Below are positions 1 to 45,697 of a stretch of DNA of 45,697 bases, piece by piece. The notes under the pieces are model-generated. The model was not told the origin of the DNA. It was given only the letters and a program-made list of their open reading frames with translations, and made no database searches. The DNA comes from Candidatus Scalindua sp. SCAELEC01 (GTDB lineage: Bacteria > Planctomycetota > Brocadiia > Brocadiales > Scalinduaceae), in contig SHMT01000034.1 of assembly GCA_004282745.1 (NCBI GenBank), positions 1 through 45,697 of the forward strand. Direction: 5' to 3'. Position numbers and translations under genes: made by a program. Each line of letters begins with the position of its first letter. Positions within the stretch are counted from its first letter, which is position 1.

Positions 1-58
1 CTTTGTGTGCGGCTTTCAGGCTAGATATTTCTTCTTGTGATAGGGTAAACGGTGTCAT
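1..58 (-). CDS. Partial IS630-like transposase, N-terminal 19 residues
   Basis: An ATG at 58 on the minus strand opens a frame that runs off the left edge and reads MTPFTLSQEEISSLKAAHK. The pattern of an 'LSxEE...L..A.' helix at the extreme N-terminus is typical of IS630/Tc1-type transposases, whose first helix starts a helix-turn-helix. This is recognition from a very short piece, so the family call is tentative. A 14-bp palindrome (92-105) and an inverted repeat (124-133 with 175-184) lie just upstream and could belong to the end of the element. Confidence 0.4.
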   Translation of the reverse strand, partial: MTPFTLSQEEISSLKAAHK

Positions 59-369
59 AAAAGAATTATGACATATTCATGCACGTTTGTCTCGAGAATT
101 CTCGAATTTTATTTCGCGATTAGTATAGTATAGTTGCGGGTCGACAGATATCAACCCTGCTTATGAGACGGCATCTATACTATACGTTACCCTAGAGATT
201 CAGCCAGGCCATTGAAAGAAAACTATACCCTTAAAAGGCACGCTACTTGCGTTCTTTAGGATTTGAGATCTATGAATTGTAAGAGAGAAGTCAGGAGTCA
301 GAATGAAAAGAGAACCTATTACAAGATTTACGATTTAAGAATTACGAATTAAAAGGGAGAAGTCAGAAT
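59..369. other. Gene-free spacer with palindrome and inverted repeat
   Basis: No coding frame is seen. The stretch has a perfect 14-bp palindrome TCGAGAATTCTCGA at 92-105, an inverted repeat TATAGTATAG (124-133) / CTATACTATA (175-184), and from about 270 onward the simple 'ttacgattt / gaattacgaatt / gtcaggagtcagaat' sequence that flanks every decayed four-helix-bundle gene in this window. Confidence 0.6.
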
Positions 370-736
370 AAAAAGAGCGCCATTAAAAGTTTTCAGGAAC
401 TGGTTGTTTGGCAAAAGGCTCATGAATTAGTTTTGTCTGTTTATCGGTTCAGTAAAGAATTTCCAAAATCTGAGATTTACGGATTAACTTCACAAATAAG
501 GCGAACTGCTATTTCTGTTCCTGCAAACATAGCTGAGGGGTTCAAAAAAAAAAGGCAAAGCAGACAAATGTAGATTTATGAATATTGCACAAGGATCATG
601 AGAAGAATGCAGATATTATTTAATATTAGCTAGAGACCTTGAATATAGAGAAAATAATAATTTGATACACCAACTTGAAGAGGTAAGTAAGCTACTTGAA
701 TCATATTCATCTACTATTCTGAATTCTGTCTCCTGA
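370..736 (+). pseudogene. Decayed four helix bundle (S23-type) protein gene
   Basis: The first part reads KSFQELVVWQKAHELV..., then YGLTSQIRRTAISVPANIAEG, the signature of the four helix bundle / S23 rRNA intervening-sequence protein family (about 115-125 residues). After the run of A residues near 545-555 the reading frame shifts, and the rest continues as GKADKCRFMNIAQGS-stop-EECRYYLILARDLEYREN and on to LLESYSSTILNSVS. The gene therefore has a homopolymer frameshift, one in-frame TGA, and an AAT in place of the expected ATG start. It is a recent pseudogene and the best-preserved of several copies in the spacers of this locus. Confidence 0.8.
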
Positions 737-812
737 CTTCTGAATTCTCTTTACAAAATGAAAGAGTTCAAAAAAATCGTAATTCGTAATTCGTAAATCA
801 GAAATATTTTCC
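734..812 (+). repeat. Spacer module, copy A, upstream of the FecR-MopE pseudopilin
   Basis: The sequence runs CTTCTGAATTCT, then ACAAAATGAAAGAGTTCAA, then repeats of TAATTCGTAA and AAATCAGAAAT. Closely similar sequence lies at 4869-4944, 10105-10180 and, shortened, 15168-15227, each time just upstream of a gene of the secretion locus. It is the 3' flank of the four-helix-bundle element. Whether it has promoter activity is unknown. Confidence 0.6.
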
Positions 813-837
813 AACTTTTTCTGATTCGAGAGTTATT

Positions 838-3033
838 ATGATGAAAAAAATATTACTCTGCGGCAAAAACGGATTCTCCCTCATCGAGATCATGATTACG
901 ATGACCATCGTAGCGGTTCTGGGAGGCATTGCAACGGTCGCCATACTCAAAGAACGTAGTGCATTTTACCAGACTGCATGTATGAGCAACCTGAGACAGA
1001 TATCTCAGGGCATGCAGATCTACTACAACGAAAACGGGAAATTTCCAAAGGATGGCTACCCCGATGACGGCAATGACCCCCTCCCCCTCTCTACCGAACT
1101 TGCCAACTATGTACCAGAAAAGAGTCTCTTTATCTGCCCCGAAGACGACGATCCTGTCACTACCGCCAACTTTGCAAGCTATGACCCCTATTACGTTGCA
1201 CGTAAGGACCCCGACGATGTTGACAAACTCCTCATCGGATGTCCCCACCATAGAGAGGCGAAAAAGGCGACAAACCTCCTCGGCGCAGGTACAACAAATA
1301 TCACCAATGTTGATACCGTACTCGTAAACGGCCAGGAGATACCTCCCGATGGCACATCTGCCGAGAGGGTCATAAGCAACGTAAACGATGAAATGACCTT
1401 TGTTGATGGAAGCAGAGTAAAGATCACCAATTCCCAGGCAGGGTATGGGACATACCTCGTCCAGTCAGTGCGACTAGCAGACGGAACCCTCTACAGTATC
1501 ATACGGGTCGAGGACGAGGGGACAATCGATGTCCAGGTTACGGCCGGCTCCAAATTCGAGGTAGTAACACCGAGTGCCATTATCGGGGTACGGGGTACCC
1601 GGTTTACGGTCCAGACCCTTAATGCCAACAACGCCACGACCGTTACCATGATAACGGGAACGGTTGATGTCATGGACCGCGAAACTGGCACAGTGATAAA
1701 ATTATCCATCGACGGTACAACAACTGCCACCATTGATGATCTAGATGATGGCGTAGACAATGATGGTGATGGATATACGGGCAACCAGGGAGATTGTGAC
1801 GATGCCAATCCAATTGTCCATCCGGGAGCAGGTGAGATACTTGATAACGGAATAGACGATGACTGTAATCCTGCCACTCCTGACAGCTCGCAGGATATCG
1901 ATAGTGATGGAGATGGGTTTACCGGGAACCAGGGGGACTGTGATGACGGCAATCCAAACGTCAACCCCGGTGTGGCTGAGATAGCTGATAACGGGATTGA
2001 CGATGACTGTAATCCGGCTACCCCAGATAGCTCCTCTGATATCGATAATGACGGTGACGGGTTTACCGAGAACCAGGGGGATTGTGACGATGCAGATCCG
2101 GCAATTAATCCAGGAGCTACGGAGGTATTTGATGGCGTAGATAATAACTGTGACGGGCAGACCGATGAAGGATTTACGGATACTGATGGTGATGGTTATA
2201 CACTTGAAGTTGATGACTGTAACGATGCAGATCCGGCAATTAACCCGGGAGCTACGGAGGTGTTTGATGGCGTAGATAATAACTGTGACGGGCAGACTGA
2301 TGAAGGATTTACGGATGCCGATGGTGATGGTTATACACTTGAAGTTGATGACTGTAACGATGCTGATGCCTCTATTAACCCGGGTGCTGCGGAGGTGTTT
2401 GATGGCGTAGATAACAACTGTGACGGCCAGACCGATGAAGGATTTACGGATGCCGATGGTGATGGATTTGCCCTTGAGGTTGATGATTGTGATGACACCA
2501 ATCCAAACGTTAATTCAGGAATGGCTGAGATAGCTGATAACGGGATTGACGATGACTGTAATCCTGCTACCCCGGATAGCAGCTCAGGTGATCAGGCACT
2601 AATAGACTTTATCAATAACCCTGCAAATAGTTCAACTGCCGTTGCAAATTATCTTGTGAGCGAATCGCCACTATCAGATGCCGTACTGATAGCAATGATA
2701 AACCGAAGTCCTTCATTATCTTCCGGTGACAATGAGAATATCCTAAACTTAGCGAGCAATAACCCACTATCTGATAATGTACTTATTGCAGCAATAAATG
2801 AAGGTACAATAATGAACTCCTTTGAGTGGACCATGCAAAACAATAGTCCATTATCAGAAAATGTTCTTAATTCAATGATAAATAATGATACACTCATGAC
2901 ATCCAGAGAGTATAAAGATATCCTTGTTCTTAATTCTCCATTGCCACTGAATATTTTAGGCCAGGTCATTGCCGGTACACCCTCACTGAAAACAAATGAC
3001 CTAACTAAGGTTTTAGCAGCGAATGGGATGTAA
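838..3033 (+). CDS. Pseudopilin-FecR-MopE repeat fusion protein
   Basis: A 731-residue protein with an unusual domain order. Residues 1-12 are a class III prepilin leader cut after Gly12, followed by FSLIE with Glu at +5 and a hydrophobic helix. A pseudopilin-like stretch follows to about 160. Residues about 165-290 look like a FecR domain (TPSAIIGVRGTRFTV, then TGTVDV). Residues about 302-586 are six MopE-type putative metal-binding repeats with DxDGDG, DCDD or DCND, and DNNCDGQTDEG or DDDCNPATPD signatures, rich in Asp and probably binding calcium or another metal. The last about 145 residues are four further repeats built on SPLSxNVL. The start is ATG ATG at 838/841 with a weak ribosome site. 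It probably acts as a minor or tip pseudopilin exposed outside the inner membrane; that role is inferred from the leader. Confidence 0.75.
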   Translation: MMKKILLCGKNGFSLIEIMITMTIVAVLGGIATVAILKERSAFYQTACMSNLRQISQGMQIYYNENGKFPKDGYPDDGNDPLPLSTELANYVPEKSLFICPEDDDPVTTANFASYDPYYVARKDPDDVDKLLIGCPHHREAKKATNLLGAGTTNITNVDTVLVNGQEIPPDGTSAERVISNVNDEMTFVDGSRVKITNSQAGYGTYLVQSVRLADGTLYSIIRVEDEGTIDVQVTAGSKFEVVTPSAIIGVRGTRFTVQTLNANNATTVTMITGTVDVMDRETGTVIKLSIDGTTTATIDDLDDGVDNDGDGYTGNQGDCDDANPIVHPGAGEILDNGIDDDCNPATPDSSQDIDSDGDGFTGNQGDCDDGNPNVNPGVAEIADNGIDDDCNPATPDSSSDIDNDGDGFTENQGDCDDADPAINPGATEVFDGVDNNCDGQTDEGFTDTDGDGYTLEVDDCNDADPAINPGATEVFDGVDNNCDGQTDEGFTDADGDGYTLEVDDCNDADASINPGAAEVFDGVDNNCDGQTDEGFTDADGDGFALEVDDCDDTNPNVNSGMAEIADNGIDDDCNPATPDSSSGDQALIDFINNPANSSTAVANYLVSESPLSDAVLIAMINRSPSLSSGDNENILNLASNNPLSDNVLIAAINEGTIMNSFEWTMQNNSPLSENVLNSMINNDTLMTSREYKDILVLNSPLPLNILGQVIAGTPSLKTNDLTKVLAANGM
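2089..2493 (+). repeat. Three tandem 135-nt units coding for MopE repeats
   Basis: Units start at 2089, 2224 and 2359, exactly 135 nt (45 codons) apart, and are nearly identical at the nucleotide level (GATGCAGATCCGGCAATTAA in the first two). The protein unit carries INPGA, EVFDGVDNNCDGQTDEG and FTDxDGDGY. Such identity points to recent duplication and likely copy-number variation. Confidence 0.85.
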
Positions 3034-3228
3034 ATAAAATAAATAATTACGAATTACGATTTTAGATTTACGAATTGAAAGAGAGAAAAGAGAAGCCAAA
3101 ATCCAGAATTCAGAAGTCAGGAGTCAGAATGAAAAGAATGCCAATTTTGGATTTACGAGTTACGATTTATGATTTAATAATCTAGATCTTTGATAAAGTA
3201 TCACGACAACATTGAGGATCGTTTCAAA
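3034..3228. other. Spacer of simple four-helix-element flank sequence
   Basis: No gene. The stretch consists of the recurring 5' flank words of the four-helix element (gaattacgattt, gaattcagaagtcaggagtcagaatgaaaag in pieces), showing that another copy of that element once stood here. Confidence 0.55.
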
Positions 3229-3511
3229 AGTGATTCGTAGGTCAAAAGGGTTCAAGGGGTAAAGGATTCAAGTGAAATGCTTAACTTTTAAAGACTTAAA
3301 GGTTTGGCAAAAAGTACAAAGCTTACTTTAACCAGGACGCAGAGAATTAGAAAAAGAGTGATGTAAAATATGAAGGGAGTTATTCATTATGCGATGGAAT
3401 TTGCCGGGTGGTCAACAGATTACCGTAAGTTTCCTTTCAAGCGCAGCTTGACATAAACTCTGCGACCTCTGCGCCTCTGCGTTGAAACAAAACAGTAAAG
3501 GCGTAATGCAC
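3229..3511 (+). repeat. Long spacer repeat, copy 1 (with copy at 4431-4732)
   Basis: About 283 bp, nearly identical to 4431-4732. It opens with AGTGATTCGTAGGTCAAAAG, contains a scrap of four-helix-bundle coding sequence (LKVWQKVQSLL), and encloses a MITE-like element at 3330-3483 whose left inverted repeat is shortened here. After it, 3512-3600 still reads as the C-terminal part of a four-helix-bundle protein (QFEEVSKLHESYSSTIL). Confidence 0.8.
3330..3483. mobile_element. MITE-like element, copy with damaged left end
   Basis: The right terminal repeat is CTCTGCGACCTCTGCGCCTC plus TGCGTT (3458-3483). The left end (3330-3344) keeps only AACCAGGACGCAGAG. The interior matches the intact copy at 4540-4704. 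It codes for nothing recognisable. Confidence 0.65.
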
Positions 3512-3622
3512 AATTTGAAGAGGTAAGTAAACTACATGAGTCGTATTCATCTACTATTTTGTATTCTGAATGCTGGATTCTAAAAGCTGCATGAAAGATT
3601 AAAAAAGGAGCTCACATAAGCC

Positions 3623-4252
3623 ATGGATATCGGTACCTTACTGGGAATACAAGTTAAAGGATTAGAAACACAACTAACAACCGAACTCATCGGAATGGAG
3701 GAAGGAGAATATTTAATACTCAAGATGCCTCCTCTACGTGAGCTGGGACTTACGGCTACCATATTATACAGAGGAAATGATATTTCGGTTAAATACAAAC
3801 ATAAGGGTACTATCTTTGGTTTCAGTTCTCACATACTTGGCTTTATTACCAATCCGGTACAACTCATCTTTGTTGATTACCCAAGCAAGTTTGAGAGCTT
3901 TGGCCTTCAAAGTAATAAAAGAATTCCGTGCCATCTTCATGCTCATGTGAAAATTTCAGACAATTTAATAGAAGGCTCCATTACCGATATAAGCGCAAGC
4001 GGGTGTCATTTTGTTGCGGATATTCAAAATATTGAACATTACCTTAAATCAATAGAGACAGACAGGGAAATCAGTATTACCTTCAAGGTGCCGGTTTTGG
4101 AGAAAAAACTAACCATAACATCAGTACAGAAGAACATACGCAAAAATGCATCAGATATCGGAATTGGTATAGAATTCATTAATATGGATATTGACACGAA
4201 AGCAATTCTTTCAGGCTCTCTTTTAAAAATGAAAAACAACTCAAATGAATAA
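3623..4252 (+). CDS. YcgR-like PilZ domain protein
   Basis: A 209-residue soluble protein. Residues 1-90 resemble the YcgR N-terminal beta-barrel (GMEEGEYLILKMP at about 24-36), and residues about 95-200 are a PilZ domain. The second PilZ motif D/NxSxxG is present as DISASG (122-127). The first motif, usually RxxxR, is degenerate: Arg100 is kept but the second Arg is His104. PilZ proteins bind cyclic di-GMP and act on flagella, pili or secretion ATPases. Here it stands between a pseudopilin and a GGDEF protein and upstream of two MshEN ATPases, so a role in the pseudopilus machine is likely. A clear AGGAG lies about 12 nt upstream of the ATG. Binding is uncertain because of His104. Confidence 0.75.
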   Translation: MDIGTLLGIQVKGLETQLTTELIGMEEGEYLILKMPPLRELGLTATILYRGNDISVKYKHKGTIFGFSSHILGFITNPVQLIFVDYPSKFESFGLQSNKRIPCHLHAHVKISDNLIEGSITDISASGCHFVADIQNIEHYLKSIETDREISITFKVPVLEKKLTITSVQKNIRKNASDIGIGIEFINMDIDTKAILSGSLLKMKNNSNE

Positions 4253-4430
4253 TGATTCACCCCAGACCGGGCATGAAACCGCTGAATGCAAAGAAGATAA
4301 TGAGAGATGAAAGAAGAAGACAGGGGTCAGAATTCAGGAGTCAGAATGAAAAAAAGTCGGTTAAAAGATTTCAGGGACTGGTTGTTTTGCAAAAGGTGCA
4401 ACAGGTATCTTAACGCAGAGAGTTAAAATG
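4253..4430. other. Spacer with a four-helix-bundle remnant
   Basis: No intact gene. It contains the 5' flank words of the four-helix element and a decayed start of the gene (GATTTCAGGGACTGGTTGTT, compare the FQELVVWQK codons at about 391-417). Confidence 0.5.
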
Positions 4431-4732
4431 AGTGATTGGTAGATCAAAAGGATTCAAGGGGTAAAGGGGTAAAGGATTCAAGTGAAATGCTTAACTTTTA
4501 AAGACTAAAAGGTTTGGCAAAAGGTACAAAGCTTACTTTAACGCAGAGGCGCAGAGGACGCAGAGAATTAGAAAAAGAGTGATGTAAAATAGGAAGGGAG
4601 TTATTCATTATGCGATCGTATTTGCCGGGTAGTCAACAGATTACCGTAAGTTTCCTTTCAAGCGCAGTTTGACATCAACTCTGCGACCTCTGCGCCTCTG
4701 CGTTGAAACAAAACAGTAAAGGCGTAATGCAC
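4431..4732 (+). repeat. Long spacer repeat, copy 2 (with copy at 3229-3511)
   Basis: About 302 bp matching 3229-3511. The differences are a duplicated GGTAAAGG stretch and an intact left end of the enclosed MITE-like element. As in copy 1, a four-helix C-terminal scrap follows (LEDVSILLES, about 4766-4800). Confidence 0.8.
4540..4704. mobile_element. MITE-like element, intact 26-bp terminal inverted repeats
   Basis: A 165-bp element. The left end AACGCAGAGGCGCAGAGGAC plus GCAGAG (4540-4565) and the reverse complement of 4679-4704 differ at one base of 26. The interior has no coding capacity. It sits inside a decayed four-helix-bundle gene. A relative with a different interior lies at 13551-13655. 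The mobilising transposase is not in the window. Confidence 0.8.
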
Positions 4733-4868
4733 TAATGTTTAACATTAAGATTTCTAAACAATCCACTTGAAGATGTAAGTATATTACTTGAGTCAACTCG
4801 TACATGAGCCATACTCAGTTACCATTCTGTATTTGACTCACCCGCCTGAATGATCTAGTTGGGCAGGT

Positions 4869-4944
4869 GACTTCTGAATTCTTTATATAAAATGAAAGAT
4901 TTCAAAAACAAATAGTAATTCGTAATCCTTAAATTTGAAATCGA
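4869..4944 (+). repeat. Spacer module, copy B, upstream of the receiver-GGDEF gene
   Basis: CTTCTGAATTCT, then TATATAAAATGAAAGATTTC, then AGTAATTCGTAA. This is the same module as at 734, 10105 and 15168. The TATATAAAAT stretch would make a reasonable -10 box, but no matching -35 is obvious. Confidence 0.55.
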
Positions 4945-5003
4945 TAAAGATGTTTCTTCAAACAGGAGAATAGTATGCTTGATGCAAGCGATGGGAGATA
5001 CCG

Positions 5004-5921
5004 ATGAATCATAAAGTTCTTTTTGTAGATGACGAACCCAACATATTAATGTCATACAACCGTATGTTGAAAAAACTGTTCTGCATCGAGACTGCCCTTG
5101 GAGGTGAACAGGGGTTGAGAAAAGTCAATAACGGTGGGGCTTTTTCGGTTGTTGTTTCCGACCTCCAAATGCCCGTCATGAATGGGCTCCAGTTCCTCTC
5201 CTCTGTTAAGGGGATTATGCCTGATTGTGCATGCATAATCCTTACCGGTAAAGCTGATCTCAATAAGGCCATAGAGGCCGTAAACCAGGGCAACATATTT
5301 CGGTTTCTGACCAAACCCTGCGAGCCAGAGACACTCATTGCAGCAATTAATGATGGAATTGAATATAATAACCAATCCCTGCTGGAAAGAGAACTCAATA
5401 AAAAGAATCTGGTATTGGCTATAACAGATGCACTTACGGGATGCTTAAACCGTACCTATATGGATGCTCATCTCACCAACGAGATCAAGAGAGCGAGGAG
5501 ATATAGGCATTCGTTTTCCGTTATCATGTGTGATATAGATGATTTCAAAAAAATTAACGATACTTACGGACACGTAGCGGGAGATGAGGTACTAAAACTT
5601 TTTGCTCAAAGCATAAAGAGCACTATTAGAAAAGACCTCGATTGGCTTGTTCGCTACGGAGGTGAGGAGTTCCTGCTTGTGCTTCCAGAGATAGGAATTG
5701 AGGGAGCCACCATTTTAGCAGAAAGGCTCTGCAAAGATCTTGCTCAAAAAACTATAAAAATTAAAGATCAAGAGATACAGATTACGGCAAGTTTTGGTCT
5801 GGCAGGGTTTGCCCATGACACGCCACAGGAAAAAACCTCACCTGAATTTCTGATTACGGCAGCGGATGCTTTACTTTACCAGGCAAAAACTCAGGGGAAA
5901 AACAGGGTTGTCGTGCAGTAA
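5004..5921 (+). CDS. Receiver-GGDEF diguanylate cyclase
   Basis: A 305-residue response regulator. The receiver domain (1-120) has Asp9/Asp10, phospho-acceptor Asp53 and Lys104. The GGDEF domain (about 135-305) has TDALTGCLNR, DIDDFKKINDTYGH and the active site GGEEF at 219-223, so synthesis of cyclic di-GMP from GTP is expected. The inhibitory I-site, normally RxxD five residues before the motif, reads KDLD here (210-213), so product feedback may be weak. A GGAG lies about 9 nt before the ATG. The gene lies between a PilZ protein and two secretion ATPases with MshEN domains, which are natural targets for its product. The partner kinase is not adjacent. Confidence 0.9.
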   Translation: MNHKVLFVDDEPNILMSYNRMLKKLFCIETALGGEQGLRKVNNGGAFSVVVSDLQMPVMNGLQFLSSVKGIMPDCACIILTGKADLNKAIEAVNQGNIFRFLTKPCEPETLIAAINDGIEYNNQSLLERELNKKNLVLAITDALTGCLNRTYMDAHLTNEIKRARRYRHSFSVIMCDIDDFKKINDTYGHVAGDEVLKLFAQSIKSTIRKDLDWLVRYGGEEFLLVLPEIGIEGATILAERLCKDLAQKTIKIKDQEIQITASFGLAGFAHDTPQEKTSPEFLITAADALLYQAKTQGKNRVVVQ

Positions 5922-6400
5922 TTCTTAATTCTCTTCACTATATTCTTGTAAAAAAAGAGAAATCAAACTAATAGGATGCAGATTTTCGAAAATTTATGCG
6001 GATTGTAACATAAAAAGAGGTAACATCCTAACTCATAAATAGATAGAATTGAAATTAGTACACGAACGTTGCTCACACATCTCTAATTTTGGTGGTCTGC
6101 CCTTGTCAGCTTGTTTCCCCTTCCATTCCTTGCTAACCACGAAAATTAAGTATCAAAAAACGCACAAAGCAACCGATACTACTTCTGTATAGAATAAATA
6201 TTCGACCGGTAATACAAAAACAGGGATTGTCGTAAGATCCAATAGTCTGGATTTTTAAACTCATAACAACTCTTCCCTTCTCTCAATGACACAGCCTGTT
6301 CCTTATATGATTTAGACAGGTAGATACAGAGATCATGTCTATTTTACCGGATACATCATGAGCGCATACGCCAAATCTTTTCTATAAACAAAAAGCTGAT
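5922..6400. other. Gene-free stretch upstream of the ATPase genes
   Basis: About 480 bp with stops in all frames and no recognisable repeat family. It probably holds the promoter of the ATPase pair, but I could not pick convincing -35/-10 or sigma-54 boxes. Confidence 0.5.
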
Positions 6401-8104
6401 TTGAACAATATGAATACTACACGAAAAGCAATAGGACAGTTACTAAAAGAAAAGGGATTTATTACTCAAGAACAGTTAGATAACGCATTGGAGCAACAGA
6501 AGATGCTGTCTACCCGATTGGGTGATGTAATAGTAAAGATGGGTTTTGCCCATCCTGAACAAATTACCAATTGTCTCGCGGAACAATTTGATTATAAAGT
6601 TGTTGATCCTTTAGCTATCGCTATTCCCGATGACGTTATCAACATTACTACCAAAGATATCGTTAAGCAGTATAATATCATCCCTATTGCCAGACAAAAT
6701 GGTCTTCTTATTGTAGCAACAAGTGACCCACTCGACATAAACATCCAGGAAAACTTGCGTTTTATCCTCGATTATGACATAGAATGCGTACTGGCAACGA
6801 GAGATAATATTGAGAACGCCATAAAGAAATATTATGAAAAAGAGACGGTCTCCTTATTAGGTAACATATGTAATGATCTCAAGGGGTTAGCACTCAAAGC
6901 CTCCGAAAACAACAACTTCGGAACAGAGGATCCGGAAAATTCTGAATCACCTATTGTGAGACTTGTCATGCACATTTTTAAAGAGGCCGTTAAGATGCGG
7001 ACCAGCGACATACATATTGAACCGTTGTCAACGAATATTAATATACGATTCAGGATTGATGGTGTCTGTCATGATATGCATACCATTACAAAAAACGTAC
7101 ATGAGGCATTGGTTTGCAGGATAAAGATACTTGCAAATATGGACATTACTGAAACAAGAAAACCTCAAGATGGGAGAATCTCAGCAAATGTCAGTGGGAA
7201 ACAGACGGACATCAGGGTGAGTACCATACCATCCACATGTGGTGAAAGTATCACTATGAGGTTATTAGATAAATCATCGTCACTCATTAAACTGAAGAGT
7301 GTCGGCCTCTCAGAAAATGATCATAATAACATCAAGGACCTATTAAGCAGGCCGAATGGTATCATTTTGATCACCGGTCCTACCGGTAGTGGAAAAACAA
7401 CCACACTATATGCAGCCATAAACGAGATTAACCCCAAAGAAAACAAAATAATTACCGTAGAAGATCCTATAGAATATGACCTGAGAGGAATTAATCAGTG
7501 TGAGGTCAAAGAGAAGGTAGGTCTGACTTTTCCTAAAATTCTCCGTTCTATGCTTCGACAGGACCCCAACGTCATAGTCGTTGGTGAAATTCGTGATATT
7601 GAGACAGCAGAAATTGCCGTTTCAACATCATTAACAGGACACCTTGTATTAAGCACACTCCATACAAATGATGCACCATCTGCGATAACAAGGCTGACCG
7701 AAATGGGGATAAAACCATTTCTCTTATCAGCATCCGTTAACGCAATCTTGGCTCAACGTCTTGTGAGAGTTATCTGTCCTTCATGTAAAACACCACAAAC
7801 AGAAAACAGAGAGAGCTTAAACGATCTGGGGTTAAACAGAGAGGATATTGAAGATTTTGTATCTTTCCACGGGCAAGGATGTAACTATTGTAACAACACT
7901 GGCTATTTTGGAAGAGTGGGGATATTTGAGTTTCTCTCTTTAACGCCTGAATTAAAGGAAGCAATTCACAGAAAAGTGCCAACAAACGAATTAAGAAAGA
8001 TCGCCCATTCCGAAGGAATGACATCGCTAAAGGATGATGGATTGAGATTGGTCCGTGCCGGGATTACGACCCTGGAAGAGTTATTAAGAATATCAAACGA
8101 TTAA
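6401..8104 (+). CDS. GspE/PilB-type secretion ATPase with MshEN domain (first of two)
   Basis: A 567-residue hexameric ATPase expected to power pseudopilus assembly from the cytoplasmic side. The N-terminus is an MshEN domain with the canonical layout of two 24-residue motifs (10-33 and 39-62) split by a 5-residue spacer. The second is RLGDVIVKMG...LAEQ with Arg39 and Gln62; the first has Ala10 where Arg is usual. MshEN domains bind cyclic di-GMP. The ATPase core has Walker A GPTGSGKT at 326-333, an Asp box (VEDPIEYDL), Walker B (VIVVGEIRD), a His box (TGHLVLSTLHTND), and a tetracysteine zinc site C459/C462 and C494/C497. The frame opens with TTG at 6401; ATG at 6410 is an alternative start. 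It is followed 9 bp later by a second ATPase gene. Confidence 0.9.
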   Translation: MNNMNTTRKAIGQLLKEKGFITQEQLDNALEQQKMLSTRLGDVIVKMGFAHPEQITNCLAEQFDYKVVDPLAIAIPDDVINITTKDIVKQYNIIPIARQNGLLIVATSDPLDINIQENLRFILDYDIECVLATRDNIENAIKKYYEKETVSLLGNICNDLKGLALKASENNNFGTEDPENSESPIVRLVMHIFKEAVKMRTSDIHIEPLSTNINIRFRIDGVCHDMHTITKNVHEALVCRIKILANMDITETRKPQDGRISANVSGKQTDIRVSTIPSTCGESITMRLLDKSSSLIKLKSVGLSENDHNNIKDLLSRPNGIILITGPTGSGKTTTLYAAINEINPKENKIITVEDPIEYDLRGINQCEVKEKVGLTFPKILRSMLRQDPNVIVVGEIRDIETAEIAVSTSLTGHLVLSTLHTNDAPSAITRLTEMGIKPFLLSASVNAILAQRLVRVICPSCKTPQTENRESLNDLGLNREDIEDFVSFHGQGCNYCNNTGYFGRVGIFEFLSLTPELKEAIHRKVPTNELRKIAHSEGMTSLKDDGLRLVRAGITTLEELLRISND

Positions 8105-8113
8105 GGAATAGTT

Positions 8114-9826
8114 ATGAGCATAAAGGAAGTACGAAAAAAGTTATTTGGACAGATCTTACTGGAAAAGAGACTGGTAAATGAAAAACAGATCGAGAGTGCG
8201 CTCGAAATGCAGCAGATGAACGGTAAATCCTTGGGCAAAACATTAGTAGAGTCTGGTGCCACCACACATTCATTAATACTTGAAGCTTTAAGTGATTATT
8301 TGAACATGGATATTATTGACTTAAAAAAAGTCGAACTGGAACCGGATATTATTGAAAAGATTCCCCCTTCAGTTGCACAGCTTTATCGCGTTCTTCCAAT
8401 AGCATACGATGGGAATACCCTTACACTAGCACAGGAAGAACCGCTCAATATTGAGCAGATGGATGACCTAAGATTCTTGCTCAAGTATGACCTTAAGGCT
8501 GTTCTGGTAGAACAAGAGTTGATCTCAGACTGTATGGATAAATACTATCCGGGGCAGCATGAATCCATTGAAGCACTCATGGATACATTTGAGAACTATA
8601 CTCCTGAAGAAGAGAATAGGAACACTACCGAATCTTCAGAAATTGGCAATCTTGAAAATTTGGTCGATAATGCTCCAGTAAAAAGTTTTGTCAATTTAAT
8701 ACTGTTGCAGGCAATTTCAGATAAGGCAAGCGACATCCATTTTGAAACCTTTGAAAATGAGTTCCATGTTCGTTTCAGAGTTGATGGTATGCTGCTCGAT
8801 GAGATACCTGTGCCACCACAATTTGCAAATGGCATTGTTTCAAGACTCAAAGTTATGGGAAACATGGATATAGCAGAAAAGAGAGTGCCACAAGATGGTC
8901 ATGCGCATGTAACCATAAGGGGCCATCACGTTGATATTCGCATCTCCACACTACCTACCAAACATGGAGAGAGCATCGTTCTGAGGATACTGGACAAGAA
9001 TTCAGTTTCACTCGATCTTACTGAATTGGGATTAAATTACCAAGATCTTAACACAATTAAACATTTGATGAAGAAAACATACGGCATTATCTTAGTAACC
9101 GGTCCAACAGGCTCGGGTAAAACGACAACATTATACGCCTCTCTAAATTTTGTACGTAGCTCAGGCAAAAAAATTATTACTACCGAAGATCCTGTAGAAT
9201 ACGATATTGATGGTATCACGCAGATCCAAATCCATTCAGAAATTGGCGTTACATTTGCCAATAGCCTGAGAGCGATATTAAGACAAGATCCCGACATAAT
9301 ACTGATGGGTGAGATCAGAGATCTAGAAACAGTTGAAGTCGCAATGCATGCATCCCTTACCGGCCATCTCGTTTTAAGTACCCTACATACAAACGATGCA
9401 CCTTCGACGATAACAAGGTTAATCAATATGGGTGTAAAACCATACTTAATAACTGCTTCCCTTACGGCTGCCATAAATCAGCGGTTGGTGAGAAAACTAT
9501 GCCCCGAATGCAGAGAGGAATATGTACCGGACAAAAATATTATCAACAAACTTCGGATCCCTGAATCTGTCTTAGGGGAAAAGCACTTTTATCGAGAAAG
9601 AGGTTGCAGCAAATGTAACAATACCGGTTACAAGGGAAGATTGTCTATCCTTGAAATAATGACGATTAACGATGAGATCTGTTCCCACATCATTCAACAA
9701 TCGTCAACAGAAACAATAAGGGAAGTTGCGAGAAGGAACGGTATGAGAACTTTGTTAGAGAGCGGGCTTAACGCAATCTATAATGGTCAGACTACAATAA
9801 AAGAGGTTATGAGGGAGGTAGCCTAG
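8114..9826 (+). CDS. GspE/PilB-type secretion ATPase (second of two)
   Basis: A 570-residue paralogue of the preceding gene, with AAGGA before its ATG and only 9 bp between them, so they are cotranscribed. The ATPase core is complete: GPTGSGKT at 330-337, TEDPVEYDI, IILMGEIRD, TGHLVLSTLHTND, and zinc cysteines 463/466 and 498/501. The N-terminal MshEN-like domain keeps the length and spacing of the motifs but has Ser39 for the key Arg and Tyr62 for the terminal Gln, so cyclic di-GMP binding is doubtful. It may form mixed hexamers with the first ATPase or be a dedicated alternative motor (inference). Confidence 0.9.
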   Translation: MSIKEVRKKLFGQILLEKRLVNEKQIESALEMQQMNGKSLGKTLVESGATTHSLILEALSDYLNMDIIDLKKVELEPDIIEKIPPSVAQLYRVLPIAYDGNTLTLAQEEPLNIEQMDDLRFLLKYDLKAVLVEQELISDCMDKYYPGQHESIEALMDTFENYTPEEENRNTTESSEIGNLENLVDNAPVKSFVNLILLQAISDKASDIHFETFENEFHVRFRVDGMLLDEIPVPPQFANGIVSRLKVMGNMDIAEKRVPQDGHAHVTIRGHHVDIRISTLPTKHGESIVLRILDKNSVSLDLTELGLNYQDLNTIKHLMKKTYGIILVTGPTGSGKTTTLYASLNFVRSSGKKIITTEDPVEYDIDGITQIQIHSEIGVTFANSLRAILRQDPDIILMGEIRDLETVEVAMHASLTGHLVLSTLHTNDAPSTITRLINMGVKPYLITASLTAAINQRLVRKLCPECREEYVPDKNIINKLRIPESVLGEKHFYRERGCSKCNNTGYKGRLSILEIMTINDEICSHIIQQSSTETIREVARRNGMRTLLESGLNAIYNGQTTIKEVMREVA

Positions 9827-9865
9827 GGCTCTGTTTGTGAATGAGAAACTCAGGTTTTGTTGTCT

Positions 9866-10003
9866 GGTGATTTAAGATATTTTAATGAGACCGATATAAA
9901 ATCGGTTGACAGAGTAGAGAAGCCAAAAAAATATGTAGAAGAAGTTGAGAGGATGCTTAAAGCGCTCATAAAATCGCTAGAAATTAAGTACTTGAACCCT
10001 TGA
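9866..10003 (+). pseudogene. C-terminal remnant of a second type of four helix bundle gene
   Basis: An open stretch reads GDLRYFNETDIKSVDRV, then EEVERMLKALIKSLE and ends KYLNP. EEVERMLKALIKSLE is characteristic of the C-terminal helix of longer four helix bundle proteins. The N-terminal two thirds are missing. Confidence 0.6.
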
Positions 10004-10104
10004 ATCCTCGGATCCTTGAACCCTTTTTGTTAACACAACGGGATTACCGAAGAGCATGGTAGATCAAAATAGCTGCAGGAAGTCTTGCATCAGTATCGGC
10101 AAGC

Positions 10105-10180
10105 AACTCCTGAATTCTCCATATAAAATGAAAGATTTCAAAAACAATTCGTAAATCTGAAATCTGAAATGTTTTTCCGG
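10105..10180 (+). repeat. Spacer module, copy C, upstream of gspF
   Basis: CTCCTGAATTCT, CATATAAAATGAAAGATTTC and AATTCGTAAATCTGAAATC match the modules at 734, 4869 and 15168. Just beyond it the words AGATACCGAT also occur in front of the receiver-GGDEF gene (about 4995), showing that the two upstream regions share descent. Confidence 0.6.
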
Positions 10181-10226
10181 CCCGTCCTGGCCAGATACCG
10201 ATAAACTATTTCTATCAAAAGAGACT

Positions 10227-11471
10227 ATGCCAACTTTCAGATTTAAAGCAATAGACGAAAAAGGCCTCTTGATCAAAGATTGGGTTGAAGCGGGATCAAA
10301 TGAAGAGGCAATCAAAAAGATTGGTGAGAGGGGGTTCTTTCTCACCAATATAAAGGAGTCCAAATCCCTTAAGAAAAACGGTACCAGAAACAGGAAAAAG
10401 CAAAAATATCCAACAGCATTATTATTAAGTAGGATAAATCCAAAAGAGATAGACTCCTTCACAAGAGAGTTATCAACACTCCAGGAAGCGGGAATATCAA
10501 TTGTAGAGAGTTTGATTATTATTGAATCTGAGCAGAAAAAAGGATTATTAAAAAACATCCTCGGTCAAATGGTAAGGGATATTCAGGAGGGTGCTAATCT
10601 TTCAGGATCAATGCAGAAGCACCCGAAAGCATTCGACAAACTCTATATCAATACCATAAAAGCGGGAGAGATTGGGGGTGCACTTGATGTAATTCTTGAT
10701 AGACTGGCAAATTATCGAGAAAAAATCCGGGCACTCAAACTAAAAATAATAAGTGCCATAACCTACCCCCTCTCTGTTATTTTCGTTTCAGGTGCAATAA
10801 TAACAGCGATTATGATGTTCATAATTCCCAAATTTTCAAAGATGTTTGAAGAGTTAGATATCTCGCTTCCATGGATTACGGTAATGATCATTTGCATGAG
10901 CGACTTGATGATTACCCATTGGTACGCAATCTTTGGATCTCCTATCGCTTTTTTTGTCATATTTAAGCTTAGTATGAGAATAAAAAGATGCAGGTTGATA
11001 GTGGATAAGATAAAACTCAAACTACCCATTATTGGTAGCATCATAGGCAAGTCTGTTATTTCTAAGTTTGTCAGAACTCTTGCAACCTTAACATCAAGTG
11101 GTGTTCCCATTTTACAGTCTTTAGATAATGTGAAAGATGCTACAGGAAATACAGCATTAAGAAACGCAATCGAATATATGCATAATAAAATTCGTGACGG
11201 AGAAAAAATTGCAAAGACTCTGAGAGATACAAAGATATGCAGACCCACACTAGTCAGTATGATAGAAATTGGAGAAAGATCTGGAAAATTAGATATGATG
11301 CTTGCCAAAGCTGCCGATAATTATGATAAAGAAATTGATGCCGCCGTAACGTCTATGATAAGTTTGATCGAACCCGTTATGGTCACCTTTATCGGTTGTG
11401 CTATTGGCACAATAGTGTTGGCTCTCTTCATGCCTCTTATTAAACTCATGAGCAGTATGGGTACGTTTTAA
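10227..11471 (+). CDS. gspF: GspF/PilC-type inner-membrane platform protein
   Basis: A 414-residue membrane protein. Residues 1-60 are the short N-terminal region (PTFRFKAIDEKG). Two T2SSF domains follow at about 75-200 and 275-400, marked by FTRELSTLQEAGISIVESL and FVRTLATLTSSGVPILQSL. Three hydrophobic segments are visible (about 178-203, 215-250 and 380-405). The family forms the membrane platform on which the GspE-type ATPase works and pseudopilins are assembled. Length and layout are normal. It is preceded by the spacer module and followed 16 bp later by a pseudopilin gene. Confidence 0.93.
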   Translation: MPTFRFKAIDEKGLLIKDWVEAGSNEEAIKKIGERGFFLTNIKESKSLKKNGTRNRKKQKYPTALLLSRINPKEIDSFTRELSTLQEAGISIVESLIIIESEQKKGLLKNILGQMVRDIQEGANLSGSMQKHPKAFDKLYINTIKAGEIGGALDVILDRLANYREKIRALKLKIISAITYPLSVIFVSGAIITAIMMFIIPKFSKMFEELDISLPWITVMIICMSDLMITHWYAIFGSPIAFFVIFKLSMRIKRCRLIVDKIKLKLPIIGSIIGKSVISKFVRTLATLTSSGVPILQSLDNVKDATGNTALRNAIEYMHNKIRDGEKIAKTLRDTKICRPTLVSMIEIGERSGKLDMMLAKAADNYDKEIDAAVTSMISLIEPVMVTFIGCAIGTIVLALFMPLIKLMSSMGTF

Positions 11472-11487
11472 TGGTTTTGAAAGAAAG

Positions 11488-12273
11488 ATGATAAAATCAG
11501 ATTTTAGAACAAAATTCATCAAAAGTTTAAGGAACCACTCACAATCAGAAAAAATTTCTACCGGAGAAAATTGGAAATATGAGATGCCCTTTAATGAGAC
11601 GATATCCTCTAAGAGAGAAAAAGAGTCGCAGGATTTGGAACAACTTGCAGCAAATCCTTTCCAGCCGTTTAAAAATAATTCTCCAACCGGGTTTACGCTC
11701 GTAGAGTTGCTCATTGTTCTTGCAATTATTATGGTACTCGTTGGAATTACCGTACCTGTTGTAAGTTCTATACAGACTAACGCAAAGAGTGGTGTCACAA
11801 CGGCTCAGATAAGTCAATTGGGGCTAGCACTGAAACAATTTGAATGTGACTTTGGTTTTTTTCCACCGGACAGTTATACAACAGCAGATACAGCACTCTC
11901 TCTTGGCAATATAGAGATACCTCGCGATGACGATCTCAACACGAGCCTGAAATGCTCTGTTTTCTTTCTTGGTAGTAGATTTACCTTCAGTTCAGCAAGT
12001 TTTAATGAAACATTCGGTCCATATATTGAATTCAAGAGATCACAAATTGAAGGATCAGGAGTCGAATTTGCCACAGACACTGCAACTCTCAGTATAGAAG
12101 GCATTAACGGAACCAGACAGGTCTTCCAGTATAAAGACCCCTTTGGTAGTTATTATTCTTATAATAGTAGCTCTCCCTCTCACAATATCGCCTCGTTTGA
12201 TATATATTCATTCGGGCCTGACAAGGTAGACGATTCAGGAACAAGCACAAGTGATGACATTACAAACTGGTAA
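11488..12273 (+). CDS. GspG-like pseudopilin with a very long leader
   Basis: A 261-residue protein. The prepilin cut site is TG-FTLVE with cleavage after Gly68, followed by a hydrophobic helix. From the first ATG the leader would be 68 residues, charged and hydrophilic, against the usual 5-25. A second in-frame ATG (residue 33, nt 11584) would give 36, still long. The C-terminus SFGPDKVDDSGTSTSDDITN resembles the calcium-binding end of major pseudopilin GspG (..GPDG..DDI.NW). It overlaps the next pseudopilin gene by 23 bp. It is expected to be inserted in the inner membrane and cut by a prepilin peptidase encoded elsewhere. Confidence 0.85.
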   Translation: MIKSDFRTKFIKSLRNHSQSEKISTGENWKYEMPFNETISSKREKESQDLEQLAANPFQPFKNNSPTGFTLVELLIVLAIIMVLVGITVPVVSSIQTNAKSGVTTAQISQLGLALKQFECDFGFFPPDSYTTADTALSLGNIEIPRDDDLNTSLKCSVFFLGSRFTFSSASFNETFGPYIEFKRSQIEGSGVEFATDTATLSIEGINGTRQVFQYKDPFGSYYSYNSSSPSHNIASFDIYSFGPDKVDDSGTSTSDDITNW

Positions 12274-12700
12274 TAGGGGATTTACCCTAACAGAACTCTT
12301 AGTGGTTATCAGCATAATCCTCGTAATTACTGCATCCATCTTGACGGTCGTTCCTCGTTTAAACAAAGACACTCAGGTAAAGGCTTCAAAGACAATGATC
12401 GACCGTCTGGAGATGGCGATTGAGGACTATTACGGTGATAACAGATCCTATCCTTCCGGAGATATAGAAAATCTCAAGACTCTGTTGCAACCATCTGATA
12501 CAACCCTAAAACAGTATATCGAGTTTAATGATCGTGAACTGAGCGGTGATACTATTATTGATGGTTGGGGTAATTCTCTCGTATATATTTCTCCTGGAAA
12601 CCAAAATACCGTTTCATACGATCTATATTCTCCAGGCTCAGATGGAACATCTACAACTTCCGGAAGTGACATTGACGACATAAACAATTGGAGTAGATAA
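12251..12700 (+). CDS. gspG: GspG-like major pseudopilin
   Basis: A 149-residue pseudopilin with the leader MMTLQTGNRG cut before FTLTE, and a hydrophobic helix to about residue 32. The globular part has the GspG hallmarks DGWGNSLVYISPG and YDLYSPGSDG, and ends in DIDDINNW. Length and motifs fit the major pseudopilin. The start is GTG at 12251 directly followed by ATG at 12254; either is possible. It overlaps the upstream pseudopilin, implying translational coupling. Confidence 0.88.
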   Translation: MMTLQTGNRGFTLTELLVVISIILVITASILTVVPRLNKDTQVKASKTMIDRLEMAIEDYYGDNRSYPSGDIENLKTLLQPSDTTLKQYIEFNDRELSGDTIIDGWGNSLVYISPGNQNTVSYDLYSPGSDGTSTTSGSDIDDINNWSR

Positions 12701-12994
12701 AAAATAGTGTGTTTGATTTGTATGTAAGTTTCGTTTAGTCACATAATTGATATGGCCGAAAATCTTGTAATTATTCAGGGATTTAAAAACAGAATTCTGA
12801 ATACTGAATAAATACAAAATCCTAAAAGAGCGCAACAAGAAAGAGAGAGTCTCTTTCAACCATCCCTAAACCTTTCAGTTCTTTCAGTTTCCTCTTGATT
12901 TCAACCGACTGAAGAGTTATTCTTGCCTTGTTTTGCGGTTAATATCTCTTCCCAAACAAATGGACACTGATGCTTTCAAGATAACGAGATTAAT
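12701..12994. other. Spacer with decayed repeat words
   Basis: No gene. 'GAATTCTGAATACTGAAT' at about 12793 is the flank word of the four-helix element; otherwise nothing is recognised. Confidence 0.45.
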
Positions 12995-13468
12995 TTGAAA
13001 TCACTCATAAATACTAAACATGCTTTTACACTCGTAGAAATGCTTGTCGTAATCGCAATCATCGTTTTAATAGGTGTAGTGACCATACCATCAATTACAC
13101 CGTTCCTGAAAGGACAAAGTTTGAGTAAAGGTGCTCGCATTGTTCAAGCAAAGGCTCTGGCAGCAAGGACAATGGCCATTAATTCCAGAAAAACACGATG
13201 GCTGGTTTTTGACTCGACGTACTCAAAACTGTCAATCAAAGACGAGAATAATAGCGAATTAGGAAGAGAAGAGTTCCTTCCAGACAACATTGAATTTGAT
13301 ACGAGTGCGGGAACATGGATTACGGGTACAAGCACCATTAGCTTCGATCCGAATGGTTCTGCAGATATTTCAGCCTTTAGCACAGATACGATTACTATTA
13401 AAAACAAGCAAGGTAACTCAAAAAACCTGAGAATAATTGGCTATACGGGTCAAATTTCAAGTAATTAG
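12995..13468 (+). CDS. GspH/FimT-like minor pseudopilin
   Basis: A 157-residue protein with leader KHA-FTLVEM, a hydrophobic helix, and the GspH/FimT pattern of a conserved stretch after the helix (ARIVQAKALAARTMAINSRKTRWLVFD) followed by beta-rich sequence with ISFDPNGSAD near the end. The residue before the cut is Ala10 rather than Gly. No in-frame ATG or GTG exists between the upstream TGA (12968) and the leader, so TTG at 12995 is taken as the start. The gene ends Ser-Asn-TAG, and the stop codon merges into a repeat element. Confidence 0.8.
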   Translation: MKSLINTKHAFTLVEMLVVIAIIVLIGVVTIPSITPFLKGQSLSKGARIVQAKALAARTMAINSRKTRWLVFDSTYSKLSIKDENNSELGREEFLPDNIEFDTSAGTWITGTSTISFDPNGSADISAFSTDTITIKNKQGNSKNLRIIGYTGQISSN

Positions 13469-13501
13469 TATTTGAACAAAAACTATTATGAGATGAGTAT
13501 A
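13460..13501. repeat. Fragmentary repeat ends at the gspH-like stop codon
   Basis: AGTAATTAGTATTTGAACAA followed by AAACTA matches the end of the element at 19393-19551. It runs straight into ATTATGAGATGAGTATA (13485-13501), the end of the family seen at 18360, 24347 and 29914. The stop codon TAG (13466-13468) is inside the match. Confidence 0.55.
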
Positions 13502-13550
13502 CGTAGCTGTGATCGTTGTGCTTAAACTGATGATTTCAGACTAAAAGACC

Positions 13551-13655
13551 TTAACGCAGGCGCAGAGCTTGCAGAGAAAAAGCAAATTTTTGTTGTAAGG
13601 GGCTTACGTTGTAACCCCTACTTTCACTCTGCGTCCTCGGCGACCTCTGCGTTAA
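13551..13655. mobile_element. Short MITE-like element, same ends but different interior
   Basis: The left end TTAACGCAGGCGCAGAGC (from 13551) and the right end GACCTCTGCGTTAA (to 13655) are relatives of the 26-bp ends of the element at 4540-4704. The 50-bp interior differs. About 105 bp, non-coding. Confidence 0.65.
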
Positions 13656-13706
13656 TAAGAGTACTACCCGCTGAAAGCGGTTTTTTTTTCTCAGTTTGTC
13701 TCAGTA

Positions 13707-13864
13707 GCGTCCGGTTAGGTTTTTGCGTATTTAATTTATTGTCCAAAAACGTGTCATTTCCGCATGTTTTTTAGCGGGAATCTATGATGAAACGAGTCTC
13801 TGTATACCCAATAAAGGCGTTCGGGTATGACGAAAACCGCCTAAGCTAAAACTTAACCGGACAA
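13707..13864. mobile_element. Inverted-repeat element with GTCCGGTTAGG ends
   Basis: The left end GCGTCCGGTTAGGTTTT (13707-13723) and the right end AAAACTTAACCGGACAA (13848-13864) are inverted repeats with 15 of 17 matching. An AGTTTGTCT word stands outside both ends and may be a target duplication. The core 13753-13831 matches 34613-34717 in the opposite orientation. Confidence 0.6.
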
Positions 13865-13937
13865 TAATGAGTTTGTCTTAGAAAAAATTTAATAACAAAT
13901 CAAACAACTTTACAATTTAGCTTTTCTCTATAGTAAT

Positions 13938-13942
13938 AAGGG
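13938..13942 (+). promoter_or_regulatory. Ribosome binding site pointing to an ATT start
   Basis: AAGGG stands 8 nt before ATT at 13951. The frame upstream of the pseudopilin helix has no ATG, GTG or TTG back to the TAG at 13918-13920. Confidence 0.4.
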
Positions 13943-13950
13943 AATTTTCC

Positions 13951-14637
13951 ATTTCAACAATACGTCAAAAAATAAGACCGCTCCAATACTCTCAAGCGGG
14001 CTTCACTCTTATTGAAATTGGAATAGCCATTTTCATACTTGGTGTAGTGTTTACCGGTATCTTGGCCATATTTCCCATTGGAATTGAGTCCACAAAGAGG
14101 GTGGCCCAACATTCCAATGCCTCTATCCTCAGCGAATTAGCACTATCGGAACTGAAAACAGTCGATATGGTAGGAGTTGTCGGAACAATGACTGCCGGTC
14201 AATCTTATACGTATCCAGATATAAGCGATATCAATAAAGATAAACCTTTTGAAGATTCGGCAGGGAACACAGTATTTGCACAATATTCGTGGCAGGCGGT
14301 GTTAAAAAGTATAAATACTACTGACGCAAACCTGATCAGGGCACAAATTTCTATTTTTATGAACGGTAATCCCTCTGAATTTGGAACGGGAACAGCTAAC
14401 TTCACACAAGACAGCGCAAATGTACAATACACAACACCATTACCTTCAAAACTCACCTCCAAACAATACATACGGGAACAAAATGAAGCCTTCTGGTATA
14501 GGATAGATACGATAGACACCAATACTTCAACCATTGTCTTAGAAGGGCCATACTTAGGAAGCTCTGGATCAGGCCTTGCATTTTCTACGACAGACGATAT
14601 TATTGATATCTTTGAAACCATGTTGGCGAAACATTAA
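13951..14637 (+). CDS. GspI/PilV-like minor pseudopilin, non-canonical start
   Basis: The frame reads a complete prepilin leader, ISTIRQKIRPLQYSQAG-FTLIE, followed by the helix IGIAIFILGVVFTGILAIFP, then a globular domain ending at 14637 (about 228 residues). The first standard start codon, GTG at 14047, lies inside the membrane helix and would remove the leader, so it cannot be right for a pseudopilin. ATT at 13951 with AAGGG 8 nt upstream is the best candidate, giving a 17-residue leader. A lost start codon is the alternative. The order H-like, I-like, J-like, K-like and the YSWQAVLK stretch support GspI. The 480-bp spacer upstream is filled by two inverted-repeat elements. Confidence 0.7.
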   Translation: MSTIRQKIRPLQYSQAGFTLIEIGIAIFILGVVFTGILAIFPIGIESTKRVAQHSNASILSELALSELKTVDMVGVVGTMTAGQSYTYPDISDINKDKPFEDSAGNTVFAQYSWQAVLKSINTTDANLIRAQISIFMNGNPSEFGTGTANFTQDSANVQYTTPLPSKLTSKQYIREQNEAFWYRIDTIDTNTSTIVLEGPYLGSSGSGLAFSTTDDIIDIFETMLAKH

Positions 14638-14754
14638 TTCCGTGCGTACGATCAACTAAAAGATCTGAAAGTCAGAATTCAGAATGAAAAGAAAGCCGAT
14701 GAAAGGATTTACAATTTGAGAATTACGAATTGAAAGTAAGAAGACAGAATTCAG

Positions 14755-15190
14755 GAGCCAGAATGAAAAACCCATCTGACCATCCGTGTAAAAAAGCTGG
14801 TAAAAAAATTTGAAGATTTGGTTTTGACAACTCGTCCCAGCCCGACAACCTCTTTCTAGAGGTTGAACGCATCCGGGCGGAAAGCACATCAACCAAAGTA
14901 GATTTATACCTATTACACAAGGATTATGAAAATAAGTTAAGTCGTCTTGGCTAACTTTTCCAAAAGCTAAATCTGCCGTCCATGGTAGTTTTTACGGACT
15001 TTTGAACTTGCGTCTTCGACGCAAAAAATAAGGAAATATTGAAATTCCTATACATGAACGTAGGGATAAGTTAATATTAGCAATAGACCTTGAATATAAT
15101 GATATTGATTATTTAATAAATCATATTTAAGAGATCAGCACACTACTTGAGCCATAATCATCTATTATTCTGAATTCTGTCTTCTTACTT
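14755..15190 (+). pseudogene. Heavily decayed four helix bundle gene
   Basis: Fragments in different frames align with the copy at 370-736: KFEDLVLTT near 14808, STKVDLYLLHKDYENKLS near 14890-14940, LILAIDLEYNDIDYLI near 15075-15115, and a stretch ending SSIILNSVFLL before 15190. About 120 bp of foreign sequence interrupts it at about 14940-15060. Confidence 0.55.
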
Positions 15191-15227
15191 TAAATTCGTA
15201 AATCTGAAATGCTTTTCTGAGTCGTTC
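15168..15227 (+). repeat. Spacer module, copy D, upstream of the gspJ-like gene
   Basis: ATTCTGAATTCTGTCTTCTT and AAATTCGTAAATCTGAAATG match the modules at 734, 4869 and 10105, but the ATATAAAATGAAAGATTTC middle is missing. Confidence 0.5.
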
Positions 15228-15243
15228 AAGTTTGGACCTTGTC

Positions 15244-15906
15244 ATGAATGAGGGAATTCCAATAGAGAAAAGAGATGACTTAAATGAATCCGCCTTCACC
15301 CTGGTAGAACTGGTTGTAGCGGTATCTTTGGCTTCAATAATTATCTTCATTACGGTAACACTATTTAATCAGGCAAGCACGGTCTTCTCAGAAGCTGATG
15401 CATGCAACGAGGTATATCAAAATGCAAGATCTGTTTTTGACATAATAAAAAGAGACATTTCTGGTTCAACCTTAAATGCAAATAATGAATTGGTAAAATC
15501 GTATGACAATGTTGATCCAAATGACTACCTTGTGATTAGTGCAAAAGGGGGCAGCGACATACTCACACTCTTATCAAGTGCGCCCAATAATGCGGGAAAA
15601 CCCGTTGCCTTAATTACCTATTTCCTGACCACCAACAATATTCTGAAAAAAGCTGAGATCACCCTAGACACTACACTCAATACCAATATGTCAACTTTTG
15701 ATCCTGATACGGTAACCGCCTCCGAACTTGGATTCAATATTGAATCGCTACAATTTAGATATCTCGATATGGATGGAACATGGCATAACTCATGGGATAG
15801 TACAACAAAAAGATATGTACCTGATGCGATAGAAGTAAACATGACCATCTCTGACATGCGTAATAGGTACTCAAGGGAATTTACACGGATTCATTCGATA
15901 CCATAA
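15244..15906 (+). CDS. GspJ-like minor pseudopilin
   Basis: About 220 residues from ATG at 15244 (TTG at 15232 is also open). The leader ends ESA and is cut before FTLVELVVAVSLASI, again with Ala rather than Gly before the cut. The globular region has ARSVFDIIKRDISGS and LQFRYLDMDGTWHNSW, the pattern of GspJ/PilW pseudopilins (a bulky WxxSW near the middle, then a statement of amphipathic strands). It is 6 bp upstream of the gspK-like gene, as in classical T2SS operons where J precedes K. It probably forms part of the pseudopilus tip. Confidence 0.8.
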   Translation: MNEGIPIEKRDDLNESAFTLVELVVAVSLASIIIFITVTLFNQASTVFSEADACNEVYQNARSVFDIIKRDISGSTLNANNELVKSYDNVDPNDYLVISAKGGSDILTLLSSAPNNAGKPVALITYFLTTNNILKKAEITLDTTLNTNMSTFDPDTVTASELGFNIESLQFRYLDMDGTWHNSWDSTTKRYVPDAIEVNMTISDMRNRYSREFTRIHSIP

Positions 15907-15912
15907 CTACAG

Positions 15913-18342
15913 ATGGGAAAAAAAGTGAGCAACGTAAAAGGAGAAGAGGGATATATCCTGATCATCATCGTTGGTGTGTTTACCATCCTCTCATTGATGG
16001 CGATTACGTTTGCCACGCTATCAAGGATAGAGACTAAGGTCACGAGAAATTACTCTGACTCGATAAAATGTGAGGCAGTTGCAAGAGCAGGCCTGGAACA
16101 TGCATTGTATATCCTCCGGCAAGATAAATTTGGAGACGACGATATTCCCTATAACAACGATAACGGTGATGAAGACTATGACTGGTCAGGCGAGACATGG
16201 ATGCCTGGGGGTAGTAATTTTTCAGGTACCGATTTTGATAACGATGGAGATGGCACGAACGACTCTAAATGGATATACTTTCCGGCCACAGTATCGACCT
16301 CAGACGTCAGACTTCCAGGAAAACTACGCGCCAGATATGCCATATTAATAACGGACGACAGAGAGGCCCGGATTAATATTAATGCCACAGGGAACAAGGC
16401 CGGTAGCGGCAATACGCATACCTCTAATGAAGGGTGGTCTACATTCGAGATCGATCTATCCAAATTAATTGAGCAGGCACCGGGTCTAAACTCAACAGAT
16501 GGAGACAACATTGCAAGTGATATCATAGACACAAAACTGGGAGTTGACCTGAAACCCGGTACCAGTACAGTAAATGACAATTCAGGAATAACTCCTGATC
16601 CTCAAACAGACGGTATTGATAATGACGGAGATTGGGACCTGGCCACAGACGATTCCAATAATAATGGGATACCAGATTCTGGTGAGACAAACGTTGATGA
16701 GGTAGATAACTCCGAATCCATAGATGAACCAAATGAATTCAATCCGATTTATCCACCCGGTGATGATAGACCGTTCGGTCTCCTTTCAGAAGCTGAAATC
16801 ATGGGTACCTCAACATTCACAAGCAGACTCGAAACAATTTTCAACAGTAGAGGTGTCTCACAAAGTGACCAAACATCTCTTAATGAGTGGTTCACGACTT
16901 GCTCTGCAGACACCATCGTTACCCCACCGTATCAACTCGATAGCGGGACATCTACAACCATGTTAAATGTGAATACCCTTATAACAAATGAAGGTGCATA
17001 CACAAATACCGGCATCTATGATCCTGACAAACAGGTGGAGATGGTGAGGGATGTTCTCGATGCAGGAGGGATAACTGGTATTTCAGGTACATCGGGTTAT
17101 GTTGAACGTCATCAACTAGCTGTCAATACAAAGGACTTCGTCGATTCTGACTCTGCTGTGACGATATATGATGACGGTATAAATAAATACTACGGTATTG
17201 AACGAACTCCCTATATAAATGAAGTGGAAGCAGAGGTAAATGCTGCTGTTGCATCTGGTATGGGTAAATTTATCGAACTGTTTAACCCATACGATACGGC
17301 TATTAGCATAACAAACTGGACAATTACGGGCACATCTATGCCTACTGTTACCCTGAGTGGAACGATTAATGCACAAGACTACCATGTTATTGCAGATGAC
17401 TCAGCTGCATATGTAACATTTGCTTATGAAGGCGGAACTCCTCCAGATCAAACTGACCTCAATATTAATATGCTCACTCCCGCAGGCGAAGTTTTAACCT
17501 TGGCAGATACAAGTGGCACTGTTCAGAAGACACATTACGGTCAGGCTGATACTACGACGAACACGAGACAGGTAAATGATCCAAGGCCAACACCATTAAC
17601 GGACACAGATGGAACACCCAACGTAGATGCATCAATGCCCTGGCGCTGGACAACAACATCGGAAACCGCCGGTGAGGAAAATGGTAGTTTTGATCCTACT
17701 GTTGGTGGTGATGGTTGGGAAAATACCACACCAACATGGCCATTCAGTTTTCTTGTAGCTAACAGGATATTTTCAAATAAAGGGTATGTAGGTTTTATTC
17801 ATACTGGACGTCAGTGGTCTAGTTTTAAAGTTGATCAGTTTATTACCTATCCGAACGTACTAGAATACCTTACCATTTCAGATCCATCAATGGACGGTAT
17901 TGATAATGATGGAGATGGTGACAGTGATTCTTCGGATACCGGTTCACAGAGTGGTGATATACACGGGAAAGAGTACCGTATTCCCGGTTTGATAAATGTT
18001 AATACCGCATCGTCGGAGGTATTGCAGTCACTCCCAAATATAGATTCTACCATAGCAAATGCGATTGAAGGTAGCATAGCCAAACCATTTACGAACATAG
18101 GGGATTTAGTTGTCAAGGTTACTCAAATTACCGATACCGGTAATAAGTGGGAGAGAGAAAAGAGATTTCGGTCAATCTCAAATCTCATTACGACACGTTC
18201 AAACGTCTTTACGGTCTATATTACTGCGCAAGTTACGAATGATTCAGAAACTGACATCTTCGCTGAAAGAAAAATCCTGGCAATTGTTGATCGATCTCTT
18301 GATCCGATTAAGATCAGGTACTTCCGTTGGATAACGAAATAA
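15913..18342 (+). CDS. GspK-like pseudopilin with inserted lamin-tail-like domain
   Basis: An 809-residue protein, more than twice the usual GspK (about 320). The leader is cut after Gly13 before YILIIIVGVFTILS, and as in GspK there is no Glu at +5. Known GspK features are the RAGLEHALYILRQ stretch, DDREARININATG, and the helix-hairpin-helix region RIPGLINVNTASSEVLQSLP (about 689-735). Unusual parts are two Asp-rich loops, DGIDNDGDWD at 233 and DGIDNDGDGD at 661, and between them (about 449-565) a stretch starting GKFIELFNPYDTAISITNW that resembles a lamin tail domain (LTD). GspK caps the pseudopilus tip; the extra domain may bind a substrate or surface ligand (inference). Confidence 0.82.
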   Translation: MGKKVSNVKGEEGYILIIIVGVFTILSLMAITFATLSRIETKVTRNYSDSIKCEAVARAGLEHALYILRQDKFGDDDIPYNNDNGDEDYDWSGETWMPGGSNFSGTDFDNDGDGTNDSKWIYFPATVSTSDVRLPGKLRARYAILITDDREARININATGNKAGSGNTHTSNEGWSTFEIDLSKLIEQAPGLNSTDGDNIASDIIDTKLGVDLKPGTSTVNDNSGITPDPQTDGIDNDGDWDLATDDSNNNGIPDSGETNVDEVDNSESIDEPNEFNPIYPPGDDRPFGLLSEAEIMGTSTFTSRLETIFNSRGVSQSDQTSLNEWFTTCSADTIVTPPYQLDSGTSTTMLNVNTLITNEGAYTNTGIYDPDKQVEMVRDVLDAGGITGISGTSGYVERHQLAVNTKDFVDSDSAVTIYDDGINKYYGIERTPYINEVEAEVNAAVASGMGKFIELFNPYDTAISITNWTITGTSMPTVTLSGTINAQDYHVIADDSAAYVTFAYEGGTPPDQTDLNINMLTPAGEVLTLADTSGTVQKTHYGQADTTTNTRQVNDPRPTPLTDTDGTPNVDASMPWRWTTTSETAGEENGSFDPTVGGDGWENTTPTWPFSFLVANRIFSNKGYVGFIHTGRQWSSFKVDQFITYPNVLEYLTISDPSMDGIDNDGDGDSDSSDTGSQSGDIHGKEYRIPGLINVNTASSEVLQSLPNIDSTIANAIEGSIAKPFTNIGDLVVKVTQITDTGNKWEREKRFRSISNLITTRSNVFTVYITAQVTNDSETDIFAERKILAIVDRSLDPIKIRYFRWITK

Positions 18343-18359
18343 AAAAGGTTTTTATCGTT

Positions 18360-18471
18360 ATACTCATCTCATAATAGTTTTCGGATAAAATCCGAAATAA
18401 AATTGAGCGAGTATAACTGCAACCAAGATTTGGTTTCCGGTAAAGCCGAAAACCAAATCGGTTTTAGTATA
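18360..18471 (-). repeat. TTTGGTTTTCGG repeat family, copy 1
   Basis: It runs from TACTCATCTCATAATAG to CCAAATCGGTTTTAGTATA, in reverse orientation to copies at 24347-24485 and 29914-30139. It contains a hairpin, GATTTGGTTTCCGG / CCGAAAACCAAATC (about 18427-18459). It lies between convergent gspK-like and surE genes and could act as a terminator for both, although neither side has a good T-tract. Confidence 0.65.
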
Positions 18472-18484
18472 TTATGGGTAAGTG

Positions 18485-19246
18485 TCAATATTCCATATCC
18501 CAGCTCTCCAACTTACTAAAAAATCCCTTGTCCGTTAAGTCGTACTTTAGAGGAGTAATTGATATGTATCCCCTCTTCAGTGCATGCATGTCCGTACCGA
18601 CAACCTCTTTTTCCGGCCACCCTGTTCCCGCTAACCAGTAATATGCACACCCTCGCGGATCGGTACGACGTTCATAGTGTTCATCAAAATCACCCGAATA
18701 CTGCTTCGTGACCCTTACCCCCTTTATCTCATTTTTAGGAATATGGGGAATATTGATATTGAGAAGGGTGCCTTTGGGAATCTCTCTCGTAACAATGTGC
18801 CGAATCATCTCTGTGGAAATACCGGCAGCACCCTGAACATCAGATGGCAATTCCGAAATTTCTAATGAGATCGCCACAGAGGGGATACCCAGGACCGCAC
18901 CCTCAATCGCAGCGGCAACCGTTCCTGAATACAAGATATTAATGCCGACATTCGCACCAATATTGATACCTGCCACCAATAAATCAGGTTGTTTCCCTAT
19001 GATTTCCCGCACGCCTATCTTTACACAATCTGCCGGTGAACCGTCAATCCCGTAACCGGCAAACTTACCATCCACGTGAACGTCTCGTACCCGCAGTGGG
19101 TGGCTAAAGGTTATTGAGTGTCCAACTCCACTTTTTTGAACATCGGGAGCAACCACGGTAACTGAGCCAATAGACTGCAGTGCTTGTTTTAACAACAAGA
19201 TACCTGGAGAATAGATACCATCATCATTTGTCAAAAGAATTTCCAT
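18485..19246 (-). CDS. surE: 5'/3'-nucleotidase SurE
   Basis: A 253-residue protein with the SurE N-terminus MEILLTNDDGIYSPG. The metal ligands Asp8, Asp9, Ser39 and Asn95 (AGINIGANVG) are all present, as are IDGSPADCV and YSGTVAAAIEG. SurE is a divalent-metal-dependent phosphatase acting on nucleoside monophosphates in the cytoplasm. The start at 19246 is fixed by GGGGAG just upstream (19252-19257) and by the family N-terminus; the frame continues upstream but without support. The gene is on the opposite strand to the secretion locus and separated from it by a repeat. Confidence 0.95.
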   Translation of the reverse strand: MEILLTNDDGIYSPGILLLKQALQSIGSVTVVAPDVQKSGVGHSITFSHPLRVRDVHVDGKFAGYGIDGSPADCVKIGVREIIGKQPDLLVAGINIGANVGINILYSGTVAAAIEGAVLGIPSVAISLEISELPSDVQGAAGISTEMIRHIVTREIPKGTLLNINIPHIPKNEIKGVRVTKQYSGDFDEHYERRTDPRGCAYYWLAGTGWPEKEVVGTDMHALKRGYISITPLKYDLTDKGFFSKLESWDMEY

Positions 19247-19392
19247 CTCATCTCCCCTTAAATTGTTAGCAACCGGTTGCAACGAAACCGCACGAGAATA
19301 TCTCCGTATAAAAAACCTTTGACTTTTCCCCACTCTCTTTACACTGGATATACATCGTGGTAGAGCAGGAATCTATGGTTAAACAAAGGATG

Positions 19393-19551
19393 AACTAGTT
19401 AGTGTTTGAACGAAAACTACCCATTTACTGCGTTACTGTAACAATTTCGTAATCCTCAAGTACAAGGGTACGTTCCGGTTACGAAATTGTTACGCGCCTT
19501 GTACCTGGGCAGTTTTAGCTCAAACGCAGGGTTTCCGTTCAAGCACTAGTT
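19393..19551. mobile_element. Nested inverted-repeat element ending in the cupin gene stop codon
   Basis: The outer arms are AGTGTTTGAACGAAAAC (19401-19417) and GTTTCCGTTCAAGCACT (19531-19547 region). Inner arms are perfect: TAACAATTTCGTAA (19439-19452) / TTACGAAATTGTTA (19479-19492), with GTACAAGG / CCTTGTAC also paired. About 159 bp, non-coding. The right arm covers the TAG stop (19546-19548) of the minus-strand cupin gene. A related end lies at the gspH-like stop codon (13460). Confidence 0.75.
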
Positions 19552-20466
19552 ACTCTCGTCAATTATCTCGTCTCTTTTCAATTTGCTCTCATTAATTATC
19601 TCGTCTCTTTTCAACTCAAACTCTTCCTGACTTATCAGTCCCTCAACCTTTAATTTCTGTAAAACCTTAACCCTCTCACCAATAATCATTTTTTCAAGCA
19701 TTAACCTTTCTCTTTCTCCCATTTTATCCTGGACTTCCTTGATCCTCCGCTTTCCCTCATCAGTCAAGACTAAGATCTTTCTCTCTTCAATTTCCTCAAT
19801 AGGTTGTTCACCCTCTTTTAAATTAGTTTTCTCATCTCCTTTACCCCATAAACCGAGCCATTTTTTCTTCTCTTCGGATTCCTTTCCCTCTGCCGTTACA
19901 CTCTTTTTCATGGCCTTGTCATAAATAGATTTTTTCTTTTTCTTTGTTACTTTAGTTTGTTTCAAGAATTTGATATCGTCATTACTGAATGGGGGTGAAA
20001 AAAATGAGATCGCTGAGAGCGGACCACCCCCTGTATTAATCAACTTGTGCCAAGTTTTCCTGGGTATCATCAGCACCATGCCTTTTTCCATTTTGTGGCG
20101 AGTATTATTAAGTTCTATTATACCTCCACCTGAGTGAACATACACCAGCTCATCATGTAGATTATGTGAATAGTAACCCATCTCCGCTCCTTCTCGAATC
20201 TGGACGACATGAAGGCTCGCACTCTTATTCTTACCCACGGGCGTAATTTTAAAATTCTCCGCCTCTAGAAGCTCATTCTCGCGTATAATTTCATCTACAT
20301 CTTTTACTGTTGGGAAAAACAGATCGGGAAAAGAGGTAGGACTCCTTAATGAATCGACAAATTCAGCCGGTTTATCTAACGTCTTACAGCCAATGGCATA
20401 TAAAAGTAAAAGGCTGCATAACATAAACCCCTTTAACATATATACGATATTGCACGATTTTATCAA
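19546..20466 (-). CDS. Cupin-domain lipoprotein with SHOCT-like C-terminus
   Basis: About 306 residues. A lipoprotein signal ends in LLLYAIGC. A cupin fold follows (HVVQIREGAEMGYYSHNLHDELVYVHSGGG, then MEKGMVLMIPRKTWHKLINTG), with histidines that could hold a metal. A long charged Lys/Glu-rich linker leads to LQKLKVEGLISQEEFELKRDEI, a SHOCT-like motif. The last residues repeat LKRDEII twice, matched by a direct repeat in the DNA (about 19559-19612), and the gene ends Ser-Asn-TAG inside a repeat element. AGGAG (20474-20478) is 7 nt before TTG at 20466, which is preferred as the start over the ATG upstream (20499) or downstream (20439). The function is unknown; it is likely an outer-envelope protein. 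Confidence 0.65.
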   Translation of the reverse strand: MIKSCNIVYMLKGFMLCSLLLLYAIGCKTLDKPAEFVDSLRSPTSFPDLFFPTVKDVDEIIRENELLEAENFKITPVGKNKSASLHVVQIREGAEMGYYSHNLHDELVYVHSGGGIIELNNTRHKMEKGMVLMIPRKTWHKLINTGGGPLSAISFFSPPFSNDDIKFLKQTKVTKKKKKSIYDKAMKKSVTAEGKESEEKKKWLGLWGKGDEKTNLKEGEQPIEEIEERKILVLTDEGKRRIKEVQDKMGERERLMLEKMIIGERVKVLQKLKVEGLISQEEFELKRDEIINESKLKRDEIIDESN

Positions 20467-20769
20467 TTTTCTTCTCCTGTGAGTAGTGGTAACATACAAG
20501 TTGGCCGATTTTAACAGCTATGGTAGTAGTGGTCAATATATAAAATTTGAGATAACGATAGCTTAAACAGAAACCCGGTTCTTGAACGAAGAGTGTCCAG
20601 ATACTGAGGTCGGAATACTTTCGTAACCGCAATAGAATAAGACACTTGAGGATTTCGAAATTATTGTAGTAACGTAGTCGATGGGTAATTTCCTTCCAAC
20701 CAGTAATTATTATTGCAAAAGACGAATGATGGTGTTAGAGTTTATGGTCTTTATGGATAGTTGAGCACC
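20467..20769. other. Divergent intergenic region
   Basis: About 300 bp between the cupin lipoprotein (minus) and the small plus-strand gene. It must hold both promoters. The ribosome site AGGAG of the cupin gene is at 20474-20478; no clear promoter boxes were found. Confidence 0.4.
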
Positions 20770-21018
20770 ATGAGAATCACACAAAGATATTTGGTTATCC
20801 AACCATCAGGTAAGAGTGAACGAGGAGTGTATGAAATGAGAGTTGTTGATAGGAAAAGAGTTTTACCCGAAGTGACAATAGGATTAAACAAAGATGAAAC
20901 AATCAAACTCGCAACTATTTTGAGTAGTAGCGATACGGAAAAAGAATTTTGCCATGAGTTGATAGCACAGATTAATCATGTCTTAAAAGACGATGATTTC
21001 AAAGATAAAAAGGGATAG
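20770..21018 (+). CDS. Small protein of unknown function
   Basis: About 82 residues from ATG at 20770 (TTG at 20761 would add three). The sequence is mixed alpha/beta with VYEMRVVDRKRVLPEVTIGL and a C-terminal helix FCHELIAQINHVLK. No signal peptide or membrane segment. I do not recognise a family. Balanced composition and even codon use make it a plausible gene, but no strong ribosome site is seen. Confidence 0.45.
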   Translation: MRITQRYLVIQPSGKSERGVYEMRVVDRKRVLPEVTIGLNKDETIKLATILSSSDTEKEFCHELIAQINHVLKDDDFKDKKG

Positions 21019-21297
21019 TTGCTCGCGAAAATTTCTTAGATAACTGATCCATTAAAATTATCGACATCGTATTGGTTGTTACGTTTTAGTAATCGCTAAT
21101 CAAAGGTAGCGAAACGACTCACATTCAAGGTGAGAATAATTCCTTGAATTCGTTTTCACCAGGAATCTCTTTGTAGTGATACTTGGATTAAGCCCACCGT
21201 TTTAATTAATCAAATCCTGTAGAGGCTCCTCCATAATCTATTTCGACCAGATCTCCTTAATTATAAAGTTTTCGTGTTAACCATCGGAATCATTAAT

Positions 21298-23304
21298 ATG
21301 AGTATGAACACAAACAATAATGAGATTACGATTCTTATCGTCGGTAATACCTCAGAAGATTTGAGAATCTTGGCTAACAAGTTCGAACAGTTATCATACA
21401 CAGTGTTACAAGCACCTGACGGAAATTTTGCTTTCAGTATTGTAGATAAAAGAGTCCCGGACGCCATCCTTCTCGAAATCAATGTACCAGGTATGGATGG
21501 TTTTGAAGTGTGTCGTCTCTTAAAGAAGAGAGAATCTCTACAAAAAATACCCATACTTTTTCTTAGTGCATTAACTGACTTACAAAACAAAATCAAGGCC
21601 TTTCAATGTGGAGGTACTGATTACATTACGAAGCCTTTCCAATTTGAAGAGATCAAAGTCCGACTGGAAAACCAGCTAGCATATTTCCGTTATCGACTAG
21701 AGGTCAAACAAAAAAACCACATATCAGAACAAGCTCTTTCTCAGCTAAAAAAAGAAGTAAAAGAGAGAAAACGGGTAGAAGATGCTCTAAGGCAATCGGA
21801 AGAGAGATACCGTAAACTTGTAGAGTCTTCCGAAGATGCTATCATATCCTGTGATATAGATGGAACGATTAACCGTTGGAATCATTCAGCAGAAACTATC
21901 TTTGATTATACCCCTATTGAGGCCTTAGGCCAGTCGATATCAATCATTATCCCTGAACAATACTACCAGGATCATCACGGAGGAATATGTCAATCCTTAC
22001 AGTCTGAAAATTTAGAATTGATTGGTAAACCGATTGAACTTACGGGAAAAACAAAAGATGGAACTGTTATCCCGATCGAAGTGTCCTTTCTGTTCCAAAA
22101 AAGTGGGAATAGACAGTATTTGCATACCCTCATCATCAAGAATATCACTGAGCGCAAGATGATCGAAGCTGAACTCCTTAAAGTACAAAAACTGGAGTCC
22201 CTGGGTATCCTTGCCGGTGGAATCGCTCATGATTTTAACAATTACCTAGCCGGTATTTTAGGGAATATTACCCTTGCAAAGATAGATGCCCATAAAAACG
22301 AAAAGCTCTGTAATCGTTTGGAAAAAATAGAAAAAGTAACTCTCCTGTCAAGAAAATTGACAAACCAATTGATTACCTTTTCCAAAGGGGGAGCTCCAAT
22401 AACAAAGACGGTCTCAATCAAAGAGGTAATTGAGGATTCTATCAGTCTTAGTCTAAGAGGTTCAAATGTTACCTGTCATCCTAGTATACCCAATGGGATT
22501 TGGCCTGTGGAAATTGACGTAGGCCAGATAACTCAGGCAATAAACAACCTTATTATTAATGCCTACCAAGCTATGCCCAACGGAGGAATAATACAGGTAA
22601 GGGTTATAAACAGTACCCTAAAAAAGCAGGAGATCCCTCACGTAAAACCGGGAAATTATATTAAAATTTTGATTGAGGATCAGGGTGTTGGAATAGAAAA
22701 AGGAATAATTAAAAATATTTTTAACCCGTTCTTTACGACGAAACAGGAAGGAAGTGGCCTTGGACTTACGACCTGTTATTCCATAATCAAAAACCATGGA
22801 GGAACTATCTGTGTCGAATCAGAAAAGGGAGTTGGAACACGTTTCTCTATCTATCTCCCTGCATCAAAAATCAAAATCCAACAAAAGGATACAATGAAAG
22901 ACAGCCTTACTACTTACACGGGTAGGATACTATTAATGGACGATGAAGAGCTCATCCGGGAAGCGACAGGAAGCATACTCAAAAACATTGGATACGACGT
23001 TGCGCTTGCCCAAGAAGGTTTTGAGGCAATCAAGTTGTATAAAGAATTTAAAGCAAAAGGAGACCCTTTTGATTTGGTCATATTGGATTTAACGGTTTGT
23101 GGTGGATTGGGAGGAATTGCCACAATGAAAGAGCTGCTCAAGATTGATCCTGAAGCAAAGGTGATTGTCACGAGTGGTTATTCCAAAGCCACAGTGATGA
23201 CTAAATACAGAGAATACGGTTTTAGCGGTGTCATAGTAAAACCATATAATATACAAGAATTGGGTAAGATCCTGCTTGACGTAAAAGCAGGATGCGGTAA
23301 ATAA
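21298..23304 (+). CDS. Hybrid histidine kinase: pseudo-receiver, PAS, kinase, receiver
   Basis: About 668 residues from ATG at 21298 (GTG 21274 and ATG 21304 are alternatives). Domain order: receiver-like (about 9-120), coiled linker, PAS (about 175-290), HisKA with the phospho-His in GIAHDFNN (His311), HATPase with NNLIINAYQAMP, DQGVGI and GSGLGL, and a C-terminal receiver (about 545-665) with ILDLTVCGGLGG. In the first receiver the phospho-Asp is replaced by Glu60 (LLEINVPGMDG) and the usual acidic pair reads Gly-Asn (LIVGNTSED), though Lys112 is kept. It therefore probably acts as a constitutive or regulatory pseudo-receiver. There is no membrane segment, so it is cytosolic. Confidence 0.88.
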   Translation: MSMNTNNNEITILIVGNTSEDLRILANKFEQLSYTVLQAPDGNFAFSIVDKRVPDAILLEINVPGMDGFEVCRLLKKRESLQKIPILFLSALTDLQNKIKAFQCGGTDYITKPFQFEEIKVRLENQLAYFRYRLEVKQKNHISEQALSQLKKEVKERKRVEDALRQSEERYRKLVESSEDAIISCDIDGTINRWNHSAETIFDYTPIEALGQSISIIIPEQYYQDHHGGICQSLQSENLELIGKPIELTGKTKDGTVIPIEVSFLFQKSGNRQYLHTLIIKNITERKMIEAELLKVQKLESLGILAGGIAHDFNNYLAGILGNITLAKIDAHKNEKLCNRLEKIEKVTLLSRKLTNQLITFSKGGAPITKTVSIKEVIEDSISLSLRGSNVTCHPSIPNGIWPVEIDVGQITQAINNLIINAYQAMPNGGIIQVRVINSTLKKQEIPHVKPGNYIKILIEDQGVGIEKGIIKNIFNPFFTTKQEGSGLGLTTCYSIIKNHGGTICVESEKGVGTRFSIYLPASKIKIQQKDTMKDSLTTYTGRILLMDDEELIREATGSILKNIGYDVALAQEGFEAIKLYKEFKAKGDPFDLVILDLTVCGGLGGIATMKELLKIDPEAKVIVTSGYSKATVMTKYREYGFSGVIVKPYNIQELGKILLDVKAGCGK

Positions 23305-23396
23305 TGCCCCCTCTTCAACACACAATTGCATATTTCGAAACCATTTAAACCCTCAACACTATCCCGAAGTAACAGACGAGCAACTCTTTGCAAGTG

Positions 23397-24332
23397 TTAC
23401 TTGTCCAAACATAATTTGTCAAGAATGCTTACAAGTCGACCCATTTCCGGTTTTGTAACATAACTGTCAGTTCCAACCATCTCACATTTTTTAATCATTT
23501 GCCGATTAATAAGACTCGAAAATATTACAACGTGTATCTGTTTAAGTCTCTCAACTTCTTTTATCTTTTTACAGAGAGTTAAGCCATCCATTTTGGGCAT
23601 CTCTATATCCGTTATCATTACATCAGGCAATAATGACACATCGGAACCTTTGGATTCAGCTTGACCCTGTAGATCTATGAGGTTATCAAACGCTTGTTGC
23701 CCATCATCAAAGATTTTAATATTTTTATAACAGGCGCTTTTCAATATTCGAACAACGTTTTTACGGATCGTTTTTGAATCCTCGGCAAAGTAAATACGCA
23801 TGTTTTCCCTGGCACTCTTCTCAGATACATCCAGATTTTGACTTGTCAGATCATTAATTGCCAAGTGAGGAGATATCACGGAAAGAATATGTTCGAGATC
23901 CACTACCAAGACTTCAGAACCGTCCACATGGATGGATCCTGTAATACTTTCCGCTACGTTCCCTAAAACACTATCCATAGGAACAAAATCACTCCAATAC
24001 AGCCGATGAATCCTATTCACACTATCCACGAGAAAACCAGTGACAACACTATTAAACTCTGTTACGATCACTATCCGTCTTTTATGACCCTTGCTCCCTT
24101 CTAGATCTAATGCTGTAGTAAGGTCAATCAACGGTATGGTTCGATCTCTATATAATATCATGCCTATCATTGCATGGTGACTTTTGGGCACCTTAGTTAC
24201 CGCTGAATGGTCGTATTCCATAATAGACTGAACCTTAAGAACGTTTATACCAAAGGGTTGGTCTCCAAGTATGAATGTCAAAAGTTCCATTTCATTCGTG
24301 CCACACTCTAATAATATTTCCTGTTTTCCCAT
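23397..24332 (-). CDS. cheV: CheV-type coupling protein (CheW-receiver)
   Basis: A 311-residue protein. Residues about 15-160 are a CheW domain (LTFILGDQPFGINVLKVQSI, ...TIPLIDLTTAL). Residues about 178-305 are a receiver with Asp184/Asp185-type acidic residues (FAEDSKTIR), phospho-acceptor Asp242 (MITDIEMPKMDG) and a Lys near 293 (YVTKPE). This is the CheV architecture that couples chemoreceptors to CheA. No CheA, CheW or chemoreceptor gene is in the window. AAGGAG stands 7 nt before the ATG. It follows a double-receiver gene on the same strand, with a repeat element in between. Confidence 0.92.
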   Translation of the reverse strand: MGKQEILLECGTNEMELLTFILGDQPFGINVLKVQSIMEYDHSAVTKVPKSHHAMIGMILYRDRTIPLIDLTTALDLEGSKGHKRRIVIVTEFNSVVTGFLVDSVNRIHRLYWSDFVPMDSVLGNVAESITGSIHVDGSEVLVVDLEHILSVISPHLAINDLTSQNLDVSEKSARENMRIYFAEDSKTIRKNVVRILKSACYKNIKIFDDGQQAFDNLIDLQGQAESKGSDVSLLPDVMITDIEMPKMDGLTLCKKIKEVERLKQIHVVIFSSLINRQMIKKCEMVGTDSYVTKPEMGRLVSILDKLCLDK

Positions 24333-24346
24333 GATCGATCTCCTTC

Positions 24347-24485
24347 TATACTAAAACCGATTTGGTTTTCGGTTTTTCTGAAAAACAAATCTTGGTTGCC
24401 TGCCCGACATATCGTTCAGGCGGGCCGTTATACTCGCTCCGTTTTTTCTCGAATTGTATCTGAAAATCATTATGAAATGAGTATA
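24347..24485 (+). repeat. TTTGGTTTTCGG repeat family, copy 2
   Basis: It begins TATACTAAAACCGATTTGG, has a short GCCTGCCCGAC..TCAGGCGGGC hairpin (about 24400-24425), then TTATACTCGCTC, and ends ATTATGAAATGAGTATA. It directly adjoins the ribosome site of cheV and would be transcribed as its leader if cotranscribed with the upstream gene. Confidence 0.65.
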
Positions 24486-24567
24486 TTCGGTTTTTGGAAA
24501 AGATTTCACCTCTTGATATACTGGAAGTCTACTTTTATATCAAAATCGTCCTACAACAGTTATACCT

Positions 24568-25422
24568 CTAAGCTTCTTTCCTTTTTATCTTCTCCACCCT
24601 TCCCCTATATCTTTCAACAGATATCTCCACCTGAGACAGGAATTTGTCAATATCAAATGGTTTGAACATATAAGCGAGAACCGGATATTGTATCGATTGA
24701 ATCGAAGAGTGTAATGATGGATTACCTGTAACCAGTATTACGGGTATAGCATCACCAACTTCTTGAAGGTATTTAATCATCTCTAATTCCTCGTTACCGG
24801 GCATATTTATGTCAGAGACCAAAAGATCGTAACGACAGGATTTCATGTTCTCTAATACGGTCTTTGCATCGGTTGCGCAAACGCACTCGTACCCTTCCCT
24901 ACGAAGTAATGAAGAAATAACCCGCAAGAAGACCTCATCATCATCGGCAATAAGAACCATTCCTTTCTTTGCTTTCTTCTGTGACAACAATTTTTTCGTA
25001 TTCAACCAATACTCTTTCAACATTTTCATTTTTCCTACAAAATCGTCGTAAGAGATTGGTTTTGTAACATAACCGTTTGCTCCATACTTGTAGACATCTT
25101 CAATTGTTTGAGAATCAGAACTCGTGGTCAAGACTACTATCGGTATTAAAGATAACTCTGGCAAGTTCCTAATGAACTTGAGAACCTTCAAACCTGGAAC
25201 TTTAGGCAGATTGATATCCAATAACACCAAATCTATTTGCAAAGATAGTAAGTGATCCTCACCGATTATTGTATCCTGAAAAAAATTGACCGCCTCCTGA
25301 CCATCCCTTAATAGGACTATTTCATTTTTAACCTCCTCATCTTGAAAAACATCAACAATTAACTCTGCATGATCAGCATCATCTTCTATAAGAATAACTT
25401 TTTTGTTGGTCTCATTCGACAT
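24568..25422 (-). CDS. Double receiver-domain protein
   Basis: About 284 residues made only of two receiver domains. The first (about 8-135) resembles Rcp1-like phytochrome-type regulators (LIEDDADHAE) with Asp69 (LVLLDINLP) and Lys121. The second (about 154-275) has the acidic cluster ADDDE, Asp204 (LLVSDINMPG) and a Lys in FKPFD. There is no output domain, so it is probably a phosphorelay intermediate or protein-interaction output. ATG at 25422 is chosen because AAGG lies 9 nt upstream; the frame extends 13 codons further. It lies 115 bp from the preceding large kinase gene on the same strand, which is its likely partner. Confidence 0.88.
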   Translation of the reverse strand: MSNETNKKVILIEDDADHAELIVDVFQDEEVKNEIVLLRDGQEAVNFFQDTIIGEDHLLSLQIDLVLLDINLPKVPGLKVLKFIRNLPELSLIPIVVLTTSSDSQTIEDVYKYGANGYVTKPISYDDFVGKMKMLKEYWLNTKKLLSQKKAKKGMVLIADDDEVFLRVISSLLRREGYECVCATDAKTVLENMKSCRYDLLVSDINMPGNEELEMIKYLQEVGDAIPVILVTGNPSLHSSIQSIQYPVLAYMFKPFDIDKFLSQVEISVERYRGRVEKIKRKEA

Positions 25423-25576
25423 ATCCATAAACCTTGCATATTGTTCCAATAGAAGCATCAATGTTGTCTCTCACTTGAAACACTCTCTCATATTCCCCTT
25501 CATTTATGAGAAATATTACCATCCCCCCCATTGAATCCTTTTTTATTGCTTTTATTTTCAATGTTCTGAATGAACA

Positions 25577-28423
25577 TTAATTCTGATTACCTGTTGGTAC
25601 GGTAAAACAAAACTTTGCTCCCTTTCCGTCACGAATCGGGCTTTCCACCCATAACTTCCCGTTGTGAAGAGCAACAATTTTTTTTACTATTGCCAAACCG
25701 ACACCAGTTCCTTCCGCGTCTATGTCCTTTAGTCTCCGAAATATCTTGAAGATCTGTTCCTGATACTCCTTTTTGATACCTATACCGGTATCCTCAACAA
25801 AGAACTGGTGATTACTATTCACTCTCTCACACCCAATCTTAATCTGTCGAACATCATTTTCACCCATAAACTTGATTGCATTTGTGAGTAAATTCCAAAA
25901 TACATCCTTCAATCTTTTTGGGTCACACTTAATAGTCGGCAGGTCATCCTGAATGGTCAGATTAATTCTTTCTCGACTTAAAAGACTTTCCATTTCATCC
26001 ACAATACCAACAACGATATTTTTACTCTTGTGATCAGCAAAATTATATACAACCGTACCGACCTTAATGACTTCCAAAAGCTCGTGGATTCGGTTAGACA
26101 TTAACCCAGTATTGACCTTAATTCTATCAATATACCTATTACCTCTTTCATCAAGAGAATCGCCACTAAGCTTGGATAATCGTGAAACGTATCCCTCAAT
26201 AGCAAACAGAGGTTCTTTTAAATCATGGGAAACGATATAGACAAAATCTCCTAACTCCTTATTCGCCTTCTTTAAACTCTTTGAATTTTCATATAATTTC
26301 TTTTTTACCTCTTTTTGAAACGAGATATCACGAATTATGGCGGTAAATATATATTTCCCTTCGTCAACCTTTTGACAGGAAAGGGACATGTCTACAGGTA
26401 TTTCATCTCCATTCTTTTTTCTCCCTTCAACTTCAACAGTTTTACCAATAATCCTTTTTTCATTTGTCTGGAGAAATAGTTCCATTCCTTTTTGATGGTC
26501 CTTCTTATATTTTTGAGGAATAATGATCAATATCTGTTGCCCCACAATCTCTTTATTTGAATAGCCAAATATCTCCTCCGCTGCCTTATTCCAAGTAATA
26601 ACAATACCCTTTTCATCAATACAAACAATTGCATCTTTGGCGGTTTCTATTAACTTATCAGTAAATTCTTTCCCTCTGACAATCACATCTTCTGCATGCT
26701 TCCGATCAATGGCCGCTGCCATAATTTGACCTACTGATTCCAAGAAATTAATTTCAGATTTGGCAAAAACGCACTCTTTTTTGGTATAGACCCCCATCAC
26801 ACCAATAGCTTTTCCTTTTACTATCATAGAAACGCTGAGACCGGAAACCACCCCATGTTCTCGAAGAAGAGGTGATCCAGAAAATCGTGTTTCCGTTCTT
26901 AGATCTCTCACCACAATTGATCTTTGCTGTGCCAGGGTATAACCTGCCTGAGTCTCCACCCCGGCACTTACCTGAGCGTGTCCAACAAGATCATCCTCCC
27001 AACCAATACCACTGGCCAGATAAAAATACGATTCTGACTTATCCAACAAAAGTATGCTGCAAAGTTCAACACGTAAGGTCTTGGCTACCAGCTTTACCAC
27101 CCTCTCCATTGTGTCTTCAATGCCCACATTTGTCCAAAGCAATTTCCCAATCTCCGCTACAATCTTCTGTTGTCTGGCCTTTCCAAAGATCTCTTCAGTT
27201 TTGGTTTCAATTTTTTTCTCTAAGTGATCCGCATAATCCAATAACTGCTTATTTGCCTTGTTTAACTTATACAAAATTTTATTAAATGAGAAACATAAAA
27301 AAGCAATCTCATCGTTCGACGTAATGGGAATATGGTAGTCAGAATCTGCTTCTGCAATGTTTGTAATTCCCCTGACTAACTTGCTTATGGGGTTTGTCAG
27401 TTTCTGCGACAATACGAAGACTGCGACTATAACAACGGCGATCATAAAGAGAACGAGAATTCCAAGCTTAATATAAAAATCATAGACAGGTGAATAGACT
27501 ACCGCTTTAGGAAACCTCTCAATTAATACCCAAAACTTCTGACGGTTAGTAGGATCGAAAAAGATGGGCATGTAGTTATAATATTGATCACCAACCAACA
27601 AGTCGCCCGATTCTCCTGACAAGAGTTGGGAAGAGATATCCTCAAAGAGATCATTCTTTAGGTTCTCGTTTGTGCCCAGACCATGCTGACCACCCCAACA
27701 TTTCGCCACATTTGAATGGACAAGATAAGTGCCTTCTCTATCAATTAATAATGTATCTGACTCTTCATGCAATTTCTTCCTTAAGGTAACAAAGAGTTGA
27801 TTATCTGCCTTATAGTTTAAGACAACTCCTCCTCTGAACATACCCAAACTATTAAAAACGGGGGCCGCATATCTTATCGTAGGAGTATGAGCTTTTTCAA
27901 TAACACCTCTCTCCCTTTTTAAGTCTAGACTTGAAACAGAGACATCCCCATCTTTCAGCTTTAACATCTCCTTTACGTAATCGGTATGACTCTGATCTTT
28001 CAGTTTCTCAGGAGGAACAATTGAAATCTGCCCACTCTCCAGATCGGCTTGTACGATTTCAAAACCTGACTCATTGATATACCGTATCTGACAATATTCA
28101 CTGTTACTTTCTGATAAACTGGTAAATACCTTTTCTACTACCGACTGGTAATAATTTACTTGCCCATTATCTTTCCTGTCAACGGCATCAATCAAATTTA
28201 AAATTGCTCTATTCTTACTCAGGAAGAGAACCTCTTTCTCTACAGAACGGAGAAGTTCCATCGCTTTTTCTCTCTTCTTTCTTGCCTGTTGAGATATTTC
28301 GTCTCCCCTATTTTGTTTCATATAATTAATGGTAGAGAAATAAAACAACGCACCCACAATCAAGAGGGGTACAATTACCAGCGGAAGAAACATAACCAGT
28401 ATTTTATCTCTGATCTTAAACAT
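25577..28423 (-). CDS. Large membrane histidine kinase (Cache-HAMP-GAF-PAS-kinase)
   Basis: A 948-residue sensor. Order: membrane segment at about 10-30, periplasmic double-Cache-like sensor (about 32-320, with YAAPVFNSLGMFRGGVVLN and LLIDREGTYLVH), membrane segment at about 325-350, HAMP, coiled coil, GAF (about 425-580), PAS (about 590-705), HisKA with His733 in IVSHDLKEPL, and HATPase with LLTNAIKF, DTGIGI and GTGVGLAIV. The HisKA/HATPase pair is of the phytochrome-like type, which often signals to stand-alone receivers; the double receiver downstream fits. Its ribosome site GAGGAG lies inside the last codons of the upstream receiver-HDOD gene, 3 bp apart, so the two are translationally coupled. 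Confidence 0.92.
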   Translation of the reverse strand: MFKIRDKILVMFLPLVIVPLLIVGALFYFSTINYMKQNRGDEISQQARKKREKAMELLRSVEKEVLFLSKNRAILNLIDAVDRKDNGQVNYYQSVVEKVFTSLSESNSEYCQIRYINESGFEIVQADLESGQISIVPPEKLKDQSHTDYVKEMLKLKDGDVSVSSLDLKRERGVIEKAHTPTIRYAAPVFNSLGMFRGGVVLNYKADNQLFVTLRKKLHEESDTLLIDREGTYLVHSNVAKCWGGQHGLGTNENLKNDLFEDISSQLLSGESGDLLVGDQYYNYMPIFFDPTNRQKFWVLIERFPKAVVYSPVYDFYIKLGILVLFMIAVVIVAVFVLSQKLTNPISKLVRGITNIAEADSDYHIPITSNDEIAFLCFSFNKILYKLNKANKQLLDYADHLEKKIETKTEEIFGKARQQKIVAEIGKLLWTNVGIEDTMERVVKLVAKTLRVELCSILLLDKSESYFYLASGIGWEDDLVGHAQVSAGVETQAGYTLAQQRSIVVRDLRTETRFSGSPLLREHGVVSGLSVSMIVKGKAIGVMGVYTKKECVFAKSEINFLESVGQIMAAAIDRKHAEDVIVRGKEFTDKLIETAKDAIVCIDEKGIVITWNKAAEEIFGYSNKEIVGQQILIIIPQKYKKDHQKGMELFLQTNEKRIIGKTVEVEGRKKNGDEIPVDMSLSCQKVDEGKYIFTAIIRDISFQKEVKKKLYENSKSLKKANKELGDFVYIVSHDLKEPLFAIEGYVSRLSKLSGDSLDERGNRYIDRIKVNTGLMSNRIHELLEVIKVGTVVYNFADHKSKNIVVGIVDEMESLLSRERINLTIQDDLPTIKCDPKRLKDVFWNLLTNAIKFMGENDVRQIKIGCERVNSNHQFFVEDTGIGIKKEYQEQIFKIFRRLKDIDAEGTGVGLAIVKKIVALHNGKLWVESPIRDGKGAKFCFTVPTGNQN

Positions 28424-28426
28424 TCC

Positions 28427-29731
28427 TTACTCCTCTTCCTCCACTATATTGTTGTAAAGCTCAACCCACCCGCTTAGTTTATCTGACAGATTAAGTGTCC
28501 TGAAGAACAACATATCAAGATAGGGAAAGGTAGTGGTCTCCGGAGTGCAATTCCCTTGCATTATCAAGGCATTTGCCACATGTACGGCTGTCAGTGAAGC
28601 AAATTCCGTTGAATAGTTTTTAATCGATTTCACACTTACTAAACTCTCATCAGAAGCGGTCTTATCTCCACCGTTGGTCGATGATTTGTTTAATTTGACA
28701 AATATATTCTCAATGAGCTTTGAGGGTTCATGATGAAAGGCTATTGTCTCAACGATTCTATCGGGTAATCCCCAGATCCCTAATAAATAGGCCCCTAATT
28801 CAGCATGAGATGTTTTTAATACAGAATATTCAGCTTCGAGAGGACTCCCCCCAGTTAGATCAATAAAATTCTTTATTTTACTGCACTGATCGGGAACTTT
28901 TAGTAAGATTAATTTCCCTATATCATGCAATATACCCGATATAAATGATTCCTCCAAAATCTTAGTATCCGCCTTTTCTCCTCGTGCAATCTCCTTTGCA
29001 AGCCTGGCCACAGTAAAACTATGCTTCCACATTTGAGTTAAAGACAGCCCAAGTGCCTCAGCCTCTTTTGTAAAAGAAGAAAATACATGTATGGAAAGTA
29101 CGAGTGCCTTTAACGTCTCAATACCTAAATAAACTGCCGCTTGTTGCGAGTCTGTTAACTTTCGAGGAAGACCAAAGTAAGCGGAATTAACAATCTGTAG
29201 GACCTTTGCTGACATTGAGACATCCTGAGATATAATTTCCCCCACTTTCTTAATCGAGGCATCTGGAGACTTCATTTCGTCTATAATCATCCCGTACAAT
29301 GAGGGCAGGCTCGGTAAGTCCTTAATACCAGCCACAATCTTTTTTAACTTCTCGTCTCTGAGCAAATCTTGAAGCTTACAGGCACGCTCTATTGTGTACT
29401 TAATAGTTTCTGCATCGCATGGTTTCACTAGGAACTGATGCGTACACTTGACGGTCTTCATTATCATATCTCTATCAGTATGACCAGAAAGTATGATGCG
29501 AACCGTCTCCGGATACTGTTCCATAACTGTGCTAAGGAGTTCTACACCATCCATTCTCGGCATTCTCATGTCTGAAACGACAACATCATAGGGAGATTTT
29601 ACCATACAATCCAGCGCCTCTTCACCACTGCATACATACTCAGTGTCCCATTCGTAACGCATCTTACGCAGCATTCTTTTTAAACCTTGAAGCACATTCG
29701 CCTCATCATCTACAAAGAGAATCCTTCTCAT
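28427..29731 (-). CDS. Receiver-HDOD protein (first paralogue)
   Basis: A 434-residue protein. The receiver (1-120) has Asp9/10, Asp54 (VVSDMRMPRMDG) and Lys103. The HDOD domain (about 135-335) has LPSLPSLYGMI, ISQDVSMSAKVLQIVNSA and an intact HD pair in GILHDIGKLI, with later SHAELG and FHHEPS. HDOD proteins regulate signalling outputs in various bacteria; nucleotide phosphodiesterase activity is not established for the family. It is closely related along its whole length to the gene at 30238-31539. It is coupled to the large kinase downstream. Confidence 0.9.
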   Translation of the reverse strand: MRRILFVDDEANVLQGLKRMLRKMRYEWDTEYVCSGEEALDCMVKSPYDVVVSDMRMPRMDGVELLSTVMEQYPETVRIILSGHTDRDMIMKTVKCTHQFLVKPCDAETIKYTIERACKLQDLLRDEKLKKIVAGIKDLPSLPSLYGMIIDEMKSPDASIKKVGEIISQDVSMSAKVLQIVNSAYFGLPRKLTDSQQAAVYLGIETLKALVLSIHVFSSFTKEAEALGLSLTQMWKHSFTVARLAKEIARGEKADTKILEESFISGILHDIGKLILLKVPDQCSKIKNFIDLTGGSPLEAEYSVLKTSHAELGAYLLGIWGLPDRIVETIAFHHEPSKLIENIFVKLNKSSTNGGDKTASDESLVSVKSIKNYSTEFASLTAVHVANALIMQGNCTPETTTFPYLDMLFFRTLNLSDKLSGWVELYNNIVEEEE

Positions 29732-29913
29732 ACCTTAAGACCTTTCAAGATAAGGTGTATTGCCAAAGACTCAACAATAAAAATATATTTCGAAATTACC
29801 ATCTGATATGTTAGTGGTTCCAGTGTTTTCCCCTTAACCTCATTCGAGTAAGTTTTAAGCTTGTTAATAGTTGATTCTTGACAGAGAACAAGACCCATAA
29901 AAGAATTAGCAGA

Positions 29914-30139
29914 TATACTAAAACCGATTTGGTTTTCGGCTTTACCCGTCCCCGCCAGAAAGAGCGTCGCCCGCCCGGTCTACCAGCCATTCGGACGGGG
30001 GCTGGCGAACGGCTGACAGGCCGGGAGGGCCGGAAACCAAATCTTGGTGAAGGTATTCCCGGACAAAAGGCTCACGCGAAGACTTTACTCGCTCAATTGA
30101 TCTCGGACTATATCCGAAAACCATTATGAGATGAGTATA
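29914..30139 (+). repeat. TTTGGTTTTCGG repeat family, copy 3, with GC-rich insert
   Basis: The same frame as copy 2 (TATACTAAAACCGATTTGG ... CCATTATGAGATGAGTATA), but a GC-rich block of about 80 bp (29945-30035) splits the TTTGGTTTTCGG/CCGGAAACCAAAT hairpin. The block contains CCGCCCGG and CAGCCATTCGGACGG, also found inverted at 45261-45291. It lies in the roughly 500-bp gap between the two receiver-HDOD genes, which otherwise shows no gene. Confidence 0.65.
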
Positions 30140-30237
30140 TATCTATAAAATTCAAAGTGGATTCTAACGGCTCGTGACCCGACTACCAGGTCGGACACAA
30201 TCCACGATCCGCTTGCGATGAAAATTTTGTGTTCTTC

Positions 30238-31539
30238 CTAGATCTCTTCCCGCATTATTTTGTGATACTGTTCTACCCAAACAGGCAACCTTTCTTCCAA
30301 ATTAAGCGTCTTCAAATACATCGTGTCAATGTTTGGAAAGGTCTTTGTTTCACGAGTAATATCTTTCTGCATCAACAAGGCATTGGCTACATGTACTGCT
30401 GTCAGTGCGGTAAACTCCGTTAAATAATTTTTTGAAGATTGTTTATCATGACACATCTCATCTGAACTGACGTTACCTTCTCCTTCATCGGACAAGTGGA
30501 CCTCTTCAAACATATCCTCTAACAGCTTTGATGGAGAGTGATGAAAGGCGACTATTTCGATGATACTATCAGGGAGCCCCCACAAACCTAATAAATACGC
30601 TCCCAATTCAGCATGTGAGGTCTTCATAACTGCGTATTCCACCTCTACATAACTACCGCCTGTTGAACCGATAAGGTTCGTAATCTGCCTGTTCTGATCC
30701 GGAAGTTGTAACAGTATTAACTTTCCTATATCATGCAACACTCCTGCGATCAATGCCTCCTCTAGAATTTTTGTCTCGGCCTTTTCACTGCGTGCAATCT
30801 CTTTTGCTAATCTCCCGACCAACAAACAGTGCCCCAATATATCTTGTAAGGAAACTCCATACAATTTTGTATCTGCAGAGAATGAGGAAAACACATGGAC
30901 AGAAAGGACAAGAGCCTTTAACGTCTCTATCCCTATATAGACGGTTGCCTGCTGCGGATCAGAAATCCTCCGAGGAAGGCCAAAATAAGCGGAATTAACG
31001 ATCTGTAAAACCTTCGCTGACATTGAAACATCTTGAGAGATGATATAGCCTACTTTTTTAAGGGATGCATCAGGTGACTGCATCTCTTTAACGATCATCC
31101 CATACAAAGCTGGAAGGCTCGGTAATTTTTTTATCCCTGTAACAATTTTCCTCAATGTCTCATTCCGTAATAAATCCTTAAGTTTACATGTCCGTGTTAT
31201 TACATACTTAACCGTATCGATACTGCACGGTTTTTTCAAATGTTGATGTGAACATTTAACAGATTGTAACAGCAGCTCTCTATCAGAATCCTCAGAAAGG
31301 ACAATGCGAACAATATCAGGATAACTCTCCATAACCTGATTAAGGAGTTCTAAACCATCCATTTTGGGCATCCGCATATCAGAGACTACAACATCAAATT
31401 CAAATTTTGACATAAAATCCAGTGCCTCTTCCCCACTAACAGCAAATGACATCCCCCACTCTCGACGCATGGGTTGCAATTCCCGTTTAAATTCCTGGAG
31501 GACCTCCGGCTCATCGTCGACAAAGAGGATTTTTCTCAT
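30238..31539 (-). CDS. Receiver-HDOD protein (second paralogue)
   Basis: A 433-residue protein with the same architecture as 28427-29731: receiver with Asp54 (VVSDMRMPKMDG) and a Lys in LKKPC, then HDOD with ISQDVSMSAKVLQIVNSA, GVLHDIGKLI and FHHSPS. By eye well over half of the residues agree with the neighbour, so they arose by tandem duplication. Differences cluster at the switch region of the receiver (LSEDSDRELL against LSGHTDRDMI) and in the C-terminal third, which suggests different partners. AAAGG stands 8 nt before the ATG. Confidence 0.9.
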   Translation of the reverse strand: MRKILFVDDEPEVLQEFKRELQPMRREWGMSFAVSGEEALDFMSKFEFDVVVSDMRMPKMDGLELLNQVMESYPDIVRIVLSEDSDRELLLQSVKCSHQHLKKPCSIDTVKYVITRTCKLKDLLRNETLRKIVTGIKKLPSLPALYGMIVKEMQSPDASLKKVGYIISQDVSMSAKVLQIVNSAYFGLPRRISDPQQATVYIGIETLKALVLSVHVFSSFSADTKLYGVSLQDILGHCLLVGRLAKEIARSEKAETKILEEALIAGVLHDIGKLILLQLPDQNRQITNLIGSTGGSYVEVEYAVMKTSHAELGAYLLGLWGLPDSIIEIVAFHHSPSKLLEDMFEEVHLSDEGEGNVSSDEMCHDKQSSKNYLTEFTALTAVHVANALLMQKDITRETKTFPNIDTMYLKTLNLEERLPVWVEQYHKIMREEI

Positions 31540-31621
31540 TTCGTATACCTTTCATTACAAGAAAATTTGTTCATGACCCAACCAAAAACAAATAAAAGGG
31601 GCATCGAATAGTACACAGTTT

Positions 31622-32761
31622 TCATACCTTTTGAGCGATCTTTGATTCAGGATTATTATCGGTAAATTGTGCTTGAATTATTCTCATTTTATCAAAAGAT
31701 TTCTCAAATGCATTGTAAACGTCAGGATCAAAATGGTTGCCCCGTTCGCTACCCATAATTTCAAGAACCTTACTCTCCGGAAAAGCCTTCTTATAGGGAC
31801 GTACGGAACTCAGTGCATCGAATACATCCGCTACAGCGACGATTCGGGCTTCCAGAGGTATATCACTTCCTAGCAATCCCTTAGGATATCCTTTACCATC
31901 CCATCTTTCATGATGAGACATTGCAATTGAGGCGGCCATCTTATGAAGTGGATTGTGCCTCCCTTTATTGTGCGAATCAGAGTTTTCACCACACCATGAA
32001 AAAAAGGACTGCATAGTTTTCGCATCTTGATTAAAAATTTCAGCGCCAATCTCACTATGCTGTTTCATTATTATCCACTCTTCAGGATCGAGTTTCCCGC
32101 ATTTCAGAAGAATACTATCCGGTACTCCCACCTTGCCAATATCATGAAGAGTACTTGTCAAGAAAATCATCTCAATAAAATTCCGGTCTTTCCCCAGTGT
32201 CTCCGCGAGTGTACGACAATATGACCCAACCCTTAAAACATGATTCCCTGTATCTTCATCCCTAAATTCAGCCAATTTTCCAAGTCTCCATATAATATCA
32301 AACCTGGAGTCTTTTAGTTCAGCGGTACGTTCACTGACTCTCTCTTCGAGAATTCTATTTTGGTCTTTCAGCTTGTCTTGGTACGATTTTAAACGAATCA
32401 TACTTTTAAGACGTGCCAACAGATCTTCTTTCTCAACTGGCTTGTTCAGGAGATCCATAGCCCCCAGTCCTAAGGCTCGACTTTTGAGATCATTGTCATT
32501 ACACCCGGTTACGATAATTACTGGAGTTTGTCTCGTCTTCTCACTCCCCTGGAGAATTTCCAGAAATTCGAGACCACTCTTCCCCGGCATCATAACATCT
32601 GAAACGATGACATCGTAACGCTCATTTTCTAACCGAGTCAATGCAGTATCAACATTACAAACAAAATCTAAATCCCACACATTACGTTGATTACGCAATG
32701 TACGTTTGTATCCGTCCAAAAGATTTTGCTCATCATCAACGAAGAGGATTCGTTTTTTCAT
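31622..32761 (-). CDS. Receiver-HD-GYP cyclic di-GMP phosphodiesterase
   Basis: A 379-residue response regulator. The receiver (1-125) has Asp55 (VIVSDVMMPGKSG) and Lys107. A coiled linker leads to an HD-GYP domain (about 152-360) with all signature residues: His174, His206-Asp207 (LHDIGKVGVPD), His235, His283-His284, GKGYP at 289-293 and Asp312. It should hydrolyse cyclic di-GMP, opposing the GGDEF protein at 5004. About 20 extra residues sit before the second His pair (around 250-270). Its ribosome site AAGGAG is formed by the last Lys-Glu codons of the upstream kinase, 4 bp away, so kinase and regulator are a coupled pair. Confidence 0.93.
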   Translation of the reverse strand: MKKRILFVDDEQNLLDGYKRTLRNQRNVWDLDFVCNVDTALTRLENERYDVIVSDVMMPGKSGLEFLEILQGSEKTRQTPVIIVTGCNDNDLKSRALGLGAMDLLNKPVEKEDLLARLKSMIRLKSYQDKLKDQNRILEERVSERTAELKDSRFDIIWRLGKLAEFRDEDTGNHVLRVGSYCRTLAETLGKDRNFIEMIFLTSTLHDIGKVGVPDSILLKCGKLDPEEWIIMKQHSEIGAEIFNQDAKTMQSFFSWCGENSDSHNKGRHNPLHKMAASIAMSHHERWDGKGYPKGLLGSDIPLEARIVAVADVFDALSSVRPYKKAFPESKVLEIMGSERGNHFDPDVYNAFEKSFDKMRIIQAQFTDNNPESKIAQKV

Positions 32762-32765
32762 AAAA

Positions 32766-34118
32766 TTACTCCTTTATTGTGTCAGGTACTATTATGGGTA
32801 GTCGTATAATAAAGGTCGTCCCTTTCCCAATCTCTGTGTCAAAAGTAACGGTCCCCTTATGTTTTACCACAACTACAGAGTGAGCAATCGCCAGCCCTTG
32901 ACCTGTTCCCTTACCCACTTCCTTGGTAGTAAAAAACGGATCAAACAGTTTAGATCTGCACTCTTCCGGAATTCCTGATCCGGTATCTCTGATTCGTATC
33001 TCTGCCCAATCTTTATTAAAACGTGTACTAATACTTATTACGCCTTTTCCCTTATTCCCCTTCTTTGATACATCTTCGATAGCATGTGTCGCATTGATTA
33101 TGATATTGAGAATCACCTGATTGAACTCCCCGGGAAAACACGGTATCATGGGTAATTCAGGGTCAAAGTCTGTCTTCATCTCAGCCACATACCGCCATTC
33201 ATTTCTTGCAACCGTTATCGTACTCTTGATTGCCTCATTGATATCAACGGGCGCCATTTCTTCATTACCAGGGTGAGAAAAGGTCTTCATCGCCTTTACG
33301 ATTTCCGTGACGCGCTTAAGCCCTTCCTGAGATTGTCCAAGCGCTTCAGGTATTTCTTCAACAAGGTATTCAAGATCTACCTCTTTTATGAGAGAGTCAA
33401 TTTCTGAAACCACTTCTGCCGATACCGCTTGAGTCTTACTCAATTCAAGTAAATGTCCAAACTGGTTAAGTACTTTAACCATACTGCTAAAAGCATCTTG
33501 AAGAAAACTCGTGTTGTCCCTGATATATTGGGTCGGTGTATTTATCTCATGGGCAATGCCTGCTGCTAACTGACCTATGGCCTCCAACTTTTGAATCTGA
33601 ACCATTTGATTTTCCATATTCTTCCATTCAGTCACATCGCGCCCTGATAAAAGCACATGTGCAATTTCAACCATTTCATTTGAAACCGGAGTTACCGTTA
33701 CATTCAGAAAACCGTTATTCCCATCGGGCATCACATACTTAACCGTATCAATTTGCACTGATTTATCAATTCTTTGAGATGTTTTAACCGATTGATCAAC
33801 TATTTCCCACTCCCACTGTATATCACAATCATGCAGTTTCTTTCCAATGGCATTGCTTGCCATAATACCAAATGTAGTTTCTGCAACTTGGTTCCAGAGG
33901 GTAATCCTATCGTCACGTGACACACCAATCAAGGTCAACGGAATAACATTGAGAAATTTTTCAATTTTGGAGTTTGCCCTCTGAAGAGATTTCTCATCTT
34001 GTTCAAGTTTTTCAATTCTTTGTTGTAATTGCACATTGATGCTAGTTAATTCAAGGGTTTCTGAATCAACTGCACACCTCTTATCAGTCAATGCCTTCTT
34101 TGTGCATAGCTCTTTCAC
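32766..34118 (-). CDS. PAS histidine kinase paired with the HD-GYP regulator
   Basis: A 450-residue soluble kinase. An N-terminal coiled coil (about 20-50) is followed by PAS (about 45-165), then HisKA with His190 in GIAHEINTPTQYI, and HATPase with NIIINATHAI, DTGSGIP, FDPFFTTKEVGKGTGQGLA. The HEINTPTQY type of phosphoacceptor region is common in kinases that pair with HD-GYP or HDOD regulators, as here. The start is GTG at 34118, fixed by AAGGAG at 34125-34130. It is first in a likely unit with the HD-GYP and receiver-HDOD genes. Confidence 0.9.
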   Translation of the reverse strand: MKELCTKKALTDKRCAVDSETLELTSINVQLQQRIEKLEQDEKSLQRANSKIEKFLNVIPLTLIGVSRDDRITLWNQVAETTFGIMASNAIGKKLHDCDIQWEWEIVDQSVKTSQRIDKSVQIDTVKYVMPDGNNGFLNVTVTPVSNEMVEIAHVLLSGRDVTEWKNMENQMVQIQKLEAIGQLAAGIAHEINTPTQYIRDNTSFLQDAFSSMVKVLNQFGHLLELSKTQAVSAEVVSEIDSLIKEVDLEYLVEEIPEALGQSQEGLKRVTEIVKAMKTFSHPGNEEMAPVDINEAIKSTITVARNEWRYVAEMKTDFDPELPMIPCFPGEFNQVILNIIINATHAIEDVSKKGNKGKGVISISTRFNKDWAEIRIRDTGSGIPEECRSKLFDPFFTTKEVGKGTGQGLAIAHSVVVVKHKGTVTFDTEIGKGTTFIIRLPIIVPDTIKE

Positions 34119-34124
34119 ATCTGA

Positions 34125-34130
34125 CTCCTT
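34125..34130 (-). promoter_or_regulatory. Ribosome binding site deciding the GTG start
   Basis: AAGGAG on the minus strand, 6 nt before GTG at 34118. It supports GTG as the start of the PAS kinase. Confidence 0.7.
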
Positions 34131-34581
34131 AAACAGTATTATAATTTTTCACCATACGCTTCTCTCGAAAAAGACATTATTCATCAGGTAAACTTCGCCT
34201 CTCGGTCTCAATTGTTTCTCTACCAATCGTTAATTGTGAATTAATTATTTTGGATGACATTACAGAAATGTTTTAACACCATTCGAACAAAACTTTTGCT
34301 TATAGTGCAAGCCCAGCAAAAACCTCAGCCATAACAGTATTTTTTCGTATAACCGCAAAATTGCTGCCATTAATTGTGGGTTCAGATCCGAAAACCATTT
34401 TGCAATGGGTATTTATGGTTTGACCCGCAAGCGCAAGTTCGATTGAATAGTGTTCTCACTAGTGAAGTGAAATATGAGGACGAAGATGGTCTGGAAATGG
34501 GAGGTACGACCCGCTAATACCGTTCAGATGGACGAGAATGCCCCATTGTTTTTTTCTGAACTCTCAGGTAAAGGCATTAGT

Positions 34582-34717
34582 GTACGGTTAGGTTTTTGCG
34601 TAGGCGCCTTTTGTCATACCCGAATGCCCTTATCGGGTATCCAGAGATTCGTTTCATCCGAGATTCCCGCTAAAGCTTGTTCCCGTACGCTTAACGCAGG
34701 AAACATGCGGGAATGAC
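34582..34717 (+). repeat. Dispersed inverted-core repeat, second copy
   Basis: GTACGGTTAGGTTTTTGCGT (34582) matches 13710-13729 in the same orientation. The following core 34613-34717 (GTCATACCCGAATG ... GCGGGAATGAC) matches the reverse complement of 13753-13831. The copy here has about 25 bp more in the core. Confidence 0.65.
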
Positions 34718-34958
34718 TGCTTTGGGGTTACAAGTTACCCACGCTGAGGCCAAGGGAAGATAAAAAAAGAGGAGAAACGATCGGTTTCTCTTCAAAGATT
34801 GGATTCCAGTAAATGAGAGAAACATGGAAATCTTCAGATGCTAAAGTGAAAGGGAGTGATACAAGATTTTTTGTCTTTTTTTTCGTCTACTCAGCAATTT
34901 TTCAACAATTTGCAATTAACTGTATTCTATTTAGACAGTGTGTTTACAATTTAAACGA

Positions 34959-36317
34959 TCAAGCCTTTGACCATTCTTTGTGTTTATACTCTATTTTTCG
35001 TGTAGAGATACCGAGAATCTTTGCAGCCTTTGACTTACTCCCATTCGTTGCTTGAAGAGTTTCAGTTATAATCTTTCTCTCCGCATCTCTGAGACTCGTT
35101 CCAAATGGTATAGAAAAAACATCTCTGTTGGCTTGCTTAACACTCAGGCTTATTTTAGAAGGGAGATTGTCCGGCTCTATGAGATCTTTCTTTGCCATCA
35201 CCACAGCCCTTTCAACGATATTCTCCAATTCTCTCACATTCCCTGGCCAGTCATAACTATTCAATAATCTCATGGTCTGAGGTAAGAATCCTTTAATGTT
35301 CTTCTTGTTTTTTTTTGAATATTTAATGAGGAAACAGTCAGCCAGCAATGCGATATCGTCTCTCCTCTCCTTAAGCGGCGGTATCAACAAATTAATGACG
35401 TTAAGCCGATAATAGAGATCTTCCCGAAATGTCCCCTTCTCTACCTCTTTTTCCAAGTCTTTGTTTGTTGCCGCAATAATCCTCACATCGGTATTAAGAG
35501 AGTTCTCTCCACCAACTCTTTCAAAACAGCCCGTCTCAAGTACCCGTAACAGTTTTATTTGAACATGTGAACTCAACTCTCCTATTTCATCAAGAAAGAG
35601 GCTCCCTCCATCCGCTAATTCGAATCTCCCCCTTCTCTGGCTCATAGCACCGGTAAAAGCTCCCTTTTCGTGTCCAAAGAGTTCACTCTCCAAAACCCCT
35701 TCCGATAATGAAGCACAATGCAGGGCAACAAAAGATTTTTCCTTTCTATCACTATTATGATGAATTGCATTTGCAATAAGCTCCTTACCAGTGCCGGTTG
35801 CACCATAAATTAATACTGTTGCTGTTGTAGGGGCAATTTCAGAAATTGTCTTAAAAATCTGCTGCATCTCGGTTGTATCACCTATCAATCCATGAAAATT
35901 ATACTTTTCGTCTAACTTCTGCTTTAATTCCCTGTTTTGCAGTATCAGAAGCTGTTTTTCCCATATTCTACCCAAAATTAATTCTAATTCATCGATATTA
36001 ACGGGCTTGGTCAAATAGTGATCTGCACCCTTTTTCATAGCATCAATGGCCGTTTGAATAGAGCTATACGCGGTAATCATTACAACAGAGGTGTTCGCAT
36101 CTTTCCTCTTTATCTCCTCTATGATAGTAAAACCTCCAATATCTGGCAACTTCATGTCCGTTATCACGATATCGAAGTGGATCCTCTCAATCATTTTTAA
36201 CGCGTCGCGCCCGGTAAGGGCACAACTGGTATCATAATCAGATCGGGAAAGGAGCGTCTTCAAGCCATTAACCGTATTTACATCATCATCAATCAGCAAC
36301 AATCTTGGTTTTCTCAT
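34959..36317 (-). CDS. NtrC-family sigma-54 activator response regulator
   Basis: A 452-residue protein. The receiver (1-120) has Asp11/12, Asp54 (VITDMKLPDIGG) and Lys104. The AAA+ domain (about 142-380) has Walker A GATGTGKE at 172-179 (usually GESGTGKE), the sigma-54 contact loop GAFTGA at 219-224, and GGSLFLDEIGEL. A Fis-type helix-turn-helix ends the protein (GSKSKAAKILGISTRKIEYK). It activates sigma-54 promoters after phosphorylation. It lies 14 bp after the PAS kinase gene, a standard pair. Its target genes cannot be told from the window. Confidence 0.95.
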   Translation of the reverse strand: MRKPRLLLIDDDVNTVNGLKTLLSRSDYDTSCALTGRDALKMIERIHFDIVITDMKLPDIGGFTIIEEIKRKDANTSVVMITAYSSIQTAIDAMKKGADHYLTKPVNIDELELILGRIWEKQLLILQNRELKQKLDEKYNFHGLIGDTTEMQQIFKTISEIAPTTATVLIYGATGTGKELIANAIHHNSDRKEKSFVALHCASLSEGVLESELFGHEKGAFTGAMSQRRGRFELADGGSLFLDEIGELSSHVQIKLLRVLETGCFERVGGENSLNTDVRIIAATNKDLEKEVEKGTFREDLYYRLNVINLLIPPLKERRDDIALLADCFLIKYSKKNKKNIKGFLPQTMRLLNSYDWPGNVRELENIVERAVVMAKKDLIEPDNLPSKISLSVKQANRDVFSIPFGTSLRDAERKIITETLQATNGSKSKAAKILGISTRKIEYKHKEWSKA

Positions 36318-36331
36318 GTTTTGTTTAAATC

Positions 36332-37420
36332 TCAGTCTAATGGTAGTTCTATGATAAATTCAACTCCGTCACTTACATTCTTAAATCTTATATTACCACC
36401 ATGCGACTGGATTATGTTCTGTGTTATAGCCAAACCAACACCGGTTCCACCACTTTTTGTTGTATAAAATAGATTAAAGACCTTAGTCTCTAAATCCTTT
36501 GAGATACCTGGTCCGGTATTTTTTATATACACTACCATATACCTCTCTTTTTTAGAAACTTTCAAATACAGATCGCCACCACCAGGCATTGCTTCAACTG
36601 CATTAATTAAAATGTTTAATAGAGCCTGTTTCAATCTATCCTTATCGAGTAAGATTAGTTGTCGCTTCTTAAGCATACTCATGTGAACGTTTATCCCGTT
36701 CACGACAGTATGAGGATTGATTAGGGTATAGAGTTCTTTCATGATTTCGCAAACATCCTCTGAAGTACGTTTTAGGTGTCCAGTCTTTGAGAATTCCTGA
36801 CAATCTTTCGTGAGCCTGCTTAACCTGTTTATCTCCTCTTTGACGACTCTTACTACAGAAGAGAGTTCTTCTTCATGATTAAACTCTTTTTTCTTCATCT
36901 CCCTCTCTAATAATAACATCTGGATTGTAATTGAGTTTAATGGGTTTTTAATCTCATGTACCAATTCGTTACTAAACTGTCCCAGGATAGAGAGGGTCTT
37001 TGATTTGATTAGCTCTTCATTAAACATCTTCATTTCTGTTATATCACGGATAACGCCTACCACATATTCCACCTTATCTCTCTCGTCTTTGATCATCGAG
37101 TAGTTCGTTGTAACCCACTTTTCACTTCCATCCTTTGTTTTTATAAGGTATTCCCGTGACACTCTCGTGTGTTTTCCACTAAAAAGATCGAGGCCAGGAC
37201 ACGAGGACAGGCAGGTATTGTTTGGTGTGTGACAATTAAACACCTCGAGGCAGCTAGAGTTATTCCGCAAGATCTCATCTTTGGAAAACCCGACAATTTG
37301 TTCGCAAGCAGGATTGAAAACGACTATCTTCCTATCTTTGTCGAAAATAAATACACCATCAATGAGATTTTGAAACGCAACCTCTTGGAGGTTTCTCCTA
37401 CTATTGGCAACACTTCTCAT
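36332..37420 (-). CDS. PAS histidine kinase with Cys cluster, partner of the NtrC-type regulator
   Basis: A 362-residue soluble kinase. PAS occupies about 12-135, then HisKA with His155 in LVHEIKNPLNSI, and HATPase with NILINAVEAMPGG, NTGPGI and GGTGVGLAITQNI. The PAS domain carries four cysteines, C57, C63, C70 and C74 (CLEVFNC, then CLSSC), a pattern seen in many kinases next to sigma-54 regulators and suggestive of metal, Fe-S or redox sensing (inference). The ribosome site is weak. The gene follows mdh by 87 bp on the same strand. Confidence 0.9.
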   Translation of the reverse strand: MRSVANSRRNLQEVAFQNLIDGVFIFDKDRKIVVFNPACEQIVGFSKDEILRNNSSCLEVFNCHTPNNTCLSSCPGLDLFSGKHTRVSREYLIKTKDGSEKWVTTNYSMIKDERDKVEYVVGVIRDITEMKMFNEELIKSKTLSILGQFSNELVHEIKNPLNSITIQMLLLEREMKKKEFNHEEELSSVVRVVKEEINRLSRLTKDCQEFSKTGHLKRTSEDVCEIMKELYTLINPHTVVNGINVHMSMLKKRQLILLDKDRLKQALLNILINAVEAMPGGGDLYLKVSKKERYMVVYIKNTGPGISKDLETKVFNLFYTTKSGGTGVGLAITQNIIQSHGGNIRFKNVSDGVEFIIELPLD

Positions 37421-37507
37421 AAAGAAAAAATAAAAAAATGATAAAATTTAATACTACAGATTCATTCTATTCCATTTCTTCACTATGTCAATGAGTTTCA
37501 TATCCTT

Positions 37508-38437
<930 letters not shown>

Positions 38438-38451
38438 CTATGAAAAATTTC

Positions 38452-38485
38452 CAAAAAAAAACCCACCTGGCTAGGTGGGTTTTTA
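38452..38485 (-). terminator. Rho-independent terminator after the multiheme cytochrome gene
   Basis: A perfect 8-bp stem ACCCACCT (38461-38468) / AGGTGGGT (38473-38480) with a 4-nt loop. On the minus strand it is followed by nine T residues, so it ends transcripts of the cytochrome gene before mdh. T residues on the plus side also make it potentially bidirectional. Confidence 0.9.
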
Positions 38486-38561
38486 ATTAGTATTTAATAA
38501 GAAACAAAAACCCTTTTTTCACTATTACTCTAGTTGAAGGGTTGTTTTAACGGCTAACCAT

Positions 38562-39773
38562 TCAAGAACCATTTGGCACACTACCTACGTTCCGGTTGAA
38601 ATTGTGATGGTTATATGGATCACTATGGCAAGACTGACAGCGAAAGGAGGTCTCTCCATTAAGCTTTCCACCCTCGTAGATCTTACCGTGTACGGTCTTT
38701 AAACTCATATCAAGTTGGGCATGAGGAGGTCCGCCAACATGGCAATTTTCACATACCTTTGACTTAGCAGCTTCCTTTCGAGAAAACAGATGTTTCGGAT
38801 GGCAACTGTTACAGCTACCTCCGGAACCATCGTCCCACTCTTTGTTTAAGCCAAGCATATGACACTCTTCACAATCCTTCCTGACCGTCAGGTTTTTTGT
38901 GCTAGCAACAACCCCGTCAAATTTCGCAACTATTCTTCCATTAAAATGTTTACTCTGAGCAAAGTCATTAAACATCGTTTCATGGCACTCACCACACTTT
39001 CTTGGCAAGACCTCACCTTTTCTCTCAACAATCACACCATGATCGTCTCCATGACAACCGAGACATGTCACACCTTTTAAGGCATGAGCACTATTCGTCC
39101 ACTCTTTTACGACCTCTGGAGTAGCATGCCTATGACAGGCAAAACAGTCCTCTTGTGTATACGTGCCAAAAGGCGGTTCCTTCGCTTCCGCATAAGCCTT
39201 AAACACATCGGCTTTCATGTGTGGATGCACAAGCCCCACATGACAATCCATACAGGTCAAATCAGCGAGTGCTCCATCTTCCCCCTTTTTCTTAGAGAGC
39301 GAGACCATCTCAACATGGGTTTTGTCCTTTGTGAACTCTTCATTCACGTGACAATCAACGCAATTATTATGAACGATAGAGACACTATCCTCCTCAATAT
39401 CAATAAACAATCCTGAATCTTTACTCGTTAGATAGGTTTTCTTAAAATGTTCAATTGAGTCATGGGTACCATCACTTAATTTTGCATGCAGAAAACCTTT
39501 TAATCCAGGTCCAATGTGGCAGGTGTGGCAGGCATGGACATGCTCATTATTATGTTTCGAAGCCATTAAGGAGTCGTAGTGGACATCCATCTCATGACAA
39601 CTACCACAGAACTCGCTCGACTCAGCATAATGATAAAACTTTCTTCCTCCAACCAACGCAACAGCTACAAAGACAATGAACAAAAGCCCCACCAACTTTT
39701 TATGCTTCTTAACCTGATCCAGCACAAGTTTTAAAATATTTGCAATTTTGCCCTTGCAAGACTCACAATCCAT
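38562..39773 (-). CDS. Membrane-anchored 11-heme c-type cytochrome (NapC/NirT-like N-terminus)
   Basis: A 403-residue protein. A single membrane anchor (about 27-43) holds a periplasmic domain with eleven CxxCH sites, first cysteines at 56, 82, 138, 174, 210, 237, 260, 301, 321, 341 and 379. The first two (EFCGSCHEM and ACHTCHIGPG) match the start of NapC/NrfH-type quinol dehydrogenases. Spacing further on, with His-rich stretches and CEECH, recalls octaheme cytochromes. It probably passes electrons from quinol to a periplasmic partner. A Cys pair, CESC (3-6), faces the cytoplasm. AAGGAGGTTTCT precedes the ATG; the same 12 nt precede the divergent gene at 40205. No redox partner gene is adjacent. 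Confidence 0.9.
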   Translation of the reverse strand: MDCESCKGKIANILKLVLDQVKKHKKLVGLLFIVFVAVALVGGRKFYHYAESSEFCGSCHEMDVHYDSLMASKHNNEHVHACHTCHIGPGLKGFLHAKLSDGTHDSIEHFKKTYLTSKDSGLFIDIEEDSVSIVHNNCVDCHVNEEFTKDKTHVEMVSLSKKKGEDGALADLTCMDCHVGLVHPHMKADVFKAYAEAKEPPFGTYTQEDCFACHRHATPEVVKEWTNSAHALKGVTCLGCHGDDHGVIVERKGEVLPRKCGECHETMFNDFAQSKHFNGRIVAKFDGVVASTKNLTVRKDCEECHMLGLNKEWDDGSGGSCNSCHPKHLFSRKEAAKSKVCENCHVGGPPHAQLDMSLKTVHGKIYEGGKLNGETSFRCQSCHSDPYNHHNFNRNVGSVPNGS

Positions 39774-39894
39774 AGAAACCTCCTTATTATGTTACTTTGG
39801 TATTATGCTATATAATAAAGGTAAATGATGAAAGTACGTTCTTGAAACATCAGAAGTTCAATTAAGGTATCTTCACGCGTAATGTAAAAAAACC

Positions 39895-40059
39895 GTGTCA
39901 GTAATCCAAAAAGGCATCATATCAAGCACAGACACCAAAACAACTCTACAAAAGCTTGACGCAATACGGCAGACGTTTAAGGCATTCTCATTCTATGGAA
40001 GCAAGCGAAAAGAACACGAATATGCGGTTTTCGCAAATAGTACCAAAAAAGAAATCTAA
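39895..40059 (+). CDS. Possible small protein or gene remnant
   Basis: GTG at 39895 opens 54 codons ending TAA at 40057-40059, reading in part TTLQKLDAIRQTFKAFSFYG and ending NSTKKEI. The composition is protein-like, but there is no ribosome site and I recognise no family. It could be the tail of a lost gene. Confidence 0.2.
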   Translation: MSVIQKGIISSTDTKTTLQKLDAIRQTFKAFSFYGSKRKEHEYAVFANSTKKEI

Positions 40060-40192
40060 TATCAAGACTTTTTACTACCAACATAACTTGTTTATTTAAG
40101 GTTGATTTAATGATTTATGATAGTTATAATTTCAGGGTAATTTATTTTATTCTGCTTTAATCACACGATCATACTTAATTGATTTGCTTTAG

Positions 40193-40199
40193 AAGGAGG
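40193..40199 (+). promoter_or_regulatory. Strong ribosome binding site deciding the TTG start
   Basis: AAGGAGG stands 5 nt before TTG at 40205 and fixes that unusual start codon; the signal peptide follows directly. Confidence 0.85.
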
Positions 40200-40204
40200 T
40201 TTCT

Positions 40205-41563
40205 TTGAAAAGTGTTTTTGTAACATTATGCATTGTATTTTTTCTTTCCGTTTCCGTAACAAACGCTGAGATTTCAAAGGGAACAAAAAAAAAGAGCTGT
40301 CCCACCTGCGAAAAAATATATACTGACAATAGCGTCTATTGCCCACTGGATGGAGGAAAATTGGAACGAATTCCCCTGTCAGATCCAAGTGTACAGACAC
40401 AGAGAAATGTAATGGAAGGTCCTCAAGGCGAAAAAGGAGAACCGCTAGATGACAAATCTTTACAGGTAAAGAAATATATAGAAACAGCAAATTCATTGCG
40501 TGAGAATTCCGGAGATTATAAGGGCGCCCTTGAGTTTTACAAGAAGGCGGAAGAGCTAAATCCGGATTTAGCCTCTTTACATTGGTTCATGGCCGGAACT
40601 TACTGGAAGCTCAACAATCACCAAAAGGCTTTAGAACATCTGGAGATCTGCAGGAGTTATCAGATACCGGGATCTGATCAGATAAACAAGATAGATGATT
40701 TTGTGGGTAAGGTGTTGGTATTTCTAGAGTTAGATGACAAGCAGAAGATTGCAACAAAGAGAATTGGTGACAGAAAAGCGCAAATGGAGGCTTCTCTGAA
40801 AAAGAATAGAGAGAAGTGGGAAGAGATGGTCCTCGTACCCGCTTCTGATTTCACCATGGGGAGCAGTGCAGAGGACTTTATCCAGGAAGAGATGCCTCAG
40901 CATACCGTCTTTCTCGATACCTATTATATTGACAAATACGAGGTGACAAATGCGCAATATTGGGAGTTTCTAGAATACATCACGAGGACTGACGACCACA
41001 GTAAATGTTATCCCGGAGAGCCTCTCAATAAAAATCACATACCTGGCGTCCCTTTCAAGGGGTATGAATACAAATACTATAATTATCCCGACTATCCTGT
41101 CAAACGTGTTGACTGGTATGATGCTTATGCCTATGCCGCATGGGCAGGAAAACGTCTCCCAACTGAAGCAGAGTGGGAAAAGGCCGCCAGGGGGACTGAC
41201 GGTAGAAGGTTCCCCTGGGGCAATGTATGGGAAGTTAAAAACTGTAACGTTGGCCCCGAAGGCATTCTCACTGTTGGAAGTTACGAACAGGGCGACAGTG
41301 TCTATGGTTGCAGTGATATGACAGGGAGTCTCTCTGAGTGGTGTAATGACTGGTATCACCCCTCATACTATTATGAAAGTCCCAAAAAAAATCCAACGGG
41401 CCCTACAAAGAAAACTGGTAAACGTGTCATTAGGGGGGGGTCATTATACGCACAAGGAGTCTACAAGATGCGCTGTGCGGTAAGAATGTTTGGAGAACCA
41501 GGTGAAAGAAACAAGAGTGTCGGATTCAGGTGTGCCAAGGATGTTGTGGCCCCTTCCGATTAA
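40205..41563 (+). CDS. Secreted zinc ribbon-TPR-SUMF1 domain protein
   Basis: A 452-residue protein. A signal peptide ends at about residue 21 (VTNA-EIS). A zinc-ribbon-like motif follows: C32, C35, C46 and Asp49 (CPTC ... CPLDGGKL). Then come one or two TPR units (about 88-160), a charged coil, and a SUMF1/formylglycine-enzyme-like domain (about 205-445) with VPASDFTMGS, VTNAQYWEF, KRLPTEAEWEKAARG, FPWGN, and VIRGGSLY...GFRCA. In true sulfatase-modifying enzymes two active-site cysteines lie in GGSxxC....C; here the segment reads GGSLYAQGVYKMRCAVR, so both are absent. It is more likely a binding or structural member than an enzyme. The start is TTG, fixed by a strong ribosome site. Confidence 0.85.
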   Translation: MKSVFVTLCIVFFLSVSVTNAEISKGTKKKSCPTCEKIYTDNSVYCPLDGGKLERIPLSDPSVQTQRNVMEGPQGEKGEPLDDKSLQVKKYIETANSLRENSGDYKGALEFYKKAEELNPDLASLHWFMAGTYWKLNNHQKALEHLEICRSYQIPGSDQINKIDDFVGKVLVFLELDDKQKIATKRIGDRKAQMEASLKKNREKWEEMVLVPASDFTMGSSAEDFIQEEMPQHTVFLDTYYIDKYEVTNAQYWEFLEYITRTDDHSKCYPGEPLNKNHIPGVPFKGYEYKYYNYPDYPVKRVDWYDAYAYAAWAGKRLPTEAEWEKAARGTDGRRFPWGNVWEVKNCNVGPEGILTVGSYEQGDSVYGCSDMTGSLSEWCNDWYHPSYYYESPKKNPTGPTKKTGKRVIRGGSLYAQGVYKMRCAVRMFGEPGERNKSVGFRCAKDVVAPSD

Positions 41564-42160
41564 TTTTCATACTATTTGATCTTTTTTTCCGCCAGACAGA
41601 GGCAAGTCTGGCGGACATTCCCCTTCTTGCTATCAACGAACTCGGCTCCTTGTCACACAACCCTTTAGCCAAGGAACCATGGATTCCCATGATCAAGAAA
41701 TTGATATATTTCACTCTTATTGCTTGAGGAACAGGCTCTTAGACAAGGGAAATTGGTGGAAATTCTTCCTTTAAAATCGTTACCTGATCAGGGCTAGTAT
41801 CGTTACCCATGTCTTAAGGCTACTCACGTGCAGAACAAGCTTTTTAGGACACCACCCTGTCCATATGCCCTCAATGTCTCCGTAAATAGAGGTTCCGCCC
41901 TCTTACCTCGTCCGTACCGGCACAGGCGTGCGAATCAAAATTACCAAAAAAACGACAACAGATCAAATCTAAGCCGTCTTTTTATTCTGGCTCCAGATTT
42001 TTTATAATAAAACAGGGGTTGTTCATCTTCAAAAACCGTCATCCAACCTGTTTACTTATTGTTCTTATGAATATGTTTTTTCATTAAAAGAGATTATTAA
42101 GACCAAAATGAGAAAAAATAAGCTCGCGCTAACAATTATTGAATTTCCTATACATTTAAT
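41564..42160. other. Gene-free stretch with one hairpin
   Basis: About 600 bp between convergent genes. A perfect 9-bp inverted repeat, CCGCCAGAC (41589-41597) / GTCTGGCGG (41606-41614), stands 25 nt after the SUMF1 gene. It has T residues before rather than after it, so it is not a standard terminator for that gene. Nothing else is recognised. Confidence 0.5.
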
Positions 42161-43384
42161 TTACTGAACGATCTCTGGCAAAGCAGTTCTTTCCTGTTCT
42201 CGTTTCTCGATTTTCTCTTTTATCTGCTCCATATTATATTCAAATTGTTCCAAAGTACCTAACAACTTGGAATCAAACTCTAACAGGCTGGTAGACCCTC
42301 TGGCGGTATTCTTTACCATGCGGTATTTTTCGTATTCATCATGTGCTTCCGTTTTTTTCCCTAAAGAGATCAAGGCTTGCCCCTTATTGAAATACGCATC
42401 GGCAAACCCCGGATCTAGAGATATCGTCTTTGAGTATTCAGCAATTGCCTCTTCGAACCGTTCCTGTTTGTGATACAACGTACCAAGATTAAAGTGGGCA
42501 TTCACATAATCGGGGTTAGAGGCAATAACCTTCTTATTCGCTGCTATTGCCTCTGTGTACATATTCTTGCTTGCATAAAGAACCCCCAGAAAATAGTGCG
42601 CTTCTGCCATATCGGGATCGATCTCCAACGCATTATTGAAGAATTGCAGGGCATCGTCGCTCATACCCTTGAGATAATATACCAAGCCCAAATTACAATA
42701 GGTGTCTTTATTGTCAGGCTCTAAAGTATTTGCTTCTAAGAGCTGTTCAAGCGCCTTATCGTGTTCACCTATAGCAATATATGCAATGCCCAGGTTGTAA
42801 TGTGCCTTTTCATGATTAGGTTTCAGTTCGATTGCCTTTTCATAAGAGGGTATGGCTTTTTCAAGCAAATTAAAATCTTGATATGCCACACCAAGAAGAA
42901 AGTGCGCTTCTGGATTATATGGGACTATCTCCAGAACAGTATTAAACTGCTCAAAGGCCGGTTCCATCTTTTTTAACTTCAGATATATTACTCCCAAGCG
43001 TAAACGGGCATCAACATCCTTTGGATTCCCCTCAATGGCATTTTTGCATATCGTCAGTTCGTCTAACGGCACGCCGATTTCCTCAAAAGTCTCTGCGAGT
43101 TTCTTATGTGCGTCAACATAATCAGGACGAATTTCAACTGCCTTCCTGAACTCCTTTACCGCCTCTTCCAGCATACCTTTTTTCAGATATACCTCTCCTA
43201 GTTTATAATAGACCTCCGCTTCATCGGCATCAATTTCAATAGCCCGTTTATACTCCACAATGGCGTCATCCAACTTCCCTTGAAGTATGAGTGTATCGCC
43301 GCTCTCAACATGGTCTGTCGCCTTTTCACAACCAATGATAAAAAACCCTACAAAAACCATTACAACATAAGCATACTTTTTCAT
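42161..43384 (-). CDS. TPR-repeat lipoprotein (first paralogue)
   Basis: A 407-residue lipoprotein. The lipobox is FFIIGC with the lipid Cys at 19. Ten or so TPR units of 34 residues follow (for example AEVYYKLGEVYLKKGMLEEA), and the protein ends in a charged coil. The mature N-terminus CEKATDHVESGDTLILQGK is shared with the neighbouring gene at 43701 (CEKAQDHVGIGQALLEQGK). TPR lipoproteins serve as envelope scaffolds, but no partner is evident. Both genes have the same orientation, about 315 bp apart. Confidence 0.85.
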   Translation of the reverse strand: MKKYAYVVMVFVGFFIIGCEKATDHVESGDTLILQGKLDDAIVEYKRAIEIDADEAEVYYKLGEVYLKKGMLEEAVKEFRKAVEIRPDYVDAHKKLAETFEEIGVPLDELTICKNAIEGNPKDVDARLRLGVIYLKLKKMEPAFEQFNTVLEIVPYNPEAHFLLGVAYQDFNLLEKAIPSYEKAIELKPNHEKAHYNLGIAYIAIGEHDKALEQLLEANTLEPDNKDTYCNLGLVYYLKGMSDDALQFFNNALEIDPDMAEAHYFLGVLYASKNMYTEAIAANKKVIASNPDYVNAHFNLGTLYHKQERFEEAIAEYSKTISLDPGFADAYFNKGQALISLGKKTEAHDEYEKYRMVKNTARGSTSLLEFDSKLLGTLEQFEYNMEQIKEKIEKREQERTALPEIVQ

Positions 43385-43700
43385 TAATTTTTACCTGATT
43401 TCACTATCTAAGAAAAACATTTCAGAGTTAAACACCCAGCCCGCTAGAGAACACTAGTCGCCCGCCCGGATGAATCCGTTCGGAAAAGGATGAAAGAGTG
43501 GTTCCAATAGGCAACCTCGTCCCCACTTTAATCACCCTTTCAGACTATCTATCTTCATACCTGGAAAATTTCGACGAACTCCACCCCTTCGTTCAGGTGA
43601 GTGCTTCCGCGCAAGAGAATGCAATCTATTGATTTATTAAAATTTATATTTAAAATTTCTATACAGCCAAAGTACTCTAAAGGCTATTGAAACTAAAAAA
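43385..43700. other. Spacer between the TPR lipoprotein genes
   Basis: About 315 bp without a gene. CGCCCGCCCGGATGAATCCG (43461) resembles the GC-rich block at 29968. No terminator or promoter was picked out. Confidence 0.4.
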
Positions 43701-44915
43701 TCACTCATATTCCAACAGCCAGTCCTTGAAACTTGGGACCATAAAGGTTTCCACCTTCTCCTCGTCAACACCACGCAATGCCACCGCGGCTGCCTCGGTA
43801 CCAGTCTTTGCTTTCACAATCCTGCTATAGCTGATGTAATCGCTGTACGCTTTAGGTGTATCACCCATTGAAGCATACACCTGACCTCTATTATAGTATG
43901 CATCTTCGTAGATCCGATCAATCAATAGCACCTTGTTATATTCCTGTAACGCCCTATCCAAATCTCCCTGTTTGTGGTATACAACTGCAATATTGAATTG
44001 TGCGTTTGTATGGTCAGGATTCAGATCCAACACCTTCTTGTTTTCAACCAACGCTTCTTCATACTTCTCCTGAAAAGCGTACACAATACCTTTTTGGTAA
44101 TAGGCTTCTATGGACTCTGGATCGATCTCAAGGGCCTTGTCATAGTGCTCCATTGCCTTATCAAACTCTTTTTTCTTAATACTGATCATCCCATAATCCA
44201 CGTATACATCAGCATACTTGGGATTAATTGCCAACGTTTTCTCATACTCCTGCATCGCATTTTCAAGATCGTTGATCTTCAGATAGGAAACCGCCAGGTT
44301 ATAGTGGGCCTTGTCATACGAGGGGTCCAATTCAATTGACTTCAAATAGAGTGGTATTGCCTTCTCTTCAAAAAGAGCCATATCCTGATAAGCAACCGCT
44401 AAATTATAATAGATAAATGGATTATCCGGCTGCAGTGTCAGAGCCTGCTCATACTCCTCTATAGCCTTCTCCGTTTGATCCAGGCTGTGCAGAAATACCC
44501 CCATATCCAGATGGGCCATAACGCTATTTGGCTCATCATCAAGCCTCTTCTTCCTCTTTTCAAAGGCCGTGGCTGGAGGACCGATTGTAATAAACGTATC
44601 GGTCAATTTTTTATATGCATCTTTGTATTCAGGATTAATGTCGATAGCTTTTCTATAATTCTCGATCGCTTCATCAAGCATCTGTTTTTCTACATAGGCA
44701 TTCCCCAGACTAAAATACGCCTCCGCCAGATTAGGATCATCTTCTACTGCCTTTTTGAATTCTTCCGATGCTTCTTCCACTTTTCCCTGTTCAAGTAAGG
44801 CTTGCCCTATCCCAACATGGTCTTGTGCCTTTTCACAACCTGTCACTAACAGCAACAAAACAACTATTAACAAAACACTTACCGCACTCATTTTTTTCGC
44901 AATACACGTATACAT
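43701..44915 (-). CDS. TPR-repeat lipoprotein (second paralogue)
   Basis: About 404 residues. The signal ends LLLLVTGC. Around nine to ten TPR units follow (for example LAEAYFSLGNAYVEKQMLDEA), then a non-repeat tail ending MVPSFKDWLLEYE. ATG at 44915 is chosen because AGGAG stands 4 nt before it (44920-44924); GTG at 44942 would add nine basic residues. It is paralogous to the gene at 42161-43384 along its length, including one unit (the FxTIGPPATAFEKRKKRL stretch) that matches FEEIGVPLDELTICKNAI at the same position. Confidence 0.85.
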   Translation of the reverse strand: MYTCIAKKMSAVSVLLIVVLLLLVTGCEKAQDHVGIGQALLEQGKVEEASEEFKKAVEDDPNLAEAYFSLGNAYVEKQMLDEAIENYRKAIDINPEYKDAYKKLTDTFITIGPPATAFEKRKKRLDDEPNSVMAHLDMGVFLHSLDQTEKAIEEYEQALTLQPDNPFIYYNLAVAYQDMALFEEKAIPLYLKSIELDPSYDKAHYNLAVSYLKINDLENAMQEYEKTLAINPKYADVYVDYGMISIKKKEFDKAMEHYDKALEIDPESIEAYYQKGIVYAFQEKYEEALVENKKVLDLNPDHTNAQFNIAVVYHKQGDLDRALQEYNKVLLIDRIYEDAYYNRGQVYASMGDTPKAYSDYISYSRIVKAKTGTEAAAVALRGVDEEKVETFMVPSFKDWLLEYE

Positions 44916-45225
44916 TTTTCTCCTCATCCTCTTTTTCTGCACATCGGCTTAATTTTCATAAGTTTTTGTCAGTCAAAATTAGAAATACTATAAACAACTC
45001 CCATCAATGACGCAACCCCAATGTTGCGGCAACTACATCACTCAACTTTTGGTACAAAATTACCCCAATTCGCAAAACTATCGTACTAGACTATAATGTT
45101 ATCATAAAAAAGTCCACTGAAAAGTATGTAATTTTTTATACTATACCCATTGCAAAATGAATTTTTGAATATCAGGACTGGAGTTTTCTGAAAATTTTGA
45201 TTTTTCGATTGAACAAAACCAGAGG
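44916..45225. other. Gene-free stretch upstream of the TPR lipoprotein
   Basis: About 310 bp. It contains a small GCAAC/GTTGC hairpin (45011-45027) and, at about 45139-45165, TATACTATACCCATTGCAAAATG, the end of the ATGAGTATA repeat family. The promoter of the minus-strand TPR gene should lie here. Confidence 0.4.
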
Positions 45226-45444
45226 CTTAAGGTCCAGGAAAGAATAACTTGTCGTTCTTGCCTGTCCGAATGGCTGGTAGGCCGGGCGGGCATCTCATTT
45301 TCAGGTCACCTTCGGCCGCTCTTCACTCGCAGTATCCTCGCTGTAGCTCAGGCTACGCCTGCGGTCCTGCTCGATCAGATCGACCAAATCTGATCTAAAA
45401 CTGAGCGCTATAAAACAACAAGTTATTTTTTCCTGGCCCCTTAG
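45226..45444. mobile_element. Element with about 27-bp imperfect terminal inverted repeats
   Basis: The left end GTCCAGGAAAGAATAACTTG (45232-45251) pairs with the right end CAAGTTATTTTTTCCTGGCC (45419-45438), with longer weaker pairing outward. The interior holds the GC-rich block TGTCCGAATGGCTGGTAGGC (45263) shared inverted with 29968-29999, and a GATCAGATC..GATCTAAAA hairpin. About 219 bp, non-coding. Confidence 0.6.
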
Positions 45445-45545
45445 TACTACCAAGTTGAGGATTTTGTGATTAAAAAAATGTAAAGTCCCCGTAAAATAAG
45501 GGCCTGAAAACCTAAAATTTTTTTGAGATGGGTATCATACAACAA

Positions 45546-45586
45546 AAAAAACGAGGGAGTTGGATCTACGCCCAACTCCCCCGTCA
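45546..45586 (-). terminator. Rho-independent terminator of the His-rich protein gene
   Basis: A stem GGGAGTTGG (45555-45563) / CCAACTCCC (45572-45580), extended by weaker pairs, followed on the minus strand by a run of T residues (45543-45551). It lies about 40 nt after the stop codon at 45624. Confidence 0.85.
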
Positions 45587-45623
45587 ACTGCTAACAGAAC
45601 AGCTCAAGAAACAATGCAAAAGA

Positions 45624-45697
45624 TTAATGCTTTTTCATAGATCTTGAACCTGGATCATGATCACCGGAGTGCTGTTCATGCGAACTGTGTGCACCAG
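45624..45697 (-). CDS. C-terminal end of a His-rich protein (partial)
   Basis: The frame entering from the right edge ends GAHSSHEQHSGDHDPGSRSM-KKH-stop, with six His in 23 residues. A terminator follows directly, which supports a real gene. Nothing more can be said of the family; His-rich tails are common on metal-binding or cytochrome-type periplasmic proteins. Confidence 0.55.
   Translation of the reverse strand, partial: GAHSSHEQHSGDHDPGSRSMKKH

Follow-up and report, generated by a model that had tools for sequence, protein, structure and literature searches.

Two adjacent genes in the window, the whole 45,697-nucleotide stretch that was analysed, encode the motor ATPases E1 and E2, ancient paralogues that would both serve as assembly ATPases of one type II secretion-like machine of the type IV filament class. 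Judged by its residues, the complete binding site for c-di-GMP is kept by one partner in some lineages and by the other elsewhere, that is, it has switched. The reading we prefer, to which we give about an even chance, is that E1, with a full predicted site in its MshEN domain, is the operon's main c-di-GMP-responsive motor, and that E2, derived from a motor that elsewhere in the phylum has an invariant site, has an altered half-site for the second guanine (Gua2) and would be the weaker binder. Two motors with different c-di-GMP thresholds would then share one GspF platform, binding of the ligand presumably altering motor activity.

E1 (6401..8104, + strand) is an MshEN plus T2SSE motor ATPase of 567 amino acids with a TTG start; an alternative ATG start is found at position 6410. 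E2 (8114..9826, + strand; 570 amino acids) has the same two domains and is the orthologue of the phylum-wide motor with the invariant site. Both pass the Pfam cut-off for MshEN (23.1 bits), scoring 66.2 bits for E1 and 66.4 bits for E2, and the T2SSE scores are 437 and 456 bits. As the preliminary description had noted, each protein carries two 24-residue motifs with a 5-residue spacer: residues 10-62 of E1 (6428..6586, + strand) read AIGQLLKEKGFITQEQLDNALEQQ, KMLST and RLGDVIVKMGFAHPEQITNCLAEQ, and those of E2 (8141..8299, + strand) read LFGQILLEKRLVNEKQIESALEMQ, QMNGK and SLGKTLVESGATTHSLILEALSDY, the codon positions being reckoned from the ORF start in both cases. Its statement that the catalytic cores are intact is also borne out: both proteins have the Lys of Walker A, the Glu of Walker B and that of the Asp box, the His box, and the tetracysteine of four zinc ligands. 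This set of GspE/PilB catalytic residues is likewise kept in all of the 121 aligned sequences (57/57 E1, 64/64 E2). The window lies on contig C78 of a 4.59 Mb Candidatus Scalindua-type metagenome-assembled genome, that of an ammonium-oxidising planctomycete; among named relatives the closest is a Candidatus Scalindua contig, which has the same gene order and an E2 that is 88% identical.

The two motor genes head an operon whose type II secretion content includes a single GspF/PilC platform protein (10227..11471; PF00482). This is followed, all on the + strand, by two GspG-like pseudopilins (11488..12273 and 12251..12700; each PF08334 + PF07963), a GspH-like pseudopilin (12995..13468; PF12019 + PF07963), a conserved protein in the GspI position without a Pfam hit (14047..14637), a GspJ-like pseudopilin (15232..15906; PF11612) and an 809-residue protein with a lamin-tail domain (PF00932) in the GspK position (15913..18342). 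In the first GspG-like gene the prepilin signature lies within the ORF, and the true start is probably downstream. GspF, G, G, H and J are recognized by Pfam; the proteins in the GspI and GspK positions lack hits to those families, and the latter far exceeds the usual GspK length. No secretin was found within the operon, and two are located elsewhere in the window's genome.

Upstream of E1 are a YcgR-like PilZ protein (3623..4252, + strand; PF12945 + PF07238) and a receiver-GGDEF diguanylate cyclase (5004..5921, + strand), one of 10 GGDEF domains in the genome. Read by eye, the GGEEF motif of this cyclase is intact and its inhibitory-site Arg is replaced by Lys. Linkage of the PilZ and cyclase genes to the motor pair is confined to the window's genus, and we have rejected it as a trait of the family. 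An Rfam search of the window gave no hit to a c-di-GMP riboswitch. Upstream of the operon, positions 838-3033 encode a 731-residue protein that combines a prepilin signature with a FecR domain and six metal-binding repeats of the MopE type; genes related to it lie near the pair in most of the Scalinduaceae loci examined.

In MshE, the backbone amides of Gly3 and its neighbour grip each guanine, Gln24 contacts ribose and phosphate, and each base is stacked on by three leucines. In the numbering of E1, which is used throughout, the core contacts of that protein are complete (G12, Q33, R39, G41, Q62, plus D109 of the C-subdomain); both motifs have Gly3 (G12, G41) and Gln24 (Q33, Q62), with Ile at some of the hydrophobic positions. 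The sole departure at a key position is Ala at position 1 of motif I (A10), where the consensus is Arg, Lys or Leu. E2 retains G12, Q33 and G41, deviates at F11, R19, I26, S39 and Y62, the last of these costing it the second Gln24, and has Glu at the position of MshE Asp108. The preliminary description gave the motif II residues correctly (R39 and Q62 in E1, S39 and Y62 in E2); it overlooked the missing motif I arginine of E1 and the differences of E2 at F11 and R19.

Residue 39, on which that description had partly relied, was rejected as a diagnostic of the site; it varies freely in E2 relatives holding all four polar contacts. At position 1 of the motifs, where R, K or L is expected, E1 has Ala and Arg and E2 has Leu and Ser; residue 39 is a poor guide because proven c-di-GMP binders carry K, L or P at this position. 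The glycines and glutamines are more telling. Two of the E2 changes, F11 (L11 to F) and Y62 (Q62 to Y), both fall in the Gua2 half-site, and among E2 proteins of the window's order the mean pairwise identity is 0.90 in the first-guanine (Gua1) half-site versus 0.67 in Gua2. No difference in fold sets E1 apart from E2: AlphaFold models of the N-domains (pLDDT 91 and 90) have the same fold and the same short first helix, and share as best structural matches c-di-GMP-bound MshE (5HTL) and bound PilF GSPII-B. Both models also match the PilB-PilZ complexes 7LKM, 7LKN and 7LKO.

The pair is old and nearly phylum-wide. In a FastTree phylogeny of 140 sequences, E1 forms one clade (support 99) and E2 another (100), and the two are sisters (96). 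E1 and E2 are 39% identical to each other, and each is 46-52% identical to its orthologues in family f5. A recent or strain-specific tandem duplication, which would have undone the earlier proposal, is rejected on the separate clades, the synteny and an E1-E2 identity below that between orthologues. Across 392 planctomycete genomes surveyed at strict thresholds, E2 is found in 301 and E1 in 301, counts that are approximate, as some hits at the E1 threshold are E2 and the reverse may hold. At 37 loci outside the window's order the arrangement is E1-PilT-E2 in 26 and E1 adjoining E2 in 5, with E2 alone in 5 and the remaining locus cut by a contig end; four of the five E2-only genomes have a strong E1 relative elsewhere, and the fifth is ambiguous. 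An E1-PilT-E2-GspF cassette is present in most of the planctomycetes sampled, and from the tree and the locus order together it follows that the adjacency in the window is the old pair minus the intervening PilT gene. PilT/PilU-like genes sit elsewhere in genomes of the window's order. In the window's own genome, as in several others of the order, they form a tandem apart from the motor pair (contig C30, L152:7242-9469).

To compare sites we set a rule of our own from the published contacts, an intact site having Gly3, Gln24 and hydrophobic residues at positions 2, 17 and 21 in both motifs. Outside the window's order the site is intact in 35/37 E2 and 9/30 E1 proteins. Within the order E2 fails the rule in 28/28, in 27 of them at residue 62 alone. 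This residue is Tyr, His or Phe in all 28 and Gln in 37/37 outside, and because it splits so cleanly the contrast between E1 and E2 exceeds chance. E1 is intact in 12/15 Scalinduaceae (family f1, a name inferred from its inclusion of a Scalindua record), all 12 of which also have D109, and in 0/12 sampled members of f5 (probably Brocadiaceae) and f4, the order's two other pair-bearing families, where Gly3 has mostly become Glu. On catalytic-domain trees, 3 changes account for residue 62 of E2 and 9 for the loss of the E1 core; the former fits a single change where the order arose, with later changes from Tyr to His and Phe.

G12, Q33, G41 and Q62 are the only invariant positions of the N-subdomain in E2 outside the window's order (37/37), with a permutation P printed as 0.0000 from 20,000 randomly drawn sets of four positions. 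In E2 of the window's order, all 28 sequences retain G12 and Q33, and 27/28 retain G41 (P = 0.005). Tests of this random-position kind ignore shared ancestry, and conserved glycines are favoured generally. The E1 proteins of f5 and f4 serve as an internal control, the same contacts being eroded there (P = 0.52 for the four contacts). On this pattern of residues E2 outside the window's order is a conserved sensor, and we surmise that in most of the Planctomycetota it probably acts as a c-di-GMP receptor.

The window's own genome has a second E1-E2-GspF pair (contig C14:69669-73073, L027), which adjoins PilX-like and GspH-like minor pilin genes and a gene for a PA14-domain protein. Both of its sites are altered, E1 having Asp for Gly41 and E2 Tyr62. 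The remaining two MshEN ATPases (C9 and C31) also lack some core residues. Of the genome's six MshEN motors, only E1 of the window has a complete site under the intact-site rules.

From its residues, E1 very probably binds c-di-GMP. The preliminary description had proposed one responsive and one insensitive motor, and the first part of this agrees with the conserved, lineage-structured difference between the sites and with the core contacts kept by E1 of the Scalinduaceae; the word insensitive does not suit an E2 that descends from the phylum's conserved sensor and retains G12, Q33 and G41. An altered and probably weaker site describes this protein better than a blind motor does. The Q218E change in PilF binds at 460 nM versus 6 nM, 77-fold weaker, and binding disappears only in the double Gln mutant (PMC11731258); because the single change still leaves binding at 460 nM, a weakened E2 is likelier than a blind one. 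That E2 is fully blind and E1 alone senses, in separate or mixed hexamers, as was suggested earlier, seems to us doubtful. The loss of Q62 in 28/28 E2 proteins of the order and the further changes in the window's copy speak for it, as does Thermus PilF GSPII-A (S39, R62, H33), a proven non-binder (PMC12002112). Yet G12, Q33 and G41 stay fixed across the order's E2, unlike the eroded E1 of f5 and f4, and the PilF single mutant binds in the sub-micromolar range. The weaker-site reading must itself contend with the five E2 deviations taken together (F11, R19, I26, S39, Y62), with the Ala of E1 motif I, which falls outside the extended R/K/L consensus, with a PilF GSPII-A construct in which Ser39 and A41 together abolished binding (PMC12002112), with a fold that is the same for E1 and E2 in the AlphaFold models, and with the fact that the order-wide E2 change counts as one evolutionary event. 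G12, Q33 and G41 could have been kept in E2 for packing or for a partner, though they are dispensable in the E1 of relatives.

It is unlikely that neither motor is governed by c-di-GMP, E1 failing without a basic residue in motif I and the site residues persisting for folding or for a partner such as a PilZ adaptor of the kind seen in Xanthomonas PilB-PilZ. A10 of E1, the PilZ gene upstream and the match of the N-domain models to the PilB-PilZ complexes are consistent with this view. However, altering Arg9 of MshE lowers binding by no more than about fivefold (PMC5013675), binding by PilF GSPII-B needs no arginine, and the contacts are not needed for the fold, because E1 of other families has freely lost them. 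That the second half-site of E2 was retuned and not weakened, so as to take a different nucleotide or cyclic dinucleotide, we consider quite improbable. The changes do cluster in Gua2 (L11 to F, Q62 to an aromatic residue) beside a Gua1 that is 90% uniform, and V. cholerae MshEN binds cGAMP weakly; but the Asp that contacts the guanine amino group (MshE Asp108 position) is present in 20/28 E2 proteins of the order, which favours guanine.

Parts of this arrangement have known counterparts. Vibrio cholerae MshE (5HTL) likewise fuses the two-motif c-di-GMP fold to a T2SSE motor; it is a single motor, and it differs from the present pair, in which E1 has no motif I Arg and E2 has neither R39 nor Q62. 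In Thermus thermophilus PilF (GSPII-A, B and C), MshEN modules of both the intact and the degenerate sort occur within a single motor system, and GSPII-A shares S39 with E2, but its modules lie on one polypeptide whereas E1 and E2 are two separate motors. Xanthomonas XpsE is a secretion ATPase with a degenerate MshEN domain whose c-di-GMP contacts are lost; it lacks both glycines and many cluster residues, whereas E2 retains both glycines and Q33. PilT and PilU, each homohexameric according to the title of the source (PMC6821130), are paralogous motors acting jointly on one pilus; they drive retraction, whereas E1 and E2 are of the assembly type. Acinetobacter baylyi PilB and TfpB are two divergent extension ATPases of one type IV pilus, one of them selectively regulated by CpiA, in a paper whose text mentions neither c-di-GMP nor MshEN (PMC8213720). 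That system is gammaproteobacterial and, unlike the E1-E2 pair, has tfpB outside the pilB-pilC neighbourhood.

Two-motor pili such as PilB/TfpB are already known, as are MshEN receptors and degenerate forms of the domain; the protein kinds are familiar, and the pair with its site swap looks undescribed. Literature on tandem GspE, planctomycete PilB/PilT and anammox c-di-GMP, with most subscription journals outside its scope, contained no account of the pair, and within the same scope no phylum-wide paired cassette with the intact site in differing partners was found. For the Planctomycetota, the literature searched gave no account of motors of the E1/E2 type.

We tentatively advance a wider proposal, which is possible though some way short of probable: the planctomycete two-motor cassette passed c-di-GMP sensing between its partners, with E2 as the sensor phylum-wide, and with a full E1 site beside an aromatic E2 half-site in Scalinduaceae, giving a two-threshold or two-ligand pair on one platform. 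If true, the cassette would be a natural experiment in which a pair of motors within the same machine divide one shared signal, and it would make testable the control of type IV filament machines by c-di-GMP through the choice of motor as opposed to on/off switching.
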